From positions 67,948-131,947 of the forward strand of contig NZ_MQWD01000001.1 of the NCBI RefSeq assembly GCF_002283365.1: DNA of 64,000 nucleotides, written 5' to 3'. The translations under genes and the position numbers were made by a program. Under the pieces are notes generated by a model. It searched no databases. It was not told the DNA's origin and saw only the letters and a list, made by a program, of their open reading frames with translations. This DNA comes from Rubrivirga marina. Its GTDB lineage: Bacteria; Bacteroidota; Rhodothermia; Rhodothermales; Rubricoccaceae. Shown here in pieces: positions 1-64,000 of this stretch (positions within the stretch are counted from its first letter, which is position 1; every line of letters begins with the position of its first letter).

Positions 1-1278
1 GACGAGATCGGGATGGGCCTCCCTCAGCTCGCCGAGGCACCACTCCCAGAAGGCGAACGGCTTCGTGTGCGGGTTGTCGACGCGGAAGACGCGGACGCCC
101 TTGTCGATCCAGAACTCGAACACCGACTTCAGCTCGTCCCACAGCGCGCGCCACTCGTCCGTCTCGAAGTCGAACGGGTAGACGTCTTGGTACTTTTTGG
201 GCGGGTTCTCGGCGTAGCGGATCGTGCCGTCGGGGCGGTGGCGGAACCACTCGGGGTGCTCCGTCACGTACGGGTGGTCGGGCGACGTCTGGAACGCGAT
301 GTCGAGGGCCACCTTGAGGCCGAGTCGGTCCGCCTCGGCGACGAACCGCTCGAACGCCTCCATCCCGCCGAGCTCGGGCGCCACGGCCTTGTGCCCGCCG
401 TCGGGGCTGCCGATGGCCCACGGGCTGCCGGGCTCGCCCGGCGTCGCCGTCGGCGCGTTGTCCTTCCCCTTGCGGAACGTGGTCCCGATGGGGTGGACCG
501 GCGGGAGGTACACGACGTCGAACCCGAGGTCCTTGACGCGCGCCAGCCGCTCGGTCGCGTCGTCGAGCGTGCCGTGGACCGGCTCGCCGTCCTCGTCGGG
601 GTCGGCAGCCGAGCGGGGGAAGAACTCGTACCACGCCGCGAACCGGGCGTGCTCGGGGTCGACACGGACGCCGAGCCAGTCGCTCTCGACGGCGCCCGTC
701 GCCGGGTCGTTGTCGCGCGCGAGCTGGACGACGGTGTCCTCCAGCGCCGCGCCGGCGTCGCCGGTCCGGAACCGGTCGATGTAGCGGAGGAGCCGCTGGC
801 GGTCGGCGTCGGCGGCGTTCCCGGCCGCCCGGTCGAGCAGGCTCGCGCCGTCGAGGAGCTCCGAGTCGAGTTCGGCCTTCTCGGCCCCGCCCTCGACGCG
901 GCGACGGAACTGGTCCTGCCACGTCCCGAACGCGTCGAGCCACGCGCGGACCTTGTAGCGGTACCGCCCGAGGCGGGCGACCTGGAAGCTTCCGACGTAC
1001 TCGTCGTTGTAGCGGAGCCGGAGCGGGGCCGTGTGGACGTCGTCGTCGTCCTCGTGCCGCCACTGGAGCTCGGCCGCGATCTTCTCGTGGCCGTCGACGA
1101 TGAGGCCGGCGACGACCTCGACGGTCTCGCCGACGGACCGCTGGATGGGCCAGCGCCCGCCGTCGATCCGGGGCGAGACGGAGGCGAGGACGACGCGGGA
1201 CCACTCGTCCGGGGCGGGTGACGGAGCGTGCCAGGGGAGCGCGTCGCGCTCGGTGGCGGCGGCGTGGGGGGCGGTCAT
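1..1278 (-). CDS. glgE: Alpha-1,4-glucan:maltose-1-phosphate maltosyltransferase GlgE, N-terminal part (cut by window edge)
   Basis: The minus strand reads open from an ATG at 1278 to the left edge, giving 426 residues of a protein that is usually about 650-700 long. The first ~200 residues look like the N-terminal beta-sandwich and helical bundle of GlgE. Around residue 240 comes [17 protein letters not shown], a strong GlgE (GH13_3) signature, followed by the start of the barrel ([15 protein letters not shown], then [12 protein letters not shown]). The catalytic nucleophile region is probably the RVDNPHTKP segment; the acid/base lies outside the window. GlgE extends alpha-1,4-glucans with maltose-1-phosphate in the cytoplasm. 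It is divergent from glgX, which fits a shared alpha-glucan control region. The family call is firm; completeness cannot be judged. Confidence 0.9.
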
Positions 1279-1449
1279 AGACGGGAGACGGGAGACGGGC
1301 CCGTATTGAATCGGGTGAGGCACTCAAAGGGTCCGGCGCGAGGGGGAAGCCGTGGAGAAAGCCGTCATCGGGGCGAACCCGGACTGCGCGCCAGGGTGAG
1401 AGGCACCGGATCCGACGAGTCTAGCTTCTCGCCCCTCCCCGACCGCCCC
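1279..1449. promoter_or_regulatory. Divergent intergenic region glgE / glgX
   Basis: This 171-base gap holds the upstream regions of both divergent genes. Directly before glgE lies a short direct repeat, GACGGGA two to three times in tandem (about 1280-1300). On the minus strand a TTTG is followed 19 bases later by TACGGGCC, a weak match to the Bacteroidota -33/-7 pattern. No clear operator is visible. Confidence 0.3.
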
Positions 1450-3633
1450 ATGCCGATCGCCGCTTCCGCCCCGCTCGAATCCGCCGCCGGCCGTCACCTC
1501 CGGACGGTCCCCGGCCGCCCCTTCCCCCTCGGCGCGACCTGGGACGGGATGGGGATCAACTTCGCCCTGTTCAGCGCGCACGCCGAGGCCGTCGAGCTCG
1601 TCCTCTTCGACGACCCCGACGACGCGGCGCCCGCGGCGACCCTCCCGCTCCGCGAGCGGACGGGGCCCGTCTGGCACGGCTACGTCCCCGGCCTCCGGCC
1701 CGGTCAGCTCTACGGCTACCGCGTCCACGGGCCGTACGAGCCCGAGAACGGCCTCCGCTTCAACCCGAACAAAGTCCTCCTCGACCCCTACGCCCGCGCT
1801 ATCGGCCGCCCGCTCCGGTGGGACGACTCGCTGTTCGGCTACGAGCTCGGCCACGACGACGGCGACCTCTCGTTCTCCGAGTCCGACAGCGCGCCCTACG
1901 CCCCGCTCGGGGCCGTCATCGAGGACAGCTTCGAGTGGAGCGGCGACCGGCCGCCCAAGGTGCCGTGGGAGGACACGATCATCTACGAGACCCACGTCAA
2001 GGGCATCTCGATGCGGCACCCGGACGTCCCGGAGCCCCTCCGCGGAACGTACCTCGGCGTCGCGAGCGATCCCATCGTCGACCACCTCAAGCAGCTCGGC
2101 GTCACGACGGTCCAGCTCCTGCCCGTCCACGCCAAGCTCCAGGACCGGCACCTCGTCGAGAAGGGGCTGGCCAACTACTGGGGCTACAACACGCTGTCGT
2201 TCTTCGCCGCCGAGCCCGAGTACGCAGCGTCCGGCCCGGTCGTGGCCGCACGCGACTTCAAGATGATGGTCCGCGGGCTCCACGCGGCCGGCCTTGAGGT
2301 CATCGTCGACGTCGTCTACAACCACACGTGCGAGGGGAACAAGCTGGGGCCGACGCTCTCGTGGCGCGGGATCGACAACGTCGCGTACTACAAGCAGAAC
2401 CCGGACGACCCGCGCTACTACATGGACTACACCGGCACGGGCAACACGCTCGACGCCGGGACCCCGTACGTCCTCCAGATGATCATGGACAGCCTGCGCT
2501 ACTGGGCGACCGTGATGCACGTCGACGGCTTCCGGTTCGACCTCGCCTCGGCGCTCGCGCGCGAGCTGTTCGACGTCGACATGCTGGGCTCGTTCTTCCA
2601 GGTCATCCAGCAGGACCCCGTCCTGAGCCAGGTCAAGCTCATCGCCGAGCCGTGGGACGTCGGGCCGGGCGGCTACCAGGTGGGCCACTTCCCGTGGCAG
2701 TGGGCCGAGTGGAATGGCCGCTACCGCGACGTCGTCCGCCAGTACTGGCGCGGCGACGCCGGCCACAAGGGCGAGTTCGCGACGCGGATCAGCGGGTCGT
2801 CCGACCTCTACGAGCGGTCGGGCCGTCGGCCGTTCGCCTCGATCAACTTCGTCACGGCCCACGACGGGTTCACGACGGAGGACCTGGTGTCCTACGAGCA
2901 GAAGCACAACGAGGCCAACGGCGAGGACAACCGCGACGGCCACGAGCCCAACTACTCGACCAACTGCGGCGTCGAGGGGGCGACGGACGACCCGGACGTG
3001 CTCGCCTGCCGCGAGCGGCTCAAGCGGTCGATCCTCGGCACGCTCCTCCTGTCGCAGGGCGTCCCGATGCTCCTCGGCGGCGACGAGATCTCGAAGACCC
3101 AGGGCGGCAACAACAACGCCTACGCCCAGGACAACGACGTCAACTACTACGACTGGGACCTGGACGAGCGCGAGCGCGAGTTCCTCGACTTCGTGCGTCA
3201 GGCCATCGCGTTCCGCCAGGCGCACCCGCTGTTCCGCCGGCGCGAGTTTCTCACGGGCGAGCCCGACGACGAGGGCGTCAAGGACGCGCTCTGGTGGCAC
3301 CCCGAGGGCCGTGAGATGACCGACGACGACTGGGACGGCGAGGCGCTCCCCCTCCTGGGCCTGCTCCTCCGCGGCGACCGGATCGGCGAGGTCGACGCGC
3401 GGGGCCGGGAGCGGACAGACGACACGCTCTTCCTCGTGTTCAACCGAGGCGGCGAGCCGGTCGAGCTGGCGCTGCCGGTCGAGGAGGCCGGCCAGCCGAC
3501 GGGCTGGGTCGGCATGCCGCCGTTCACCGGCGAGGGCTGCGGGAGCGACGGCGCTCCGCTCGCACCTGACGGCCCGGCGCACGTCGGGCCGCAGTCGCTG
3601 GCCGTCCTCCGCGCCGTGTTCGACGGGGTGTAG
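1450..3633 (+). CDS. glgX: Glycogen debranching enzyme GlgX (isoamylase type)
   Basis: This 727-residue cytoplasmic enzyme hydrolyses alpha-1,6 branches of glycogen or limit dextrins. An N-terminal CBM48-like sandwich (about 25-130) starts with [20 protein letters not shown]. The GH13_11 barrel follows, with nucleophile D364 in [11 protein letters not shown], acid/base E400 in [14 protein letters not shown] and transition-state D472 in [14 protein letters not shown], and a short C-terminal sandwich. The length is normal for GlgX/TreX. The frame is open upstream to a GTG at 1228, but that stretch overlaps glgE and lies before the family's normal start, so the ATG at 1450 is preferred. With TreY and TreZ downstream it suits the TreX-TreY-TreZ trehalose route, in which the debranching enzyme supplies linear maltodextrins. 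Confidence 0.93.
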
Positions 3634-3645
3634 GGGAGCCCTCCC

Positions 3646-6303
3646 CTACTCTCGCACGAGCACAGCCCAGGACATCGGGAGGGCGTCCGTGCCGAGCGCG
3701 CCCTCGGCGTCGACGTGGGCGCCGGTGAGGGCGTCCGTCCACGCCGCGCCGTCGGGCAGGGCGACCTGCGCCGGCGCGTCGGTCCTGGCGAAGCGGGGGA
3801 CGACGACCACGGCGACCTCGGCCCCCTCCGCCTCGGGCCCGAGGCGGGCGAAGGCGAGCCACGCGTCGGCGCCGTCGCCGGAGACGTCGAGCGCCTGGTA
3901 GTCGCCCTCGAAAAGGGCCGGGCGCTCGCGGCGGAGGCGGAGGAGCCGGGCCGTGAGGTACGGCTTGGCATGCGCGCTCCCGCTCTCCACCACCTGGCGG
4001 ACGTCCTCGGCGTTGGGCGCGTCGAGGAGCGGCGTGAGGGCGTCGAGCGTGTCGCGTCGGCGGCCGTAGTCGACGGGCCGGCGGTTGTCGGGGTCGACGA
4101 GCGAGAGGTCCAGGAACTCGGTCCCCTGGTAGAGGTCGGGCACGCCTGGCGTCGTCAGCTTGAGGACCGTCTGCGTGAGCGTGTGCCGGAGCCCGAGCGC
4201 CGCGATCCGCTCGGCGACCGGGCCGACGGCCTCGGCCACGCGCTCGTCGGCGGCGATGGCGCGGACGAACGCCTCGAGGTCGCGCTCGTAGCGCTCGCTC
4301 GGGTTGATCCAGCTCGTCTCGAGCTTGGCCTCGCGCGCCACTTTCTGGAGGTAGTCCCAGAGCCGGTCCGGCAGCTCGGCGCGGTACGCCTCGGCGTCCG
4401 CGGCCGGCGGCGGGGCCCAGAGCGCGGCGAGCGTCTGGTAGGCCACATAACGGTCGAGGCGGCTCGGGCCGGTGGCCCCGCGGTGCGGCTCCGTCGCGGC
4501 GTCGAGCGCGGCGACGGTCTCGGCCCACCGCTCCGGCACCTCCGTGAGCGCCGCCAGCCGCATCCGCGTGTCCTCCCCACGCTTGTGGTCGTGGGTCGCC
4601 GTCGCGAGGAGGTTATGCGGGTAGCGGAGCGCGCGGAAACGGGCGTGCGAGTGAAACGCCTGGGGCGAGAGCGCCCCGTCGGCCGGCTCGCCCCCGACCT
4701 CGTTGAGCGCGAGGAGCCGGGCGTAGCGGTAGAACGCCGTGTCCTCGACGCCCTTGGCCGCGACGGGCGCCGTGTACTGCTGGAACCGCCCGACCCACAG
4801 ACGCAGCCGCTCGGCCAGCTCCGGCGCGGGGTCCTCGACGGCCTCCCCGAGGATGACGCGGCCGACGAAGTCGTACACCGACGGCTCGGCGGCCGGGTTG
4901 CGCGCCTTCGCGCGGGCAATCGCCCCGAGCACGACCTCCCGCGCCTCGGCGGCGTCGTGGGGGAGGTACGTCCGGTACCGGTCGAACGCGGCGACGACCT
5001 CTTCGAGGGCCTCTTGGAGCGCGCCGAGCGTCACGTCGCGCGTGCGGTAGTCGGCCTCCGAGATCCGGTTGAGGCCGGTCGCGAGGCGGGCCAGCTCGCC
5101 CGGCAGCGACGTCTCCATCACGAGCCTCTTGCTGGCATGCACCGTCTCGTCCCAGCTCCGGGCGTCGGGGACGGCTCGCCGCCAGACGCGGTCGAGCGCG
5201 TCGAGCCCGTCCGGGCGGAGGACGAGGTGGGCCACGTCGTTCATGAACTCGTAGCCCGTCGTCCCCTCCGTCGCCCAGCCCTCGGGCAACGTCTCGCCGT
5301 GGGCCAGGATTTTTTCGACCCACACGTGCTGCGCGCCGAGCTCGCGGAGCGCCTGGAGGTACCCGTGCGGGTCGAACACCCCGTCGACGTGGTCGACGCG
5401 GACGCCGGTCACGGCGTCGTGCATGAGGAGGTCGCCGAGGAGGCGGTGGGCGTCCCAGAACACCTCGGGCTCCTCCATGCGGAGCGCCACGAGCCCGTTG
5501 ATGTCGAAAAAACGGCGGTAGTTGATCTCGTGGCCGGCCGTCTTCCACGACGCGAGCCGCCAGAACTGGCCTTCGAGGAGGTTGTGGAGCGCCTCGCCCG
5601 TCACGTCCGCCAGCCCGGCGGCGACGTCGGCGCGCTGGGCGAGGGCGAGGAGCCGGAGCCGAAGGGCCTCAGCCTTCTCGACCTCGTGCGGCTCGACCCC
5701 GCGGTAGGCCTCGGCGAGGTCCTTGAGGTCGAAGTAGACGTCGTCGCGCTCGTGGGCGTCGAGCGCCGCGTCGAGCAGGCCGGCGTAGGTGGCCGGGCTG
5801 AGGGCGAACCGGTCGTCGTAGTAGGTCGCGTAGAACCGGCCGTCGTCGTAGGCCAGCTCGATCTCGCCCGCGTCGAGAACGTCGCCGTACGGCTGCCCGA
5901 GGAACGGGAGAAGGACCTTCCCTCGGAGCGCCGGCTTGAGCGGGGCCCAGTCGACGTCGAACAGGCGGGAGGCCGGGGCGTGGGGGCCGAAGGCGAGCGT
6001 GTCCTGCCACGCCGTGTTGCCGGGCCCGACGCCGGCGTGGTTGGGCACCCAGTCGAGCACGAGCCCCATCCCGCGCGCGGCGCACGCGTCGGCCAGCCGG
6101 TCGAACGCCTCGCGCCCGCCGAGCGCCTCGCTCACGCGGTTGTGGTCGACGACGTCGTAGCCGTGCGTCGAGCCCGCGCGGGCCTGCGTGATCGGCGAGA
6201 GGTAGAGGTGGCTCACGCCGAGGTCCGCGAGGTACGGCACGACGGCCTCGGCCTCGGCGAAGCCGAACTCGGGGCGGAGTTGGAGACGGTAGGTCGCGGT
6301 CAT
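3646..6303 (-). CDS. treY: Malto-oligosyltrehalose synthase TreY
   Basis: An 885-residue GH13_26 enzyme that isomerises the reducing-end alpha-1,4 bond of maltodextrins to alpha,alpha-1,1, giving maltooligosyltrehalose. The N-terminus TATYRLQLRPEFGF and LSPITQARAGSTHGYDVVD are TreY hallmarks. The catalytic nucleophile is D304 (GVRVDHVDG) and the acid/base E330 (VWVEKIL). Its start overlaps the treZ stop by one base (TGATG), so translation is probably coupled. Near the C-terminus, residues 820-826 (RLGPEAE) are encoded by a perfect copy of the palindromic repeat (3828-3847), in a loop of the C-terminal sandwich where relatives carry a shorter, variable segment. Convergent with glgX, with only 12 bases between the genes. 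Confidence 0.94.
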   Translation of the reverse strand: MTATYRLQLRPEFGFAEAEAVVPYLADLGVSHLYLSPITQARAGSTHGYDVVDHNRVSEALGGREAFDRLADACAARGMGLVLDWVPNHAGVGPGNTAWQDTLAFGPHAPASRLFDVDWAPLKPALRGKVLLPFLGQPYGDVLDAGEIELAYDDGRFYATYYDDRFALSPATYAGLLDAALDAHERDDVYFDLKDLAEAYRGVEPHEVEKAEALRLRLLALAQRADVAAGLADVTGEALHNLLEGQFWRLASWKTAGHEINYRRFFDINGLVALRMEEPEVFWDAHRLLGDLLMHDAVTGVRVDHVDGVFDPHGYLQALRELGAQHVWVEKILAHGETLPEGWATEGTTGYEFMNDVAHLVLRPDGLDALDRVWRRAVPDARSWDETVHASKRLVMETSLPGELARLATGLNRISEADYRTRDVTLGALQEALEEVVAAFDRYRTYLPHDAAEAREVVLGAIARAKARNPAAEPSVYDFVGRVILGEAVEDPAPELAERLRLWVGRFQQYTAPVAAKGVEDTAFYRYARLLALNEVGGEPADGALSPQAFHSHARFRALRYPHNLLATATHDHKRGEDTRMRLAALTEVPERWAETVAALDAATEPHRGATGPSRLDRYVAYQTLAALWAPPPAADAEAYRAELPDRLWDYLQKVAREAKLETSWINPSERYERDLEAFVRAIAADERVAEAVGPVAERIAALGLRHTLTQTVLKLTTPGVPDLYQGTEFLDLSLVDPDNRRPVDYGRRRDTLDALTPLLDAPNAEDVRQVVESGSAHAKPYLTARLLRLRRERPALFEGDYQALDVSGDGADAWLAFARLGPEAEGAEVAVVVVPRFARTDAPAQVALPDGAAWTDALTGAHVDAEGALGTDALPMSWAVLVRE
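3828..3847. repeat. Palindromic repeat inside treY (2-base spacer)
   Basis: CCGCCTCGG-GC-CCGAGGCGG, a perfect 20-base palindrome inside the treY reading frame. On the minus strand it is read as RLGPEA, the same frame used by every other coding copy of this repeat in the window. Confidence 0.8.
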
Positions 6304-8078
6304 CAGGAGGGCAGGCGAGCGACGAGGGCGCCGGGGCGGGTGAACGTGAGCCAGGGGCCGGCCGGCTGCGGGGGCTGCGGATCGGGGGCGTGGTCTCGGT
6401 CCTCCGTCGTCAGGAGCAGCTCGGCCCCGTCCGGGACGGCCAGCGGCGTGCCCCCCGCGAGGTCCACGAGGAGGACGTGGCCGTTCCGCTCGACCCGGAG
6501 CGCGGCCGGTCCGAGCACGTCGACGGCCGCGTCGGCGGGGTCACCGAGGCGGGGGCGGAGGGCGAGGAGGGCCTTCGTGAGCGCCAGCGTGTGGGCGTGC
6601 CCGGGCGCGTGTCTCTCGTCCCAGTCGAGGACGGCCCGCCGGAACGTGGCCGGGTCCTGCGGGTCGGGCACCTCGCCCCCGAAGCCCGGAAAATCCCGGA
6701 ACTCCTTCTTCCGGCCTGCGCTCACGAGCGGGCCCAACTCGTCGTTGTGGTCCGAGAAGAACGGGAACGGCGCCGTCGCGGCCCACTCCTGGCCCTGGAA
6801 CAGGAGGGGCGTCTCGGGTGCGACCAGTAGGAGCGCCGTCGCCGCGCGGAAGGCGGCCGGCGAGACCTCGTGGTTCAGCCGGGCGCCGGTGGGCCGGTTG
6901 CCGACCTGGTCGTGGTTCTGGATGCACACGACGCACTGCTCGCGGCGGACCGACTCGGCGCTCGTCCCGCGCGGCTCGCCCGACTGCTTCGACGGGCGGC
7001 CGTCGTAGAACCAGCCGCGCCGGAGCGTCCCGGCGATGTCCTCGGCCGTGGTGTCGGCGTAGTCGGCGTAGTAGCCCTCGGTGTCGCCGGCCAGGAGGTT
7101 GCGGACCTGGTGGTGGAGGTCGTCGGCCCAGACGGCGTCGAGGCCGGTCCCGCCTCGGTCGAGGGGCCGGACGAGCGTGTTCAGGTTGCGCGGGTCCTCG
7201 GCGATGAGGAGCCGCCGCGGCCCGTCGAGCGCGTGGACCTGCGCCGTCAGCTCCTGGAGAAAGTGCGTCTCGGAGTCGTCGAGGAGCGCGTGGATCGCGT
7301 CGAGACGGAACCCGTCGAGGTGGTACTCGCGGAGCCAGTGGAGGGCGTTGTCGAGGAAGAAGCCCCTCAGCCCACGCGAGCCCTCGTCGTCCAGGTTCAT
7401 GCCCTGGCCCCACGGCGTCTCGTGCTTGTCGGTGAACGCCGGGCCGAAGGCGGCGAGGTACGCGCCGTCCGGGCCGAGGTGGTTGTAGACGACGTCGAGG
7501 AGGACCGCCAGCCCCTCGGCGTGCGCGGCGTCGACCAGCCGCCTCAGGTCGTCCGGCCGGCCGTAGGCGCGCGAGGGCGCGTAGAGCGCGGCGCCGTCGT
7601 AGCCCCAGTTCCAGCGGCCGGGGAAGTCGGCGACGGGCATGAGCTCGAGGGCGTTCACGCCCAGCTCCTTCAGGTCGCGGAGCCGCTGGCGGACGCCGTC
7701 GAAGGTGCCCGCCTCGGTGACCGTGCCGACGTGGAGCTCGTAGATCACGAGGTCGCGGAGCGCCGGCGGCGCCCAGCCGTCGTCGGTCCACTCGAACGAC
7801 GGGTCGACGACCTCGCTCGGCCCGTGGACGCCCTCCGGCTGGAACCGCGAGGCGGGGTCGGGGAATGCGTCGCCACCGTCGAGGCGGTAGCGGTAGTGCG
7901 CGCCGGCCTCGAGGCCGGGGACGAACGCCTCGTGGTGGCCGTCCTCGCCGACCGGGTCGAGGCGGACGGGCTCGCGGCCGACGATGTCAAGGTCGACGCG
8001 GTCGGCGTCGGGGGCCCAGACGCGGAAGCGGACGCCGTCGGGCTCGACGAGAGCGCCGAGTGGGGTTGGAGGATGCAC
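6303..8078 (-). CDS. treZ: Malto-oligosyltrehalose trehalohydrolase TreZ
   Basis: A 591-residue GH13_10 enzyme that releases trehalose from the maltooligosyltrehalose made by TreY. An N-terminal CBM48 (about 5-90, GVRFRVWAPDADRVDL) precedes the barrel. Nucleophile D260 lies in LDGFRLDAIHAL and acid/base E294 in LLIAEDPRN. HNRPTG-type residues appear in QNHDQVGNRPTGARL. The reading frame stays open far upstream across malQ, but homology begins at HPPTPLGALVEPDGV, so the GTG at 8078 is chosen. That gives a length typical of TreZ, though the exact start is not proven. The stop overlaps the treY start. Order malQ-treZ-treY suggests one operon. Confidence 0.92.
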   Translation of the reverse strand: MHPPTPLGALVEPDGVRFRVWAPDADRVDLDIVGREPVRLDPVGEDGHHEAFVPGLEAGAHYRYRLDGGDAFPDPASRFQPEGVHGPSEVVDPSFEWTDDGWAPPALRDLVIYELHVGTVTEAGTFDGVRQRLRDLKELGVNALELMPVADFPGRWNWGYDGAALYAPSRAYGRPDDLRRLVDAAHAEGLAVLLDVVYNHLGPDGAYLAAFGPAFTDKHETPWGQGMNLDDEGSRGLRGFFLDNALHWLREYHLDGFRLDAIHALLDDSETHFLQELTAQVHALDGPRRLLIAEDPRNLNTLVRPLDRGGTGLDAVWADDLHHQVRNLLAGDTEGYYADYADTTAEDIAGTLRRGWFYDGRPSKQSGEPRGTSAESVRREQCVVCIQNHDQVGNRPTGARLNHEVSPAAFRAATALLLVAPETPLLFQGQEWAATAPFPFFSDHNDELGPLVSAGRKKEFRDFPGFGGEVPDPQDPATFRRAVLDWDERHAPGHAHTLALTKALLALRPRLGDPADAAVDVLGPAALRVERNGHVLLVDLAGGTPLAVPDGAELLLTTEDRDHAPDPQPPQPAGPWLTFTRPGALVARLPS

Positions 8079-8134
8079 AGAGGAGACCGAGAGAGGGGTG
8101 GCTCTAACGGGCGTCCGGCGCCGCGGCCCCCGCT

Positions 8135-9661
8135 TCACCTGTCTTTTGGGAGGCGCCCGTAGGTCGCGGTCAGGGACCGGAGCCAGCGTGAGGGCGCCTC
8201 CGCCAGTTGGGCATCGGTCATCCGCCAGCCCCAGTTGCCGGCGCCCTCGCCCGGCGTGTTCATCCGGGCCTCCGAGCCCAGCCCGAGCACGTCCTGCATC
8301 GGGGCCACGGCGAGGTCGGCGACGGACGCCCACGCCGACCGGAGGGCCGCGCGGTGGACCTCTTCCGTCGAGACGTCGAGGCCGAGGTAGCGGCCGGCGA
8401 ACTCGCGTTCGTCGGGAGACGCGGAGGCCCACCAGCCGGCCGTCGTGTCGTTGTCGTGCGTGCCCGTGTAGGCGACGAGGTGGCGCCGGTGATGGTGCGG
8501 GAGGTACGGGTTGTCGGGGTCGCCGCCGAAGGCGAACTGGAGCACGGCCATGCCCGGCAGGTCGAACCGGGCCATGAGCTCGCGGACCTCGTCGGTGATC
8601 AGCCCGAGGTCCTCGGCCACGATGGGAAGCGGGCGCCCGACCTCGTCGGCCAGCGCCTCGAACAGGGCGTCGCGCGGGCCGTCGACCCAGCGGCCGTCGA
8701 CGGCCGTCTCCTCGCTGGCGGGCACGGACCAGTAGGCCTCGAACCCGCGGAAATGGTCGAGCCGGACGCGGTCGACGAGGTCGAGCGTGCGGCGGAGGCG
8801 GCGGCGCCACCAGGCGTAGTCCCGCTCGCGCATCCGGTCCCAGCGGTAGAGCGGGTTGCCCCAGAGCTGGCCCGTCTCCGAGAAGTAGTCCGGCGGGACG
8901 CCCGCGACGGCCGTCGGCCGCCCGTCCGCGTCGAGGTCGAACAGGTCGCGGTCGGCCCAGACGTCGGCGCTGTCGAGGGCGACGTAGATGGGGAGGTCGC
9001 CGAGGACCTCGACGCCAGCCTCCCGGCACCGCGCGCGGACCGCGGCCCACTGGCGGTCGAGGACGAACTGCACGAACCGGACGCGGTCGACGGCCTCGGC
9101 GTGGTCGTGGCGGGCGGCGGCGAGCGCATCGGGGTCCCGGCGGGCGAGGGGCGCGGGCCAGTCCGCCCAGGCCGCGCCGTCGGACACGTCCTTGAGCGCG
9201 ACGAACAGGGCGTAGTCGTCGAGCCACGCCACCTCGCGCGCGACGAACGCGTCGAAGGCCGGGCGGAGCCGGTGCGCCTCGTCGGCGCGGAACCGGTCGA
9301 AGACCGCCGCGATCAGGGCGTCCTTGAACGAGGCGACGGCCGCGAAGTCGACCTGGTCCTCGGGGAAGGCGGGGACGTCCTCCAGGTCGTCTGCGGTCAG
9401 GAGCCCATCCGCGACGAGGCGGTCGGGGCTGACGAGCAGGGGGTTGAGCGCGAAGGTCGACGGGCTCGCGTACGGCGAGTCGCCCAGCCCGGTCGGGACG
9501 AGGGGGAGCACCTGCCAGACGCGCTGGCCGGCCTGGGCGAGGAACCGGACGAACCGGTCGGCGCCGTCGCCGAGGTCGCCGATCCCGTAGCGCGATGGGA
9601 GCGAGGTGACGTGGAGGAGGAGGCCGCTCGACCGGGGGACGGGGGCAGCAGACACGGGCAC
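8135..9661 (-). CDS. malQ: 4-alpha-glucanotransferase (amylomaltase) MalQ
   Basis: A 508-residue GH77 enzyme that disproportionates maltodextrins in the cytoplasm. SSGLLLHVTSLPSRYGIGDLG at the N-terminus and SPYASPSTFALNPLLV are classic MalQ motifs. The catalytic triad is visible as D302 (VRLDHFRGFEAYW), E350 (IVAEDLG) and D403 (YTGTHDNDT). The length matches the bacterial short form without an N-terminal extension. It is 56 bases upstream of treZ on the same strand and supplies or recycles short glucans for TreY/TreZ, GlgX and GlgE. The ATG at 9661 sits directly before the conserved start of the family. Confidence 0.95.
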   Translation of the reverse strand: MPVSAAPVPRSSGLLLHVTSLPSRYGIGDLGDGADRFVRFLAQAGQRVWQVLPLVPTGLGDSPYASPSTFALNPLLVSPDRLVADGLLTADDLEDVPAFPEDQVDFAAVASFKDALIAAVFDRFRADEAHRLRPAFDAFVAREVAWLDDYALFVALKDVSDGAAWADWPAPLARRDPDALAAARHDHAEAVDRVRFVQFVLDRQWAAVRARCREAGVEVLGDLPIYVALDSADVWADRDLFDLDADGRPTAVAGVPPDYFSETGQLWGNPLYRWDRMRERDYAWWRRRLRRTLDLVDRVRLDHFRGFEAYWSVPASEETAVDGRWVDGPRDALFEALADEVGRPLPIVAEDLGLITDEVRELMARFDLPGMAVLQFAFGGDPDNPYLPHHHRRHLVAYTGTHDNDTTAGWWASASPDEREFAGRYLGLDVSTEEVHRAALRSAWASVADLAVAPMQDVLGLGSEARMNTPGEGAGNWGWRMTDAQLAEAPSRWLRSLTATYGRLPKDR

Positions 9662-9765
9662 GTGGCCTGGGCGTCCAGGCGGGGTAGGGAATCGCGACGA
9701 GCGCCGGGCCCGGACGGTGCCGGAGGCCGACGGCTGCCGTGTACCCCGCGCCCCGGCGGCGGGTC

Positions 9766-9813
9766 CCCCGCCTCGGCGGCTCTCCAGAGCGAAGCCGAAG
9801 GGCCGAGGCGGGG
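9766..9813. repeat. Palindromic repeat copy, 26-base spacer
   Basis: Arms CCCCGCCTCGGC (9766-9777) and GCCGAGGCGGGG (9802-9813) pair perfectly over 12 bases. Counted from the core arms CCGCCTCGG/CCGAGGCGG, the spacer is 26 bases. It stands between the malQ start and the stop of the Fe-ADH, so a hairpin could also act as a transcription barrier after the Fe-ADH gene; there is no T-tract. Confidence 0.65.
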
Positions 9814-9817
9814 ATCC

Positions 9818-11071
9818 TCAGGCTCGGCGCATCGACTGACGGAAGAGGTCCGCGAGGTCGCCGGCGCTCGGCGCCTTCGGGGCGAGGACGAGGAGCCGCT
9901 GCTGCTTCTCGGCGCCGGCCACGAGGTCGGGGATGTCCGCCTCGGTGTAGCCGAGCGTCTCGAGGTCGAGCGGCGCGCCGGCGTCACGCATCAGCGCCAG
10001 CAGGGCGTCGGGGAGCGCGTCGGGGCCCTCGGCGGGCGCGCCCGTAAGGAGGTGGGCCGCCTCGTGGTGCTTCTCGGGGAGCGCGTCGTAGGTGAACCTG
10101 AACGCGGCCGGCGCGGTCACAATCACGGAGAAGCCGTGGGGCACGAACGCACTCGGGTAGCCCTCGAACTGGACCTCGTGTCTCATCCCCGCGATCGGGT
10201 ACGCGCAGGCGTGCGGAATGTGGACGCCGGCCGAGCCGAACCCGACGCCGGCCATCGTCGCCGCCAGCATCATCCACCCGCGCGCCTCGACGCCGCCGGC
10301 GACGGCCCGACGCAGGAACTCCCCCCCGAACCCGATGGCCCGCGCGCTCCACACGTCGGCGACGGGATTCGAGCCCTGGTACGGCGGCCGATCAGCGGGC
10401 GTCGCGGGGCGGGCGCGCTCGGTGTAGGGCACGCTCAGGAACGACTCGACGGCGTGGCACACCACGTCGAGCCCGGCCGACGCGATCACCGAGGCGGGCG
10501 CGGTCGCCGAGAGCTCGGGGTCGACGATGGCCTGCGCGGGGCGCATCGTCCGGTGCGAGATGCCGGTCTTGACCTGGAGGTCCGGGATATCGAGCACCGC
10601 GACCGTCGTGGCCTCGGAGCCGCTCCCGGCCGTCGTGGGGATGGCGACGAGCGGCATCAGTGGGCCGGGCGGTGTCCGGCCGCCGCCGATGGGCGGGTTG
10701 ACGTAGTCGAGGATCTCGCCGCCGTGCGTGGCGAGGAGGTTCGCCACCTTCGCGTGGTCGATCGTCGAGCCGCCGCCGAGCGCGACGATCCCGTCGACAT
10801 CCAGGCCCTTGGCGTGGTCGGCCGCGGCCTGCATCGAGGCCACCGTCGGCTCGACGCGGATCTGATCGTAGACGGAGTGCGCCACGCCCGCCTCGGTCAG
10901 TCGGTCGAGCACACGGCCGAGGGCGCCGGTGGCCTCCAGCGCCGGGTCGGCGACGACGAGGACGCGGTGGAGGCCGAGCCGCGCGACTTCGTACCCCACG
11001 TCGTCGACGGCGCCGGGGCCGAACGTGACGAGCGTGGCCTCGATGGTGAAGACGGTCTCGCGATCGGCCAT
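9818..11071 (-). CDS. Iron-containing alcohol dehydrogenase, hydroxyacid-oxoacid transhydrogenase (HOT/ADHFE1) type
   Basis: A 417-residue group III (Fe-type) dehydrogenase. The nucleotide site is GGGSTIDHAK (99-108) and AIPTTAGSGSEAT (143-155). Metal ligands are likely D202 and H206 (AGLDVVCHAVESFL), then H287 (AGVHIPHACAYP) and H312. The segment RPPYQGSNPVADVW (228-241) closely matches the animal ADHFE1 sequence I know (RPAYQGSNPISDIW), which is why I prefer the HOT subfamily over a generic alcohol dehydrogenase. That family transfers hydride from 4-hydroxybutyrate or similar hydroxy acids to 2-oxoglutarate. It is divergent from a thioesterase, and a CTRAACNNNGTTYAG site lies in the shared gap. 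Exact substrate unknown. Confidence 0.85.
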   Translation of the reverse strand: MADRETVFTIEATLVTFGPGAVDDVGYEVARLGLHRVLVVADPALEATGALGRVLDRLTEAGVAHSVYDQIRVEPTVASMQAAADHAKGLDVDGIVALGGGSTIDHAKVANLLATHGGEILDYVNPPIGGGRTPPGPLMPLVAIPTTAGSGSEATTVAVLDIPDLQVKTGISHRTMRPAQAIVDPELSATAPASVIASAGLDVVCHAVESFLSVPYTERARPATPADRPPYQGSNPVADVWSARAIGFGGEFLRRAVAGGVEARGWMMLAATMAGVGFGSAGVHIPHACAYPIAGMRHEVQFEGYPSAFVPHGFSVIVTAPAAFRFTYDALPEKHHEAAHLLTGAPAEGPDALPDALLALMRDAGAPLDLETLGYTEADIPDLVAGAEKQQRLLVLAPKAPSAGDLADLFRQSMRRA

Positions 11072-11089
11072 TCGGATGCCCTAGAGCCG

Positions 11090-11104
11090 CTGAACAGTGT
11101 TTAG
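11090..11104. promoter_or_regulatory. Predicted operator CTGAACAGTGTTTAG (site 1 of 3)
   Basis: A 15-base palindrome CTRAAC-NNN-GTTYAG between the divergent transhydrogenase-like gene (start 11071) and the thioesterase (start 11137). The same pattern occurs at 14001-14015 and 23054-23068. The size and the AAC...GTT half-sites suit a TetR-family repressor of the FadR/PsrA kind. That assignment is inference, and no such regulator gene is in the window. Confidence 0.6.
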
Positions 11105-11117
11105 CTTGCCCAAGCTA
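11102..11117. promoter_or_regulatory. Inverted repeat TAGCTTG-CC-CAAGCTA in divergent promoter region
   Basis: Perfect 7-base arms around a 2-base centre, overlapping the end of the CTGAACAGTGTTTAG operator. Each arm reads TAGCTTG, close to the Bacteroidota -7 element TAnnTTTG, on both strands. It may hold back-to-back promoter elements or a second protein site; no matching -33 box is visible. Confidence 0.3.
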
Positions 11118-11136
11118 CGCGATCCCGCCCGCCCCG

Positions 11137-11580
11137 TTGGCCGCCTCCCGCCCGTCCCCGCCCGACCGCTCGGCCTACCGCGCCTTCGTGCCCATCACGA
11201 CGCGCTGGCACGACAACGACGTCTATGGCCACGTCAACAACGTGGTGTACTACTCCTTCTTCGACACGGCCGTCAACCGCTGGCTCATCGACGCCGGGCT
11301 GCTCGACGTCGAGACGGCCGAGACCATCGGGCTGGTGGTGCGGACCGAGTGCGACTACTTCGCGCCGGTCGCCTTCCCCCAATCAGTCGAGGCCGGGGTC
11401 GCCGTCGAGCGCCTCGGCACGTCGAGCGTGACCTACCGCGTCGGCATCTTCGCCGACAGCGACGACGCGGCCCGCGCCGCCGGCCGATTTACGCACGTCT
11501 ACGTCGGCCGCCAATCACGCCGCCCGGCGCCCCTCCCCGACGCCTGGCGGACCGCACTCGACGAACTCCTCGTCTCCTGA
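11137..11580 (+). CDS. Acyl-CoA thioesterase, YbgC/4HBT hotdog family
   Basis: A 147-residue hotdog-fold protein. The motif TTRWHDNDVYGHVNNVVYYSFFDTAVNRWL carries the 4HBT signature, with the catalytic Asp in the DNDVYGHVNN core. It probably hydrolyses an acyl-CoA thioester in the cytoplasm. The length is standard (130-150). The start is uncertain: the first usable codon is a TTG at 11137, with a GTG at 11188 as alternative. The shared gap with the divergent Fe-ADH holds the predicted operator, so the two are likely co-regulated. A MaoC dehydratase and an SDR follow on the same strand, which points to acyl-CoA chemistry. Confidence 0.85.
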   Translation: MAASRPSPPDRSAYRAFVPITTRWHDNDVYGHVNNVVYYSFFDTAVNRWLIDAGLLDVETAETIGLVVRTECDYFAPVAFPQSVEAGVAVERLGTSSVTYRVGIFADSDDAARAAGRFTHVYVGRQSRRPAPLPDAWRTALDELLVS

Positions 11581-11600
11581 CTCCGCACGCTCCACTCCGC

Positions 11601-11620
11601 CCGCCTCGGCGCCGAGGCGG
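11601..11620. repeat. Palindromic repeat copy, 2-base spacer
   Basis: CCGCCTCGGCGCCGAGGCGG, perfect 20-base palindrome between the thioesterase stop and the MaoC start. It is followed by ACCGACTC, a tail shared in similar form with the copies at 15029 and 35063. Confidence 0.8.
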
Positions 11621-11635
11621 ACCGACTCGCTGCCC

Positions 11636-12097
11636 ATGCCCTCTCTCCTCGACTCCCTCCAGGACCGCGCCGGCGACGAGCTCGGCGTCTCGTCGTGGGT
11701 CACGATCGATCAGGACCGGATCGACGCCTTCGCCGCCTGCACCGGCGACCGCCAGTGGATCCACGTCGACCGCGAGCGGGCCGCCCGCGAGAGCCCGTTC
11801 GGGAGGACCATCGCCCACGGCTACCTCACGCTCTCGCTCCTCCCGATGATGAACGAGGAGATCGGGATCGTGCCGGAGGGCGTCGCCTCGGCGCTGAACT
11901 ACGGGTCCGACAAGGTCCGTTTTCTGGCGCCCGTCCCGAGCGGGTCCCGTGTCCGCGCCCGCACCGAGTTGGTCGCGGCCCTCGAAAAGCGGCCGGGGCA
12001 GATCCTCCTCACGCTCCGCAGCACGGTCGAGATCGAGGGCGAGGAGACGCCCGCCCTCGTCGCCGACACGCTCGCGCTCCTTCTCACCGACGCCTAG
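11636..12097 (+). CDS. MaoC-family dehydratase / (R)-enoyl-CoA hydratase-like protein
   Basis: A 153-residue single-hotdog MaoC protein. The hydratase motif is DRIDAFAACTGDRQWIHVD with the conserved Asp and His, then SPFGRTIAHGYLTLSLLP, as in NodN/MaoC-like hydratases. It likely hydrates or dehydrates an enoyl-thioester of the (R)-3-hydroxyacyl type. Length is normal for the family. The next gene, an SDR of the 3-oxoacyl reductase kind, starts 7 bases after its stop, so the two probably form a reductase/hydratase pair in one operon with the thioesterase. Confidence 0.88.
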   Translation: MPSLLDSLQDRAGDELGVSSWVTIDQDRIDAFAACTGDRQWIHVDRERAARESPFGRTIAHGYLTLSLLPMMNEEIGIVPEGVASALNYGSDKVRFLAPVPSGSRVRARTELVAALEKRPGQILLTLRSTVEIEGEETPALVADTLALLLTDA

Positions 12098-12104
12098 CCC
12101 AGCC

Positions 12105-12935
12105 ATGTCCCTGTTCGAGAATCAAGTCGTCGTCGTCACCGGCGCCGGGCGCGGCATCGGCGCCGCGACGGCCCAGCTGTTCGCCGCGCACGGCGCGTCG
12201 GTCGTCGTCAACGACCTCGACGCCGAGCCGGCCCAAGAAACCGCCGACGCGATCCGCGAGGCCGGCGGCGAGGCCCACGTCGTGGCCGGCAGCGTGACCG
12301 AGGACGGCTTCGCTGAGGCGCTACTCCAGGAGGCCGTCGAGACCTACGGCAAGCTCAACGTGCTCGTCAACAACGCCGGGTTCACATGGGACGGGATGCT
12401 CCACACGATGACCGACGACCAGTGGCGGACGGTCATGGAGATCCACACGTTCGCGCCGTTCCGGCTGATCCGGGCCGCCGCGAAGCACCTCCGCGAGCCG
12501 GGCAAGCAGGAGTTGGCGGCCGGCGGGGGCTTTTCCCAGAACCGCGTGATCGTCAACGTGTCGTCCACCTCGGGCCTGCACGGGAACGTGGGGCAGGCGA
12601 ACTACGCGACGGCGAAGATGGGCGTCGTGGGCCTCACGAAGACGGTCGCCAAGGAGTGGGGCCGGTTCGGCGTGCGGTGCAACGCGGTCGCGTTCGGCTA
12701 CATCGACACGCGGATGACGCGGTCGAAGGACGACGGCGAAACGGCGACCGTGGGCGACCGGCAGATCGCGCAGGGCATCCCGGACGCGATCCGCGAGCAG
12801 GCCATGACGGCGAACCCGCTCGGCCGGCCGGGCACGGCCGACGAGGCCGCCGGCGGCGTCGTGCTGATGGCGTCGCCGCTGGCCGGCTACGTCACCGGCC
12901 ACACGCTCGAGGTCACCGGCGGCGCCGGCATCTGA
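12105..12935 (+). CDS. SDR oxidoreductase, 3-oxoacyl-ACP/CoA reductase (FabG-like)
   Basis: A 276-residue classical short-chain dehydrogenase. It shows the cofactor motif TGAGRGIGAA (12-21), NNAG after VLV, the Ser of VSSTSG, and the YATAK active site, followed by a C-terminal VTGHTLEVTGGAG typical of FabG-like enzymes. The insert after the NNAG region (EPGKQELAAGGGFSQNR) is longer than in FabG proper and resembles the Bacteroidota/actinobacterial enoyl-hydratase-linked SDRs. The ATG at 12105 is 7 bases after the MaoC stop. Likely NAD(P)-linked interconversion of 3-oxo- and 3-hydroxyacyl thioesters. Substrate not determinable. Confidence 0.88.
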   Translation: MSLFENQVVVVTGAGRGIGAATAQLFAAHGASVVVNDLDAEPAQETADAIREAGGEAHVVAGSVTEDGFAEALLQEAVETYGKLNVLVNNAGFTWDGMLHTMTDDQWRTVMEIHTFAPFRLIRAAAKHLREPGKQELAAGGGFSQNRVIVNVSSTSGLHGNVGQANYATAKMGVVGLTKTVAKEWGRFGVRCNAVAFGYIDTRMTRSKDDGETATVGDRQIAQGIPDAIREQAMTANPLGRPGTADEAAGGVVLMASPLAGYVTGHTLEVTGGAGI

Positions 12936-12940
12936 CCCCG

Positions 12941-12974
12941 CCCGCCTCGGGTCCCTCACGGCGTCACCAAGGCG
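12941..12974. repeat. Imperfect palindromic repeat copy, 16-base spacer
   Basis: CCGCCTCGG at 12941 and a decayed right arm CCAAGGCGG ending at 12974, directly after the SDR stop and just before the convergent oxidoreductase. This is the only copy in the window whose spacer is not 2 modulo 3, and its right arm is mutated. Confidence 0.5.
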
Positions 12975-12977
12975 GGG

Positions 12978-13961
12978 CTACTCGCCCGGCATCTCGACGA
13001 TCACCTTCCCCATCGCCTTCCGGTCCATCATCCAGCGGAGCGCCTCGCCCGTGCGCTCCAGGGGGAACCGCTCGGAGACGTGCGGGCGGACGTCGCCGGC
13101 CTCGACCCAGCCCATCAGCTCGGTCATGTTGGCCCGGTGGACCGCGGGCTCACGCTGGACGAACGCGCCCCAGAACACGCCGACGAGCGCGGCACCCTTG
13201 ACGAGCGGGAGGTTGAGCGGGAACGACGGGATGTCGCCGGCCGCGAACCCGACCACGAGGTGCCACCCGCCCCACGCCAGCGATCGGAACGCGGCCTCCG
13301 ACAGCGCCCCGCCGACCGGGTCGAACACGACGTCAGGCTTGTCTTTCCCGAGCACGCGGCCGAGACCGTCGCGGAGGTCCTCCTCGGCGTAGTTGATCGT
13401 TTCCGCCGCGCCGCGCTCGCGGCACAGCGCCAGCTTCTCATCCGTCGACGCCGCGGCGACGACGCGGGCGCCCATCCGCGCGCCGAGCTCCACGGCTGCC
13501 AGCCCGACGCCGCCGGCCGCGCCGAGCACGAGGAGCGTCTCCCCGTCTCGGATCTGCGCCCGCTGCCGGAGCGCGTGGTGCGCCGTCCCGTAGGCGAGCA
13601 GGAATCCCGCGGCGAGGTCGAGCGGCAGCGCCTCGGGGACCGGCGCCACGACGGCGGCCGGCGCGACCAGGGACTCGGCGAAGGCGCCGCGCCCGGTGAA
13701 CGCGAGCATGCGGTCGCCCACGGCGACGTGCTCCACGCCCTCGCCGACGGCGTCGATCACGCCGGCCGCCTCGCCGCCGGGCGTGAACGGGAGCGCCGGC
13801 CGCTCTTGGTAGAGGCCCTGGATGATGAGCGTGTCGGGGAAGTTGACGCCCGCGGCGGCCACCTTCAGACGGACCTCACCGGGGCCCGGCTCCGGAGTCG
13901 GGACGGCTTCGACGACGAGGGACTCGGGCGGGCCGAGAGTGGTGCAGCGGACGGCGTTCAT
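12978..13961 (-). CDS. Zinc-free MDR quinone oxidoreductase (NADPH:quinone reductase-like)
   Basis: A 327-residue medium-chain reductase/dehydrogenase. The N-terminal GroES-like fold has GVNFPDTLIIQGLYQERPALPFTPGGEAAG, the QOR signature, and lacks the zinc ligands of alcohol dehydrogenases. The nucleotide-binding motif is GAAGGVGLAAVELGARMGA. It probably reduces quinones, enones or enoyl-CoA with NADPH. It is divergent from an alpha/beta hydrolase, and their shared gap carries the second CTRAACNNNGTTYAG site, linking this pair with the Fe-ADH and monooxygenase loci. Convergent with the upstream SDR. Confidence 0.88.
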   Translation of the reverse strand: MNAVRCTTLGPPESLVVEAVPTPEPGPGEVRLKVAAAGVNFPDTLIIQGLYQERPALPFTPGGEAAGVIDAVGEGVEHVAVGDRMLAFTGRGAFAESLVAPAAVVAPVPEALPLDLAAGFLLAYGTAHHALRQRAQIRDGETLLVLGAAGGVGLAAVELGARMGARVVAAASTDEKLALCRERGAAETINYAEEDLRDGLGRVLGKDKPDVVFDPVGGALSEAAFRSLAWGGWHLVVGFAAGDIPSFPLNLPLVKGAALVGVFWGAFVQREPAVHRANMTELMGWVEAGDVRPHVSERFPLERTGEALRWMMDRKAMGKVIVEMPGE

Positions 13962-14000
13962 GGCGGATCGGGAGCGGGAGGCGGCGGGGATCCGGGAACA

Positions 14001-14015
14001 CTAAACGCTGTTCAG
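14001..14015. promoter_or_regulatory. Predicted operator CTAAACGCTGTTCAG (site 2 of 3)
   Basis: Matches CTRAAC-NNN-GTTYAG exactly and lies 40 bases before the divergent quinone oxidoreductase start (13961) and 35 bases before the hydrolase start (14050). Placement next to both starts suits a repressor that controls both genes. Confidence 0.6.
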
Positions 14016-14049
14016 GATCGCACGATCCGATCGGTCCCCCACGTCTCCC

Positions 14050-14961
14050 ATGGGCCTCCTCTCCCGCCTCGACCCCGTCGCCCGCGCCGTCCGCAAGCAC
14101 CGCGACGAGCTTCGCGCGAGAGCTGGCCTCGACGAGAACCGGCTCGCGCTCCCCGACGGCCGCACGATCGCGTACCTCGACAACGGGAGCGACGACGACG
14201 GCCGGCCGGTGTTGCTCGCGCTCCACGGCATCGGCGCGCAGAAGGACCACTGGCCGCGCCTCGCGCGCCGGTTGGCCGAGCGCGTGCGCACGATCGCCCC
14301 CGACCTCCCCGGCTTCGGCGACAGCGACCGCGACCCGGAGGCCGACTACTCGATGATGGCCCAGGCCACGGCCGTCGTCGCGTTCGCCGACGCGCTCGGG
14401 CTCGACCGCTTCCACCTCGCGGGCTCGTCGATGGGCGGGCGGATCGCGGCCGAGGTCGCGGCGACGCACCCCGGCCGGCTCCGCTCGCTGTGGCTCCTCG
14501 CCCCGGCCGGCGCGCGCGGCGAGCGGCCCAGCGAGATGATCGAGACGCTCGTCGGCGGGGGCGACGTGCCCCTCTTCTCGCGGACCGCCCGGGAATACGC
14601 CGACTCAGTCGCCTTCACCATGAGCCAGCCGCCCGAGATCCCGAAGCCCGCCCTCCGCGTGCTCGCCGCCGAGTCGGCCCGCGCGTACGACCTCAACCTC
14701 CAGATCTTCGCCGCGATGGCTGAGGAGCTCGACGCGCGGCCGACCACGGAGGAGTTGCTGGACGGCGTCCCCGTCCCGACCCTCGTCACGTGGGGCGAGG
14801 AGGACCGCGTGCTCCACCCCTCCGGCGCCCGCACGATCGCCGACCGGATGCCCGACGTGACCGTCCGCACCCATCCCGAGATCGGCCACATCCCGATGCT
14901 CGAGGTCCCCGACGCCCCCGCCAGCGACTTCCTGGCGTTCCTCGACGCACACGGGATGTAG
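14050..14961 (+). CDS. Alpha/beta-fold hydrolase
   Basis: A 303-residue alpha/beta hydrolase. ALHGIGAQKDHW gives the oxyanion region, GSSMGGRIAAEVA the nucleophile elbow (Ser in GSSMG), TWGEEDRVLHP the acid and HIPMLEVP the catalytic His. It resembles esterases, C-C bond hydrolases and PHA-depolymerase-like enzymes of similar length, so the substrate stays open. There is no signal peptide; the N-terminal 40 residues (LDPVARAVRKHRDEL) form a helix before the core. The operator at 14001-14015 suggests control in common with the quinone oxidoreductase, the Fe-ADH pair and the monooxygenase-esterase gene. Confidence 0.85.
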   Translation: MGLLSRLDPVARAVRKHRDELRARAGLDENRLALPDGRTIAYLDNGSDDDGRPVLLALHGIGAQKDHWPRLARRLAERVRTIAPDLPGFGDSDRDPEADYSMMAQATAVVAFADALGLDRFHLAGSSMGGRIAAEVAATHPGRLRSLWLLAPAGARGERPSEMIETLVGGGDVPLFSRTAREYADSVAFTMSQPPEIPKPALRVLAAESARAYDLNLQIFAAMAEELDARPTTEELLDGVPVPTLVTWGEEDRVLHPSGARTIADRMPDVTVRTHPEIGHIPMLEVPDAPASDFLAFLDAHGM

Positions 14962-15028
14962 GGAGCCGGGACGGGCAGATCGCCTCGGCTCACGCTTCGA
15001 CCACCCCCGGCCCCGTGCCTCGCCCCGT

Positions 15029-15048
15029 CCGCCTCGGTGCCGAGGCGG
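15029..15048. repeat. Palindromic repeat copy, 2-base spacer
   Basis: CCGCCTCGG-TG-CCGAGGCGG, followed by GCCGACTCAGCC. It is the left one of two copies that flank the small candidate gene at 15068-15169. Confidence 0.8.
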
Positions 15049-15067
15049 GCCGACTCAGCCCCACACG

Positions 15068-15169
15068 ATGCCTGACGCCGACGGCCGAGAGAACGAGATC
15101 CCGCGGTTCGACGACGACGACACCACCGAGGCCGCGAGCAGCCACGACCGGTACGGCCGTAACCGGTAG
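15068..15169 (+). CDS. Possible small hydrophilic protein (33 residues)
   Basis: An ATG at 15068 opens a 33-codon frame ending in TAG. The predicted peptide begins MPDADGRENEIPRF, then has a DDDDTTEAASS stretch and ends GRNR. It is very acidic and polar, with no transmembrane or signal segment, and I do not recognise it. It fills the 281-base gap between the hydrolase and the propeller/PHP gene and is bracketed by two palindromic repeats. It could be a real small protein or chance; codon choice is similar to its neighbours. Confidence 0.35.
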   Translation: MPDADGRENEIPRFDDDDTTEAASSHDRYGRNR

Positions 15170-15190
15170 ACCGGCGCCGCCCCCAGCCCC

Positions 15191-15214
15191 CTCCGCCTCG
15201 GCGCCGAGGCGGAG
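15191..15214. repeat. Palindromic repeat copy, 24 bases, 2-base centre
   Basis: A perfect 24-base palindrome: arms CTCCGCCTCGG and CCGAGGCGGAG with CG in the centre. It lies 29 bases before the start of the propeller/PHP gene, so it may sit in the 5' leader. It is identical to the copy at 17652-17675 just after the same gene. Confidence 0.85.
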
Positions 15215-15242
15215 CATATTGGGGCCCGTTCCTCCGCTCCCG

Positions 15243-17651
15243 ATGCCCCGCCTCCTCCTGCTCGCCGCCGCGGCCGTCGCCCTCGCCGCGCCGGCCCGCG
15301 CCCAGTGGACGAACCGCTACCCGGCCGTCCCGATCTACTCGCACCACGTCTACCTCGAAGGCTACGAGCTGCCCACCTCGGCGGCCGGCCCGACCGACCC
15401 CGCCCCGTCGCCCGACGGGCGGAGCGTGGCCGTCGCCGCGCGCGGCTGGCTGTGGCTCGTCGACCTCGACACGCGGCGCGCCCGGCGGATCACGGCCGGC
15501 CCCGCCGTCGACGCGCGGCCGGCGTGGTCGCCCGACGGCCGGCAACTCGCGTTCGTCCGCGACCGGAGCGACGAGACGGAGATCGTCGTGCTCGACGTGG
15601 AGGGCGGGGCCGAGCGTGTCGTGGCCTCGGCGCCGGGGCTGGAGCTCGACCCGGCGTTCACGACGGACGGCCGCGGCCTCCTGTACTCGGCCGCGCACGA
15701 CGACGGGATCGGGCTCCGGCGGCTCGACCTGCAGACGGGCGCCGTCGAGGTCGTCTCGGACGCGCTCGGGCTGGCGCTCGCGGCGCGGCCGCACCCCGAC
15801 GGCGAGCACGTCCTGTACCTGGCGAAGCTCGGCGCCGACGAGCTCCGCCTCCGGAGCCTGGAGACGGGCGAGGAGGAGACGCTCCACTCGGGCCGGATCC
15901 TCTCACAGACGCGCCCGGCGCTCGCGCCCGACGGCCAGACCGTCGCCCTCCCCCTCCCGCTCGACGACGGCTGGGAGCTCGTGCTGATGGACGTCGACGA
16001 CCCGGTCCCGACGATCCGCCTCACGTCTGGCGCCGCGCCCCCACTCGCGCCCGCCTTCTCCGCCGACGGCCGGAACGTCTACTACGCCCAGGCCGACGCC
16101 GACGAGCGGTTCCGCCTGATGCGGATCCCGGCGGAGGGCGGCATGCCGGAGGAGGTCGCCGTCGAGGCGTGGGACTGGGGCATCGAGGTGGGCACGGTCA
16201 CCGTCCGCACCACAATCGACGGGGCGCCCGCCCCGGCCCGCCTCGCGCTCACGACGGCCGACGGGCACCCGCTCTTCCCGGACGGACAGGCGTGGTTCGA
16301 CGGGCAGAACGGCGTCGTCTACACGACCTCGCCCGGCACGCTGACGGTTCGGGCGCCGGCGGGCGGCGTCCGCGTGGCGGCGGTGCAGGGGCTGGCGACG
16401 CCGCTCGTCACGGCCGAGGCGACCGTTCCCGCCGCGGGCGACGTGACGGTGGATCTCGCCCTCGAGCCCGTCTGGGACGCCGACGGCTGGCTGGCGGCCG
16501 ACCACCACTTCCATCTCAACTACGGCGGCCCCTACGGCCTCGACCCCGCCGACCTCGGCCCGCTCCTCGCCGCCGAGGCCCTCGACGTGGCGACCCCGCT
16601 CGTCGCCAACCTCCACAACCGGTACATCGACGACGAGGTCTGGGGCGACGACGCGACGGACGCGCGGCCGTACCGGGCGTTCGGGCAAGAAGTCCGGTCC
16701 CACTTTTTCGGCCACGTCGGCCTCGTCGGGATCGACTCCCTCTTCCACCCGTGGATTTGGGGGCCCGGCTACGAGGTGTTCGGCGACGACGACCGCGAGA
16801 ACGCGACGGTGACGGCCTGGGCGCGGGCCCAAGGCGGCGTCGCGACCTACGTCCACCCCGTCGGCGTGCGCGACCCGTTCGCGACGGGCGCCGGCCGGTC
16901 CGTGCCCGTCGAGCTCGTGGCCGACGGCGCGCTCGGCGAACTCGACGCCCTCGAGGTCGTGTGCCTGTGGACCGACGACGTCGGGACGGCCGAGCTCTGG
17001 TACCGCCTCCTCAACCTCGGCCACGCCGTCCTCCCGATGGCCGGCAGCGACGTGATGAGCAACTTCTACCGCACGATGGCCCCCGGCGCGACGCGGATCT
17101 ACGTCGCCGCCGGCGAGGACGCCTCGTACGCCGACTACCTCGACGCTCTCAAGGCCGGCAAGAGCGTTGTGACCACCGGGCCCTTCCTGGACGTGCGGAT
17201 TAGCGGGGCCGCGCCGGGCGGCGTGATCGACGGCGGCCGAGCCGAGTGGACGGTCGAGCTGGCGTCGGCGGGGCCGGTCGAGCGCGTCGAGGTGGTCGTC
17301 AACGGCGAGGTCGTCGAGACGATGCCCGGGCTGGCAGAGCCCGGCCGCCGGTCGCTGTCGGGCGAGGTCACCCTGCCCGCGGGCGGGTGGGTCGCCGTCC
17401 GCGCCGTCGGCGACGAGCCCCAGGGCTGGCCCTCGATGGCGGCGTACCCGTTCGCCCACACGGGGCCGGTCTGGATCGGAGCCGTCGGGAGCACCGACCC
17501 GGCGGCCGAGCGGGCCGCGGCGCGCGACCTCCTCCGCGTGCTCGACGCCTCCGAGGCCCGGTTCGAGGCCGCCTACCAGGGCGTCGAGGCCCCGCGCCTC
17601 CGCGACCGGTTCGCCCGCGCCCGGCTCGCCCTCGAGGCCGTCGCCGAGTAG
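15243..17651 (+). CDS. Secreted TolB-like beta-propeller fused to a CehA/McbA-type PHP metallohydrolase
   Basis: An 802-residue protein. A signal peptide (about 1-20, ending PARAQ) is followed by TolB/WD40-like PD40 repeats to about residue 310, each with a PSPDGR/WSPDGR motif. A small carboxypeptidase-regulatory-like sandwich follows (330-410). The PHP-type domain begins at ADHHFHLNYGGPYG (about 419-432) and includes VANLHNR, YVHPVG and MAGSDVMSN, consistent with CehA/McbA family metal ligands. The C-terminal sandwich (about 660-735) reads as a typical CehA tail. It probably acts outside the cytoplasm as a metal-dependent phosphoesterase or hydrolase; substrate unknown. Two identical palindromes stand at its ends, one touching the stop codon. 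Confidence 0.82.
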   Translation: MPRLLLLAAAAVALAAPARAQWTNRYPAVPIYSHHVYLEGYELPTSAAGPTDPAPSPDGRSVAVAARGWLWLVDLDTRRARRITAGPAVDARPAWSPDGRQLAFVRDRSDETEIVVLDVEGGAERVVASAPGLELDPAFTTDGRGLLYSAAHDDGIGLRRLDLQTGAVEVVSDALGLALAARPHPDGEHVLYLAKLGADELRLRSLETGEEETLHSGRILSQTRPALAPDGQTVALPLPLDDGWELVLMDVDDPVPTIRLTSGAAPPLAPAFSADGRNVYYAQADADERFRLMRIPAEGGMPEEVAVEAWDWGIEVGTVTVRTTIDGAPAPARLALTTADGHPLFPDGQAWFDGQNGVVYTTSPGTLTVRAPAGGVRVAAVQGLATPLVTAEATVPAAGDVTVDLALEPVWDADGWLAADHHFHLNYGGPYGLDPADLGPLLAAEALDVATPLVANLHNRYIDDEVWGDDATDARPYRAFGQEVRSHFFGHVGLVGIDSLFHPWIWGPGYEVFGDDDRENATVTAWARAQGGVATYVHPVGVRDPFATGAGRSVPVELVADGALGELDALEVVCLWTDDVGTAELWYRLLNLGHAVLPMAGSDVMSNFYRTMAPGATRIYVAAGEDASYADYLDALKAGKSVVTTGPFLDVRISGAAPGGVIDGGRAEWTVELASAGPVERVEVVVNGEVVETMPGLAEPGRRSLSGEVTLPAGGWVAVRAVGDEPQGWPSMAAYPFAHTGPVWIGAVGSTDPAAERAAARDLLRVLDASEARFEAAYQGVEAPRLRDRFARARLALEAVAE

Positions 17652-17675
17652 CTCCGCCTCGGCGCCGAGGCGGAG
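17652..17675. repeat. Palindromic repeat copy, 24 bases, abutting a stop codon
   Basis: Arms CTCCGCCTCGG and CCGAGGCGGAG with CG in the centre. The palindrome starts on the base after the TAG of the propeller/PHP gene. As RNA it would form a very stable hairpin directly behind the stop and may end or protect the transcript. Confidence 0.85.
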
Positions 17676-17723
17676 GGACCCGACACGCGGCCGCACGTAC
17701 GACGAGCCGCCGCCGTCCCGCCC

Positions 17724-18569
17724 ATGACGTCCCCGACGCCCCCCGCCTCGTTCGACCCTGACGCCTTCGCCGACGACGTCGCGGCCCGGCGCCGCGCCCA
17801 CGTCGAGCGGGCCCCGTCCGTCGACCTCGCCGAGGCCGTCGTCGACGGCGCGCTCGCGCTCCTCTTCCCGGCCTTCGCCGCCGAGCGGCCGGGCGACGTC
17901 CGCGTCGAGGTCGGCCGGTTCCGGTCGCTCGCCCGCGACCTCCTGGCGCCCGTCGCGCCCGACCACGCCGAGGCCCTCGCCGACTGCCTGCTCGCCGCGC
18001 TCCCCGACCTCCGGGAGCGGCTCGAGGAGGACGCCCGTGCGACGGCCGCCGGCGACCCGGCCGCCGAGAGCGTCGAGGAGGTCGTCCTCGCCTACCCCGG
18101 CTTCACCGCCACGGCCGTCCACCGGATCGCGCACGCGCTCTACGGGCACGGCGTCCCGCTCGTCCCGCGCGTGCTGGCGGAGGTCGCCCACCGGCGGACG
18201 GGCGTCGACATCCACCCGGGCGCCCAGATCGGGCGGGCCTTCGCCGTCGACCACGGGACGGGCGTCGTGATCGGCGAGACGGCCGTCGTGGGCGACCGCG
18301 TGCGGGTGTTCCAGGGCGTCACGCTCGGCGCCCTCTTCGTCGACAAGGGCCTCGCGCGGACCAAGCGGCACCCGACGGTCGAGGACGACGTCGTGCTCTA
18401 CGCCAACGCGACGGTCCTCGGCGGCGAGACCGTCGTCGGGGCCGGGAGCGTGATCGGCGGCAACGTGTGGCTCACGCGGTCGGTGCCGCCCGGCTCCGTC
18501 GTCACGCACGTGGCCCGGCTCCGCACGCAGGACGGCCAGACTCAGGCGATGCCGGAATACGTCATCTGA
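17724..18569 (+). CDS. cysE: Serine O-acetyltransferase (CysE/EpsC type)
   Basis: A 281-residue enzyme that makes O-acetylserine from serine and acetyl-CoA, the first step of cysteine synthesis. A helical N-terminal half is followed by a left-handed hexapeptide-repeat domain (about 160-265). The active-site stretch reads YPGFTATAVHRIAH, then DIHPGAQIGRAFAVDHGTG with the catalytic Asp/His and GVTLGALF. The length and the N-terminal extension match the EpsC-like form in Bacteroidota rather than the shorter plant type. cysK follows 84 bases downstream, so the pair can form the cysteine synthase route and possibly the CysE-CysK complex. Confidence 0.93.
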   Translation: MTSPTPPASFDPDAFADDVAARRRAHVERAPSVDLAEAVVDGALALLFPAFAAERPGDVRVEVGRFRSLARDLLAPVAPDHAEALADCLLAALPDLRERLEEDARATAAGDPAAESVEEVVLAYPGFTATAVHRIAHALYGHGVPLVPRVLAEVAHRRTGVDIHPGAQIGRAFAVDHGTGVVIGETAVVGDRVRVFQGVTLGALFVDKGLARTKRHPTVEDDVVLYANATVLGGETVVGAGSVIGGNVWLTRSVPPGSVVTHVARLRTQDGQTQAMPEYVI

Positions 18570-18590
18570 GGCGACCGCGCAGGCCGATGG

Positions 18591-18602
18591 TCGTTTGAAC
18601 GA
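18591..18602. promoter_or_regulatory. Short inverted repeat TCGTT-TG-AACGA before cysK
   Basis: A 5+2+5 inverted repeat about 50 bases upstream of the cysK start in the cysE-cysK gap. It could be an operator for cysteine control or chance, as the arms are short. Confidence 0.25.
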
Positions 18603-18653
18603 ACAAGCAGATCCAACCTCCTCTCGTCACCGGGCGGTCCCGCCCTCCCTCCT

Positions 18654-19598
18654 ATGCCTCTCGACAGCATCCTCGCCGCCATCGGCGGCACGCCCCACGT
18701 CCAGATCAACCGGCTCTACGGCCCGGACGCCCGCGTCTGGATGAAGCTGGAGCGCCAGAACCCCGGCGGCTCCATCAAGGACCGGATCGCGCTCGCCATG
18801 ATCGAGGCCGCCGAGGCGAGCGGCGACCTGAAGCCCGGCGGGACGATCGTCGAGCCGACGAGCGGCAACACGGGCGTCGGCCTCGCGATGGTCGGCGCCG
18901 TCAAGGGCTACCGCGTGATCCTGACGATGCCCGAGTCGATGTCGGTCGAGCGGCGGACGCTCATGGCGGCCTACGGCGCCGAGTTCGTCCTGACGCCCGC
19001 GACGGGCGGGATGAAGGGCGCCATCGAGGGCGCTGAAAAGGTGCTCGCCGAGACCGAGGGCGCCTGGATGCCGCAGCAGTTCGAGAACCCGGCCAACCCG
19101 CGCGTGCACGAGGAGACGACCGCCCAGGAGATCCTCGACGACTTCCCCGACGGCCTCGACGCGATCGTGACGGGCGTCGGCACGGGCGGCCACATCACGG
19201 GCGTCGCCCGCGTGCTCAAGCGCGAGTGGCCGGACCTGAAGGTGTTCGCCGTCGAGCCCGACGCCTCGCCGGTCATCAACGGCGGCGACCCCGGCCCGCA
19301 CCCGATCCAGGGCATCGGCGCCGGCTTCATCCCGAAGAACCTCGACACGGACCTGCTCGACGGCACGATCCGCGTGACGGGCGACGAAGCGAAGGCCTTC
19401 GCCCGGCGCGCGGCGAAGGAAGAAGGCCTGCTCGTCGGCATCTCATCAGGCGCCTCGCTGGCCGCGACAGAGAAGGCCCTGGCCGACCTCCCCGACGGCG
19501 CGCGCGTCCTGACGATGTGCTACGACACTGGCGAGCGGTACCTCTCGGTCGAGGGCCTCTTCGAGATGCCCGAGCCCCGCGAGCACCCGCTCCCGTAG
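18654..19598 (+). CDS. cysK: Cysteine synthase A (O-acetylserine sulfhydrylase)
   Basis: A 314-residue PLP enzyme that converts O-acetylserine and sulfide to cysteine. The PLP lysine is K42 in [12 protein letters not shown]. The substrate loop [11 protein letters not shown] (about 66-76) and the phosphate-binding [13 protein letters not shown] are intact, as is GISSGAS near the C-terminus. Its length is right for CysK. It lies 84 bases behind cysE on the same strand. Convergent with the SDR at 19638; a palindromic repeat separates the two genes. Confidence 0.95.
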
Positions 19599-19611
19599 CG
19601 CCCCACTCCCT

Positions 19612-19631
19612 CCGCCTCGGCGCCGAGGCGG
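19612..19631. repeat. Palindromic repeat copy between convergent genes, 2-base centre
   Basis: CCGCCTCGGCGCCGAGGCGG in the 39-base gap between the cysK and SDR stops. Placement suits a two-way transcription stop. Confidence 0.8.
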
Positions 19632-19637
19632 GCCGGG

Positions 19638-20471
19638 TCAGCCGCGCCCGAGCCGGTCGGCGCCCTTTCTCAGGACCCGCCAGTAGCGGACCGGCATCAG
19701 CCGCTGCAGGAGCGCGCCGGACCGCGCGCCGCTCGCGACGAGCAGCCGTGGCGAGCGCTTCTCGATGGCGTCCGCGATGGCCTCGCCGACCGCCTCGGGC
19801 GGCGTCCGGAGGAACTGGCGCTCGAAGGCGGCCTGCTTCCGCGCGACCTCGTCGGCGTCGGCGCCGGCCGCGACGCGGGCGCTCGTCGAGATGGCCGTCG
19901 CCACGCCGCCGGGGTGGACGACCGTCACGCCGACGCCCGTCCCCTCCAGCTCGTGCCGGAGCGCCTCGCTGAACCCGCGGACGGCGAACTTCGACGCCGC
20001 GTAGGCCGCCTGCTCGGCCGGCGCGATGATCCCGAACAGGCTCGACAGGTTCGCGATCTGCGCCTCGCCCGCCGCCCGGAGGTGCGGCAGGAACGCTTTC
20101 GTGAGGCCGACGAGGCCGAAAAAGTTGATCTCCATCAGCCAGCGGACCTCGTCCATCGAGACCTCCTCGACCCGGCCCGCGAGCGCCACCCCGGCCGCGT
20201 TCACGAGGACCGATACGCGGCCGTGCTCCGCCATCACCGAGTCCGGCAGCGCCGCGACCGCGCCCGCCTCGGCGACGTCGAGGACGTGCTCGCTCACGGC
20301 GACGCCCAGGTCCCGAGCGGTGTCGGCGGTGGCGCGGAGCCCGTCGGCGTCGCGGTCGACGAGGGCGAGCGCGCAGCCGCGGCGGGCGAGCGCGAGTGCC
20401 GTCGCCCGTCCGATGCCCGAGGCGGCCCCGGTCACGACGGCGACGCCGGAGGCGAGGCCGAGGCGCGTCAT
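19638..20471 (-). CDS. SDR dehydrogenase coupled to the monooxygenase-esterase gene
   Basis: A 277-residue classical SDR. The cofactor motif is TGAASGIGRATA (15-26), then NAAG, the Ser in NLSSLFG and YAASK. A basic extended C-terminus (KRSPRLLVASGARSG...) is typical of the SDRs found beside flavin monooxygenases. Its ATG overlaps the stop of the preceding monooxygenase-esterase gene by four bases (ATGA), so the two are almost surely translated together. By that context it may oxidise a secondary alcohol to the ketone used by the monooxygenase, or handle the alcohol released by the esterase. Direction and substrate are inference. Confidence 0.87.
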   Translation of the reverse strand: MTRLGLASGVAVVTGAASGIGRATALALARRGCALALVDRDADGLRATADTARDLGVAVSEHVLDVAEAGAVAALPDSVMAEHGRVSVLVNAAGVALAGRVEEVSMDEVRWLMEINFFGLVGLTKAFLPHLRAAGEAQIANLSSLFGIIAPAEQAAYAASKFAVRGFSEALRHELEGTGVGVTVVHPGGVATAISTSARVAAGADADEVARKQAAFERQFLRTPPEAVGEAIADAIEKRSPRLLVASGARSGALLQRLMPVRYWRVLRKGADRLGRG

Positions 20472-23047
20472 GCCGGGACGGCGACGGCGTGCTCCGCCAC
20501 GAACCAGCGCCAGCGGCGGAAGGCGGCGACCGTCGCCCGCCTGGCGCCGCGGCTGATGGGCGCGAGGTGGAGAAACCCGTGCGGCAGGCTCGCCTGGCGG
20601 TAGAGCGCCGTCGGCGTGCCGGCGGCCTTGAGGGCGCGGGCATACGCCTCCCCCTCATCCCGGAGCACGTCGAACCCGGCCGTCACGACAAACGCGGGCG
20701 CCAGACCGTCGAGCCGGCCGTAGAGAGGCGAGACACGAGGATCGTCCTCTGGCACGGCGCCCTGCGTGTAGACGTCGAAGAACGCCCGGCGGAGCCCGTC
20801 CGGGAGGAGGTAGCCGTCGAACCGGCGCCGCGACGGCCGGTCGGTCGGGTGGTCGGTGGCCGGGTAGATCAGGAGCTGGGCGACGGGCGGCGCGTCGGCG
20901 CGCGTGGCCTGGGCGACGCCGGCCGCGAGGGTCCCGCCCGCGCTGTCGCCACCGACGGCGACCCGGTCCGGGTTGGCGCCGAGGCGAGCGGCCTCGCGCT
21001 GCGCCCACCGAAAAACGCCGACGGCGTCGTCGAAGGCGGCGGGGAATGGGTGCTCGGGCGCGAGCCGGTAGGCCACGCTCAGGACGGCGTGCCCGGCCTG
21101 CCGGCACAGCAGCCGGCACGGCTCGTCGTGCGTGTCGAGGTCGCCCTCGACGAACCCGCCGCCGTGGAGGTAGACCACGAGCGGCGGCGGCCCGTCGGCG
21201 TGCTCGGGCGTGTAGAGCCGGGCGTCGAGCGGGCCGGCGTCGCCCTCCACCCAGAGGTCGCGGACGCCCCCGACACGCGTCGGCGTGCCGGTGATGCCCA
21301 GGACGTCGCGGCGGTACCCGGCGCGCGCCGTGGCGGGATCGTGGCGGACGAGCGGGACGGTGTTCGGGCGCGGGTGGAGTGCGAGCGCGAGGTGGACCGC
21401 CGGGTCGAGCCGCTGGCCGTCGACCTCGGGCGGAGGGCCGCCGGCGAGCGCGACCTGGGCCGCCTCGGGGAGCCGGGCGGCGGCCCGGGCGGCGGCCCCG
21501 AGCGCGCGGTCTCCGAGTGCCGGCTCGGTCTGGGGCGCCTCGCGGAGAGACGGCGGCGGGCCGGCCTGGCCATCGCCCGACGTCGCCCAGCGCGGGCGGA
21601 GGCGGTACTCGTCGGGGTCGAACGGCTCGACGCGGCGGCGGAACGCCGGGACGGAGCCCGGCCACAGCGCCGCGTTCCGCCCCGTCTCGTCGAGGTACCA
21701 CGACGCGCAGCCGCCGGCCGTCCAAACGGTGTCCTCCGCCATCCGGTCGACCTCGGCGACCCACGCCGCCTGCGCCTCCGCCTTCGGCTCGACCGCCGCG
21801 AGGTCGCGCGCGTCCATCGCCCTCAATGCGCCCACGACGTGCTCGATCTGGGCCTCCGCCATCAGCACCACCGACGAGTGTCCGAGGCCGGTGTTCGGCC
21901 CCTGGAGCAGGAAGAAGTTCGGGAAGCCGGCGACCGTCGTGCCGAGGTGCGCCGTCGGGCTCGCGCCCCAAACGTCGGCCAGCCGGCGGCCGTCGCGCCC
22001 GGCGACGTACCGGGCGAACGGGAGGTCGGTCACGTAAAAGCCCGTCGCGAGCACGATCACGTCGGTCGGCCGCTCGACGCCGTCGGCGCCGACCGTCGCG
22101 TGCGGGAGGATGGTCTGGAGCGCGCCGTCGACGACGGTCACGTCGGGCTGCGTGAGGGCCGGGTAGTAGTCGTCGGACAGGAGGATCCGCTTGCAGCCGA
22201 GCCGGTAGTCGGGTGTGAGGACGCGCCGGAGCTCGGGGTCGCGGACCTGCTGGCGGAGGCGCCGGAGCATGACGCGCTCGACCTGCCGCGCGAGGCGGGG
22301 GTGGCGGAAGGGCAGCCCGTTGGCCTCGTGGTAGCCAAAGAGCGTGCGCCGGAGGAGGCCCTGGAGGCCTGGCCGCTCGCGGAACCGCCGCCGCGTGGCG
22401 TCGCCGAACGGCGCGTCGCGTCGCGGGATGACCCACGCCGGCGTCCGCTGGTACACGATCATCTCGCCCACGCGCGGCTGGATCGCGGGGATCACCTGGA
22501 TCGCCGAGGCGCCCGTCCCCACGACCGCCACCCGCTTCCCGTCGAGGGCGACCGACTCGTCCCAGCGCGCCGTGTGCATGACCTCCCCCGCGAAGCCGCC
22601 GAGGCCGGGAATGTCGGGGAGCTTCGGCTCGGCGAGCGCGCCCGGCGCGGCGACGAGAACGTCGGCGGTGACGTCGCCCCCGCTCGTCTCGATGCGCCAG
22701 CGGGCCGCCGCGTCGTCCCAGGCCGCCTCGGTCACGGCGTGGCCGAACCGGACGCGCGGCATCACGCCGAACCGCTCGGCGACGTCCTCGAGGTAGGCCC
22801 GGATCTCGGGCTGACGCGAGTAGCGGCGGCTCCAGTCGGGGTTCGGGGCGAACGAGAACGCGTAGAGGTGGCTCTGCACGTCGCACGCCGCGCCGGGGTA
22901 CGTGTTGTCGCGCCAGACGCCGCCGACGGTGTCGGCCCGTTCGAGCACGACGAGATCGTCGACGCCCTCTCGGAGGAGGCGGACGGCCGCGCCGATGCCG
23001 GCGAACCCGGTGCCGATGACGGCGACGCGGTGATGAGGAACAGACAT
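20468..23047 (-). CDS. Fusion: Baeyer-Villiger-type flavin monooxygenase + HSL-type (GDSAG) esterase
   Basis: An 859-residue, two-enzyme protein. Residues 1-485 form a flavin monooxygenase: FAD motif GTGFAGIGAA (12-21), Baeyer-Villiger fingerprint FAGEVMHTARWD (152-163) and NADPH motif GTGASA (177-182). After a Pro/Ala-rich linker and helical stretch (about 490-600), residues 600-859 are an HSL-family esterase: HGGG (628-631), nucleophile S702 in GGDSAGG, D793 in GFDVLRDEG and H823 in LPHGF. The natural reading is ketone to ester or lactone, then hydrolysis, in one polypeptide. The start at 23047 is chosen because the FAD motif follows at once. A predicted operator lies 7 bases upstream; the stop overlaps the SDR start. 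Confidence 0.88.
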   Translation of the reverse strand: MSVPHHRVAVIGTGFAGIGAAVRLLREGVDDLVVLERADTVGGVWRDNTYPGAACDVQSHLYAFSFAPNPDWSRRYSRQPEIRAYLEDVAERFGVMPRVRFGHAVTEAAWDDAAARWRIETSGGDVTADVLVAAPGALAEPKLPDIPGLGGFAGEVMHTARWDESVALDGKRVAVVGTGASAIQVIPAIQPRVGEMIVYQRTPAWVIPRRDAPFGDATRRRFRERPGLQGLLRRTLFGYHEANGLPFRHPRLARQVERVMLRRLRQQVRDPELRRVLTPDYRLGCKRILLSDDYYPALTQPDVTVVDGALQTILPHATVGADGVERPTDVIVLATGFYVTDLPFARYVAGRDGRRLADVWGASPTAHLGTTVAGFPNFFLLQGPNTGLGHSSVVLMAEAQIEHVVGALRAMDARDLAAVEPKAEAQAAWVAEVDRMAEDTVWTAGGCASWYLDETGRNAALWPGSVPAFRRRVEPFDPDEYRLRPRWATSGDGQAGPPPSLREAPQTEPALGDRALGAAARAAARLPEAAQVALAGGPPPEVDGQRLDPAVHLALALHPRPNTVPLVRHDPATARAGYRRDVLGITGTPTRVGGVRDLWVEGDAGPLDARLYTPEHADGPPPLVVYLHGGGFVEGDLDTHDEPCRLLCRQAGHAVLSVAYRLAPEHPFPAAFDDAVGVFRWAQREAARLGANPDRVAVGGDSAGGTLAAGVAQATRADAPPVAQLLIYPATDHPTDRPSRRRFDGYLLPDGLRRAFFDVYTQGAVPEDDPRVSPLYGRLDGLAPAFVVTAGFDVLRDEGEAYARALKAAGTPTALYRQASLPHGFLHLAPISRGARRATVAAFRRWRWFVAEHAVAVPA

Positions 23048-23053
23048 CGACAG

Positions 23054-23068
23054 GTGAACAGCGTTTCG
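23054..23068. promoter_or_regulatory. Predicted operator GTGAACAGCGTTTCG (site 3 of 3)
   Basis: Core TGAAC-AGC-GTTTC matches the CTRAAC-NNN-GTTYAG sites at 11090 and 14001 except at the two outer positions on each side. It ends 7 bases before the start codon of the monooxygenase-esterase gene (minus strand), a good place for a repressor. Confidence 0.5.
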
Positions 23069-23120
23069 GGGGAGGATACCCTGGGCCCCCGCCGGCGTTC
23101 TCGGTCCGGGCCGTCTCCCT

Positions 23121-23138
23121 CCACCTCGGCGCCGAACC
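23121..23138. repeat. Decayed palindromic repeat copy before thrS
   Basis: CCACCTCGG-CG-CCGAACC: left arm with one change, right arm cut short. The remaining 218-base gap between the monooxygenase-esterase gene and thrS shows no gene. Confidence 0.4.
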
Positions 23139-23265
23139 ATCAGGTCGACGCAGTCAGGCGGGCCAGGCCGCAGGCGGCGGTTCTCGCGGCCTCTTCGCCC
23201 GCGCCCCGGAGCCGTCCGGGCCGGGGCCGGTAGCTTTCGGCCCCGGCCTCCGTTTCCGCCTCCCG

Positions 23266-25326
23266 ATGCAGATCACGCTCCCCGACGGCTCCACCCGCGA
23301 CCTTCCCGACGGCGCGACCGGCCGCGACCTCGCCCAGGACATCTCCGCCGGCCTCGCCCGTGCCGCGCTGGCCGTCGAGGTCGACGGCGAGGTCCGCGAC
23401 CTCGACCGCCCGCTCCCCGACGGCGCGACGGTCTCGATCCTGACGTGGGACTCGGAGGGCGGCAAGGCCGCCTTCTGGCACTCGTCGGCGCACCTCATGG
23501 CCGAGGCGCTGGAGGCGCTCTACCCGGGCGTGAAGCTCGGCATCGGCCCGGCCATCGAGAGCGGGTTCTACTACGACGTGGACCTGAGCAGGACCGACCA
23601 TCCGGTCCTCTCGGCCGACGACCTGCCCGAGATCGAGAAGAAGATGATCGAGTTGGCGCGGCAGGACAGCGCCTTCGAGCGGCGCGACGTCCCGAAGGCC
23701 GAGGCCGTCGCCCACTTCGAGGCGAAGGGCGACCCGTACAAGCTGGAGCTCCTGGAGGGCCTGGAGGACGGCGCGATCACGTTCTACACGCAGGGCGGCT
23801 TTACCGACCTCTGCCGCGGGCCCCACATCGCGAGCACCAAGCCGATCAAGGCCGTCAAGCTCCTCAACCTCGCCGGCGCCTACTGGCGCGGCGACGAGAG
23901 CCGCCCGCAGCTCACGCGGATCTACGGCGTGAGCTTCCCCAAGCAGAAGCTGCTGGAGGAGCACCTCGAGCGGCTGGAGCTGGCCAAGCAGCGCGACCAC
24001 CGGAAGCTGGGCCGCGAGCTCGAGCTGTTCATGTTCTCCGACAAGGTCGGGCCGGGCCTCCCGATCTGGCTCCCGAAGGGCGCCCGCCTCCGCGAGACGC
24101 TCGTCGACTTCCTCAAGGAGGAGCAGGTCAAGCGCGGCTACGAGCCCGTCGTGACGCCGCACATCGGGCGGCTGGAGCTGTACCGGACCTCGGGCCACTA
24201 CCCGTACTACAGCGACTCCCAGTTCCCGCCCATGTTCGAGAAGGGCGGCGCCTCCGGCTCTGCCGGCCTCGGCACCGAGGCGGAGGACGTCAGCGAGGGC
24301 GCGGAGATCGCCAACGCGGGCGACGGGACGGGCGCGGCGCCCGTCGTGGGCGATGAGCAGGGGTACCTGCTCAAGCCGATGAACTGCCCGCACCACACGC
24401 AGGTCTACGCCCACAAGCCCCACTCGTACCGCGACCTCCCGGTCCGCCTCGCCGAGTTCGGGACGGTCTACCGCTACGAGCAGTCGGGCGAGCTCGGCGG
24501 CCTCACGCGCGTCCGCGGCTTCACGCAGGACGACGCCCACATCTTCTGCACGCCGGCCCAGGTCAAGGACGAGTTCAAGAACGTGATCGACCTGACCCTG
24601 ACCGTGCTCAAGGCCCTCGCGTTCGAGGACTTCACGGCGCAGGTCTCGCTCCGCGACCCCGCCAACACCGAGAAGTACATCGGCGAGCCCGCGCAGTGGG
24701 ACGACGCCGAGCAGGCGATCCGCGAGGCCGCGGCCGAGATGGGGCTCGAGACGGTCGAGGAAGAGGGCGAGGCCGCCTTCTACGGCCCCAAGCTCGACTT
24801 CATGGTCAAGGACGCGCTCGGCCGGAAGTGGCAGCTCGGGACGGTCCAGCTCGACTACAACCTCCCGGAGCGGTTCGACCTGACGTACGTCGACGAGAAC
24901 GACGCCCGCGTCCGGCCGGTCATGATCCACCGCGCGCCGTTCGGGTCGCTGGAGCGGTTCGTGGGCGTCATGCTGGAGCACACGGGCGGCAACCTCCCGC
25001 TGTGGCTCGCGCCGACGCAGGTGAAGGTCCTCCCCATCACGGACGACCAGAACGCCTACGCGCAGTCCGTCGCCGCCGACCTCAAGGGGGCCGGCCTCCG
25101 CGTCGAGGTCGACACGCGCTCCGAGAAGGTCGGGCGGAAGATCCGCGACGCCGAGGTCGAGAAGGTCCCGGTCATGCTCATCGTGGGCCGCAGCGAGGCC
25201 GAGGCGGACACGGTCAGCGTCCGCCGCCACGGCCTCGGCGACGAGTCCGACCAGGGCACGAGCGAGGTCCCGGCCCTCCGCCAGTCGCTCCTCGACGAGA
25301 TCGCGCGCCAGCTCGGGCGGGCGTAG
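23266..25326 (+). CDS. thrS: Threonyl-tRNA synthetase with a lineage-specific insertion
   Basis: A 686-residue class II synthetase. A TGS domain (1-62, MQITLPDGSTRDLPDG) precedes the second additional domain (about 70-230), the catalytic core (about 260-560) and the anticodon-binding domain (about 565-686, KVLPITDDQNAYAQ). Zn ligands are C374 (KPMNCPHH), a His in RGFTQDDAHIFC and a His in MIHRAPFGSLER. Between motif 2-proximal SGHYPYYSDSQFPPMFEK and YLLKPMNCPHH about 37 extra residues (327-363, Gly/Ala/acidic) are present, beginning with GGASGSAGLGTEAED. This insertion is partly encoded by a copy of the palindromic repeat. It lies just before the strictly conserved Zn cysteine but at a loop, so the enzyme should still work. 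Confidence 0.95.
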   Translation: MQITLPDGSTRDLPDGATGRDLAQDISAGLARAALAVEVDGEVRDLDRPLPDGATVSILTWDSEGGKAAFWHSSAHLMAEALEALYPGVKLGIGPAIESGFYYDVDLSRTDHPVLSADDLPEIEKKMIELARQDSAFERRDVPKAEAVAHFEAKGDPYKLELLEGLEDGAITFYTQGGFTDLCRGPHIASTKPIKAVKLLNLAGAYWRGDESRPQLTRIYGVSFPKQKLLEEHLERLELAKQRDHRKLGRELELFMFSDKVGPGLPIWLPKGARLRETLVDFLKEEQVKRGYEPVVTPHIGRLELYRTSGHYPYYSDSQFPPMFEKGGASGSAGLGTEAEDVSEGAEIANAGDGTGAAPVVGDEQGYLLKPMNCPHHTQVYAHKPHSYRDLPVRLAEFGTVYRYEQSGELGGLTRVRGFTQDDAHIFCTPAQVKDEFKNVIDLTLTVLKALAFEDFTAQVSLRDPANTEKYIGEPAQWDDAEQAIREAAAEMGLETVEEEGEAAFYGPKLDFMVKDALGRKWQLGTVQLDYNLPERFDLTYVDENDARVRPVMIHRAPFGSLERFVGVMLEHTGGNLPLWLAPTQVKVLPITDDQNAYAQSVAADLKGAGLRVEVDTRSEKVGRKIRDAEVEKVPVMLIVGRSEAEADTVSVRRHGLGDESDQGTSEVPALRQSLLDEIARQLGRA
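24251..24286. repeat. Palindromic repeat inside thrS
   Basis: The core GCCTCGG-CA-CCGAGGC (24266-24281) sits inside a wider inverted repeat CCTCCG...CGGAGG (24251-24286). It is read in frame as GLGTEAE (334-340) in a loop insertion of threonyl-tRNA synthetase. Confidence 0.7.
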
Positions 25327-25456
25327 ACCGCGGCCTCGCCCCACGAAGACGCCGGGACCGGCCGCCTCGGTCGTCTCATCGCCGGGGCCGAGCGCCGGCC
25401 CGGCGACTCCGCGGGGCCCGTCAGGCGTAGGTTCAGCGCACCCTCCTGGCCCCCCC

Positions 25457-26488
25457 ATGCCCTCGAAAAACGCCACAATCCACGACGTCGCGACCCTCTC
25501 CGGGGTCTCGATCGGGACCGTCTCCGCCGTGCTCAACCGGAAGGGGACCGTCAGCGAGGGGACGCGGCGGCGGGTGCTCGACGCCATCTCGGAGCTCCAC
25601 TACCGCCCCAGCGCCGCCGCCCGCCGCCGGCTCCAGCCGACGACGGCCAAGAGCGTCGGGCTCATCGTCAAGGAGGTCAACAACCCGTACTTCGCCGACG
25701 TCATCTTCGGCGTGCAGGACGCGGCCCGCGAGCTGGGGTACCACGTGCTCGTGGGCCACACCGAGCGGAGCTACGACCTCGAGCAGCGGCTGACCGAGCT
25801 CCTCGTGGCCAAGGACGTCGACGGGCTCATCATCAACCCCCTCCTCAACGAGGACACCGACCTCTCGCACCTGTTCGAGATCCGCTGGACGAACGTCCCG
25901 CTCGTCCTCATCGAGAGCATCCGGGGCATCCAGGCCAACATGGTCGACGTCGACAACGTGGCGGCGGCGATGGAGGCCGTCGACTATCTGGTCGGGCTCG
26001 GGCACCGGCGGATCGTCCACTTCGGCGGGCCGCAGTACTCGGGCCACAGCGAGGAGCGGATCGAGGGCGTCCGGCGGGCCTTCATCGCCCACCGGCTCGT
26101 GATGGGCGAGGACGACGTGGTCCACGCCGGGGCGAGCCTGGAGGACGGCTACCGCGCCGCGCTGGGCTACTTCCGCGACCGGGAGGGCGACCGCCCGACG
26201 GCGATCACGTGCTACAACGACCTCGTGGCGATCGGCGTCCTCCGGGCGCTCCGCGAGCTCGGCCTCCGCGTGCCCGAGGACGTCTCGGTCGTCGGGTTCG
26301 ACGACATCGACGTGGCGAGCTACCTCAGCGTGCCGCTCACGACGGTGCGGATGCCGCGGCGCGAGATCGGCCGGCGCGCGACGCAGATGCTCATCGGGAG
26401 CGTCGAGGCGGCCGGGAAGGTCGCGCCCGAGAAGGTCGTGCTGGAGACGGAGCTGGTCGTGCGCGCCTCGACGGCGCCGCCCGCCTGA
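25457..26488 (+). CDS. LacI-family transcriptional regulator
   Basis: A 343-residue repressor. The N-terminal helix-turn-helix reads ATIHDVATLSGVSIGTVSAVLN (6-27), followed by the hinge (YRPSAAARRRL) and a periplasmic-binding-protein-like sensor domain (SVGLIVKEVNNPYFADVI...DVSVVGFDDIDVASY). Length and layout are standard. The effector is probably a sugar. It is the only LacI regulator in the window, and perfect or near-perfect TGAAACGTTTCA palindromes occur before araA and the GH9 gene, so it is the natural candidate to bind them; this link is inference. The hinge carries Arg-rich text rather than the usual AR-x-L, worth noting for operator preference. Confidence 0.92.
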   Translation: MPSKNATIHDVATLSGVSIGTVSAVLNRKGTVSEGTRRRVLDAISELHYRPSAAARRRLQPTTAKSVGLIVKEVNNPYFADVIFGVQDAARELGYHVLVGHTERSYDLEQRLTELLVAKDVDGLIINPLLNEDTDLSHLFEIRWTNVPLVLIESIRGIQANMVDVDNVAAAMEAVDYLVGLGHRRIVHFGGPQYSGHSEERIEGVRRAFIAHRLVMGEDDVVHAGASLEDGYRAALGYFRDREGDRPTAITCYNDLVAIGVLRALRELGLRVPEDVSVVGFDDIDVASYLSVPLTTVRMPRREIGRRATQMLIGSVEAAGKVAPEKVVLETELVVRASTAPPA

Positions 26489-26523
26489 GTCGCGCCCTTG
26501 GGGCAACCGGCAGGGGAGTCGTA

Positions 26524-26600
26524 GGGAGTGTGGGGGTGGGAATGGGGAGCACGGCGCTCCGGGCTCACACACTCCCCGCTCCCATCCCCCCACGCGCCGT
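26524..26600. terminator. Possible bidirectional hairpin between convergent genes
   Basis: The gap between the LacI gene and the DUF89 gene contains GGGAGTGTG (26524-26532) and its complement CACACTCCC (26571-26579), followed by further G-rich and C-rich tracts that can pair. No T-tract is visible. A convergent terminator is likely, but the structure is irregular. Confidence 0.4.
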
Positions 26601-26605
26601 CTGCT

Positions 26606-27766
26606 CTAGGCGGAGGCGCCGGGCTCGACGAACTGGACCACGCCATACGTCCCGCTCGTCCGCCAGTCGGGCTCGGCCGCATCGAGCCCCCGCTGGCGGT
26701 CCGGGTCGACGCCGACGAGCGTGTCGCTCTTGATGGTGCGGAGCGCGACGACCGGCGCGGGGAAGCCGCCGAGCGCGTCGGCGAGCGTCGCGTCGAGCGG
26801 CCAGATCGCGTCGTTGGTAGCGCGGCGGTAGTTGGCGTCGCCCTTGAGGACGACGAGGCTGGCCCCGGCGAACGCGCGCCCGAGGCGGGGCGGGAGGTCC
26901 CAGAACCGGCCCGGCGTGTTCCAGAAGACGTCCGGGACGACGCGGAGGCGGCCGGCCTCCATCGACTGGCGGAGCCGGCCGGCGAGGCCCGCGGGCTCTC
27001 CCCCGCGGTCGACCATGAGGTCGAGGAGCGCGTGGACGTCCGGCACGATGGCGTCGCTGACGAGGACCGGCAGGGCCTTGACGTGGAGCACGACGCGCTC
27101 GGCCAGCTCGTGCTCCAGCAGGAGGTCCGCGAGGACGTAGTCGAGCACCTGCTCCGTCCCCGCGTTGTCCATGACGACGTGGACCGTGCCGGGCGCCGCC
27201 CGCCGGAGGGCGGCCTCGGCCGCCTCGGCGTGGTCGGCGAGGAGGTGGTCCTCGTGGGCCGCCGTGCCCTGGGCCGCGCTGGCGGCGATGCTGAGGTCGA
27301 GCCGGTTGCCCCACAGCGCGCGCCGCAACGTCCGGGCGACGACGCCTTCGCCCTCGCCGCGGTCGTCGAGCCCGTCGGCCAGCGCCTCCCAGAGGGCGTC
27401 CGACGTCATCTCGTCGCGCTTGACGGGGGCGAACGGGTCGCGGCCGGTGTCGAGGTAGCGGGCCGCGTCCATCGCCATCCGGTAGGCGAAGTACTCGGCG
27501 AACAGCCACTCCGTGTCGAGCCAGCTCTCGCCGTCGTGGGCCGCGCGGATCGGGCGCCAGAGGTCGGCGTCGGGGGCCAGCTCGAGGTGCGGGAGCGGGG
27601 CGTCGGCGGCGATGGCGTCGGCGAGGCGGCGAAGGCCGTCCGCCATCCAGGGCGCGTCGGCATTGCGGTCGGCCGTCTCGTGGAGGAGGCGGGGCACGCG
27701 CTCCCTCATCGAGACGTGGGCAAACGCGTTCGAGCCGTCGGTGCGGACGGCGGGGGGGCGGGGCAT
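26606..27766 (-). CDS. DUF89 / ARMT1-like damage-control phosphatase family protein
   Basis: A 386-residue protein with the DUF89 layout: a helical N-terminal half and a C-terminal metal-binding alpha/beta core. The motifs VVMDNAGTEQVLDY, VVLKGDANYRRATND and VVALRTIKSDTLVG match the conserved Asp-Asn, KGDxNYR and RTxKxD elements of the family. Those enzymes are metal-dependent phosphatases thought to remove damaged phospho-metabolites (for instance over-phosphorylated sugars). The ATG at 27766 is preferred to an upstream in-frame codon at 27823. It is divergent from araA with an operator in the shared gap, which would fit a sugar-phosphate repair role in pentose use (inference). Confidence 0.8.
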   Translation of the reverse strand: MPRPPAVRTDGSNAFAHVSMRERVPRLLHETADRNADAPWMADGLRRLADAIAADAPLPHLELAPDADLWRPIRAAHDGESWLDTEWLFAEYFAYRMAMDAARYLDTGRDPFAPVKRDEMTSDALWEALADGLDDRGEGEGVVARTLRRALWGNRLDLSIAASAAQGTAAHEDHLLADHAEAAEAALRRAAPGTVHVVMDNAGTEQVLDYVLADLLLEHELAERVVLHVKALPVLVSDAIVPDVHALLDLMVDRGGEPAGLAGRLRQSMEAGRLRVVPDVFWNTPGRFWDLPPRLGRAFAGASLVVLKGDANYRRATNDAIWPLDATLADALGGFPAPVVALRTIKSDTLVGVDPDRQRGLDAAEPDWRTSGTYGVVQFVEPGASA

Positions 27767-27842
27767 CGAGACGAGGGGCGGGCCCGGAAAGCTATTCCGA
27801 GCGAAGCGCCCGGATCCGCCCAATCGGCCCGGGGGGCCCAGT

Positions 27843-27854
27843 TAAAACGTTTCA
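27843..27854. promoter_or_regulatory. Predicted LacI-type operator TAAAACGTTTCA
   Basis: The palindrome core AAACGTTT with flanks that differ by one base from TGAAACGTTTCA found at 60707-60718. It overlaps the upstream promoter element of araA and lies in the divergent gap with the DUF89 gene. Confidence 0.6.
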
Positions 27855-27881
27855 TTCACCTGGTCATCCGATCTATCTTTG
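27850..27881 (+). promoter_or_regulatory. Bacteroidota-type promoter of the arabinose operon
   Basis: TTTC (27850-27853), 20 bases, then TATCTTTG (27874-27881), a full match to the -7 consensus TAnnTTTG with near-standard -33 TTTG spacing. The -33 element lies inside the LacI-type palindrome, so a bound repressor would block the polymerase. It is 71 bases before the araA start. Confidence 0.6.
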
Positions 27882-27952
27882 TCGCCGCGTGCGGTCGCCG
27901 CCCGCCCCTTACCCATCCTCCCCCGCCGGAAGCGCTCCCACCCCGTCTCGCC

Positions 27953-29398
27953 ATGGAATCCCCCGCCCTCGGCACCCAGGTCCGCTCGAACGGCACGGCC
28001 GGCCGCTCCGCCCGCGTCCCGCGGATCGGCCTGCTCGGCATCATGCAGGAGCTCTACGACGAGACGTTCCCCGACATCACCGAGCGCCAGGGCAGCTACG
28101 CCCGCGAGATCATCGGGGCGCTGGGCGACGGCGTCGAGGTCTCGTTCCCCGGCCCGGCCCGCAACCGCGCCGACATCGAGGCGCGCGTCCGCCAGTTCAA
28201 CGCCGAGGGCCTCGACGGCATCCTCATCGTGATGCTGACCTACGGGCCGGCGCTCCGGACCGTCCGCGCCCTCCGCGAGAACCGGCTCCCCGTGATGCTG
28301 GCCAACACGCAGCCGCTCCGGACGATCACGGACGACTGGGACATGTCGCACCTGACGTTCAACCAGGGCGTCCACGGCGCGCAGGACATGGCGAACACGC
28401 TCGTCCGCCTCGGCGTCCCGTTCCCGGTGATCTCGGAGGACTGGCGGAGCGACGCGTTCCGCGAGTTCGTGACCGACTGGGCCCACGCCGCGCAGGCGGC
28501 CCAGTCGATGCGGACGATGCGGCTGGCCCAGTTCGGCCAGATGCCGGGCATGGGCGACATCCTCACCGACGAGGCCGCCTTCATGCGCGCGCTCGGCCCG
28601 CAGACCGACCGCGTCAGCCTCGGCACGATCGTGGAGATCATGGACGGCCTCCCCGACGAGGACGTCGAGGCGGCCATGGCCGAGGACCGGGAGAACTTCG
28701 AGATCGACGAGAACCTCGGCGAGGAGCAGCACGCCTACGCCTCGCGCCTCCAGGTCGCCTTCGAGCGCTACCTCGAACGCGAGGGGTACGACGGGTTCTC
28801 GGTCTACTTCGACGCGATCGGCGACGACGGGCGGTTCGAGCAGATCCACATGCTCGCGGCCTCGAACCTCATGGCGAAGGGGTACGGCTACGGCGGCGAG
28901 GGCGACATGTGCACGACGGCCCTCGTGACGGCCGGCCACGTCCTCGCGCCCGACGCCCACTTCACCGAGATGTACGCGATGGACTTCGAGCGCGACTCCG
29001 TCCTCCAGAGCCACATGGGCGAGGGCAACTGGAAGGTGGCCCGGAAGGACCGGAAGCCGAAGCTGATCGACCGGCCGCTCGGCATCGGCGGCCTCGACAA
29101 CCCGCCGACCGTCCTGTTCCAGGCCGAGCCCGGGACGGCCACGCTCGTCTCGCTCGTCCCGCTGGAGGGCGAGCGGTACCGCCTCGTCGTCTCCGTCGGG
29201 GAAGTGCTCGACACGGAGGAGATGCCGAACGTCGAGATGCCTTATTTCCACTTCCGGCCCGACACGGGCGTCCGGGCCTGCCTCGACGGGTGGCTCCGCC
29301 ACGGCGGGACGCACCACCAGTGCCTCCACCTCGGCGACGTGAGCCGGCGGTGGGAGATGTTCTGCGAGCTCACCGGCGTCGAGTACGCCCGCGTCTGA
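27953..29398 (+). CDS. araA: L-arabinose isomerase-family protein (AraA)
   Basis: A 481-residue protein of the fucose/arabinose isomerase fold: RIGLLGIMQELYDETFPDI at the N-terminus, LMLTYGPAL-type Rossmann segments, LMAKGYGYGGEGDMCTTALVTAG and the metal-site region MYAMDFERDSVLQSHMGEGNWKVA, ending in GGTHHQCLHLGD. The Glu and His residues of GGEGD and SHMGEGN are at the places of the AraA metal ligands. It is more divergent from E. coli AraA than its neighbours are from theirs, but araB and araD follow directly, so conversion of L-arabinose to L-ribulose is the best call. The ATG at 27953 follows a good promoter. Confidence 0.85.
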   Translation: MESPALGTQVRSNGTAGRSARVPRIGLLGIMQELYDETFPDITERQGSYAREIIGALGDGVEVSFPGPARNRADIEARVRQFNAEGLDGILIVMLTYGPALRTVRALRENRLPVMLANTQPLRTITDDWDMSHLTFNQGVHGAQDMANTLVRLGVPFPVISEDWRSDAFREFVTDWAHAAQAAQSMRTMRLAQFGQMPGMGDILTDEAAFMRALGPQTDRVSLGTIVEIMDGLPDEDVEAAMAEDRENFEIDENLGEEQHAYASRLQVAFERYLEREGYDGFSVYFDAIGDDGRFEQIHMLAASNLMAKGYGYGGEGDMCTTALVTAGHVLAPDAHFTEMYAMDFERDSVLQSHMGEGNWKVARKDRKPKLIDRPLGIGGLDNPPTVLFQAEPGTATLVSLVPLEGERYRLVVSVGEVLDTEEMPNVEMPYFHFRPDTGVRACLDGWLRHGGTHHQCLHLGDVSRRWEMFCELTGVEYARV

Positions 29399-29434
29399 GT
29401 CCGCCGGGCCCGCTCCCAGGCCTTGCCCCAAACG

Positions 29435-29444
29435 GAAGCGCTTC
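29435..29444. promoter_or_regulatory. Palindrome GAAGCGCTTC between araA and araB
   Basis: A 10-base perfect palindrome 19 bases before the araB start, inside ACGGAAGCGCTTCTCCGT. The AGCGCT centre is typical of many LacI-family sites. AAGCGCTT also occurs at 45058-45065 near the xylan transporter. It could also be a weak stem. Confidence 0.35.
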
Positions 29445-29462
29445 TCCGTACCATTGCCCGCC

Positions 29463-31196
29463 ATGCCCCGCGCCTACGCCCTCGGCCTCGACTACGGGAC
29501 CAACTCGGTCCGCGCCCTCGTCGTCGACACGCAGACCGGCGCCGAGGTCGGGACCGGCGTCTTCGAGTACCCGTCGGGCCAGGCCGGCATCCTGCTCGAC
29601 GCGTCCGACCCGAACCTCGCGCGCCAGAACCCGCAGGACTATGTGGACGGGCTCGAGGGCTCGGTTCGGGCCGCGCTCGAAGACGCTGCCGGCACCGAGG
29701 GCTTCGCCCCCGACCGCGTCGTCGGCATCGGGGTCGACACGACGGGCTCGACGCCGATCCCGGTCGACGCCGAGGGCCGGCCGCTGGGGCTCGACCCGCG
29801 CTTCCGTGACGAGCTCGCGGCGCAGGTCTGGCTGTGGAAGGACCACACGGGCCACGCCGAGGCGGCCGAGATCACCGCCGCCGCGAAGGAGCGGCACCCC
29901 GAGTACCTCGCCACGTGCGGCGGGACGTACTCCTCGGAGTGGTTCTGGTCCAAGATCCTCCGCTGCGCGCGCGTCGCGCCCGAGGTGTTCGAGGCCGCCC
30001 ACACCTGGGTCGAGCACGCCGACTGGATGCCGGCCGTCCTCACGGGCACCGAGCACCCGGACCGCCTGACGCGCGGGATCTGCGCGGCCGGCCACAAGGC
30101 GATGTTCCACGAGCGCTGGGGCGGCTACCCCGACGCCGACTTCCTCGCGTCGCTCGACCCGCGCCTCGCCCGCGTCCGCCAGTCGCTGCCCGACTCGACC
30201 CGGACGGCCGCCGAGGCGGTCGGAGGGCTGACCGAGGAGTGGTCGGCCCGCCTCGGGCTCCCGGCGGGCATTCCCGTGGCGACGGGCGCCTTCGACGCCC
30301 ACCTCGGCGCCGTCGGGTCCGGCATCGCGCCCGGCACGCTCGTCAAGATCATCGGGACGTCGACGTGCGACCTCATGGTCGCCCCGCTCGACGACGACTT
30401 TTCGGAGGCGCCCGGCCTGTGCGGCGTCGTGCCCGAGTCGGTCGTCCCGGGCCAGTACGGGCTGGAGGCCGGGCAGAGCGCCGTCGGCGACATCTTCAAC
30501 TGGTTCGTTGGGACGATCCGGCCGGAGGGCGAGACGCACGGGTCGCTGACCGACAAGGCCGAGCGGCTGGCGCCGGGCGCGAGCGGGCTGCTCGCGCTCG
30601 ACTGGCACAACGGCAACCGGACGGTCCTCGTGGACCAGCGGCTGACGGGGCTCGTGCTCGGGCTCACGCTTCACACGACGCCGGCCGAGCTGTACCGGGC
30701 GTTCGTCGAGGCGACGGCCTTCGGCGCCCGCGTGATCATGGAGCGGTACGAGGAGGTCGGCTCCGCGGTCGAGCGGATCGTCAACTGCGGCGGCATCTCG
30801 GCCAAGAACGAGATGGTCATGCAGATCTACGCCGACGTGATGGGCCGGCCGGTCTACCTCTCGCGGAGCGCCCAGACGTGCGCGCTCGGCGCGGCCATGG
30901 CGGGCGCCGTGGTGGCCGGCGCTGAGGCGGGCGGGCACGACAGCTTCCCCGACGCCGTCGACGCCATGACGGGCGTGCAAGACCGCGTGTTCGAGCCGGA
31001 CGCCGACCGCGCGGCCGTCTACGACCGCCTGTTCAGCCACTATCGCCGGCTCCACGACGCGTTCGGCGTGGCCGGGCAGAGCGACGACCTCGCCGACGTG
31101 ATGAAGGACCTCCTCGACCTGCGCGACGCCGTCCGCAGCGAGGCGTCGGGAGATCGAGAGAGCGAGTCGGTCGACGCCGCGGCCCACGAGGCATGA
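29463..31196 (+). CDS. araB: L-ribulokinase
   Basis: A 577-residue FGGY kinase that phosphorylates L-ribulose at O5. LGLDYGTNSVRALVVD is the N-terminal ATP/sugar motif; GIGVDTTGSTPIPVD, LWKDHTG, GGTYSSEWFWSKI and GTSTCDLM are ribulokinase-specific. The C-terminal FGGY motif reads NCGGISAKNEMVMQIYADV. Length fits AraB (about 560-580). An in-frame TTG lies three codons upstream; the ATG at 29463 is preferred. Its stop overlaps the araD start by four bases (ATGA), so araB and araD are coupled. Confidence 0.95.
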   Translation: MPRAYALGLDYGTNSVRALVVDTQTGAEVGTGVFEYPSGQAGILLDASDPNLARQNPQDYVDGLEGSVRAALEDAAGTEGFAPDRVVGIGVDTTGSTPIPVDAEGRPLGLDPRFRDELAAQVWLWKDHTGHAEAAEITAAAKERHPEYLATCGGTYSSEWFWSKILRCARVAPEVFEAAHTWVEHADWMPAVLTGTEHPDRLTRGICAAGHKAMFHERWGGYPDADFLASLDPRLARVRQSLPDSTRTAAEAVGGLTEEWSARLGLPAGIPVATGAFDAHLGAVGSGIAPGTLVKIIGTSTCDLMVAPLDDDFSEAPGLCGVVPESVVPGQYGLEAGQSAVGDIFNWFVGTIRPEGETHGSLTDKAERLAPGASGLLALDWHNGNRTVLVDQRLTGLVLGLTLHTTPAELYRAFVEATAFGARVIMERYEEVGSAVERIVNCGGISAKNEMVMQIYADVMGRPVYLSRSAQTCALGAAMAGAVVAGAEAGGHDSFPDAVDAMTGVQDRVFEPDADRAAVYDRLFSHYRRLHDAFGVAGQSDDLADVMKDLLDLRDAVRSEASGDRESESVDAAAHEA

Positions 31197-31900
31197 GCCT
31201 GTCCGACCTCAAGCGGGCCGTCTGGCAGGCGAACCGCGTCATCGTCGACGCCGGCCTCGTCGTGCTGACGTGGGGCAACGCGAGCGGCGTCGACCGCGGG
31301 GCCGGCGTGCTCGTGATCAAGCCGAGCGGCGTGGCCTACGACGACCTCTCGCCCGACGACATGGTCGCCGTCGACCTCGAGACGGGCGACCACGAGGGCC
31401 CCCTCCGCCCGTCGTCCGACACGCCGACGCACCTCCACCTCGTCCGCGAGTTTCCCCAGATCGGCGGCGTCGTCCACACGCACTCGGCGAAAGCCGTGGC
31501 GTGGGCCCAGGCCGAGCGCGAGATCCCGTGCTTCGGGACGACCCACGCCGACCACTTCCACGGGCCGGTCCCGGTCACGCGCCGCCTGACGGGCGTCGAG
31601 ATCCGGGACGCCTACGAGCACCGCACGGGCGTCGTCATCGCCGAGCGGGTCCGCCAGGGCGGGCCCGACGCGCTGAAGGTGCCGGCCGCGCTCGTCGCCG
31701 GGCACGGGCCGTTCGCCTGGGGGGCGACCGTCGAGAAGGCCGTCGACAACGCGGTCGCCCTCGAGGCCGTCGCCGCGATGGCCCTCGACACGCTCGCCCT
31801 CCGGGCCGACTGCGGCCCGCTCGACCGGACGCTCCACGACAAGCACTTCCTCCGCAAGCACGGCCCCGGGGCCTACTACGGCCAGGACGCCGACGGCTAG
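31193..31900 (+). CDS. araD: L-ribulose-5-phosphate 4-epimerase
   Basis: A 235-residue class II aldolase-fold epimerase that converts L-ribulose 5-phosphate to D-xylulose 5-phosphate. The phosphate-binding GNASGVDR and KPSGVAYDDL, the Zn ligands in VHTHSAKAVAWAQ (HxH) and the later H in VAGHGPFAWG are all present, as is the C-terminal DKHFLRKHGPGAYYGQ typical of AraD. Length is usual (about 230). Overlaps araB by four bases and is followed by the symporter gene after a palindromic repeat. Confidence 0.96.
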   Translation: MSLSDLKRAVWQANRVIVDAGLVVLTWGNASGVDRGAGVLVIKPSGVAYDDLSPDDMVAVDLETGDHEGPLRPSSDTPTHLHLVREFPQIGGVVHTHSAKAVAWAQAEREIPCFGTTHADHFHGPVPVTRRLTGVEIRDAYEHRTGVVIAERVRQGGPDALKVPAALVAGHGPFAWGATVEKAVDNAVALEAVAAMALDTLALRADCGPLDRTLHDKHFLRKHGPGAYYGQDADG

Positions 31901-31906
31901 CCCTCC

Positions 31907-31932
31907 CCACCTCGGTCGCACCGCCGAGGCGG
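31907..31932. repeat. Palindromic repeat copy, 8-base spacer
   Basis: CCACCTCGG-TCGCACCG-CCGAGGCGG between araD and the symporter gene; one change in the left arm. Confidence 0.65.
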
Positions 31933-31957
31933 GCACCCTCCCGCTTACCCACCCCCC

Positions 31958-33634
31958 ATGACCCCGATCGACTGGACCATCATCGGCCTCTACTTCCTCG
32001 TCATCGTCGGGATCGTGTGGTGGTCCTCGAAGAAGACGTCGACCTCGGAGGACTACTTCCTGGCCGGCCGCGACGTCGGCTGGTTCGCCGTCGGCGCGTC
32101 GCTGTTCGCCTCGAACGTCGGGAGTGAGCACGTCGTCGGGCTGGCCGGCGGCGGGGCCAACAACGGGCTGGCGCAGGCCCACTGGGAGCTCCACGCCTGG
32201 CTCATGATCGTCCTGGCGTGGGTCTTCGTCCCGTTCTACTACCGCTCGGGCGTGTTCACGATGCCCCAGTTCCTCGAGAAGCGGTTCGACGCGCGCTCGC
32301 GATGGGTCCTCTCGATCGTGTCCCTTATCGCGTACGTGTTCACGAAGGTCTCGGTCACGGTCTACGCCGGCGCCCTCGTGTTCCGGACGCTCCTCCCCGA
32401 CACGTTCGGGACGCCCGACAACGCGTTCTGGGTCGGCGCCTTCACGACGGTCATCCTCACGGGCATTTACACGGTGCTGGGCGGGTTGCGGGCCGTCGTC
32501 TACACCGAGGTGCTCCAGACGGGGCTCCTGCTCCTCGGCTCGGCCATGATCACCATCTTCGGGCTCGACCTCCTCGGCGGGTGGGGCGAGCTCCAGGCCG
32601 TGGCCGCCCAGAACGCCGACCGGTTCGCGCTGTGGCGGCCGAACTCGGACCCCGACTTCCCCTGGCTTGGCGTCATGATGGCCTCGGTCATCGTCGGGAT
32701 CTGGTACTGGTGCACGGACCAGTACATCGTCCAGCGAACGCTCTCGGCGCGGTCGCTCACCGACGCGCGGCGCGGCGCGATCTGGGGCGGCTTCCTCAAG
32801 GTGTGGCCCGTGTTCATCTTCCTCATCCCCGGGATGATCGGGTACGCGCTCTACGAGAAGGGCCTGATCGGCCTGCCGCCGGGGCCCGACGGCGTGGGCG
32901 TCGTCGGCGACATGGTGTTCCCGACGATGGTGGCCGAGCTGCTGCCCGTCGGCCTCCGCGGGCTCGTCGTCGGCGGGCTCCTCTCGGCGCTCATGTCGTC
33001 GCTGGCCTCGCTCTTCAACTCGTGCGCGACGCTCTTCACGGTCGACATCTACGAGAAGCTCCGGCCGGGCCGGTCGGAGGCCGAGCTCGTCCGCGTCGGG
33101 CGGCTGGCGACGGGCGTCGTCGTGTTCTTCGGGATGCTGTGGATCCCGATCATGAAGGTCGTGGCCGAGGGGAACGCCGGGCTCTACGACTACCTCCAAA
33201 ACGTCCAGGGCTTCCTCGCCCCGCCGATCACGGCCGTCTTCCTCCTCGGGCTCGGCAGCAAGAAGATCACGCCGAGCGGCGCCTTCTACGGCATGGTCAT
33301 CGGGTTCGTCATCGGCATGGTCAAGCTGACGCTCCAGACGCTCGTCCAGAGCGGGGCGATGGCGCCGGACGGCGTGCTCGGGGCCATCGGCGCGTTCAAC
33401 GGCTACTACTTCTCGGGCGTCCTCTTCGCCATCAGCGTCGTGCTGATGATCGGCATCTCGGCCGTGACGAAGCCCCGCGACGAGGCCGAGATCCGCGGGC
33501 TCACGTTCGGCTCGCTCACGCCGGAGGAGGCCGCCGAGAACCGCGCCAGCTGGGGCCTCCCGGACATCATCGGGACGGTCATCGTGCTCGGCCTCGTCGT
33601 CGGGATCTACCTCTACTTCAGCTTCTGGATCTAA
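31958..33634 (+). CDS. Sodium/solute symporter (SSS family, SGLT-like), probable pentose importer
   Basis: A 558-residue inner-membrane symporter with about 14 hydrophobic segments. The start IDWTIIGLYFLVIVGIVWWSSKK and the SEDYFLAGRDVGWFAVGASLFASNVGSEH stretch are SSS/SGLT signatures, as is GLAGGGANNGLAQAHWE. It should drive sugar uptake with sodium. Position right after araD and one base overlapped with the mutarotase gene points to arabinose or related sugars. Related SSS proteins also carry galactose, glucose or xylose, so the substrate is by context only. Confidence 0.9.
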   Translation: MTPIDWTIIGLYFLVIVGIVWWSSKKTSTSEDYFLAGRDVGWFAVGASLFASNVGSEHVVGLAGGGANNGLAQAHWELHAWLMIVLAWVFVPFYYRSGVFTMPQFLEKRFDARSRWVLSIVSLIAYVFTKVSVTVYAGALVFRTLLPDTFGTPDNAFWVGAFTTVILTGIYTVLGGLRAVVYTEVLQTGLLLLGSAMITIFGLDLLGGWGELQAVAAQNADRFALWRPNSDPDFPWLGVMMASVIVGIWYWCTDQYIVQRTLSARSLTDARRGAIWGGFLKVWPVFIFLIPGMIGYALYEKGLIGLPPGPDGVGVVGDMVFPTMVAELLPVGLRGLVVGGLLSALMSSLASLFNSCATLFTVDIYEKLRPGRSEAELVRVGRLATGVVVFFGMLWIPIMKVVAEGNAGLYDYLQNVQGFLAPPITAVFLLGLGSKKITPSGAFYGMVIGFVIGMVKLTLQTLVQSGAMAPDGVLGAIGAFNGYYFSGVLFAISVVLMIGISAVTKPRDEAEIRGLTFGSLTPEEAAENRASWGLPDIIGTVIVLGLVVGIYLYFSFWI

Positions 33635-34848
33635 TGCGCCGCTCCCTCCTCCTCTTCGCCCTCCCCCTCCTGTTCGCCTGTGCGGACGACGCCGACCCGA
33701 CCATGGCCGACGACACCCCCGCCCCGACCGATCCGGCCAGCCGCGTGACCTCCGAACCGTTCGGGACGCTCCCGGACGGGACCGAGGCCACGCTCTACAC
33801 GCTCACGAACGCCTCCGGGTCGAGCGTGAGCGTGACCGACTACGGCGGGATCGTCACGTCGATCGTGGTCCCCGACCGCGACGGGACGCTCGCCGACGTC
33901 ACGCTCGGGTTCGACTCGGTCGAGGACTACGCGTCGGAGGCCTACCGGAACGCGCTCCCCTACTTCGGCGCCATCATCGGGCGCTACGGGAATCGGATCG
34001 GCGGCGCCCAGTTCGAGATCGACGGCGAGACCTACCAGCTCGCGGCCAACAACGGGCCGAACCACCTCCACGGCGGCGAGACCGGCTTCGACGGGGTGAT
34101 GTGGGACGCCGAGCCGGTCGAGGGCGAGGCGGCCGTCCGCCTCACGCGGACGAGCCCCGACGGCGAGGAGGGCTACCCGGGGAATCTGGACGTGGCGGTG
34201 ACCTACACGCTCACCGACGACGACCGCCTCGTCATCGACTACGAGGCGACGACGGACGCCCCGACGGTCGTCAACCTGACGAACCACACGTACTTCAACC
34301 TCACCGGCGACCCGACGAACACGATCCTCGACCACCGGCTCCGGATCAACAGCGACGCCTTCACGCCGGTCGACGCCGGCCTCATCCCGACCGGCGAGGT
34401 CCGCCCCGTCGAGGGCACGCCGTTCGACTTCCGCGAGCTCACGCGGATCGGCGACGGGATCGACGCGGACGACGAGCAGATCGGGTTCGGGCCGGGCTAC
34501 GACCACAACTGGATGCTCCGGGAGACGGGCGGCGGGCTCACCGAGGCGGCCCGGGTCGTCGAGCCGACGACGGGCCGCGTGCTCGTGGTCGAGACGACGG
34601 AGCCGGCGATCCAGTTCTACGCCGGCAACTTCCTCGACGGCTCGATCACGGGCAAGGGCGGCGTGAGCTACGGCCGCCGGACGGGCTTCTGCCTCGAGAC
34701 GCAGCACGCGCCGGACTCGCCCAACCAGCCCGACTTCCCGTCGACGGTCCTCCGCCCGGGCGAGACGTACCGCTCGCAGACGGTTTACGGCTTCGAGACC
34801 CAGGCGGCCGACGCCAGCGCCCCCGCGGATACGACGGCCGACGCCTGA
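33634..34848 (+). CDS. galM: Aldose 1-epimerase (mutarotase), lipoprotein
   Basis: A 404-residue galactose mutarotase-like enzyme. A lipoprotein signal (RRSLLLFALPLLFAC, Cys around residue 16) places it on the periplasmic side of a membrane. The mutarotase core follows a short acidic/Pro linker: SVTDYGGIVTSIVVPDRDG, GRYGNRIGGAQF, NNGPNHLHGGETGFDG (catalytic His region), NLTNHTYFNLTG and the catalytic Glu in RTGFCLETQHAPDSPNQPDFP. It interconverts alpha and beta aldoses before uptake. Its start overlaps the symporter stop (TAATG), so the two are translated together and likely serve the same sugar. Confidence 0.93.
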   Translation: MRRSLLLFALPLLFACADDADPTMADDTPAPTDPASRVTSEPFGTLPDGTEATLYTLTNASGSSVSVTDYGGIVTSIVVPDRDGTLADVTLGFDSVEDYASEAYRNALPYFGAIIGRYGNRIGGAQFEIDGETYQLAANNGPNHLHGGETGFDGVMWDAEPVEGEAAVRLTRTSPDGEEGYPGNLDVAVTYTLTDDDRLVIDYEATTDAPTVVNLTNHTYFNLTGDPTNTILDHRLRINSDAFTPVDAGLIPTGEVRPVEGTPFDFRELTRIGDGIDADDEQIGFGPGYDHNWMLRETGGGLTEAARVVEPTTGRVLVVETTEPAIQFYAGNFLDGSITGKGGVSYGRRTGFCLETQHAPDSPNQPDFPSTVLRPGETYRSQTVYGFETQAADASAPADTTADA

Positions 34849-34855
34849 CCCACTC

Positions 34856-34887
34856 CGCCCGCCTCGGTGACCACGCCGAGGCGGGCG
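34856..34887. repeat. Palindromic repeat copy, 8-base spacer, 12-base arms
   Basis: Arms CGCCCGCCTCGG and CCGAGGCGGGCG around TGACCACG, directly downstream of the mutarotase stop. Confidence 0.8.
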
Positions 34888-34902
34888 ACATCGTGTCTGG
34901 AT

Positions 34903-35022
34903 TGTCATCCTGAGCAACGCGAAGGATCTCGTGGGCCACGACCGCTCCGGCTCAGTCGTGCGCGACCCCATCCGACACGAGATCCTTCACTGCGCCGCTA
35001 CGCGGCTCCGCTCAGGATGACA
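34903..35022. repeat. 120-base inverted repeat with TGTCATCCTGAG ends
   Basis: Left arm starts TGTCATCCTGAGCAACGCGAA and continues AGGATCTCGTG; the right arm CACGAGATCCTT...GCTCAGGATGACA mirrors it with small changes. The centre is about 40 bases. A second copy with the same ends lies at 52286-52424. The motif GTCATCCTGAGC..GAAGGATCT is, to my knowledge, a widespread bacterial repeat; here it behaves like a non-coding miniature element. Confidence 0.75.
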
Positions 35023-35062
35023 CGGGCGAGGATCAGCGGTGGCCCCAGGGGCACCGCCCTGT

Positions 35063-35088
35063 CCGCCTCGGTAAGCACCCCGAGGCGG
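35063..35088. repeat. Palindromic repeat copy, 8-base spacer
   Basis: CCGCCTCGG-TAAGCACC-CCGAGGCGG, followed by GCGGACTCGGC. Third repeat in this 259-base gap, which contains no gene. Confidence 0.78.
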
Positions 35089-35107
35089 GCGGACTCGGCG
35101 AGGGCAG

Positions 35108-36202
35108 CTAGAGGGCGATCCAGGCTTGGTCGTCCGCGCTCGACGCCTGGATCGCGTTGACGACGCGGATGTCGCGGAGGCCCTCCTCGCCGGGCGCAAT
35201 CGGCGGGCGGCCTTCGAGAATCGCGAGGGCCTCGGCGTCCATCTGGCGCGCCTGCTGGTGACCGGGGTCGGGCGGGAGGCGCGTCCCGTCGCTCGTCTCG
35301 CCGCCGACGCCGGTGTAATTCATGAACGGCCGGAGGCGGTACCACCCGCGCTCGGCCTCGATGTCGAGGTAGTTCATCGTCTCCCCGAAGCTCGTCTCAC
35401 CCGGGACCACAATCCCACCTGGGAACTCGAGCTCGAACGTGGTGAACTCGTCGACGTCGCCGAACAGGTCCATCCGCTCGGACCACTGGCGGCCGCGCAC
35501 GGCGACCGGCTCGAGCCCCGTCGCGTAGCGCGCCGCGTTGATCGGGTAGACGCCCATGTCGTAGAGCGCGCCGCCGCCGAGCGCACCGACGCGCCGCCAT
35601 GCCGTGGGGTCCGGGAAGCGGCCGACGAAGCCCGCGCCCGTCTTCACGCCCGTCACCGCGCCGTACGTCTCCTCCCGTCCGTATCGGATGATCGTCTGCG
35701 TGTTCGGCTCGTGGTGGAGGCGGTAGCCGATCGACAGCGAGACGCCGTTCTGCTCCGCCGCGTCGATGATCGACCGGCACTCGGCCTCGTCCATCGCCAT
35801 CGGCTTCTCGCACCAGACGTGCTTGCCGGCCTCGGCGGCGCGGATCGCGTCGCGGGCGTGGAGCGACGGCGGCGTCACGATGTAGACGACGTCGATGGCG
35901 TCGTTGTCGGCGATCTCGTCGAGCGTGTCGTACGAGTAGACGTTCGCGTCGGGAATCCCGTAGCGCTCCTGCCAGACGGGGATCTTCTCCGGCGAGCCGG
36001 TCACGATCCCGCGGAGCTCGCAGTGTGTCGTCTGCTGAAGCCCCGGCGCCAGCCGCCCGGTGCTGTACCCGCCGAGACCGAGGAGCGCGACGCCGAGCTT
36101 GGCCGTCGGCCTCGAGCACGCGAGGGCCGGGACGCCGAGCACCGACGCGGCGAGCGCCGTGCCGGTCCCCTTGAGGAATCGTCTCCGAGTCGTGGTGGTC
36201 AT
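35108..36202 (-). CDS. Gfo/Idh/MocA-family oxidoreductase with Tat signal
   Basis: A 364-residue NAD(P)-dependent sugar oxidoreductase. The N-terminus MTTTTRRRFLKG followed by a hydrophobic stretch ending ALACS is a twin-arginine signal, so the folded, cofactor-loaded protein is exported. The Rossmann motif LGVALLGLGGYSTGRLAPGL and the WCEKPMAMDEAEC active-site stretch (EKP) match glucose-fructose oxidoreductase-like proteins, as does GYRLHHEPN. It probably oxidises or rearranges a sugar in the periplasm, using a tightly held cofactor. It is first of a minus-strand block with mannonate oxidoreductase and GH67 upstream, which suggests a product of xylan breakdown as substrate. Confidence 0.87.
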   Translation of the reverse strand: MTTTTRRRFLKGTGTALAASVLGVPALACSRPTAKLGVALLGLGGYSTGRLAPGLQQTTHCELRGIVTGSPEKIPVWQERYGIPDANVYSYDTLDEIADNDAIDVVYIVTPPSLHARDAIRAAEAGKHVWCEKPMAMDEAECRSIIDAAEQNGVSLSIGYRLHHEPNTQTIIRYGREETYGAVTGVKTGAGFVGRFPDPTAWRRVGALGGGALYDMGVYPINAARYATGLEPVAVRGRQWSERMDLFGDVDEFTTFELEFPGGIVVPGETSFGETMNYLDIEAERGWYRLRPFMNYTGVGGETSDGTRLPPDPGHQQARQMDAEALAILEGRPPIAPGEEGLRDIRVVNAIQASSADDQAWIAL

Positions 36203-36224
36203 CGCGGTGGGGGAATGGGGAGGT

Positions 36225-36256
36225 CGCCCGCCTCGGGAGAGTCGCCGAGGCGGGCG
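36225..36256. repeat. Palindromic repeat copy, 8-base spacer, 12-base arms
   Basis: Arms CGCCCGCCTCGG and CCGAGGCGGGCG around GAGAGTCG in the 61-base gap between the SDR stop (36264) and the Gfo/Idh gene start (36202). On the minus strand it would read RLGDSPEAG, almost the RLGDAPEAG peptide encoded in the xylanase gene. Confidence 0.8.
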
Positions 36257-36263
36257 GGACTGG

Positions 36264-37073
36264 CTAGAGGCCGCTGAAGGAGCTGAACCCGCCGTCGACC
36301 GGGATCACGGCGCCGGTCACGAACGAGGCCGCGTCGCTGCACAGCCAGACGACGGCGCCCTGCAGCTCCTCCGGCTCGCCGAACCGGCCGGCCGGCGTCT
36401 GCTCCAGAATCGTCCTGGCGCGGTCGGTGTACGAGCCGTCGTCGTTGATCAGCACGGCCCGGTTCTGGGTGGCCACGAAAAAGCCCGGCGCGACGGCGTT
36501 GACGCGGACGCCCGGCGCCCCGCGCCGCGCCACGTCGACCGCCAGCCACTTCGTCACGTTGTCGACCGCCGCCTTCGCTGCCGAATAGCCCATCACGCCG
36601 CTGATGGCCTGCATCGCCGCCATCGACGAGATGTTGACGACGCTGCCCGCTCCGGCCTCCGCCATCGCCTCGCCGAACACGAGCGTCGGGTAGACGCTCG
36701 CGTGGAGGTTCAGCTTGACCACCTCGTCGAACGCGTCGAACGGGAGCGGGAAGACGTGGCCGCTGTCGGTCCGCGCCCGCGCGACGTTGCCGCCGGCCGC
36801 GTTGACCAGCGCGTCGACGCGGCCCCACTCGCTCAGGAGCGTGTTCTTGGCGGCGCGGAGGCTGCTCTCGTCGAGCGCGTCGGCGACGAGCGGCAGGGCG
36901 TCGGCGCCCCGGTCGCGGAGCGTCTCGCAGGCGGCCTCGGCCTTGTCGGCGTTGCGGCCGAGGATGGCGATGCGGGCGCCGGCGTCGGCGAGCCCGGCGG
37001 CCATGGCGCTCCCGAGCGTGCCGTAGCCCCCGGTGACGACGGCGACGCGGTCGGTGAGGTCGAAGGAGGGCAT
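36264..37073 (-). CDS. uxuB: SDR-type D-mannonate oxidoreductase (fructuronate reductase)
   Basis: A 269-residue short-chain dehydrogenase. FDLTDRVAVVTGGYGTLGSAMAAGLADAG, NAAGGN, NISSMAAMQAISGVMGYSAAKAA and the end FVTGAVIPVDGGFSSFSGL match the SDR-type mannonate oxidoreductases of Bacteroidota, as I recall them, nearly word for word. These reduce D-fructuronate to D-mannonate in hexuronate breakdown and are unrelated in fold to E. coli UxuB. The start overlaps the stop of the GH67 gene (TGATG), which places glucuronate release and metabolism in one transcript. No mannonate dehydratase (UxuA) is visible in the window. Confidence 0.85.
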   Translation of the reverse strand: MPSFDLTDRVAVVTGGYGTLGSAMAAGLADAGARIAILGRNADKAEAACETLRDRGADALPLVADALDESSLRAAKNTLLSEWGRVDALVNAAGGNVARARTDSGHVFPLPFDAFDEVVKLNLHASVYPTLVFGEAMAEAGAGSVVNISSMAAMQAISGVMGYSAAKAAVDNVTKWLAVDVARRGAPGVRVNAVAPGFFVATQNRAVLINDDGSYTDRARTILEQTPAGRFGEPEELQGAVVWLCSDAASFVTGAVIPVDGGFSSFSGL

Positions 37074-39226
37074 CAGTTTCCGGGGGCGTAGGGGAACGAG
37101 AGCGACTGGTAGTACGCCAGCGAGCGCTCCGGGGGGGCGTAGCCCTCGGGCAGCGGCCGGTCGGCGAACGTCTGGAAGTACGCGAGGCTCGCGTCGCGCC
37201 ACCACTGCGCCTCGTCGCGCTGGATCGCCAGATTCTGCGACACGCTCTCGAACCGCTCGGGGTCGACGTAGCTCTCGAGCCCGGCCCACGTCTCCTGCAT
37301 CGCCTCCACGCGGTCGACGCCGCGCGAGTAGCGGACGACGAGCTCGTGCCAGAGCGTCCGGCCGGACGACGCCACGGTGTAGTCCCACGGGAGGTGGTGG
37401 AACCAGAGCAGGAACGCCTCGGGCGTCGTCGCGGGGTCGTTCCACTGCGTCGCGAGCGGCTCGTGGTACTGGCTCACGGCGTCGCTTCCCGCGTCGGTCC
37501 GGTCGAAGCCGATGCCCTCGGCGTCGGCGTTGTGGTAGTAGGTCGGGTTCCACTCGGGCCGGCCGAGGTCGCCGACCCACGGCCCCGGGCCGTAGTGGTG
37601 GCCCGTCGCCATGAGGTGGTGGAGCCCGAGCGGCGTCATGTAGTCGACGACGGCCTGGCGGGAGTCCATCATCATCTCGACGACCGGCTCCAGCAGCGCC
37701 GGGTCGTCGGTGAACGTCTGGGCCACCCACTCGGCCGCGACCGCCTCGGCGCCGAGGCGGGGGGACCAGGCCATCCGGCCGAAGGCGTACCAGTTGGCCT
37801 GGTCGAAGATCGAGCCCGACCAGTTCCGGTCCGAGCCGATGTTGGCGACGCCGGCCATCCCGGTGATCGGGTAGTCGTGGAGGTCGCCGTCGATCACGTC
37901 GGCGACGGTCGAGCCGGGACCGTCGGCGTAGGTGTCGGCGCTCAGCACCTCCTCCCACATCGTCCCGAGGTAGGCGAGGTGCGTGGCGAAGCCGAGGTAC
38001 TCCTTCGTGATCTGGAACTCCATCATGAGCGGCGTCTCCGGCATCGTCCCGAAGAGGGGGTGGAACGGCTCGCGCGGCTGGAAGTCGATGGCGCCGTTCT
38101 TGACCTGGACGAGCACGTTGTCGCGGAACGTGCCGTCGAGCGGGACGAACTCGTTGACGGCCTGCTTGTGGCGGTCGGTCGCGTCCTCGGCCGAGTAGAC
38201 GAACGCGCGCCACATGACCACGCCGCGGTCCCCGACGGCGTCGGCCAGCATGTTGGCGCCGTCGGCGTGCGTCCGGCCGTAGTCCTGCGGGCCGGGCTGG
38301 CCCTCCGAGTTGGCCTTGACGAGGAAGCCGCCGAAGTCGGGGATCGTCTCGTAGATCTCGTCGGTCTTGGCCTGCCACCACGCGGCGACCTCGGGGTCGA
38401 GCGGGTCGGCCGTCTCCAGCCCGCCGGCCTCGATGGGCGCGCTGAACCGCGCCGTGAGGTAGACCCGGATGCCGTACGGGCGGAACACGTCGGCGAGGGC
38501 CTCGACCTTCTCGAGGTACCGCGTCGAGAGGACGAGCGCGTTCGCGTTCACGTTCGTCAGGACCGTCCCGTTGATGCCGAGCGAGGCGTTCGCGCGGGCG
38601 TAGTCGGTGTAGCGCGGGTCGACGAGGCCGGGCAGGCGGTGCCAGTCCCAGAGCGACTGGCCCGCGTAGCCGCGCTCGACGGTCCGGTCGAGGTTGTCCC
38701 AGTGATTGAGGACGCGGAGGTCGAGCGCCGGGGCCTCCGCGATGGCGAGCCGGTCGATCGGCTGCCGCGTCTGGAGCAGCCGCAAAAAGTGGAACGCCCC
38801 GTAGAGCACGCCGACATCCGTGTTCGCCGCGACGATCGTCGCCTCGTGGCCGTCGACCTGCCCGCTCCGGATGACGTAGCCCTCCTCCCCCGCCTCGGTG
38901 AGGTCGAGCCCGAGGCGGGCGATGAGGTCCGACGACCGCGGTGTCCCGATCACGACGGCGCCGCTCTGGGTGACGCGGTCGACCGACGCGACGCCGGTGT
39001 CGAGCAACCCGCTCAGGCCACGCACCAACTCGTCGCGCGCCGCCAGCAGCGTCGGCGACTCGCGCTCGAGGACCACCTGCGTGACGCGGGCGCGGTACGT
39101 CGCGAGGTGCTCGGCGCCGACGGGGTCGTAGCGGAGCCAGAGGCGGTAGCCGTCGTCGGCCTGAGCTGGGACGACGGCGGCGAGCGCGAGCAGGACGAGG
39201 GCGGCGCGACGGAGGAGAGAGGGCAT
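37073..39226 (-). CDS. aguA: Alpha-glucuronidase, GH67
   Basis: A 717-residue secreted alpha-glucuronidase that releases 4-O-methyl-glucuronic acid from xylo-oligosaccharides. A signal peptide (1-23, ending PAQA) precedes the GH67 N-terminal domain, the barrel and the C-terminal helices. GFLVKANSEGQPGPQDYGR carries the general acid Glu, and QVKNGAIDFQPREPFHPLFG the catalytic Asp/Glu pair of the family. The gene contains two in-frame palindromic repeat copies: residues 490-495 (RLGAEA, after RMAWSP) and 104-114 (RLGLDLTEAGE). Both are at places where length varies in the family as far as I can judge. The stop overlaps the mannonate oxidoreductase start. Confidence 0.94.
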   Translation of the reverse strand: MPSLLRRAALVLLALAAVVPAQADDGYRLWLRYDPVGAEHLATYRARVTQVVLERESPTLLAARDELVRGLSGLLDTGVASVDRVTQSGAVVIGTPRSSDLIARLGLDLTEAGEEGYVIRSGQVDGHEATIVAANTDVGVLYGAFHFLRLLQTRQPIDRLAIAEAPALDLRVLNHWDNLDRTVERGYAGQSLWDWHRLPGLVDPRYTDYARANASLGINGTVLTNVNANALVLSTRYLEKVEALADVFRPYGIRVYLTARFSAPIEAGGLETADPLDPEVAAWWQAKTDEIYETIPDFGGFLVKANSEGQPGPQDYGRTHADGANMLADAVGDRGVVMWRAFVYSAEDATDRHKQAVNEFVPLDGTFRDNVLVQVKNGAIDFQPREPFHPLFGTMPETPLMMEFQITKEYLGFATHLAYLGTMWEEVLSADTYADGPGSTVADVIDGDLHDYPITGMAGVANIGSDRNWSGSIFDQANWYAFGRMAWSPRLGAEAVAAEWVAQTFTDDPALLEPVVEMMMDSRQAVVDYMTPLGLHHLMATGHHYGPGPWVGDLGRPEWNPTYYHNADAEGIGFDRTDAGSDAVSQYHEPLATQWNDPATTPEAFLLWFHHLPWDYTVASSGRTLWHELVVRYSRGVDRVEAMQETWAGLESYVDPERFESVSQNLAIQRDEAQWWRDASLAYFQTFADRPLPEGYAPPERSLAYYQSLSFPYAPGN
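37741..37760. repeat. Palindromic repeat inside GH67 gene (2-base centre)
   Basis: CCGCCTCGGCGCCGAGGCGG, a perfect 20-base palindrome translated on the minus strand as RLGAEA, residues 490-495 of the alpha-glucuronidase. Confidence 0.85.
38889..38919. repeat. Second palindromic repeat inside GH67 gene (11-base spacer)
   Basis: CCCGCCTCGG and CCGAGGCGGG around an 11-base spacer, read on the minus strand as RLGLDLTEAG, residues 104-113 of the alpha-glucuronidase. The spacer keeps both arms in the same frame. Confidence 0.75.
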
Positions 39227-39319
39227 GGGTCGTGCGAAGGTGTTGGCCAGGCTCCTGACAGGGGGGCGCTCTCGACCGGAACAGAGGGGCAGCGTACTGG
39301 CAATGACGCGGTCAACGCG

Positions 39320-40741
39320 TCACGGCACGATCCGGACGACGACGCGCTTGTACCGCGTCAGCGCCGGCGTCCCCCGGTCCGTCACGGCCGCGATGAAGTG
39401 GGTCGTCTGCGGCTCGTCGACCTCTGGCGCCCGGAGGTACACCCTCCAGAGGTTCTCGGCGTAGAGATCGATGGGCTCCGCGTACGTTCCGGGCTCGGGG
39501 TAGTGCGTCCAGAGGAACGTCAGCGCGTCGCCGTCGGGGTCGGTGGCCTCGCTCGCGTCGAGCACGAACGGCTCGCCGGAGCGGACCGTGATCTCCTCCG
39601 TCGGCGGGACCACGGGCGGGTGATTCGCCTCGGCGTACGGGCTCACCGTCCAGTCCATCCGCGCCGCGAAGTCGTTCTGGATCGCGTCGCGCCAGCGCCA
39701 CAGCGTCACCTTGTTGTCCTCGATGACGGCCGTGTCGGGGCGGACGGACCGGCCGTACGCGTTCGGGAGATACGGGACGTAGCGGTCGTCGGCGTTCGTC
39801 CAGATCGGCCGCGGCTCGGGCGCGACGGGGACGCCCCCTGTGAACCCGTCGCGGTTGAGGGCCTCGTCGGCGGGCCGGTACAGTTCATAGCGGCCGCCCC
39901 ACCCGCCCCAGTCCGGGCGGTCGGGAACGCTCAGGCCGTTCGGGATGAGGGCGAGGAACGTCGGCGTGTCGCCCTCGACGCCCCACGCCACGTCGGGGTA
40001 GACGGCGCCGAGCGGGCCGTGCCCCTGCTGGACGTGTTCGGCGAGCCACGCGTTGCCGATCGTCGCGTTGTCGATGCCCTCGACGACAGCGTTGATCCCC
40101 GTCCACGTCGCCGTGTCGTAGCCGCCGGGACTGACGATGTAGAAGAGGTCCGGGAACTCGGTCCGGATCCAGATCGCGCTTTCGTCCTGGTCCGAGATCG
40201 TGTAGACCCGGAGCTTCGCGACGAGCCGGTCGACCTCGGCCTCGGGCCGCGTCTCGCGGAGCCGGTAGAGCGCCTGGGCGAGCGTGTTCGGCCCGCCCCA
40301 TACGCCGACCCACAGCGGGCGGTCGTCCTCGCGCTCCAGGACCTCGAGGATCCAGTCGGAGCCCTCCGAGTCCTTGCCGGCGCCGACGCCGCCCATCCCG
40401 TACTCCGGCAACCCGGTCTTGACGAGAGACTGGAGCGCCCGGGCCGTCGGATAGCCCGACTCGTGGAGCAGGAGGTTGGGCCGGGCCTCGCCATACGCAC
40501 CGATCACGCGCTCGATGGACTCCGGGTGGACGCGGTCCTTCATGTGGACCGACGTCGTGGCGATGATCCCCTCGACGTCGATCTGGTTGGCGTACAGGAG
40601 GAGCCGGACGAGCGACTGGGTATCGTCGGGGTCGGCCTCCATGTCGGTGAGAACGAGGAGCCGGTGCGGCGGCGTCTCTTGCGCAGCGAGCGGCTGCCCC
40701 CCGAGGCAGACGAGAAGGAGAAGGCTCCGGAGCGTCTTCAT
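39320..40741 (-). CDS. DUF1593 nucleoside-hydrolase-like secreted protein
   Basis: A 473-residue protein with a signal peptide (MKTLRSLLLLVCLGGQPLAAQ). The N-terminal nucleoside-hydrolase-like domain starts HRLLVLTDMEADPDDTQSLVRLLLYANQIDVEGIIAT, the DUF1593 signature with the Asp cluster of the calcium site. A C-terminal Ig-like sandwich (about 375-473, EPFVLDASEATDPDGDALTF) resembles the cellulose-binding Sde182 C-terminal domain. It likely acts on a carbohydrate outside the cell; the reaction of DUF1593 proteins is not settled. The ATG at 40741 is chosen because the signal peptide begins there. Same strand and block as GH67 and the enolase-family gene. Confidence 0.85.
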   Translation of the reverse strand: MKTLRSLLLLVCLGGQPLAAQETPPHRLLVLTDMEADPDDTQSLVRLLLYANQIDVEGIIATTSVHMKDRVHPESIERVIGAYGEARPNLLLHESGYPTARALQSLVKTGLPEYGMGGVGAGKDSEGSDWILEVLEREDDRPLWVGVWGGPNTLAQALYRLRETRPEAEVDRLVAKLRVYTISDQDESAIWIRTEFPDLFYIVSPGGYDTATWTGINAVVEGIDNATIGNAWLAEHVQQGHGPLGAVYPDVAWGVEGDTPTFLALIPNGLSVPDRPDWGGWGGRYELYRPADEALNRDGFTGGVPVAPEPRPIWTNADDRYVPYLPNAYGRSVRPDTAVIEDNKVTLWRWRDAIQNDFAARMDWTVSPYAEANHPPVVPPTEEITVRSGEPFVLDASEATDPDGDALTFLWTHYPEPGTYAEPIDLYAENLWRVYLRAPEVDEPQTTHFIAAVTDRGTPALTRYKRVVVRIVP

Positions 40742-40849
40742 TCCGAGCAAATCGGGATGGCGGAGTGGATGCCGAGGCAGAGGGCCGGAACCGTTCACTG
40801 GAGGTCCAGCCGTGACGGCCGGCATCAGCCGGTACGACACGGCGAACGG

Positions 40850-42094
40850 CTACAGCGGAACGTTGGGGACACGGGCGTCGTCGGGGTCGGCCCAGCGGTC
40901 GTTGGGGATGAGTGGCGTCCAGCCCGGGCGGAGCGGGTCCTGGTCGTAGGGGTACGTCCCGAGGCGGAGGTAGAGCTCGTGGTACTCGGCCAGCTTGTCG
41001 CGGTCGAGCTCGACGCCGAGGCCGGGCGCGGTCGGGACGGCGATGGCGCCGTCCTCGTACGTCATCTTCCCGCCCACGATCACGTCGTCGGTGAGGTGGT
41101 GGTAGTGGGCGTCGGCGGCGAACGAGAGGTTCGGGAGGACGGCCCCGAGGTGGAGCATCGTCGCGAGCTGGATCCCGAGCTCGCCCGACGAGTGGACGGC
41201 CACGCCGAGCTGGAACGTCTCGCACACGCCGGCCGCCTTGAGGCACGGCCGGATGCCGCCCCAGAACGTCGTGTCGAGGAGGATCACGTCGACCGCCGTG
41301 CAGAGGGCGTTCGCCGAGAGCTGCTCGAAGTTGACGACGACCGTGTTCGTCGCCAGCGGCATCGACACCTTCTCGCGGACGCGCCGCATGCCGTGGAGCC
41401 CGAAGACCGGGTCCTCGAAGTAGTCGTTGCGGACGTCGGCGATCTGCTGGCCGAACCACATCGCCTGCTCGGCCGACCACACGCCGTTCGGGTCAAACCG
41501 GAACGAGTCGCCGTCGAGCGCCTCGGCGACGGCGCGGTAGCAGGCCAGCTCGTGCTCGGGCGCGAACACGCCGCCCTTCAGCTTGTGCGACGTGAAGCCG
41601 TACGCGGCCTTGAGCCGCTCCGCCTCGGCGACCAGCTGCTCGACCGTGCGGACCTCGCCGGTCCCGTCCTTCGGGTGCGGGTAGCGGAAAAAGAGGTACG
41701 ACGCGAACGCGACGCGGTCGCGGAGCCGTCCGCCCAGGATCTCGGAGACGGGGACGCCCCACTTTTTTCCGAGCAGGTCGAGGCAGGCGAACTCGATGGC
41801 CGCCATGACCTGCGTCCGGTTGTTGTAGAGCGAGGCCGTCGGGTTCGAGATCGCGAACCGGAGCTCCTCGATCCGCGACGGGTCGCGGCCGAGGAGGAGC
41901 GGCTTGAGGCCCTCGAAGGCGGCAACGGCGCTCTCGCCCCCGCCGCCCATCTCGCCGAGGCCGACCAGCCCGCAGTCGGTCTCGATCTCGACGATGGTCC
42001 GGACGAACCGGCCCCAGTGAGACCCGTTGGCATGACGCAGCGGGGCCTCCAGCGGCACCGTCACCGGTGTCGCGCGGATGTCCGTGATGCGCAT
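40850..42094 (-). CDS. Enolase-superfamily sugar acid dehydratase, glucarate dehydratase-like
   Basis: A 414-residue enolase-superfamily enzyme. Base K173 and partner in SHKLKGG (K171-x-K173), metal ligands D201 (FRFDPNG), E227 (YFEDPV) and N250 (LATNT), and the D274/H301 pair ([18 protein letters not shown]) follow the glucarate dehydratase pattern rather than mannonate dehydratase. The N-terminal capping loop [17 protein letters not shown] also fits. It probably dehydrates an aldarate or aldonate to a 2-keto-3-deoxy acid in the cytoplasm. An upstream in-frame start at 42151 is ignored since [15 protein letters not shown] is the family's normal beginning. It serves sugar-acid catabolism in the glucuronoxylan locus. 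Confidence 0.87.
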
Positions 42095-42163
42095 CCCGCT
42101 ACCGGCAGCGTGCCGTGCGGGGGGGGCGAGGTCGAGCGAGGGGGAGTACACGGGGGGAGGGAG

Positions 42164-43318
42164 CTAGTCGGCGACGCGAACGACGGCGCCGAAGGCCGGC
42201 TTCGGAGCCCCGTCGCGGTCGAACAGGAGCGGGTGGTTGGTCCGGCCGGGGATCGGGAAGCCGTTCTTCCACGAGTCGCCGTCGGTGACGCCCCAGAAAG
42301 TGACGCGCGAGATCGAGTCCTTGTGGTCGAGGAGGACCTCGAACAGCTCGGCGTAGCGGTCGGCGAGCGCCTGCTGCATCTCGGGCGGGAGGCCGTCGGT
42401 GTAGGGGTCGAGGTCGGCGGCGCCCTCCTCGCGCCGGCTCACGTCGGCCGACTGGCTGCCGCGGCTGGGGAGCACGTCGATCTCGAGCTCGGTCACCATG
42501 ACGTCGCCGACCTCGGCGAAGGCGCGGATCGTCGAGTCGAGCTGCGCGACCGTCGGCCAGTCCATGTGGGCGTGCAGCTGCGTGCCGATGCCGGTCACGC
42601 GGACGCCGGCGTCCTGGAGCGAGCGGACGAGGCGGACGGCGCCGTCGCGCTTCGGCTTGTTCTCCAGCGAGTAGTCGTTGTAGTAGAGCTCGGCGTCGGG
42701 GTCGGCGGCGTGGGCGAAGCGGAAGGCGTGCTCGAGGTAGTCGTCGCCGATGATCCGGCGCCACGGCGAGTCGCGGAGCGTGCCGTCCTCGTTGAGCGCC
42801 TCGTTGACCACGTCCCACCCGTCGACGCGCCCTCGGTAGCGGCCGACGACCGTCGAGATGTGGTCCTCCATCCGCGCCAGCAGCGCCTCACGCGTGAGCG
42901 GGTCGCCGTTCTCGTCCTGGAACACCCAGCGCGGCGTCTGGCTGTGCCACACGAGCGTGTGGCCGAGGATCCACATGTCGTTGGCCTCGCCGAACTCCAC
43001 GTAGGCGTCGGCGCCCTCGAAGTCGTAGACGCCGGGCTCGGGGTGGAGTGACTCCCACTTCATGACGTTCTCGGGCGAGATCGCGTTGAACTGGGCCGCG
43101 ACGATGGGCCGGGCGCGGTCGTCCTGGTCGGTGTACTGGCGCTCGTTGAGCGCGACGCCCATGAGGAAGGCGTCGGCGTAGGCGTCCTTGAGCGTCGGCA
43201 TCGCGGCGTCGGTGCCCGCCTCGGGGGCGTCGCCGAGGCGGTCAGAGTCGGTGGAGGCGCAGCCGGCGGCCACGAGGGCCGCCAGCGCGAGGACGGAGAT
43301 GGAGGGGCGGAGGGTCAT
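42164..43318 (-). CDS. Endo-1,4-beta-xylanase, GH10, lipoprotein
   Basis: A 384-residue xylanase. The lipoprotein signal ends in VAAGC (Cys20), so the enzyme is membrane-anchored outside the cytoplasm. The GH10 barrel begins near residue 43 with catalytic acid E173 (WDVVNEALNEDG) and nucleophile E277 (VMVTELEID). The WGVTDGDSW tryptophan motif is present. The short linker between the lipid anchor and the barrel contains RLGDAPEAG (27-35), encoded by a palindromic repeat copy. The start overlaps the stop of the transporter gene (TGATG), so transport and xylan cleavage are co-translated. No carbohydrate-binding module is seen. Confidence 0.95.
   Translation of the reverse strand: MTLRPSISVLALAALVAAGCASTDSDRLGDAPEAGTDAAMPTLKDAYADAFLMGVALNERQYTDQDDRARPIVAAQFNAISPENVMKWESLHPEPGVYDFEGADAYVEFGEANDMWILGHTLVWHSQTPRWVFQDENGDPLTREALLARMEDHISTVVGRYRGRVDGWDVVNEALNEDGTLRDSPWRRIIGDDYLEHAFRFAHAADPDAELYYNDYSLENKPKRDGAVRLVRSLQDAGVRVTGIGTQLHAHMDWPTVAQLDSTIRAFAEVGDVMVTELEIDVLPSRGSQSADVSRREEGAADLDPYTDGLPPEMQQALADRYAELFEVLLDHKDSISRVTFWGVTDGDSWKNGFPIPGRTNHPLLFDRDGAPKPAFGAVVRVAD
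43215..43242. repeat. Palindromic repeat inside xylanase gene (8-base spacer)
   Basis: CCGCCTCGG-GGGCGTCG-CCGAGGCGG (43216-43241). On the minus strand it codes RLGDAPEA in the linker behind the lipobox of the GH10 xylanase, the least constrained part of the protein. Confidence 0.75.
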
Positions 43319-44874
43319 CAGGAGACGGGGACGGGGTCGATCATGACGTCGGCGGTGCCCCCGCCGCCCTGGCGGCGGGCGGCGAGTTCGGCATCCATCC
43401 GCTCGTTGAGCGACTTCGAGATGGGGTAGAACAGCATGCAGAGCACGCCGAGGGCGAACGGGATGCCCGAATAGATGGAGACCATGTACCGGATGCCCTC
43501 CAGCACCTCGGGCGCGCGGGCCGTCGCCTCGGAGTACCCGTAGGCGGCGAGGATCCACCCCGCGAACGCGCCGCCGAGGCCGAGGCCCGCCTTCAGCGCG
43601 AAGATGATCCCGGCGTAGACGAAGCCGGTCGCGCGGCGGTAGTTCTTCCACTCGGAGTAGTCGGCCGTGTCGGCGATCATGGCCCAGAGGAGCGGGATCG
43701 TCGGGCCGTAGAACAGGTTGCCGAGGACGGCGAGCGCGAACATCGCCGTCGTGGCCGTCGGGTCGAGGAAGAAGAACAGGAACTGGACGAGGGCGGCGCC
43801 CGCCAGCCCGACGGTGAATACGAGCTTCTTCCCGAACCGGTCGGCGAGGGGCTTCGCCGCGAGCACGCCGAAGATGTTCATCAGCGTGCCCGTCATGTTG
43901 AACAGGCTGAAGCCGACGGCCGTCGGGTCGTCGCCGGGCGTGAGGATGAGCCCGAACGTGTCGAGGATCCGTCCCCCGAGGCCGAACTCGGTGTCCGTCG
44001 AGAACAGGCCGAACGACTGGACGAGGTCCCGGAGCGCCTCCGAGTCGACGAAGTACGTGAAGTAATAGTAGTACGACGAGCCCCGCAGCGAGAGCGTGAT
44101 GAACACGAACAGCGTCATCCCGAACATGGCCAGCCACGGCACGTTCGTCTTGAGGTCGCGGAAGTCCTGCTTCGCGTCCGACTTCTGCTCCGGCGGCGGC
44201 ACGACGCGCTCGCGAACGCTGAAGAACGTGACGACGAAGAAGGCCATCGCGATGAGCGCGTAGATCCCGATCGTGATGGACCAGCCGAGCCCCTCGTCGA
44301 CCGTCCCGTCCGGCTGCGCCCCGAACTTGTTGACGAGCGGGAGCGTGAGGCCCTGGACCACGAACGTGGCCACCATCGCCGCGAAGAACCGGTACGACGA
44401 CAGGCTCGTCCGCTCGCTCGAGTCGCTCGTCATGACGCCGTTGAGCGCCGAGTACGGCACGTTGTTCATCGTGTACGCCATCATCAGCAGCGTGTAGGTC
44501 GCGATGGCGTAGACGAGGCGGCCGGTGTCGCTGAAGTCGGGGACCGTGAACGCGAGCCAGAACAGCCCGCCGAACGGGATCGCGCTCCACAGGAGCCACG
44601 GCCTGAACTTCCCGAACCGCGTCTTCGTCCGGTCCGAGATGATCCCCATGATGGGGTCCGTGATCGCGTCGCTGAAGCGGACCAAGAGGAGCATCGTCCC
44701 CAGCGCCGCGGCGCTGATCCCCATCACGTCGGTGTAAAACCCGGCCTGAAAGATGATGAGGAGTTGGAAGACGAAGTTGGCCGAGGCGTCGCTCAGGCTG
44801 TAGCCGACCTTCTCTCCGACGGAGAGTTTGACGTGGGCCGGGTCGGCCGAGGCCGTAACGGGGGTGGCGGTCAT
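43318..44874 (-). CDS. GPH-family MFS symporter, probable xylo-oligosaccharide or hexuronide importer
   Basis: A 518-residue inner-membrane transporter with about 12 hydrophobic helices. VKLSVGEKVGYSLSDASANFVFQL at the N-terminus, RFSDAITDPIMGIISDRTKTRFGKFRPWLL and TMNNVPYSALNGVMTSD are GPH (glycoside-pentoside-hexuronide:cation) signatures. It has a longer central loop (about 260-320) than XynP/MelB. It shares a TGATG overlap with the GH10 xylanase and is divergent from the GntR regulator, so xylosides or aldouronates are the likely cargo. The 488-base upstream region is the longest gene-free stretch in the window. Confidence 0.9.
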   Translation of the reverse strand: MTATPVTASADPAHVKLSVGEKVGYSLSDASANFVFQLLIIFQAGFYTDVMGISAAALGTMLLLVRFSDAITDPIMGIISDRTKTRFGKFRPWLLWSAIPFGGLFWLAFTVPDFSDTGRLVYAIATYTLLMMAYTMNNVPYSALNGVMTSDSSERTSLSSYRFFAAMVATFVVQGLTLPLVNKFGAQPDGTVDEGLGWSITIGIYALIAMAFFVVTFFSVRERVVPPPEQKSDAKQDFRDLKTNVPWLAMFGMTLFVFITLSLRGSSYYYYFTYFVDSEALRDLVQSFGLFSTDTEFGLGGRILDTFGLILTPGDDPTAVGFSLFNMTGTLMNIFGVLAAKPLADRFGKKLVFTVGLAGAALVQFLFFFLDPTATTAMFALAVLGNLFYGPTIPLLWAMIADTADYSEWKNYRRATGFVYAGIIFALKAGLGLGGAFAGWILAAYGYSEATARAPEVLEGIRYMVSIYSGIPFALGVLCMLFYPISKSLNERMDAELAARRQGGGGTADVMIDPVPVS

Positions 44875-45128
44875 GCGGGGGGATCAGGGGGTGACGCGGG
44901 GCACGGCCGGCGAGCGGTCCGCGTCACGCGGGAGAAGGCGACCGGAGGGAGCAGCCGGTTCGACGTTGAGCGCGGTGCCGGTCGGCCGAGAGGCTAACGC
45001 CACCGGGCAGCGGTCCCGGCCGTCCGTTTCAGGCCGGGGCCGGTCGCGCGCGTCGCAAAGCGCTTCCGAACGCGGCGCCAGAGACGGGATCTGACGGGCC
45101 GGCGCGCGGTCCGCGAGGCGCCCCTCCC

Positions 45129-45157
45129 CCGCCTCGGTCGATCCGGACCCGAGGCCG
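45129..45157. repeat. Imperfect palindromic repeat copy, 11-base spacer
   Basis: CCGCCTCGG and CCGAGGCCG around an 11-base spacer; one change in the right arm. Confidence 0.55.
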
Positions 45158-45281
45158 CCGACCACGCGGGACGTGGCGGACCGAGGGGGCTCAGAGAGGG
45201 CGGGGGCCGACGGGTGCACGAGGGGGGCGTCGAGGCGGAGAACGCGGAGGGGTCGGGCGGCATGAGAAGTCGGTCCCCGCC

Positions 45282-45312
45282 TTGACGGGTCTTCCCGGGA
45301 CCCCTACCTTGC
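45282..45312 (+). promoter_or_regulatory. Putative promoter of gntR-GH115 operon
   Basis: TTG (45282-45284, within TTGACG), 20 bases, then TACCTTGC (45305-45312), close to TAnnTTTG. The AGTGATA palindrome starts 6 bases further on, near the expected transcription start. Confidence 0.45.
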
Positions 45313-45317
45313 GGACA

Positions 45318-45332
45318 AGTGATATTATCACT
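45318..45332. promoter_or_regulatory. Predicted GntR operator AGTGATATTATCACT
   Basis: A perfect palindrome, AGTGATA-T-TATCACT, AT-rich in a very GC-rich setting, 30 bases before the gntR start and just downstream of the likely promoter. This location suits autoregulation by the GntR/FadR-like protein. Confidence 0.65.
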
Positions 45333-45333
45333 G

Positions 45334-45345
45334 GAAACCGGTTTC
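45334..45345. promoter_or_regulatory. Second palindrome GAAACCGGTTTC
   Basis: A 12-base perfect palindrome one base after the first operator and 17 bases before the gntR start. It may bind a different, LacI-like regulator or be a second site for the same one. Confidence 0.5.
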
Positions 45346-45362
45346 AGTCAAGGAAAGCCGCT

Positions 45363-46082
45363 ATGCCTTCACCCCTCGGGCGCGTCTCTAAGACCACCCT
45401 CTCCGACGACCTCACCGACCGCCTCCTCCAGATGATCCGGAGTGGCGAGTACCAGCCTGGGGACCGCCTCCCGGCCATCATGCAGATGGCCCAGAGCTTC
45501 GGCGTCGGCCACCCGACGCTCCGCGAGGCGCTCCGGAAGCTCGAGGTCATCGGGGCCGTCGAGATCCGCCACGGCTCGGGCGTCTACGTCAAACGCGGCG
45601 AGGACATGCTCCTCGTCCGAAACCCGACGTTCGGCGGCAACGTCACGCAGAAGCTGCTGCTCGACCTCGTCGAGGCGCGGATCCCGATCGAGACGCGCAC
45701 GATGGCCCTGGCCGCGACCCACGCCACCGACGAGAACCTCGACCGGATGGCCGAGCTCCTCGACCAGGCCGAGGCCCACCTCCAGGACGACGCGAAGCTC
45801 AGCGAGGTGAACATGGAGTTCCACCACGAGATCGCCGTGGCCTCCGGGAACGCCGTCCTCGCCCAGCTCCAGGAGGTCCTCTCGCGGCTGTTCCAGACGG
45901 AGCAGCGGCTCATCCTCGACATCTACGGGTCGCGCGAGCGGGACCACCGCGAGCACGTCGAGCTCCTCGACGCGCTCCGCCAGCGCGACCCGGAGCTCGC
46001 GGAGCGCCGGATGCACGACCACCTCAGCGGCGTGCGCGACGTCGTGCTCCAGTGGGACCCCGACCAGACGCCCCTCGCGTGA
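45363..46082 (+). CDS. GntR-family regulator, FadR/UxuR (FCD) subfamily
   Basis: A 239-residue regulator. The winged helix (about 15-80) reads LTDRLLQMIRSGEYQPGDRLPAIMQMAQSFGVGHPTLREALRKLEVIGAVEIRHGSGVYV. The C-terminal all-helical FCD-type sensor (about 95-230) has DLVEARIPIETRTMALAA, MEFHHEIAVASGN and DHREHVELLDALRQRD with metal-binding His candidates. The open frame extends to 45282, but the upstream part covers the operators, so the ATG at 45363 is taken. FCD regulators near xylan/hexuronate genes often sense uronates or aldonates. It overlaps the GH115 gene by four bases (GTGA) and likely controls the divergent GPH-xylanase genes too. Confidence 0.9.
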   Translation: MPSPLGRVSKTTLSDDLTDRLLQMIRSGEYQPGDRLPAIMQMAQSFGVGHPTLREALRKLEVIGAVEIRHGSGVYVKRGEDMLLVRNPTFGGNVTQKLLLDLVEARIPIETRTMALAATHATDENLDRMAELLDQAEAHLQDDAKLSEVNMEFHHEIAVASGNAVLAQLQEVLSRLFQTEQRLILDIYGSRERDHREHVELLDALRQRDPELAERRMHDHLSGVRDVVLQWDPDQTPLA

Positions 46083-49012
46083 CGCACCGCCGCGCCCTCG
46101 CCGGCTGGAGCCTGGCGCTCGCCCTCCTCGGCGCGGCCTGCACAGGGCCGGCCTCGGTCAGCTCCCGCGGGCCCGCGGCCCTCGCCCAGCCCTGCCCCGA
46201 CGGCGCCCTCGTCTGCACCGAGGCGAGCCCGGGCCGCCTCGCCCTCATCGCCGACGGCCAGCCCGCCGCTCTCCACGCCGACGCGTCCGACGACGCGGGC
46301 GTGCTCCGCGCCGTCCGCAACCTCCAGTCCGACCTGGGGCGCGTGGCCGGTGGTTCCGTTGCGCTTGAGCTGGAAGCGCTCCCGTCGTCCGGCCCCGCCG
46401 TGATCGTCGGGACGTTGGGGCAGAGCGCACTCGTCGACCGGCTCGTAGCGGAAGGCAAGGTGGACACGACGGGCGTCTCCGGACGGTGGGAGGCGTTCGT
46501 CCAACAGACCGTCGAGGCGCCGTTCCCCGGCGTCGACCGCGCGCTCGTGATCGCCGGGAGCGACCGGCGCGGGACCATCTTCGGCGTCTACGACCTCGCC
46601 GAGGCGATGGGCGTCTCGCCCTGGCACTACTGGGCCGACGTCCCGGTCCAGCCGCAGGCGGCCCTCTACGTCTCGCCCGGCCGGCGCGTCGAGAGGCCCG
46701 CCGTCCGCTACCGCGGGATCTTCCTCAACGACGAGGAGCCGGCCCTGGGCACCTGGGCCCGCGAGACCTACGGCGGCCTCAACGCCGCCTTCTACGAGGA
46801 CGTCTTCGACCTCATCCTCCGCCTCAAGGGCAACTACCTCTGGCCGGCGATGTGGGGCAAGTCGATCTACGACGACGACCCCGCCGCGCCCGAGCTGGCC
46901 CACGAGATGGGCGTCGTCCTTGGCACGAGCCACCACGAGCCGCTCTCCCGCGCCCACGTCGAGTGGGAGCGCTACGGCGACGGCGCGTGGAACTACGAGA
47001 CGAACGCCGACGCGCTCCAGGCCTTCTGGCGGACCGGGATCGAGCGGATGGGCGACAACGAGAGCCTCGTGACCGTCGGCATGCGCGGCGACGGCGACGA
47101 GGCCATGTCGGAGGGGACGGCTATCGACCTGCTCGAGACCATCGTGGCCGACCAGCGCGACATCATCGCAGACGTGACCGGCCAGCCTGCGGAGGAGACG
47201 CCGCAGGTGTGGGCGCTCTACAAGGAGGTCCAGGACTACTACGACCAGGGCATGGAGGTGCCGGACGACGTCACGCTCCTCTTCGCCGACGACAACTGGG
47301 GCAACATCCGCCGCCTGCCGGACCCCGACGCCGCGCCCCGCGCCGGCGGCTACGGCGTGTACTACCACTTCGACTACGTCGGCGCGCCGCGGAGCTACAA
47401 GTGGATCAACAAGACGCAGATCGAGCGCGTCTGGGAGCAGATGCACATGGCCTACGAGCACGGGGCCCGCGAGATCTGGGTGGTCAACGTCGGCGACCTC
47501 AAGCCGATGGAGTATCCCATCTCGTTCTTCCTCGATTACGCCTGGGACCCCGACGCGTGGCCGGCCGAGCGCCTGCCCGAGTACCCGCGCCAGTGGGCCG
47601 TGAAGCAGTTCGGCGAGGCCCACGCCGACGAGATCGGCCGGCTCCTCCAGACGTACACCCGGTTCAACAGCCGCCGCACCGCCGAGCTCCTCACGCCGAC
47701 GACCTACAGCCTCACCGGCTACCGCGAGGCCGAGCGGGTCGTCGATGACTACAACGCGCTCCTGACCGACGCCGAGCGGGTCGGCGAGCAGCTCCCGGCG
47801 GCCCACCAGGACGCCTACTTCCAGCTGGTCCTCCACCCCATCGTCGCCAGCGCGAACATCAGCGAGCTGTACGCGACGGTCGGGCTGAACCGGCTCTACG
47901 GGGCGCAGGGCCGCGCCGCGACCAACGCCCTCGCCGATCGCGCCCGCCAGCTGTTCGAGCGCGACGACGCCATCGACGCGCAGTACCACGCGCTGGGTGG
48001 CGGCAAGTGGAACCACATGATGTCGCAGGTCCGGATCGGCTACACGAGCTGGAACGACCCGCCGGAGGACGTGATGCCGGAGGTCGAGACGGTCCGCCTC
48101 GGGGACGCCGCGGAGATGGGCGTGGCCGTCGAGGGCTCCTCCGGCTGGTGGCCCGAGGCGGACGCCGAGGCGGTGCTGCCCGAGCTCTCGCCGTACGGGC
48201 CGGACGACGTCTACGTCGAGGTCTTCAACCGGGGGACGGCGCCGTTCCGCTACACCGTCGAGACCGGCGCCGACTGGCTGACCGCCAGCGAACCGGCCGG
48301 CGAGGTCGACCAGCAGACGCGGATCTACCTGAGCGCCGACTGGGACGCCGCGCCCGACGGCCGCCAGCGGGTGCCCGTCACGATCACGGGCGCGGGGCGG
48401 ACGGTGACGGTGCAGGTGCCTGTCTTCAACCCGTCGCCCGCCGGCATCACCGGCTTCGTCGAGAGCAACGGCTTCGTCTCGATCGAGGCGCCGCACTTCG
48501 ACCGTGCCGTGGTCGGGGACGAGATCTCGTGGCAGGTCATCCCCGGCCTCGGGCGGACGCTCTCGGCCGTGACGCCGATGCCGACGACCGCCGACGCGCA
48601 GACGCCGGGCGGCGACAGCCCGCACCTCGCCTACCGCATCTATGTCCACGAGGCGGGCGAGGTCGAGGTCGCGGCGACCTTCTCGCCGTCGTTCGACACC
48701 CAGGGGCCCGACGGCCTCCGCTACGCCGTCTCGTTCGACGACGCGCCGCCGCAGACGCTCGTGATGCACGACGAGGGCTCGATGCTCCCCGACGTCTACC
48801 ACGCCGACTGGAGCCGGATGGTGTCCGACAACGCCCAGACCTCGACCTCGACGCACGTCCTCGACACGCCGGGCGAGCACGTCCTCCGGTTCTGGATGGT
48901 GGACCCGGGCGTCGTGCTCCAGAAGCTCGTCGTGGCGACCGACGACCTGCCGCCGAGCTACCTCGGCCCGCCCGAGAGCCCCCGCGTCCCGGGCCCCACC
49001 GCCGCCCGCTAA
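46079..49012 (+). CDS. Alpha-glucuronidase, GH115, lipoprotein
   Basis: A 977-residue family 115 glycosidase that removes (4-O-methyl-)glucuronic acid from internal xylan units, which GH67 cannot do. A lipoprotein signal ends in LLGAAC (Cys21). The N-terminal domain has [16 protein letters not shown]; the barrel carries [54 protein letters not shown] and [29 protein letters not shown], all GH115 hallmarks. C-terminal sandwich modules end the protein. Start: GTG at 46079, since the signal peptide begins there; this overlaps the gntR stop as GTGA. GH67 and GH115 together cover terminal and internal glucuronic acid. Confidence 0.92.
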
Positions 49013-49026
49013 CGACTGCCCTTCCG

Positions 49027-50760
49027 ATGACGACCCCTCGCGGCCTGTGGGCCGCTCTCTTCGCCCTCGCCCTGACCGTGCCGGCGTGCGTCTCCGCCGA
49101 CGCCTCTCGCTCGACCGCTGCCTCGCCCGTCGTGGCCGACGGCACGGCCCGGTTCGAGTCGTTCACGTACACCGGCGACGACGCGGTGTACAAGGAGCGC
49201 GTGCCCGGCCCAGGCCAGTTCACCAACCCGGTCCTCGCCGGCTACTACCCGGACCCCAGCATCGAGCAGGTCGGCGACGACTACTACCTCGTCAACTCGT
49301 CGTTCGCCCACACGCCGGGCATCCCGATCTGGCACAGCCGCGACCTCGTGAACTGGACGCAGATCGGGCACGCGCTCACGCGGCCGGCGCAGACGCCGTT
49401 CGAGGACATCGGCATCTCGCGCGGCATCTTCGCCCCGACGATCCGCTACCACGACGGGACGTACTACATCATCACGACGTGGATCGACAGCGGCGGCAAC
49501 GCGATCATCACGGCGGAGGACCCGGCCGGTCCGTGGTCGGACCCGATCTGGCTCGACTTCGGCGGCATCGACCCGGACTTCTTCGTCGACGACGACGGCC
49601 GGGCCTACGTGGTCAACAACGACGCGCCGATCGGCGAGCCGCTGTACTCCGGCCACCGCGCGCTGTGGATCCAGGAGCTCGACCTCGAGACGATGGCGAT
49701 GGTCGGCCCGCGCGAGCTGATCGTGAACGGCGGCGTCGACATCACCGAGCAGCCGGTCTGGATCGAGGGGCCGCACATCTACAAAAAGGACGGGATGTAC
49801 TACCTCGTCTGCGCCGAGGGCGGGACGAGCGTGAACCACTCGGTCGTCGTGTTCCGCGCGGAGACCGTGTGGGGCCCGTGGGAGCCGTGGGACCAGAACC
49901 CGATCCTCACGCAGCGCCACCTCGACGACGAGGCCCGCGACTTCCCGATCACGTCGGTCGGCCACGCCGACTTCGTGCAGACGCCGGGCGGCGACTGGTG
50001 GGCCGTCTTCCTCGGGACGCGGCCGTACCGCGGCAACGAGTACAACACGAACCGCGAGACCTTCCTCCTGCCGGTCGACTGGCCGGAGGGCGGCTGGCCG
50101 ATGATCATCGACCCGGACACCCGCGCCGAGGTCCCCTACATCGTCGACCGCCCGGACCTCCCGGAGGGCGACGCGCCCTACCCGACGTCCGGCAACTTCA
50201 CGATCACGGACGACTTCGAGGACGGCCTCGACATCTACTGGACGTCCCTCCGCAGCTCGTCCTACGACTGGCGCCGCCTCGACGACGGCGCGCTCGTGCT
50301 CGACGCCCAGCCCGTCGGGCTGTGGGAGATGGGCGTGTCCTCGTTCGTCGGCCGCCGCCAGCAGCACCTCACGATGTCGGCCGAGACGACCGTCTCGTTC
50401 GACCCGCAGACCGCGTCCGAGCGGGCCGGGCTGGCGGCGTTCCAGCAGGACGAGGCGCACCTCCTCCTGAGCGTCGGCCTGCGCGGCGGCGAGCGCGTGG
50501 TCGAGGTCGAGCGCCGGTTCCAGGGCGAGGCGACCACGCTCGCCTCGGCGGCGCTCCCGGGCGTCGGCCCGGTCCGCCTCCGCGTCGAGGCGGACGGACC
50601 CGACTACGCCTTCTCGTACGCCGTCGCCGACGGCGGCTGGCAGCCGCTCGCCGCCGACGTCGACGGCAGCATCCTGAGCACCCAGCGGGCCGGCGGGTTC
50701 GTCGGCGTCCTCCTCGGGATGTACGCGTCGTCGGCCCACCCGGCCCCGCCGCTCCCCTAG
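49027..50760 (+). CDS. GH43 beta-xylosidase / arabinofuranosidase, lipoprotein
   Basis: A 577-residue glycosidase. The lipobox TVPAC places Cys21 as anchor. The five-bladed GH43 propeller (about 62-370) shows base D76 ([14 protein letters not shown]), modulator D182 ([13 protein letters not shown]) and acid E247 ([12 protein letters not shown]). The C-terminal concanavalin-like sandwich (about 395-577) is the GH43 C2 domain, with typical [17 protein letters not shown]. It trims xylose or arabinose from xylo-oligosaccharides. Begins 14 bases after the GH115 stop in one operon with gntR, GH115 and probably xylA. Confidence 0.92.
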
Positions 50761-50897
50761 CCCGCCGGGCTCGGATCGTTCTCTCGTCGTTCCCCGTCCT
50801 TGGTGTGGCCCCGTCCTCGCCCGGGCGGCCTCCACGGCGCCGGCCTCGGCGCCGGCCTCTCCGCAGCACTTCCGCTTCCCCCGACTTCGACAGTTCC

Positions 50898-52229
50898 ATG
50901 AGCGTCCTCATCGGCGACACCGAGTATTTCCCCGAGATCAGCCAGATCGCCTACGAAGGCCCGGACTCGGACAACCCCCTCGCGTTCAAGTACTACGACG
51001 CGGACCGCGTGGTGGCCGGCAAGTCCATGAAGGACCACTTCCGGTTCGCCGTGGCCTACTGGCACGCCTTCAACCAGACCGGCGCCGACCCCTTCGGGCC
51101 GGGCACGATCGCGTTCCCATGGGACGAGGCCGACTCGGCCGAGCAACGGGCCCGCGACAAGATGGACGCGGCGTTCGAGTTCATCACCAAGCTCGGCGTC
51201 CCGTTCTACTGCTTCCACGACGTCGACCTCGTGGACGAGGGCGACAGCCGGGCTGAGACGCGCACGCGGCTCCAGGGCATCGTCGACTACGCCAAGGAGA
51301 AGCAGGAGGCCTCGGGCGTCCAGCTCCTCTGGGGCACGGCCAACCTGTTCTCGCATCCGCGCTACATGAACGGGGCCTCGACGAACCCCGACTTCGGCGT
51401 CGTCGCCTACGCGGCGTCGCAGCTCAAGGACGCCATCGACGCGACGATCGAACTGGGCGGGAAGGGCTACGTGTTCTGGGGCGGCCGCGAGGGCTACATG
51501 AGCCTGCTCAACACCGACATGAAGCGGGAGACCGAGCACCTCGCCCGGTTCCTCCAGATGGCCCGCGACTACGCCCGGTCGAACGGGTTCGACGGCACCT
51601 TCTTTATCGAGCCGAAGCCGATGGAGCCGTCGAAGCACCAGTACGACTACGACGCGGCGACGGTCATCGGCTTCCTCGAGCGCTACGGGCTGGCGGACGA
51701 CTTCAAGATCAACCTCGAGACGAACCACGCCACGCTCGCCGGCCACACCATGGAGCACGAGATGCAGGTGGCCGCCGACGCCGGCATGCTGGGCAGCCTC
51801 GACGCCAACCGCGGCGACTACCAGAACCAGTGGGACACGGACCAATTCCCGACCAACCTCAACGAGACGGTCGAGATGATGCTGGTCCTCCTCCGGTCGG
51901 GCGGCCTCCAGGGCGGCGGCATCAACTTCGACGCGAAGGCGCGGCGGAACTCGACGGACTTCGTCGACCGGTTCTACGCCCACATCGGCGGGATGGACGT
52001 CTTCGCGCGGGCGCTCGTCATCGCCGACAACCTGATGCAGAACTCGGCCCTGGAGTCGATGCGGACGGAGCGCTATGCCAGCTTCGACAGCGGCGACGGC
52101 GCGACGTTCGAGAGCGGCGAGATGACGCTGGAGCAGCTCGCGGCGCTCGGCGACGAGGGCGGCGAGCCGGCCCTGACGAGCGGCCGACAGGAGCTCTACG
52201 AGAACCTGATCAACCAGTACATCCGCTAG
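50898..52229 (+). CDS. xylA: Xylose isomerase
   Basis: A 443-residue class II xylose isomerase converting D-xylose to D-xylulose. [25 protein letters not shown] at the start, FHDVDLV (catalytic His), [33 protein letters not shown] (metal and substrate ligands) and [18 protein letters not shown] are diagnostic. Length matches the Bacteroidota form. It follows GH43 by 137 bases; xylB comes next after an inverted-repeat element. The 137-base gap before it shows no clear operator. Confidence 0.97.
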
Positions 52230-52243
52230 CCCCGTCCGGACCG

Positions 52244-52264
52244 CGACCGAGGCCGCCTCGGTCG
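52244..52264. repeat. Inside-out relative of the palindromic repeat
   Basis: CGACCGAGGC-C-GCCTCGGTCG, a 10+1+10 inverted repeat after the xylA stop. The same half-motifs as in the main family are joined in the opposite order, so it may be a rearranged copy or a terminator hairpin. Confidence 0.4.
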
Positions 52265-52285
52265 TGGCGCCGGGCCCCTCCGCCT

Positions 52286-52424
52286 GTGTCATCCTGAGCG
52301 GAGGGCGAAGCCGGAGTCGAAGAGTCTCTAGCGAGCACGGCGTTCGGAGGGCGCTCCCGGTGACGGCCCGAGACGGAGTCGCACTAGAGATCCTTCGACT
52401 CGCTCCACTCGCTCAGGATGACAC
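52286..52424. repeat. 139-base inverted repeat with GTGTCATCCTGAGC ends
   Basis: Ends GTGTCATCCTGAGC and GCTCAGGATGACAC are perfect complements; inner parts (GGAGTCGAAGAGTCTCTAG and CTAGAGATCCTTCGACTC) also pair with small changes. It is the second copy of the element at 34903-35022 and lies 28 bases before the xylB start, in its likely leader or promoter region. Confidence 0.75.
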
Positions 52425-52451
52425 GAGTGGACGACGTCTCATTCCGACCCC

Positions 52452-53942
52452 ATGCCCTTCTTCCTCGGCCTCGACACCTCCACCACCGCCACGAAAGCCG
52501 TCCTCGTCGACGACGCCGGGCGGTTCGTCGGCGAGGCGGCCACGGCCCACGCCGCGCCGGCTTCGCCCGTCCCGTTCGGCAGCGAGCAGGACCCGGCCGA
52601 CTGGTGGCGCGCGACGCGGGCCAGCATCCGCGACGTCCTCGACGAGACCGGCGTGACGGGCGACGACGTGGCCGGCGTCGGGCTCACGGGCCAGATGCAC
52701 GGGCTCGTCATGCTGGACGAGGCGGGCCACGTCCTCCGCCCGGCGCTCTTGTGGAACGACGGCCGCGCCTACGCCGAGTGCGACACGATCCGCGAGGCCG
52801 TCGGCGGGCTCGACAGGCTCGTGGAGCTGACGGGCAACGACGCCTTCGCCGGGTTCACCGCGCCGAAGCTCCTGTGGGTGCGGGCGCACGAGCCGGAGAC
52901 CTTCGGCAAGACGGCCCGCATTCTGCTCCCGAAGGACTACGTCCGCCTCTGCCTCACGGGCGAGTACGCGATGGACCGCGCCGGCGGCGGCGGGACGCTT
53001 CTGTTGGACCTGGAGTCGCGGGACTGGTCGGGGGCCCTCCTGGACGCGCTCGACCTCGACCCGTCGCTCCTGCCCCCGACGTTCGAGGGAACGGCCGTCA
53101 CCGGCCAGGTCAGTGCCGAGGCGGCCGAGGCGACGGGGCTCAAGGCCGGCACGCCGGTCGTGGGCGGCGGCGGCGACCAGGCCGCGCAGGGCGTCGGCGT
53201 CGGCGCCGTGGAGCCCGGGACGTGGGCCGTGACGGTCGGCACGTCGGGCGTCGTGTTCGCGTCGTCGGCGGAGCCGCGCGTGGCGCCGGGCGGGAAGGCC
53301 CACGCGTTCCCGCACGCGGTCCCGGGCCTGTGGCACGTCATGGGCGTGATGCTGGCCGCCGGCGACAGCCTCGCGTGGCACCGCGACACGGTCGCCCCGG
53401 GCGTGTCCTTCGACGACCTCACGGCCGAGGCCGCCGACGTGCCGCCGGGCGCCGACGGCGTGGCCTTCCTCCCCTACCTCTCGGGCGAGCGGACGCCCCA
53501 CGCCGACGTCCACGCGCGCGGCGGCTTCCTCGGGCTCCGCCGCCCCCACGGCCGCGGCCACCTTACGCGGGCCGTGCTGGAGGGCGTGGCCTTCGGGCTG
53601 AAGGACAACTTCGGGCTGCTCGTCGAGGCCGGCGTGCCGGCGCCCGAGCGGGTCCGCCTCTCGGGCGGCGCGGCCAAGAGCCCGCTCTGGAGCCAGATCC
53701 TGGCCGACGTGCTCGACGCGTCGCTGGAGGTCCCGGCCGTCGGCGAGGCCGCCGCGCTCGGCGCCGCGCTCCTGGCCGGCGTCGGGACCGGCGCCTGGGC
53801 CTCGGCCGAGGCCGCGACGTCCGCCGCCGTCCGGATCACCAAGACGACCGAGCCGCGCGATGCCGCGGCCTACGACGAGGCCTACGCCCGCTTCCGCCGA
53901 CTCTACCCGGCCCTCCAGGGGCTCTGGGACCCGCAGGCGTAG
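52452..53942 (+). CDS. xylB: Xylulokinase
   Basis: A 496-residue FGGY kinase that makes D-xylulose 5-phosphate. FLGLDTSTTATKAVLVDDAG is the N-terminal phosphate motif; GLTGQMHGLVMLDEAG, LLWNDGRAYAECDTI and ILLPKDYVRLCLTGEYAMDRAGGGGTLLLDL are XylB-specific; the C-terminal FGGY motif reads RLSGGAAKSPLWSQILADVL. Length is normal. An inverted-repeat element separates it from xylA, so it may have its own promoter or a processed leader. Confidence 0.96.
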   Translation: MPFFLGLDTSTTATKAVLVDDAGRFVGEAATAHAAPASPVPFGSEQDPADWWRATRASIRDVLDETGVTGDDVAGVGLTGQMHGLVMLDEAGHVLRPALLWNDGRAYAECDTIREAVGGLDRLVELTGNDAFAGFTAPKLLWVRAHEPETFGKTARILLPKDYVRLCLTGEYAMDRAGGGGTLLLDLESRDWSGALLDALDLDPSLLPPTFEGTAVTGQVSAEAAEATGLKAGTPVVGGGGDQAAQGVGVGAVEPGTWAVTVGTSGVVFASSAEPRVAPGGKAHAFPHAVPGLWHVMGVMLAAGDSLAWHRDTVAPGVSFDDLTAEAADVPPGADGVAFLPYLSGERTPHADVHARGGFLGLRRPHGRGHLTRAVLEGVAFGLKDNFGLLVEAGVPAPERVRLSGGAAKSPLWSQILADVLDASLEVPAVGEAAALGAALLAGVGTGAWASAEAATSAAVRITKTTEPRDAAAYDEAYARFRRLYPALQGLWDPQA

Positions 53943-54008
53943 GCACGACACCGCAGGTCCGCCTGCCTCGGCGCGTTCACCGGCCTCCCGCCACGCTCCC
54001 CACGATCC

Positions 54009-54989
54009 ATGACCTATCGCAGACTCGGAAAGACCGGCTGGGACGTCTCGGCCGTCAGCTTCGGCGCCTGGGCCATCGGCGGGAGCTGGGGCTCCGTCGA
54101 CGACGACGAGTCGCTGGCGGCGCTCCACCGCGCCGTCGAACTGGGCGTCACGTTCTTCGACACGGCCGACGTGTACGGCGACGGGCGGAGCGAGCAGCTG
54201 CTGGCCCAGCTCAAGAAAGACCACCCCGAGATCCGGATCGCCACGAAAGCCGGCCGCCGGCTCGACCCGCATGTGGCCGAGGGCTACACCCGCGAGAACC
54301 TGACGGCCTTCGTCGAGCGGAGCCTGAGAAACCTCGACACCGACGCGCTCGACCTCGTCCAGCTCCACTGCCCGCCCTCGGAGGTGTACTACCTCCCGGA
54401 GACGTTCGGCGTCCTCGACGACCTCACCGAGGCGGGCAAGGTGAGGCACTACGGCGTGAGCGTCGAGAAGGTCGAGGAGGCGCTCAAGGCGGTGGAGTAC
54501 CCGAACGTGGCGACGGTCCAGATCATCTTCAACCTGTTCCGCCAGCGGCCGGCGGACCTGTTCTTCGAGCAGGCGCAGAAGCGGGACATCGGCGTCCTCG
54601 CTCGCGTCCCGCTCGCCTCGGGGATGCTGACCGGAAAGATGACGCCGCGGACGACGTTCGAGGCCGACGACCACCGCGCGTTCAACCGGCACGGCGAGGC
54701 GTTCGACCGCGGCGAGACGTTCGCGGGCGTCGACTACGACGCGGGCCTCCAGGCGGTCAAGGAGCTGAAGGAGATCGTGCCGGAGGGCCTCAGCCTCGTC
54801 CAGTTCGCGCTCCGCTGGATCCTGATGTTCGACGCCGTCTCGTGCGCCATCCCCGGCGCCAAGAGGCCGTCGCAGGCCGAGGAGAACGTCTCGGCCGCCG
54901 ACCTCCCCCCGCTCACCGACGCGCAGATGGAGGCCGCGCGCGCGGTCTACGACCGCCACGTCCGCGCCCAGGTTCACCACCGCTGGTAG
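54009..54989 (+). CDS. Aldo/keto reductase
   Basis: A 326-residue AKR of the YajO/Tas-like group. The catalytic tetrad is visible: D and Y in FFDTADVYGDGRSEQLL, K in RIATKAG and H in DLVQLHCPPSEV. The NADPH-binding end SCAIPGAKRPSQAEENVSA is intact. Possible substrates are pentoses or aldehydes from sugar breakdown; position between xylB and the deacetylase is the only hint. The next gene starts four bases after its stop. Confidence 0.88.
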   Translation: MTYRRLGKTGWDVSAVSFGAWAIGGSWGSVDDDESLAALHRAVELGVTFFDTADVYGDGRSEQLLAQLKKDHPEIRIATKAGRRLDPHVAEGYTRENLTAFVERSLRNLDTDALDLVQLHCPPSEVYYLPETFGVLDDLTEAGKVRHYGVSVEKVEEALKAVEYPNVATVQIIFNLFRQRPADLFFEQAQKRDIGVLARVPLASGMLTGKMTPRTTFEADDHRAFNRHGEAFDRGETFAGVDYDAGLQAVKELKEIVPEGLSLVQFALRWILMFDAVSCAIPGAKRPSQAEENVSAADLPPLTDAQMEAARAVYDRHVRAQVHHRW

Positions 54990-54993
54990 TCCC

Positions 54994-56295
54994 ATGCCCC
55001 GCCTCCTCCGCCTCGGCGCCGCCGTCGCGGCCCTCACCGCCCCGCTCGCCGCCCAGACTGTCGACGACGGCTACGAGATCGGGACGTGGCAGGGCTTCCG
55101 CGACGGCGCCGTCACGATCTCGTTCGACGACAACACGGCGAACCAGCTGCCGGTCGCCCTCCCGATCCTCGACGCGGTTGGCCTCAAGGCCACGTTCTTC
55201 GTCACGACCAACTGGGTCGGCGGCCAGTGGCCGGGCTTCGCTGCGGCGGCCGCCAACGGGCACGAGGTGGCCGTCCACACGCGGTCGCACCCGGACCTCT
55301 CGACGCTGACGGTCGAGCAGCAGCGGGCGCAGCTGGAGGGGGCGCGCGACGCCATCCTCGCCAACGTCCCCGAGGCGGAGGCGCTCACGTTGGCCTACCC
55401 GTTCTGCGTCCCCGGCGACCGCGCGCTCGTCGAGGAGCTCTTCATCGCCGCCCGCGTGTGCTCCGGGCAGATCGACCGGGCGACGCCGGCCGACCTCTAC
55501 GCCACGAGTTCGTACGTCATTGGGGCGGAGGTGAACCGGACGACAGCGGCCTCGCTCAACGCCCTCGCCGACGCGGCCGCGGCCCAGCGCGGCTGGGCGA
55601 CGTACCTCCTCCACGGGATCGACGGCGACGGCGGCTACTCGCCCTTCCCGTCCGATGAGTTGGAGACGCACGTCGCGTACCTCGCCGCCAACCCCGACAA
55701 GTTCTGGGTCGCGACCTACGTCGACGTCGTCCGCTACCTCCGCGAGCGCGACGCCGCCTCCGTCACGGAGCTCTCGGCGACCGACGACGCAATCACCGTC
55801 GAGATCACCGACGACCTCGACGACGCGATCTACACCACCCCGATCACGGTCCGCCGCGTGTTGCCCGACGACTGGGAGGCCGCGACGGTGGCGCAGGATG
55901 GAGCCCCCGTCCCCGCCGCGATCATCCAGGCCGGCGCCGAGACGTTCGTCGAGTTCGACGTCGTCCCGGACCGCGGCACCGTGACGCTCACGAAGAGCGA
56001 CGCCACATCGCCCGCCGGGGCGCCCGAGGCGGGCCCGTCGTACGTCGTCGGGAGCCGGCCGAACCCGTTCCGCGGGCGGACGACGTTCGTCTACGAGGTC
56101 GGCGAGGCGGGGCCCGTCACGGTCGAGGTGTACGACCGGCTCGGCCGCCGGCTCGAGACGCTGGTGGACGCCGTGCTCCCGGCCGGCCGGCACGTCGTGA
56201 CGTGGGACGCCTCGCGCTACGGCGCGGGCGCTTACACGTACCGCCTCCATGCGGGCGGTCGCGCCGACGCCGGGCAGACGACGCTCGCACGGTAG
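54994..56295 (+). CDS. Secreted polysaccharide deacetylase (CE4/NodB) with T9SS sorting domain
   Basis: A 433-residue exported esterase. A signal peptide (1-20, ending LAAQ) precedes a NodB domain (about 30-250): motif 1 VTISFDDN, motif 2 HTRSHPDL (metal His pair), and YPFCVPGD. The C-terminal 75 residues (YVVGSRPNPFRGRTTFVYE...GAYTYRLHAGG) form a type A por-secretion sorting domain, so the protein is likely exported by the type IX system and surface-attached. The linker APEAGPSYV before it may be an old copy of the palindromic repeat. In this setting removal of acetyl groups from xylan is the best guess; chitin or peptidoglycan are alternatives. Confidence 0.87.
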   Translation: MPRLLRLGAAVAALTAPLAAQTVDDGYEIGTWQGFRDGAVTISFDDNTANQLPVALPILDAVGLKATFFVTTNWVGGQWPGFAAAAANGHEVAVHTRSHPDLSTLTVEQQRAQLEGARDAILANVPEAEALTLAYPFCVPGDRALVEELFIAARVCSGQIDRATPADLYATSSYVIGAEVNRTTAASLNALADAAAAQRGWATYLLHGIDGDGGYSPFPSDELETHVAYLAANPDKFWVATYVDVVRYLRERDAASVTELSATDDAITVEITDDLDDAIYTTPITVRRVLPDDWEAATVAQDGAPVPAAIIQAGAETFVEFDVVPDRGTVTLTKSDATSPAGAPEAGPSYVVGSRPNPFRGRTTFVYEVGEAGPVTVEVYDRLGRRLETLVDAVLPAGRHVVTWDASRYGAGAYTYRLHAGGRADAGQTTLAR

Positions 56296-56381
56296 GCCCG
56301 CCTCGGGCTGTGTCCCAGACGGACCTCCGCCCCGCCGGCACCGAGCGCCAGCGGGGCGGAGCGACTCGCGAGCGGGTTGGG

Positions 56382-58118
56382 CTAGCGGAGGACGGTGACC
56401 GTCCGCGACCGCCGGACGTCACCGGCCGTCAGGCGGACGACGTAGACGCCGGCGCTGAGGCCGTCCGTCGACACGTCGAGGCGGCCGGCGTTGGCGGGCC
56501 GCTCGGCCGTCCGGACCACGCGGCCCAGCGCGTCGACCAGCTCGACCCGGACCTCCGCGGCCTGCGGCACCGAGTACTCGAGCGTGAGGTTGCCGGCCGT
56601 CGGGTTGGGGAACGCGTCGAGGTACGGCCCGCGGACGCCGGGCTCGGTGCTCACGCCGTCGCGCGGGAGCCGGACGGCGAACACGCCGCGCGAGTCGCGG
56701 ATCGGCTGGCTGGCGAACCACCGGCCGTACTCGGCGACGTAGATGACGCCGTCGGCCATCACGGCGTCGATGGGGAACACGAAGTCGACCGCGACGGCCT
56801 CGGTCGAGACGGTGTAGCCCTCCTCGCCCTTGTCGAGGTCAATGAAGACGAGGTCGCGGCCGTCGCTGGGGAACCCGCCGCGGGCGCCGGCGAAGCCGAG
56901 CAAGAACCCGCCGCCCTGGAGCCGACCGGCCAGCGCCATCTCGGTGTCGAAGACGATGCCCTGCGGCGACCGGCCGCCGGAAAACGACGTGACGCTGACC
57001 CCCTCCTCGCTGGCGTCGCGGACGGCGCCCGTGACCGGGTCGATGAACTTGTCGGCGTACGGCCCGACGTTCGGGATCGGCTCGACGAACGTCACGCCCT
57101 CCGGAGGAGCGGGGTAGCCCGGGTCGTTGCTGAAGTAGCACCCGGTATCGGCCGGGTTCGGGTTGCAGACCTCGGGGACGAGCGGGTCGTCGTTGGGTCC
57201 GTCGTACCCGTACGGCGCGCCGTACGGGCTGAACTGCATCGGCGTGTCGTTGCCGCCGATCCGCCAGGGGAACCCGTAGTGCTCGCCCTCCCGGTACCAG
57301 TTGAGCTCGCCCGGGTCGTCCCGGTCGCCGGCGTTGTCCGGGCCGATGAGGTCGCCGTTCGGAGCGAACGCGAGGTCGAACGTGTTCCGGTTGCCCTCGG
57401 CGTAGACGTAGCCGGCCTCCTTGAGCGCCTGGCGGTCGTTGGGCAGCACGATGTCGGTCCCGTCGGTGGGGACCTTCAAGAGCACGGCCGTCAAGGCCTC
57501 CTCTCGGACGCCCCCGTAGCTCTCGCCGTGGTCGGTCCGCGAGCCGGAGTTGACGATGAGCGTCGAGCCGTCCGGCGTGACGACCGCCCCGTTGGCCCGG
57601 TGGTCGAAGTAGGTGTAGCTGAGGAGGTAGGGCTCCGTGGTCGCGACCGTCGCCCAGTCCCACCCGTCGCCGTTCGGCGTGCCGCGCCGGATCACGATCC
57701 GCGTCTGCGTATCGCCCACCTCGTCGTTGCCGACAAGGTAGAGGTTGCCCTCCGGGCCGAACGTCATGCCGATGGCGCGGGGCGCCCCGTGCTCCTCGTG
57801 CGTCGTGACCGCGACGGGGTCGAACGTGCCGCCCTCGTTCGGAACGAGACGGTAGATCGTGCTGGTCGAGCCCGGGGTACGCCCGTCCGGCTGGCTGGTG
57901 GCGAGGACGTAGAGCGTGCCGTCCGTCGGGTCGCGGTCGATCCGGATCGGCCGCTCGTCGGACTGGCCTCCGGGAATGTTGGCTACGCGTTCGACCTCAA
58001 CGCCGTCCATCACCGCGCACGGTGGTTGGACGAAGAGGCCGCAAGTGGGGTCAGGCTGGCCAGTCGCCGCCGTGGAGACGCCCACAAGGGCGAGGAGGAT
58101 GAGGAACGAACGGATCAT
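56382..58118 (-). CDS. Secreted PQQ-type sugar dehydrogenase-like beta-propeller with T9SS sorting domain
   Basis: A 578-residue protein. The signal peptide MIRSFLILLALVGVSTAATGQ leads into a six-bladed propeller of the glucose/sorbosone dehydrogenase type (about 40-490): ERPIRIDRDPTDGTLYVLAT, GMTFGPEGNLYLVGNDE, FDLAFAPNGDLIGPDNAGDRDDPGELNW and PQGIVFDTEMA. The last 80 residues (YLDAFPNPTAGNLTLEYSVPQ, end VYVVRLTAGDVRRSRTVTVL) are a por-secretion sorting domain. Whether it binds PQQ and oxidises sugar cannot be seen; many such propellers are redox enzymes, some only binding. The ATG at 58118 is preferred over a TTG three codons upstream. Confidence 0.82.
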   Translation of the reverse strand: MIRSFLILLALVGVSTAATGQPDPTCGLFVQPPCAVMDGVEVERVANIPGGQSDERPIRIDRDPTDGTLYVLATSQPDGRTPGSTSTIYRLVPNEGGTFDPVAVTTHEEHGAPRAIGMTFGPEGNLYLVGNDEVGDTQTRIVIRRGTPNGDGWDWATVATTEPYLLSYTYFDHRANGAVVTPDGSTLIVNSGSRTDHGESYGGVREEALTAVLLKVPTDGTDIVLPNDRQALKEAGYVYAEGNRNTFDLAFAPNGDLIGPDNAGDRDDPGELNWYREGEHYGFPWRIGGNDTPMQFSPYGAPYGYDGPNDDPLVPEVCNPNPADTGCYFSNDPGYPAPPEGVTFVEPIPNVGPYADKFIDPVTGAVRDASEEGVSVTSFSGGRSPQGIVFDTEMALAGRLQGGGFLLGFAGARGGFPSDGRDLVFIDLDKGEEGYTVSTEAVAVDFVFPIDAVMADGVIYVAEYGRWFASQPIRDSRGVFAVRLPRDGVSTEPGVRGPYLDAFPNPTAGNLTLEYSVPQAAEVRVELVDALGRVVRTAERPANAGRLDVSTDGLSAGVYVVRLTAGDVRRSRTVTVLR

Positions 58119-58146
58119 GGGAGGCAAACTGGCTTCGGGGTACGGG

Positions 58147-60636
58147 TTAGCGCGCTGTGCGTGTGAGGTCGTCGGCGGCGAGGGCGGCGTAGAGGAAGAG
58201 CGGGGCCATCGGGATGACGTACTCGCCCTCGTACCAGAGGAACGGCCAGTCCTCCTGGAGCTCCGGGAAGTCCGGCTGGACGACGACGAGGCCGGGGACC
58301 GGGCCGCCGGGGATGAAGGAGTAGTCGGCGCGGTTCATCCCGTAGGCGACCGTCTTGCTCCGCGCGCCGATGCCGGAGATCATCGAGACGTCGCTGCCGG
58401 GGTGCCGGCCGAGGACGTACTCGACGCCGCGGAGCGCGGGCTCGGGCCCGACGAGGTCGGGGAAGGCGCGGTGGAGGATGTGGTTCGTCATGGCGAACTG
58501 GAGCGCCCCGCCGGCGCCGCCCCATCCGCCCATCCCGACGGGCACGCCGTACGGGTTCTCCGCCTCCACCTCGGCGAGCCCGTCGGCGTACTCGGCCACG
58601 CCCTCACGGACGCGCTCGCGGAAGCCGTCGTCCATGTGCGGCATCGCGCGGACGAAGAGTGGCGCGGCGAACCCGAACATCCGCCCCTCCATCTCCCCGA
58701 CCATCTCGGCGATCCGGTCGGCGTACGTCGCGTCGCCCTCGGTCGCGAGGAGGAGCTCGACGGCCGCGCCCAGTTCCTCGGCCGGGAGGAAGCCGCCCGT
58801 CGTGTTGCCGTGGCGGAAGAGGATCGGCTCGAGCCGGGCGTGCTCCTCGTCCCACACCCGGATCGCCGTCTGGAGCGCCTTCTCGGCGAGGTCGTCGCGG
58901 TAGCCGCGGAGGACGCGGCTGGCGGCCGCCAGCGCCGCGATCGACCCGTAGTCGAGCGCGGTCGACTTGCTGGTGAAGGCCCAGCGGTCGTCGAACGTGC
59001 CCGACCGATCGCCGCGGACCTCGAGGCTGTCGAGCGTCGGGTCGTAGACGCGATTGTCGGTCTTGGTCAGCCCGTCGCCGAGGTGGTGGTACTGGTGGAG
59101 GTGGGCCTCGACGATGCCCGGGATGGCGTGGCCCACGGCGTCGTACTGCGCTTGGAGTTGGAGGACGCCGTGCTCGACCTGCTGGAGCACGTCCGGAATC
59201 CCGTCGGGCGTCCGCATCTCGACGTAGCGGTCGTCCTGCTTTACCGTCGTCTCGTCCCAGTCGACGCCGAACGTCTCGTGGAGGAGGACGAGGTCGGAGA
59301 CGGTCGCGTACTGGCTCTGCGTGCGGATGTCGTAGTCGCCCGCGTCGTACCACCCGCCGACGGCGAGGCCGGGGATGTGCTCGCCCGGCTCGTACGGCGT
59401 GTCCGTCGTCGGGCCCTGGGCGAACAGGTCGAAGTGCTCGTGGTTGACGGGGGCCTGCAGCGCGTCGTCGAGGTGGGAGGCCCCGTGCCACACGCGGTAC
59501 CGGTCGTTGACGAACATGTGGTCCATCTGGACCGGCATGAACGTGTCGAGCGTCGCGCTCCACAGCGACGGCCCGTAAACGTCGTCGGCGATGCGGAACG
59601 GCTCGGTCGTCTCGCTGCCCGTCGACAGCGTGTAGACGCCGGGCTCGGTGACGTCGGAAAAGTCGAACGTGGCGTACTGGTAGCGGAGGAAGCCGCCCCA
59701 GGGCTCGGCGGCGGCCCGCTTCGCCTCGGTCGTCGTCCCATCGGCTTCGATCCGGGTGAGCGTGACGACGGGCGCGGGATCGGCGGCCGGGTCGAGCTCG
59801 ATGACGGCGCTCTTCGGCTGCCCCGGCGCGTAGCCGACCTGCGAGTGGCCGATGACGGGCGCGCGTTGCCAGCCGGGCGTCCGGCTCGGCGTGAGCGTCC
59901 ACTCGAGGACGGTCCCGGTCTCACCGGCCGGCAGGAGGGAGCGGACGACGAACCAGCCGTTCTGCGCCCGGTTGCGGCCGTCGTAGAGCGCGAGCGTCGC
60001 GCCGTCGTGGGCCTCGATCGTCACGCGGCGCTCCGCGTCCTCCGGGGCGAGGACGAGCGTCGCGCCCTCCGCCAGCGGCTGCGGCTCGTAGCGGCCCATC
60101 CACTCGTCCCACGCCATCGGCCCGACGGGCGAGCGGGGGAACTGCCCGGGCCGGCCGTCGGCGAGGTACGCCTTCCCGAAGTACGCCGACGGCAGGAACT
60201 CCAGGTTGAACCCGGCCCGTCCCTCAAGCGCTTCCGGAACGGGCTCCGAGAGAACGACGCGGATCGTCACGCCGCCCTCCGGCCGCGCCTCCGTCTCCAC
60301 CTCGTACTCGAAGTCGTAATCGGGGTACGCGCTCGTCGCCGAGATCACACCGGCCTCGCGGTCGACGGCCCGCTCGCCAAACTCCGGCGTCGGGTCCCAC
60401 TGCTCCGGCGCGTTCGAGAGGCGGACGTCGCCGTTCGTGCCCGTCCGCACGCCGTGGTGGATGAGCTCGACCCCGCTCAGCTTGGAGTCGCTGAACAGGC
60501 CGCTGTAGCGGTTGTTGTAGACGAGGACGTCGACGCTCTCCGAGTCGAAGTACTCGCGGTCGTGGATCTGGAGCGGGGCGTCCTGCGCGGTGACGGCGGC
60601 GGCGAGGCCCCAGAGAAGCAACAGGCGGGCGGTCAT
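58147..60636 (-). CDS. Glycoside hydrolase family 9 (cellulase-type) enzyme
   Basis: An 829-residue secreted enzyme. Signal peptide 1-18 (VTAQ), an N-terminal region of about 240 residues of beta structure that I do not assign, an Ig-like cellulase N-terminal domain (about 260-350, VIGHSQVGYAPGQPKSAVIEL) and the GH9 (alpha/alpha)6 barrel (about 365-829). The GH9 signature GGWYDAGDYDIR (about 426-437) gives the catalytic Asp. YVLGRHPGSDVSMISGIG and the late acid Glu in LWYEGEYVIPMAP match the family. It may cleave beta-1,4-glucan, mixed-linkage glucan or glucosaminides. A perfect TGAAACGTTTCA operator lies upstream. Confidence 0.87.
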   Translation of the reverse strand: MTARLLLLWGLAAAVTAQDAPLQIHDREYFDSESVDVLVYNNRYSGLFSDSKLSGVELIHHGVRTGTNGDVRLSNAPEQWDPTPEFGERAVDREAGVISATSAYPDYDFEYEVETEARPEGGVTIRVVLSEPVPEALEGRAGFNLEFLPSAYFGKAYLADGRPGQFPRSPVGPMAWDEWMGRYEPQPLAEGATLVLAPEDAERRVTIEAHDGATLALYDGRNRAQNGWFVVRSLLPAGETGTVLEWTLTPSRTPGWQRAPVIGHSQVGYAPGQPKSAVIELDPAADPAPVVTLTRIEADGTTTEAKRAAAEPWGGFLRYQYATFDFSDVTEPGVYTLSTGSETTEPFRIADDVYGPSLWSATLDTFMPVQMDHMFVNDRYRVWHGASHLDDALQAPVNHEHFDLFAQGPTTDTPYEPGEHIPGLAVGGWYDAGDYDIRTQSQYATVSDLVLLHETFGVDWDETTVKQDDRYVEMRTPDGIPDVLQQVEHGVLQLQAQYDAVGHAIPGIVEAHLHQYHHLGDGLTKTDNRVYDPTLDSLEVRGDRSGTFDDRWAFTSKSTALDYGSIAALAAASRVLRGYRDDLAEKALQTAIRVWDEEHARLEPILFRHGNTTGGFLPAEELGAAVELLLATEGDATYADRIAEMVGEMEGRMFGFAAPLFVRAMPHMDDGFRERVREGVAEYADGLAEVEAENPYGVPVGMGGWGGAGGALQFAMTNHILHRAFPDLVGPEPALRGVEYVLGRHPGSDVSMISGIGARSKTVAYGMNRADYSFIPGGPVPGLVVVQPDFPELQEDWPFLWYEGEYVIPMAPLFLYAALAADDLTRTAR

Positions 60637-60706
60637 GTCGGGTGATCGGGTGACCTGATCAATATCGGGACACTCGCCGGGCCCGACAGCGCTTCCACAG
60701 AAGAAA

Positions 60707-60718
60707 TGAAACGTTTCA
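60707..60718. promoter_or_regulatory. Predicted LacI-type operator TGAAACGTTTCA
   Basis: A perfect 12-base palindrome 71 bases before the GH9 start codon (minus strand), in the 117-base gap to the next gene. It differs by one base from the site before araA, suggesting common control, perhaps by the LacI protein at 25457. Confidence 0.6.
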
Positions 60719-60753
60719 GCCCCCTCCCGGTGCCCCCGAGGCGACCCGACCCT

Positions 60754-62775
60754 TTAGCGCCGGGCGGGGCCGGTGGCCCCGATGGGCGGCAGGCTCGCCA
60801 GGAGCGCGCGCGCCTGCGCGTGGTCGGGCTGGACGTGGAGGAGCGCCTCGACGGCCCCGCGCGCCTCGGCGTACCGCTGGGCGAAGGCATAGGCCACGCC
60901 GAGGTTGTAGAGCACCTGCGGATTGCCCGGTGCGAGCGCGCGGGCCTCCTCGTAGTAGCCGATCGCCTCCGGCACGTCGCCGCGCCGGACCTCGACGGCG
61001 CCGAGCATCGAGAGCGGGTCGGGCGAGCGCGGCTCGCGCTCGGCGGCCTTGCGGAACGCGTCCGCGGCCTCGTCGAGGCGGCCGGCGCGGAAGTACACGC
61101 CGCCCAGCCCGAGGTACGGCTGGCCGAACATCGGGTACGCCGAGACGACGGCCTGCCGGGCCTGGAGCGCGGCCTCCAGATCCCCCTGTTGCTCGTAGAC
61201 CGTCGCCAGTTCGCCCGTCGCGTCGAGCCACGGGGCCTCATTCGTGTACAGCGCCTGGACGATCCGGTCGAACGGCGTCCGCACCGTCAGCGTGTCGCCG
61301 CGGCGGACGGGCTGGCCCTCGGGGACGAACGGCCAGTACGACGTCATCCGCCGGACGCGGAGGAGGCCGACGAGCGAGTCGGCCGGGGTGAGCGGGAGGT
61401 CGCGCCGGGCGAGGTCGTCGGGAACGGCCCGGCTCCAGTCGCCGATGGCGCCGGCCTCGCGGAGGGCGTCGTAGAAGGCGTCTGCGATGAGGAAGTAGCC
61501 GTCGAGCGTCGGGTGGAGGTGTTCGAGCATGTGCTCCTTCCCGATCGTCCCGCCCGGTGCCTCTTGGCGGAGGCGCGCCTCCGCCGCGACGACGGTCGCC
61601 CCATGCGCCGCGGCGACGTCGCGGATGACGGCGTTGATCGCCCTCGGCGCGCGGAAGCGGAGGGCGTCGCGATCCCGCGCGGCGACGAACGCCTCGCGCG
61701 CCGCCGCCGTGTCGCCCAGGGCCTCCTCGACCCGGGCGAGCGCGTAGAACCCGTCGGCCGCGAGCGAGTCGAGCCGGACCGCCTCAGCGAATGCGGCGCG
61801 CGCCTCGGCGAGATCACCGCGCCGGCCTGCCCCGACGCCTCGGTCGTACGCCTCCCGCCACGCCGCTTCGTCGGTGCCCGCGGCGAACGCGCTCACGAAC
61901 GGCCGTTGGTCCCGCTCGTTCGACGCGACCGTCGCGATGAACACGGGGACGCCGGCTCGCTCGTAGGTCGCGAGGAGGTCGGAGAGGTTCGACCGGAATT
62001 GCCGCAGGCCGAGCTCGTACTCCGGTGAGCCGTAGGGGACCGTCTGCTCCCCGGCCATCTGCGCCATCATGGTGCCGCCGTCGGCCTCCCCTCCCCCATC
62101 CGGCGTGGGTGCCTCCGCGCCTCCGCCGAGGCCGGCGAGGACGTTCCGGAGAAGCTGGACGGTCCGGACGTGCCGCAGTCTCAGGTACACGTTGACGAGG
62201 CCGCGGAACCGACCCAGCGACTCCGCCGAGCCGACCCCGAGCGCGCCGTAATACTCGTTGTGGCCGGCGTAGATCAGGACGGCGTCCGGCTCCTGGGCCA
62301 CGATCTCGTCGGCGAGGTCGAGGAGCGTGTACGAGCTCACGGCGTCCATCGCCGTGTTGATGACCTCGATCGTCCGGTCGGGGAAGGTGTCCTGGAGGCG
62401 CCGCTCCAGCATCCGCGAGAACGCGCCGCCGCCGTAGAAGGGGAAGCCGGCCGCCGTCGAGCCGCCCTGCACGAAGACGCGGTACTCGTCGTCGCCCTTC
62501 TGGGCGGCGAACACGTCGTGGAGCGGCGCGGGGACGCTCGCCTGCTGCGCGAAGTAGCGCCGCGCGATGTCGGCGTTGCGAACGAGGTACTGTGGGTTCT
62601 CGTCGAGCGGCTCGAAGAGCGGGTAGTCGTCGCCGTAGTCCGCCAGCCGGAGCCCGCCTTCCAGCACGGCGAAGAACAGGACGGGGATGAGCAGCATCAC
62701 CCCGGTGAACACGATCCGCCGCCGCCGCGAGAGGACGGGGGCCGGAGGCGGGGCGGGGGCGGTGCGAGCGCTCAT
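60754..62775 (-). CDS. Membrane-anchored SGNH-hydrolase-like protein with TPR repeats
   Basis: A 673-residue protein. A basic N-terminus and one transmembrane helix (about 20-42, IVFTGVMLLIPVLFFAVLEGG) anchor it with the rest outside. The SGNH/GDSL-like domain has VFVQGGSTAAGFPF (block I Ser), YAGHNEYYG (block III Asn) and a late HLHPTLDGYFLIA (catalytic His). Two sets of tetratricopeptide repeats are present, one inserted inside the hydrolase domain (about 290-350) and one at the C-terminus (about 520-665). A low-complexity segment AEAPTPDGGGEADGG lies near 220. The function is unknown; possibly modification of surface glycans. It follows the parvulin gene on the same strand. Confidence 0.8.
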   Translation of the reverse strand: MSARTAPAPPPAPVLSRRRRIVFTGVMLLIPVLFFAVLEGGLRLADYGDDYPLFEPLDENPQYLVRNADIARRYFAQQASVPAPLHDVFAAQKGDDEYRVFVQGGSTAAGFPFYGGGAFSRMLERRLQDTFPDRTIEVINTAMDAVSSYTLLDLADEIVAQEPDAVLIYAGHNEYYGALGVGSAESLGRFRGLVNVYLRLRHVRTVQLLRNVLAGLGGGAEAPTPDGGGEADGGTMMAQMAGEQTVPYGSPEYELGLRQFRSNLSDLLATYERAGVPVFIATVASNERDQRPFVSAFAAGTDEAAWREAYDRGVGAGRRGDLAEARAAFAEAVRLDSLAADGFYALARVEEALGDTAAAREAFVAARDRDALRFRAPRAINAVIRDVAAAHGATVVAAEARLRQEAPGGTIGKEHMLEHLHPTLDGYFLIADAFYDALREAGAIGDWSRAVPDDLARRDLPLTPADSLVGLLRVRRMTSYWPFVPEGQPVRRGDTLTVRTPFDRIVQALYTNEAPWLDATGELATVYEQQGDLEAALQARQAVVSAYPMFGQPYLGLGGVYFRAGRLDEAADAFRKAAEREPRSPDPLSMLGAVEVRRGDVPEAIGYYEEARALAPGNPQVLYNLGVAYAFAQRYAEARGAVEALLHVQPDHAQARALLASLPPIGATGPARR

Positions 62776-62790
62776 CCGGTCCGGGTCGCG

Positions 62791-64000
62791 CTACTGCGGC
62801 CCGCCGAGGACGCGCGCCCAGAGCGCCTCGTCCACCTCGACCGCGTACCGCTCGCGCAGTTCGGCCTCGACCTCGGCCGCCAGCCGCTCGCGGTGGTGCT
62901 CGGTGAACGCCTCGACCACGCGCTCGCGGACCTCGTCGAAGCCCAGTTGGCGCTCGTCGAGCCGCCGCGTGGCCTTGACGACGGCGTACCGCCGGCCCTC
63001 CGGCGTATCGTAGGCGACCGGGCCGGTCACCTCCCCTTCCCCGAGGCCGAACGCGACCTCGCCGAGGTACGGCGGCTCCTGGATAAAGCGGGCGACGATC
63101 TCGCCGTCTCGCGTCCGCCCGAAGGAGCGGCGGAGCCGACGGTCAGAGGCGTCTTCGAACGGCGTCCCAGCCTGGAGCCGCGCCCAGACGTCGTCGGCCT
63201 CGGCCTCGGTCTCCCGCTCGATGACCTCCGTGTACACGGTGGGCAGCTGGTAGAACAGCGAGTCGGCGTGGGCCTCGTAGAACGCGCGGAGCGCGGGCTC
63301 CGTGGGCTCTGGGAGGCGCGCCTCGATCCGCTTCCGGTCGTAGTACTGCTCGAAGGCCTCGGCGAGCACGGGGCTCGGCGTGCCGGGCCGCATCAGCTCC
63401 TCGTCCAGCCCGAGCTCGAGGGCGACGTCCACCATCCGGTCGGCCCGGACGGCCTCGAGCAAGTAGTCGCGCACGAAGAGCACGCTGTGCCGTCCGGAGG
63501 AGCGGCTCACCGCCAGGACCTCCCCGATCAGCCGCGGGAGCTCGCTGAGCCGGAGCTCGCCCGCGCTGTCGGTAAACACGACGGCGTCGCCGCTCTCGGC
63601 GACGTGGGCGCGGACCGTCTCGGCGTAGTCCGTCTCGAAGAACCCGGGCGTCCGCGCCCACTCGACGATCTTCGAGACCACCTCGTCATTCCAGCGCACC
63701 GTCGTCGAGTCGACCGTGGCCTGCCGCTCCTCGTAGTACGCCTGGTTGGCCTGCTCGGAATACCGCCCGCGCTGGACCTCGACGATCCGCGGTCGGACCT
63801 GCGCGAGCGGCGGGACCGGGACCTCCTCGACGCGCTCGCCGACGACGATGACGAAGGCGTCTCCCCGGTCCAGGCTCAGGGCCTCGCCGGGCTCGAGACG
63901 AAACGTGACCGCCATCATCGGCGACCGGGTGCTCCGCTCCCAGGTGACGGGGGCCATGAGCCCGCCGGTCCGGACAGAGGCCTCGTCCTCGGAGTACCGC
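62791..64000 (-). CDS. Parvulin-type peptidyl-prolyl isomerase (SurA/PpiD-like), C-terminal part (cut by window edge)
   Basis: The frame is open to the right edge, giving 403 residues without the true N-terminus. The first residues, RYSEDEASVRTGGLM followed by VTFRLEPGEALSLDRGDAFVIVV, are the C-terminal half of a PpiC domain. A second, weaker PpiC domain lies towards the end (YQLPTVYTEVIERETEAEADDVWARL...YLGEVAFGLGEGEVTG). An ATG at 63957 falls inside the first domain and is not the real start. Proteins of this layout help outer-membrane protein folding in the periplasm. The next gene starts 15 bases after its stop, so both may be one unit. Confidence 0.82.
   Translation of the reverse strand, partial: RYSEDEASVRTGGLMAPVTWERSTRSPMMAVTFRLEPGEALSLDRGDAFVIVVGERVEEVPVPPLAQVRPRIVEVQRGRYSEQANQAYYEERQATVDSTTVRWNDEVVSKIVEWARTPGFFETDYAETVRAHVAESGDAVVFTDSAGELRLSELPRLIGEVLAVSRSSGRHSVLFVRDYLLEAVRADRMVDVALELGLDEELMRPGTPSPVLAEAFEQYYDRKRIEARLPEPTEPALRAFYEAHADSLFYQLPTVYTEVIERETEAEADDVWARLQAGTPFEDASDRRLRRSFGRTRDGEIVARFIQEPPYLGEVAFGLGEGEVTGPVAYDTPEGRRYAVVKATRRLDERQLGFDEVRERVVEAFTEHHRERLAAEVEAELRERYAVEVDEALWARVLGGPQ

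Follow-up and report, generated by a model that had tools for sequence, protein, structure and literature searches.

A predicted natural fusion of a Baeyer-Villiger monooxygenase with an esterase in Rubrivirga marina and separately arisen counterparts in Pseudomonadota

Does the 859-codon gene at 20468..23047 encode one enzyme for two consecutive steps of ketone degradation, or two enzymes sharing a polypeptide chain? The gene lies on the minus strand of the window (the whole stretch of 64,000 nucleotides that was analysed) and runs without interruption from the ATG at 23047 to the stop codon TGA at 20470-20468. A sequence-only reading had described the product as a single chain joining a Baeyer-Villiger monooxygenase (BVMO) with an esterase, a description that the frame bears out, and had left the strand unmentioned. 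A pathway in which ester hydrolysis follows a Baeyer-Villiger step is nothing unusual, and its enzymes are elsewhere mostly encoded by separate genes, which are at times neighbours. Here, however, the pairing presents a candidate natural one-protein enzyme for the conversion of a ketone to an acid and an alcohol, which is of interest to biocatalysis.

On the basis of the sequence and the AlphaFold model the gene product is quite probably a natural bifunctional BVMO and follow-on esterase. The N-terminal type I BVMO would use FAD, NAD(P)H and O2 to insert oxygen next to the ketone, and the resulting ester or lactone would be hydrolysed to acid and alcohol by the C-terminal serine esterase of the hormone-sensitive lipase (HSL) type, which would thus act on the product of its own partner domain. 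A short-chain dehydrogenase (SDR) of 277 aa is encoded immediately downstream (19638..20471, minus strand), its start overlapping the stop of the fusion gene by 4 bases (ATGA), and may provide the ketone by oxidation of a secondary alcohol. Fusion and SDR would together constitute a compact oxidative C-C cleavage module, corresponding to a Rubrobacter operon in which the first two genes have been fused.

This operon is found on two Rubrobacter plasmids (L077, L078; NZ_CP031116.1, NZ_CP007516.1), where BVMO, alpha/beta hydrolase and SDR are encoded by separate genes with 4-base overlaps. It shares the three functions and their order with the fusion locus, in which the SDR likewise follows on the same strand with an overlapping start, and its products are 45–48% (BVMO), 46–52% (esterase) and 45–47% (SDR) identical to the window parts. 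In contrast, it is unfused, annotated by family only, and its BVMO groups apart from that of the window in the tree. Neighbouring BVMO and hydrolase genes are also present on further plasmids, and in Mycolicibacterium (L159) a BVMO and an esterase gene with 39% and 42% identity to the window parts overlap by 4 bases. The SDR accompanies the fusion also in a second species of the genus (G001), with 77% identity. No esterase or SDR match was found within the stretches examined around the BVMO genes of G020 and G031, and in one phylum sample 23 of the 30 BVMO loci had no same-strand esterase match in the short stretch examined. None of the genes near the fusion names a substrate. The coupled SDR gene, the unfused operon and the separately arisen fusions of Pseudomonadota (see below) were absent from the sequence-only reading.

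The gene arrangement in Rubrobacter also feeds the foremost alternative, namely that two independent enzymes share a chain, the esterase half hydrolysing esters unrelated to the BVMO half, and that the fusion reflects a neutral loss of the stop codon between overlapping genes. With an overlap of 4 bases, one small indel could indeed fuse such genes. In a third species of the genus (G003) both halves are complete but encoded by separate genes on different contigs, so that the esterase is not necessarily reserved for the BVMO; this unfused pair in a sister species constitutes a built-in control. The G002 contig ends at residue 338 and is therefore uninformative on the fusion. Moreover, the near kin of the esterase include two (L168, L172) with no BVMO match in the 2-kb stretch examined, and the linker between the halves is predicted to be disordered. 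However, BVMO and esterase genes are adjacent in many records and became fused at least two separate times in the same order, and a characterised pathway, described in the accessible part of PMC6215540, runs through the two reactions one after the other. We regard independent enzymes as an unlikely explanation.

Instead of the linker of ~115 residues previously suggested, only about 15–20 residues appear to be flexible (about residues 491–510; 21518..21577, minus strand), the remainder being the esterase's own N-terminus. In the AlphaFold model, pLDDT values fall below 50 only at residues 491–505, and the helices of the esterase part begin at residue 511. About residue 500 of the alignment marks both the end of the stand-alone BVMO and the start of the stand-alone esterase of G003, and a clear likeness to the Rubrobacter esterases sets in at about residue 510–520. 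Both domains are confidently modelled (pLDDT 92.1), but a pTM of 0.62 leaves their relative placement uncertain and the geometry not fixed. The earlier idea that an unstable ester might be protected or channelled is not supported; a fixed 1:1 dosage and proximity by tethering appear more likely than a channel.

A unique architecture can be ruled out, as BVMO-esterase fusions also occur in at least eight of 299 genomes sampled from Pseudomonadota, and on a Bradyrhizobium plasmid (WP_283043299.1, L082). The search for the same domain order, advocated in the sequence-only reading, was successful both there and in G001. The proteobacterial fusions (L049, L068, L122–L128, L140, L082) consist of one frame of 825–951 codons with the domains in the same order as in the window, and contain a steroid-monooxygenase-like BVMO; four of them were aligned and are 34–37% identical to the window protein. 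In the four that were read out the nucleophile elbow is GWSAG or GESAG, compared to GDSAG in the window fusion. The fingerprint histidine is missing in all 11 distinct proteobacterial fusions but kept in the window fusion, in a comparison whose groups were named by hand after the tree was seen. An AU test placing all fused proteins in one clade rejects a common origin for both halves (BVMO, p 7.09e-71; esterase, p 9.64e-07). The window fusion thus originated separately from the proteobacterial ones, and a BVMO-esterase fusion of the same order arose on at least two separate occasions. The fusions of Pseudomonadota form two clades in the trees and may have arisen twice there, with non-significant AU p values of 0.15 and 0.219. 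Four changes were counted including L004, a cut contig uninformative on its state, and three without it in a smaller BVMO tree comprising 43 of 114 rows, from which long, odd and truncated rows had been dropped and others thinned by hand. A viral fold search gave no BVMO-esterase by name among the 50 matches listed, which were for the most part unrelated hydrolases, besides some oxidoreductases. Likewise, searches of the open-licence PMC literature brought up no description of a BVMO-esterase fusion occurring in nature; where 'natural fusion' or 'naturally fused' is used in two of the papers, natural fusion enzymes in general and, in a reference title, a styrene monooxygenase are meant; Mascotti et al. 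2015, however, according to the accessible part of the article, analysed BVMO domain architecture in a supplement that may tabulate such fusions.

The N-terminal part (residues 1–484; 21596..23047, minus strand) was assigned to the type I BVMOs by Pfam (FMO-like, residues 6–211, E 2.4e-15, above the curated cut-off) and by sequence and fold comparison with solved structures. The hallmark of this type is given in the accessible text of PMC9836352 as two GxGxx[G/A] motifs flanking [A/G]GxWxxxx[F/Y]P[G/M]xxxD and FxGxxxHxxxW[P/D]. Correspondingly, a motif scan of the fusion protein revealed the Rossmann motifs GTGFAG (residues 12–17) and GTGASA (177–182) on either side of the long fingerprint GGVWRDNTYPGAACD (residues 42–56; 22880..22924, minus strand) and the short fingerprint FAGEVMHTARWD (residues 152–163; 22559..22594, minus strand). 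D56, the last residue of the long fingerprint, and R287 align with the active-site residues Asp66 and Arg337 of PAMO; the column of R287 contains K in the Arg337Lys PAMO entry, and the position of PAMO Arg64 is occupied by Ala54. The best matches listed by Foldseek are CHMO (7v8o), STMO (4aox), PAMO (2ylt) and other BVMOs (E 1e-43 to 1e-41, TM about 0.8 over the target). Assignment as the pentalenolactone D synthase PtlE (NF045818) was discarded at 220.5 bits versus a cut-off of 1100.

Type I BVMOs and FMOs have common folds, and BVMOs also oxidise heteroatoms, which might argue for an S- or N-oxygenating flavin monooxygenase instead of a Baeyer-Villiger enzyme. This second alternative is nevertheless very improbable: both BVMO fingerprints are present, the FMO-type motif F-x-G-x3-H-x3-[YF] is absent from the fusion protein, the best solved relatives are STMO, PAMO and CHMO, and the half has an esterase as partner. 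The fingerprints and the equivalents of PAMO Arg337 and Asp66 also count against N-oxidation as sole activity, which is accordingly disfavoured at the sequence level.

In the C-terminal part (residues 511–859 including its own N-terminal helices; 20471..21517, minus strand), which is related in sequence to Est8 and EST2, Pfam Abhydrolase_3 covers residues 624–826 (E 4.7e-66, 223 bits versus a cut-off of 25). The hallmarks of HSL-type esterases, HGGG, GxSxG and the Asp and His of the triad, are found as HGGG (628–631), GDSAG (700–704), DVLRDE (793–798) and PHGF (822–825), the nucleophile elbow with Ser702 (20936..20950, minus strand) being identified by motif scan and alignment with Est8. The BVMO fingerprint and the esterase hallmarks are hence all intact in one chain, as initially claimed. 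The LipP1 equivalog (NF058653) was rejected with 284.1 bits versus a cut-off of 350.

The fused orthologue of G001 (L003/L057) is 71% identical over residues 2–853. Compared to it, pN/pS values of 0.40 for the BVMO, 0.54–0.58 for the joint, 0.62 for residues 521–600 and 0.41 for the esterase core were obtained, and both domains are under purifying constraint, the joint (485–520) being the least conserved part (36% identity). Adjacent overlapping genes as in Rubrobacter and this poorly conserved joint might be taken as signs that two genes were joined by a frame error in sequencing or assembly. Such an error is virtually ruled out by the same joined frame in the independent G001 genome, free of the internal stop that the earlier reading had named as a warning, and by its different neighbourhood, which precludes a shared assembly artefact. 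No conserved genomic site for the cassette was found; the thrS stretches of G001, G003 and G004 contain neither cysK nor the fusion. Of nine short tandem repeats detected in the window, two lie within the fusion gene (21473-21498, 22991-23032), and a tRNA scan of the 64-kb window found none.

As the same fusion recurs in distant bacteria, selection of consecutive-enzyme fusions for coupling becomes testable, as does the oddity of the uniform histidine loss in the proteobacterial proteins. We speculate, as a rather doubtful proposal, that the repeated separate fusion of BVMO and HSL-type esterase in the same order reflects a kinetic gain from an ester kept within one protein, perhaps because a reactive or volatile ester is captured locally, that the fusions would hence be genuine coupled ketone-cleaving enzymes, and that the histidine loss marks a changed oxygenation chemistry.

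Among characterised systems, PAMO (1w4x) and STMO (4ap3) share the fold, the fingerprints and the Arg337 and Asp66 equivalents with the BVMO half, but are single-domain enzymes of about 30% identity to it. The mymA-lipR-sadH genes Rv3083, Rv3084 and Rv3085 of the Mycobacterium tuberculosis virS/mymA locus encode monooxygenase, esterase and dehydrogenase in the same order; in the accessible parts of PMC10272862 and PMC10740695, one of which calls the lipR product a thioesterase, they are separate genes with a cell-envelope role, and are likened to the fusion locus by gene order. The neighbourhood of BVMO and esterase genes, previously noted as a known arrangement, is met in Sphingobium AntQ-1, where a type I BVMO gene adjoins a lactone hydrolase gene (PMC9836352, accessible part), and in acmA/acmB of Gordonia sp. 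TY-5. According to the accessible part of PMC6215540, acetone monooxygenase and methyl acetate esterase, a characterised pair encoded in one operon, convert ketone via ester to acid and alcohol; likened by description, they carry out consecutive reactions as proposed for the fusion, but as two proteins instead of one chain.

The fusion of two enzymes which would act in sequence is real and conserved. An uninterrupted frame of 859 codons on the minus strand (23047 to 20468) encodes, as the sequence-only reading had claimed, a single chain of 859 residues in which the hallmarks of both a Baeyer-Villiger monooxygenase (BVMO) and an HSL-type esterase are intact. Pfam matches exceeding the cut-off are FMO-like (residues 6–211) and Abhydrolase_3 (residues 624–826). 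The first half carries the FAD motif (residues 12–17), the long and short BVMO fingerprints (residues 42–56 and 152–163) and the NADP motif (residues 177–184), and the second half HGGG (residues 628–631), GDSAG (residues 700–704), DVLRDE (residues 793–798) and PHGF (residues 822–825). In an alignment with PAMO, whose residue numbers were counted along the printed rows, Arg337 and Asp66 correspond to R287 and D56, and the position of Arg64 is occupied by Ala54. By sequence, the first half comes nearest to the solved structures of STMO and PAMO, and the second half to those of Est8, another esterase (6aae) and EST2. The 50 matches listed in a fold search against the PDB are all BVMOs, headed by CHMO, STMO and PAMO; no match to the esterase half is among them, and its assignment therefore rests on sequence.

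A frame error joining two genes, expected to betray itself by an internal stop in relatives, can be dismissed because the same-genus genome G001 carries an intact, stop-free fusion, 71% identical across residues 2–853. In G002 the contig ends at residue 338 of the fusion, so that the fused state is not readable there. G003, also of the genus, possesses a complete BVMO of 497 aa (about 60% identical) on contig 5 and a separate, complete esterase of 353 aa from its ATG (59–60% identical) on contig 1. Only these three genomes and the window's own contain matches better than E 1e-100 in a family sample of nine genomes, the window's own included. Compared with G001, pN/pS amounts to 0.40 for the BVMO and 0.41 for the esterase core, and to 0.58, 0.54 and 0.62 for residues 485–520, 485–545 and 521–600, respectively; residues 485–520 are 36% identical. 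The joint is thus the fastest-changing part, as expected of a flexible linker, and is stop-free in both genomes.

The proposed linker of ca. 115 residues was not substantiated, since the structural model and the ends of stand-alone genes indicate that most of it is the N-terminus of the esterase itself. In an AlphaFold2 model computed from 33 aligned rows, taken from the window and the loci (mean pLDDT 92.1), the sole segment with a pLDDT below 50 comprises residues 491–505, and the helices of the esterase part begin at residue 511. In alignments, the end of the stand-alone BVMO and the start of the esterase of G003 both fall at about residue 500, and the likeness of Rubrobacter esterases to the fusion becomes clear from about residue 510–520. 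At 0.62, the pTM gives no ground for predicting that the domains hold a fixed position relative to each other or form a channel.

A database search for the same domain order, as proposed with the sequence-only reading, revealed fusions in Burkholderiaceae, across Pseudomonadota and in Bradyrhizobium. All counts are lower bounds, because thresholds were strict and each genome contributed just 3 to 6 scored candidates. A Burkholderiaceae MAG encodes a fusion of 867 aa (L049), and at least 2 of 150 genomes sampled in this family (the second being G057) contain one, some long-frame matches being left unread. In the phylum of G040, full-length fused matches occur in at least 8 of 299 genomes (G040, G797, G800, G875, G923, G964, G980 and G1047, the last with two copies). 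Among 296 genomes of the window's own phylum, a draw from which G001 is absent, three match at E 1e-50 or better; the sole fused one is the window's own. The fusion of Bradyrhizobium sp. CB82 (825 aa; L082 4028–6505, NZ_CP121651.1, WP_283043299.1) bears no annotation other than 'alpha/beta hydrolase fold domain-containing protein'. This plasmid record names it after the hydrolase half alone, and the BVMO half of such fusions can therefore escape name-based surveys.

In trees of 114 BVMO parts, a reduced set of 43 BVMO parts and 62 esterase parts, the fused proteins consistently fall into three groups: the window's genus; L049, L068, L122–L127 and L140; and L082 and L128. The 114-row tree counts four changes because the truncated L004 is scored as unfused. 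A single clade for all 13 distinct fused proteins was rejected (BVMO, p 7.09e-71; esterase, p 9.64e-07), and one for the 11 proteobacterial fusions was not (p 0.219 and 0.15), which implies at least two, perhaps three, separate fusion events. In the trees, the BVMO of the window's genus sits nearest to those of G003, G020 and G031, which are unfused and belong to the same order, and the esterase nearest to that of G003, followed by Rubrobacter and other separately encoded esterases. As G003 keeps the halves apart, fusion after its branching or later splitting in G003 are both possible; we favour fusion after the branching of G003, since the relatives outside are unfused.

The histidine of the short fingerprint probably matters for catalysis. 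None of the 11 distinct proteobacterial fusions has it (F in eight; S, R and T once each). Of the 31 unfused relatives in their clade, 25 keep it (another residue in four, no pattern match in two), and so do all 72 other BVMO parts, both fusions of the window's genus included. This contrast is a pattern and not a test, because the sequences are related and the unfused relative L138 also carries F. The fusions of the window's genus are thus the only ones seen here whose BVMO fingerprint is complete.

The third enzyme of the module is probably a short-chain dehydrogenase (SDR; 277 aa, Pfam adh_short, minus strand, 20471..19638), whose ATG overlaps the TGA of the fusion by 4 bases (ATGA) and which is retained beside the fusion in G001 (L057 7198–8055, 77% identity). 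Two Rubrobacter plasmids encode BVMO, alpha/beta hydrolase and SDR in the window's gene order with 4-base overlaps (45–48%, 46–52% and 45–47% identity, respectively), but as three separate genes, whereas BVMO and esterase share one frame in the window. In further plasmid records, which were chosen for matching both halves and hence provide no frequency, BVMO and hydrolase genes are adjacent, in reverse order in L081, L090 and L091; in L080 an SDR gene sits between them. Less selective sets were also counted. Among 31 BVMO loci from the genome-contig collection, one is fused and one more has a same-strand esterase match. In the phylum of G041, a Mycolicibacterium, 29 of 296 genomes match at E 1e-130 or better; none of the 30 loci read there is fused, and 7 have an esterase and 17 an SDR match on the same strand. 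In the phylum of G040, 8 of 25 further loci are fused and three more have an esterase match. Adjacency is undercounted, as the stretches often extend just 1.5 kb past the match.

The upstream neighbour, which we take to be thrS (23266..25326), is divergent; the downstream one, presumably cysK-like (18654..19598), is convergent. The fusion or its start adjoins thrS in the window's genome and in G002 and lies elsewhere in G001, near a frame we assume to be dnaA-like (window 18654–25326; L003, L004, L156–L158); neither fusion nor cysK was found in the thrS stretches of G001, G003 and G004. The fusion has therefore moved within the genus, and its setting is not conserved. A same-strand run with one opposite-strand gene between (25457–31196), read by eye, presumably encodes a LacI-type regulator followed by arabinose-isomerase-like and ribulokinase-like proteins and has no relation to the fusion.

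Catalysis, substrate, coupling and channelling of the fusion protein are predicted at most. In the best reading, the SDR would oxidize a secondary alcohol to a ketone, which the BVMO half would convert to an ester or lactone and the esterase half would cleave to acid and alcohol. The BVMO–esterase architecture is common to the separately arisen proteobacterial fusions and the gene pair itself is already known; the portions of the literature covered by our search held no published account of a natural fusion. Anthraquinone breakdown is reported to induce a type I BVMO gene with a neighbouring lactone hydrolase gene (PMC9836352). The M. tuberculosis genes mymA-lipR-sadH resemble the BVMO–esterase–SDR module in the three functions listed for them (PMC10272862, PMC10740695). 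For AcmA and AcmB, a BVMO step followed by ester hydrolysis is established (PMC6215540); there, the last two proposed steps reside on separate proteins, whereas in the window they would be united on one chain.
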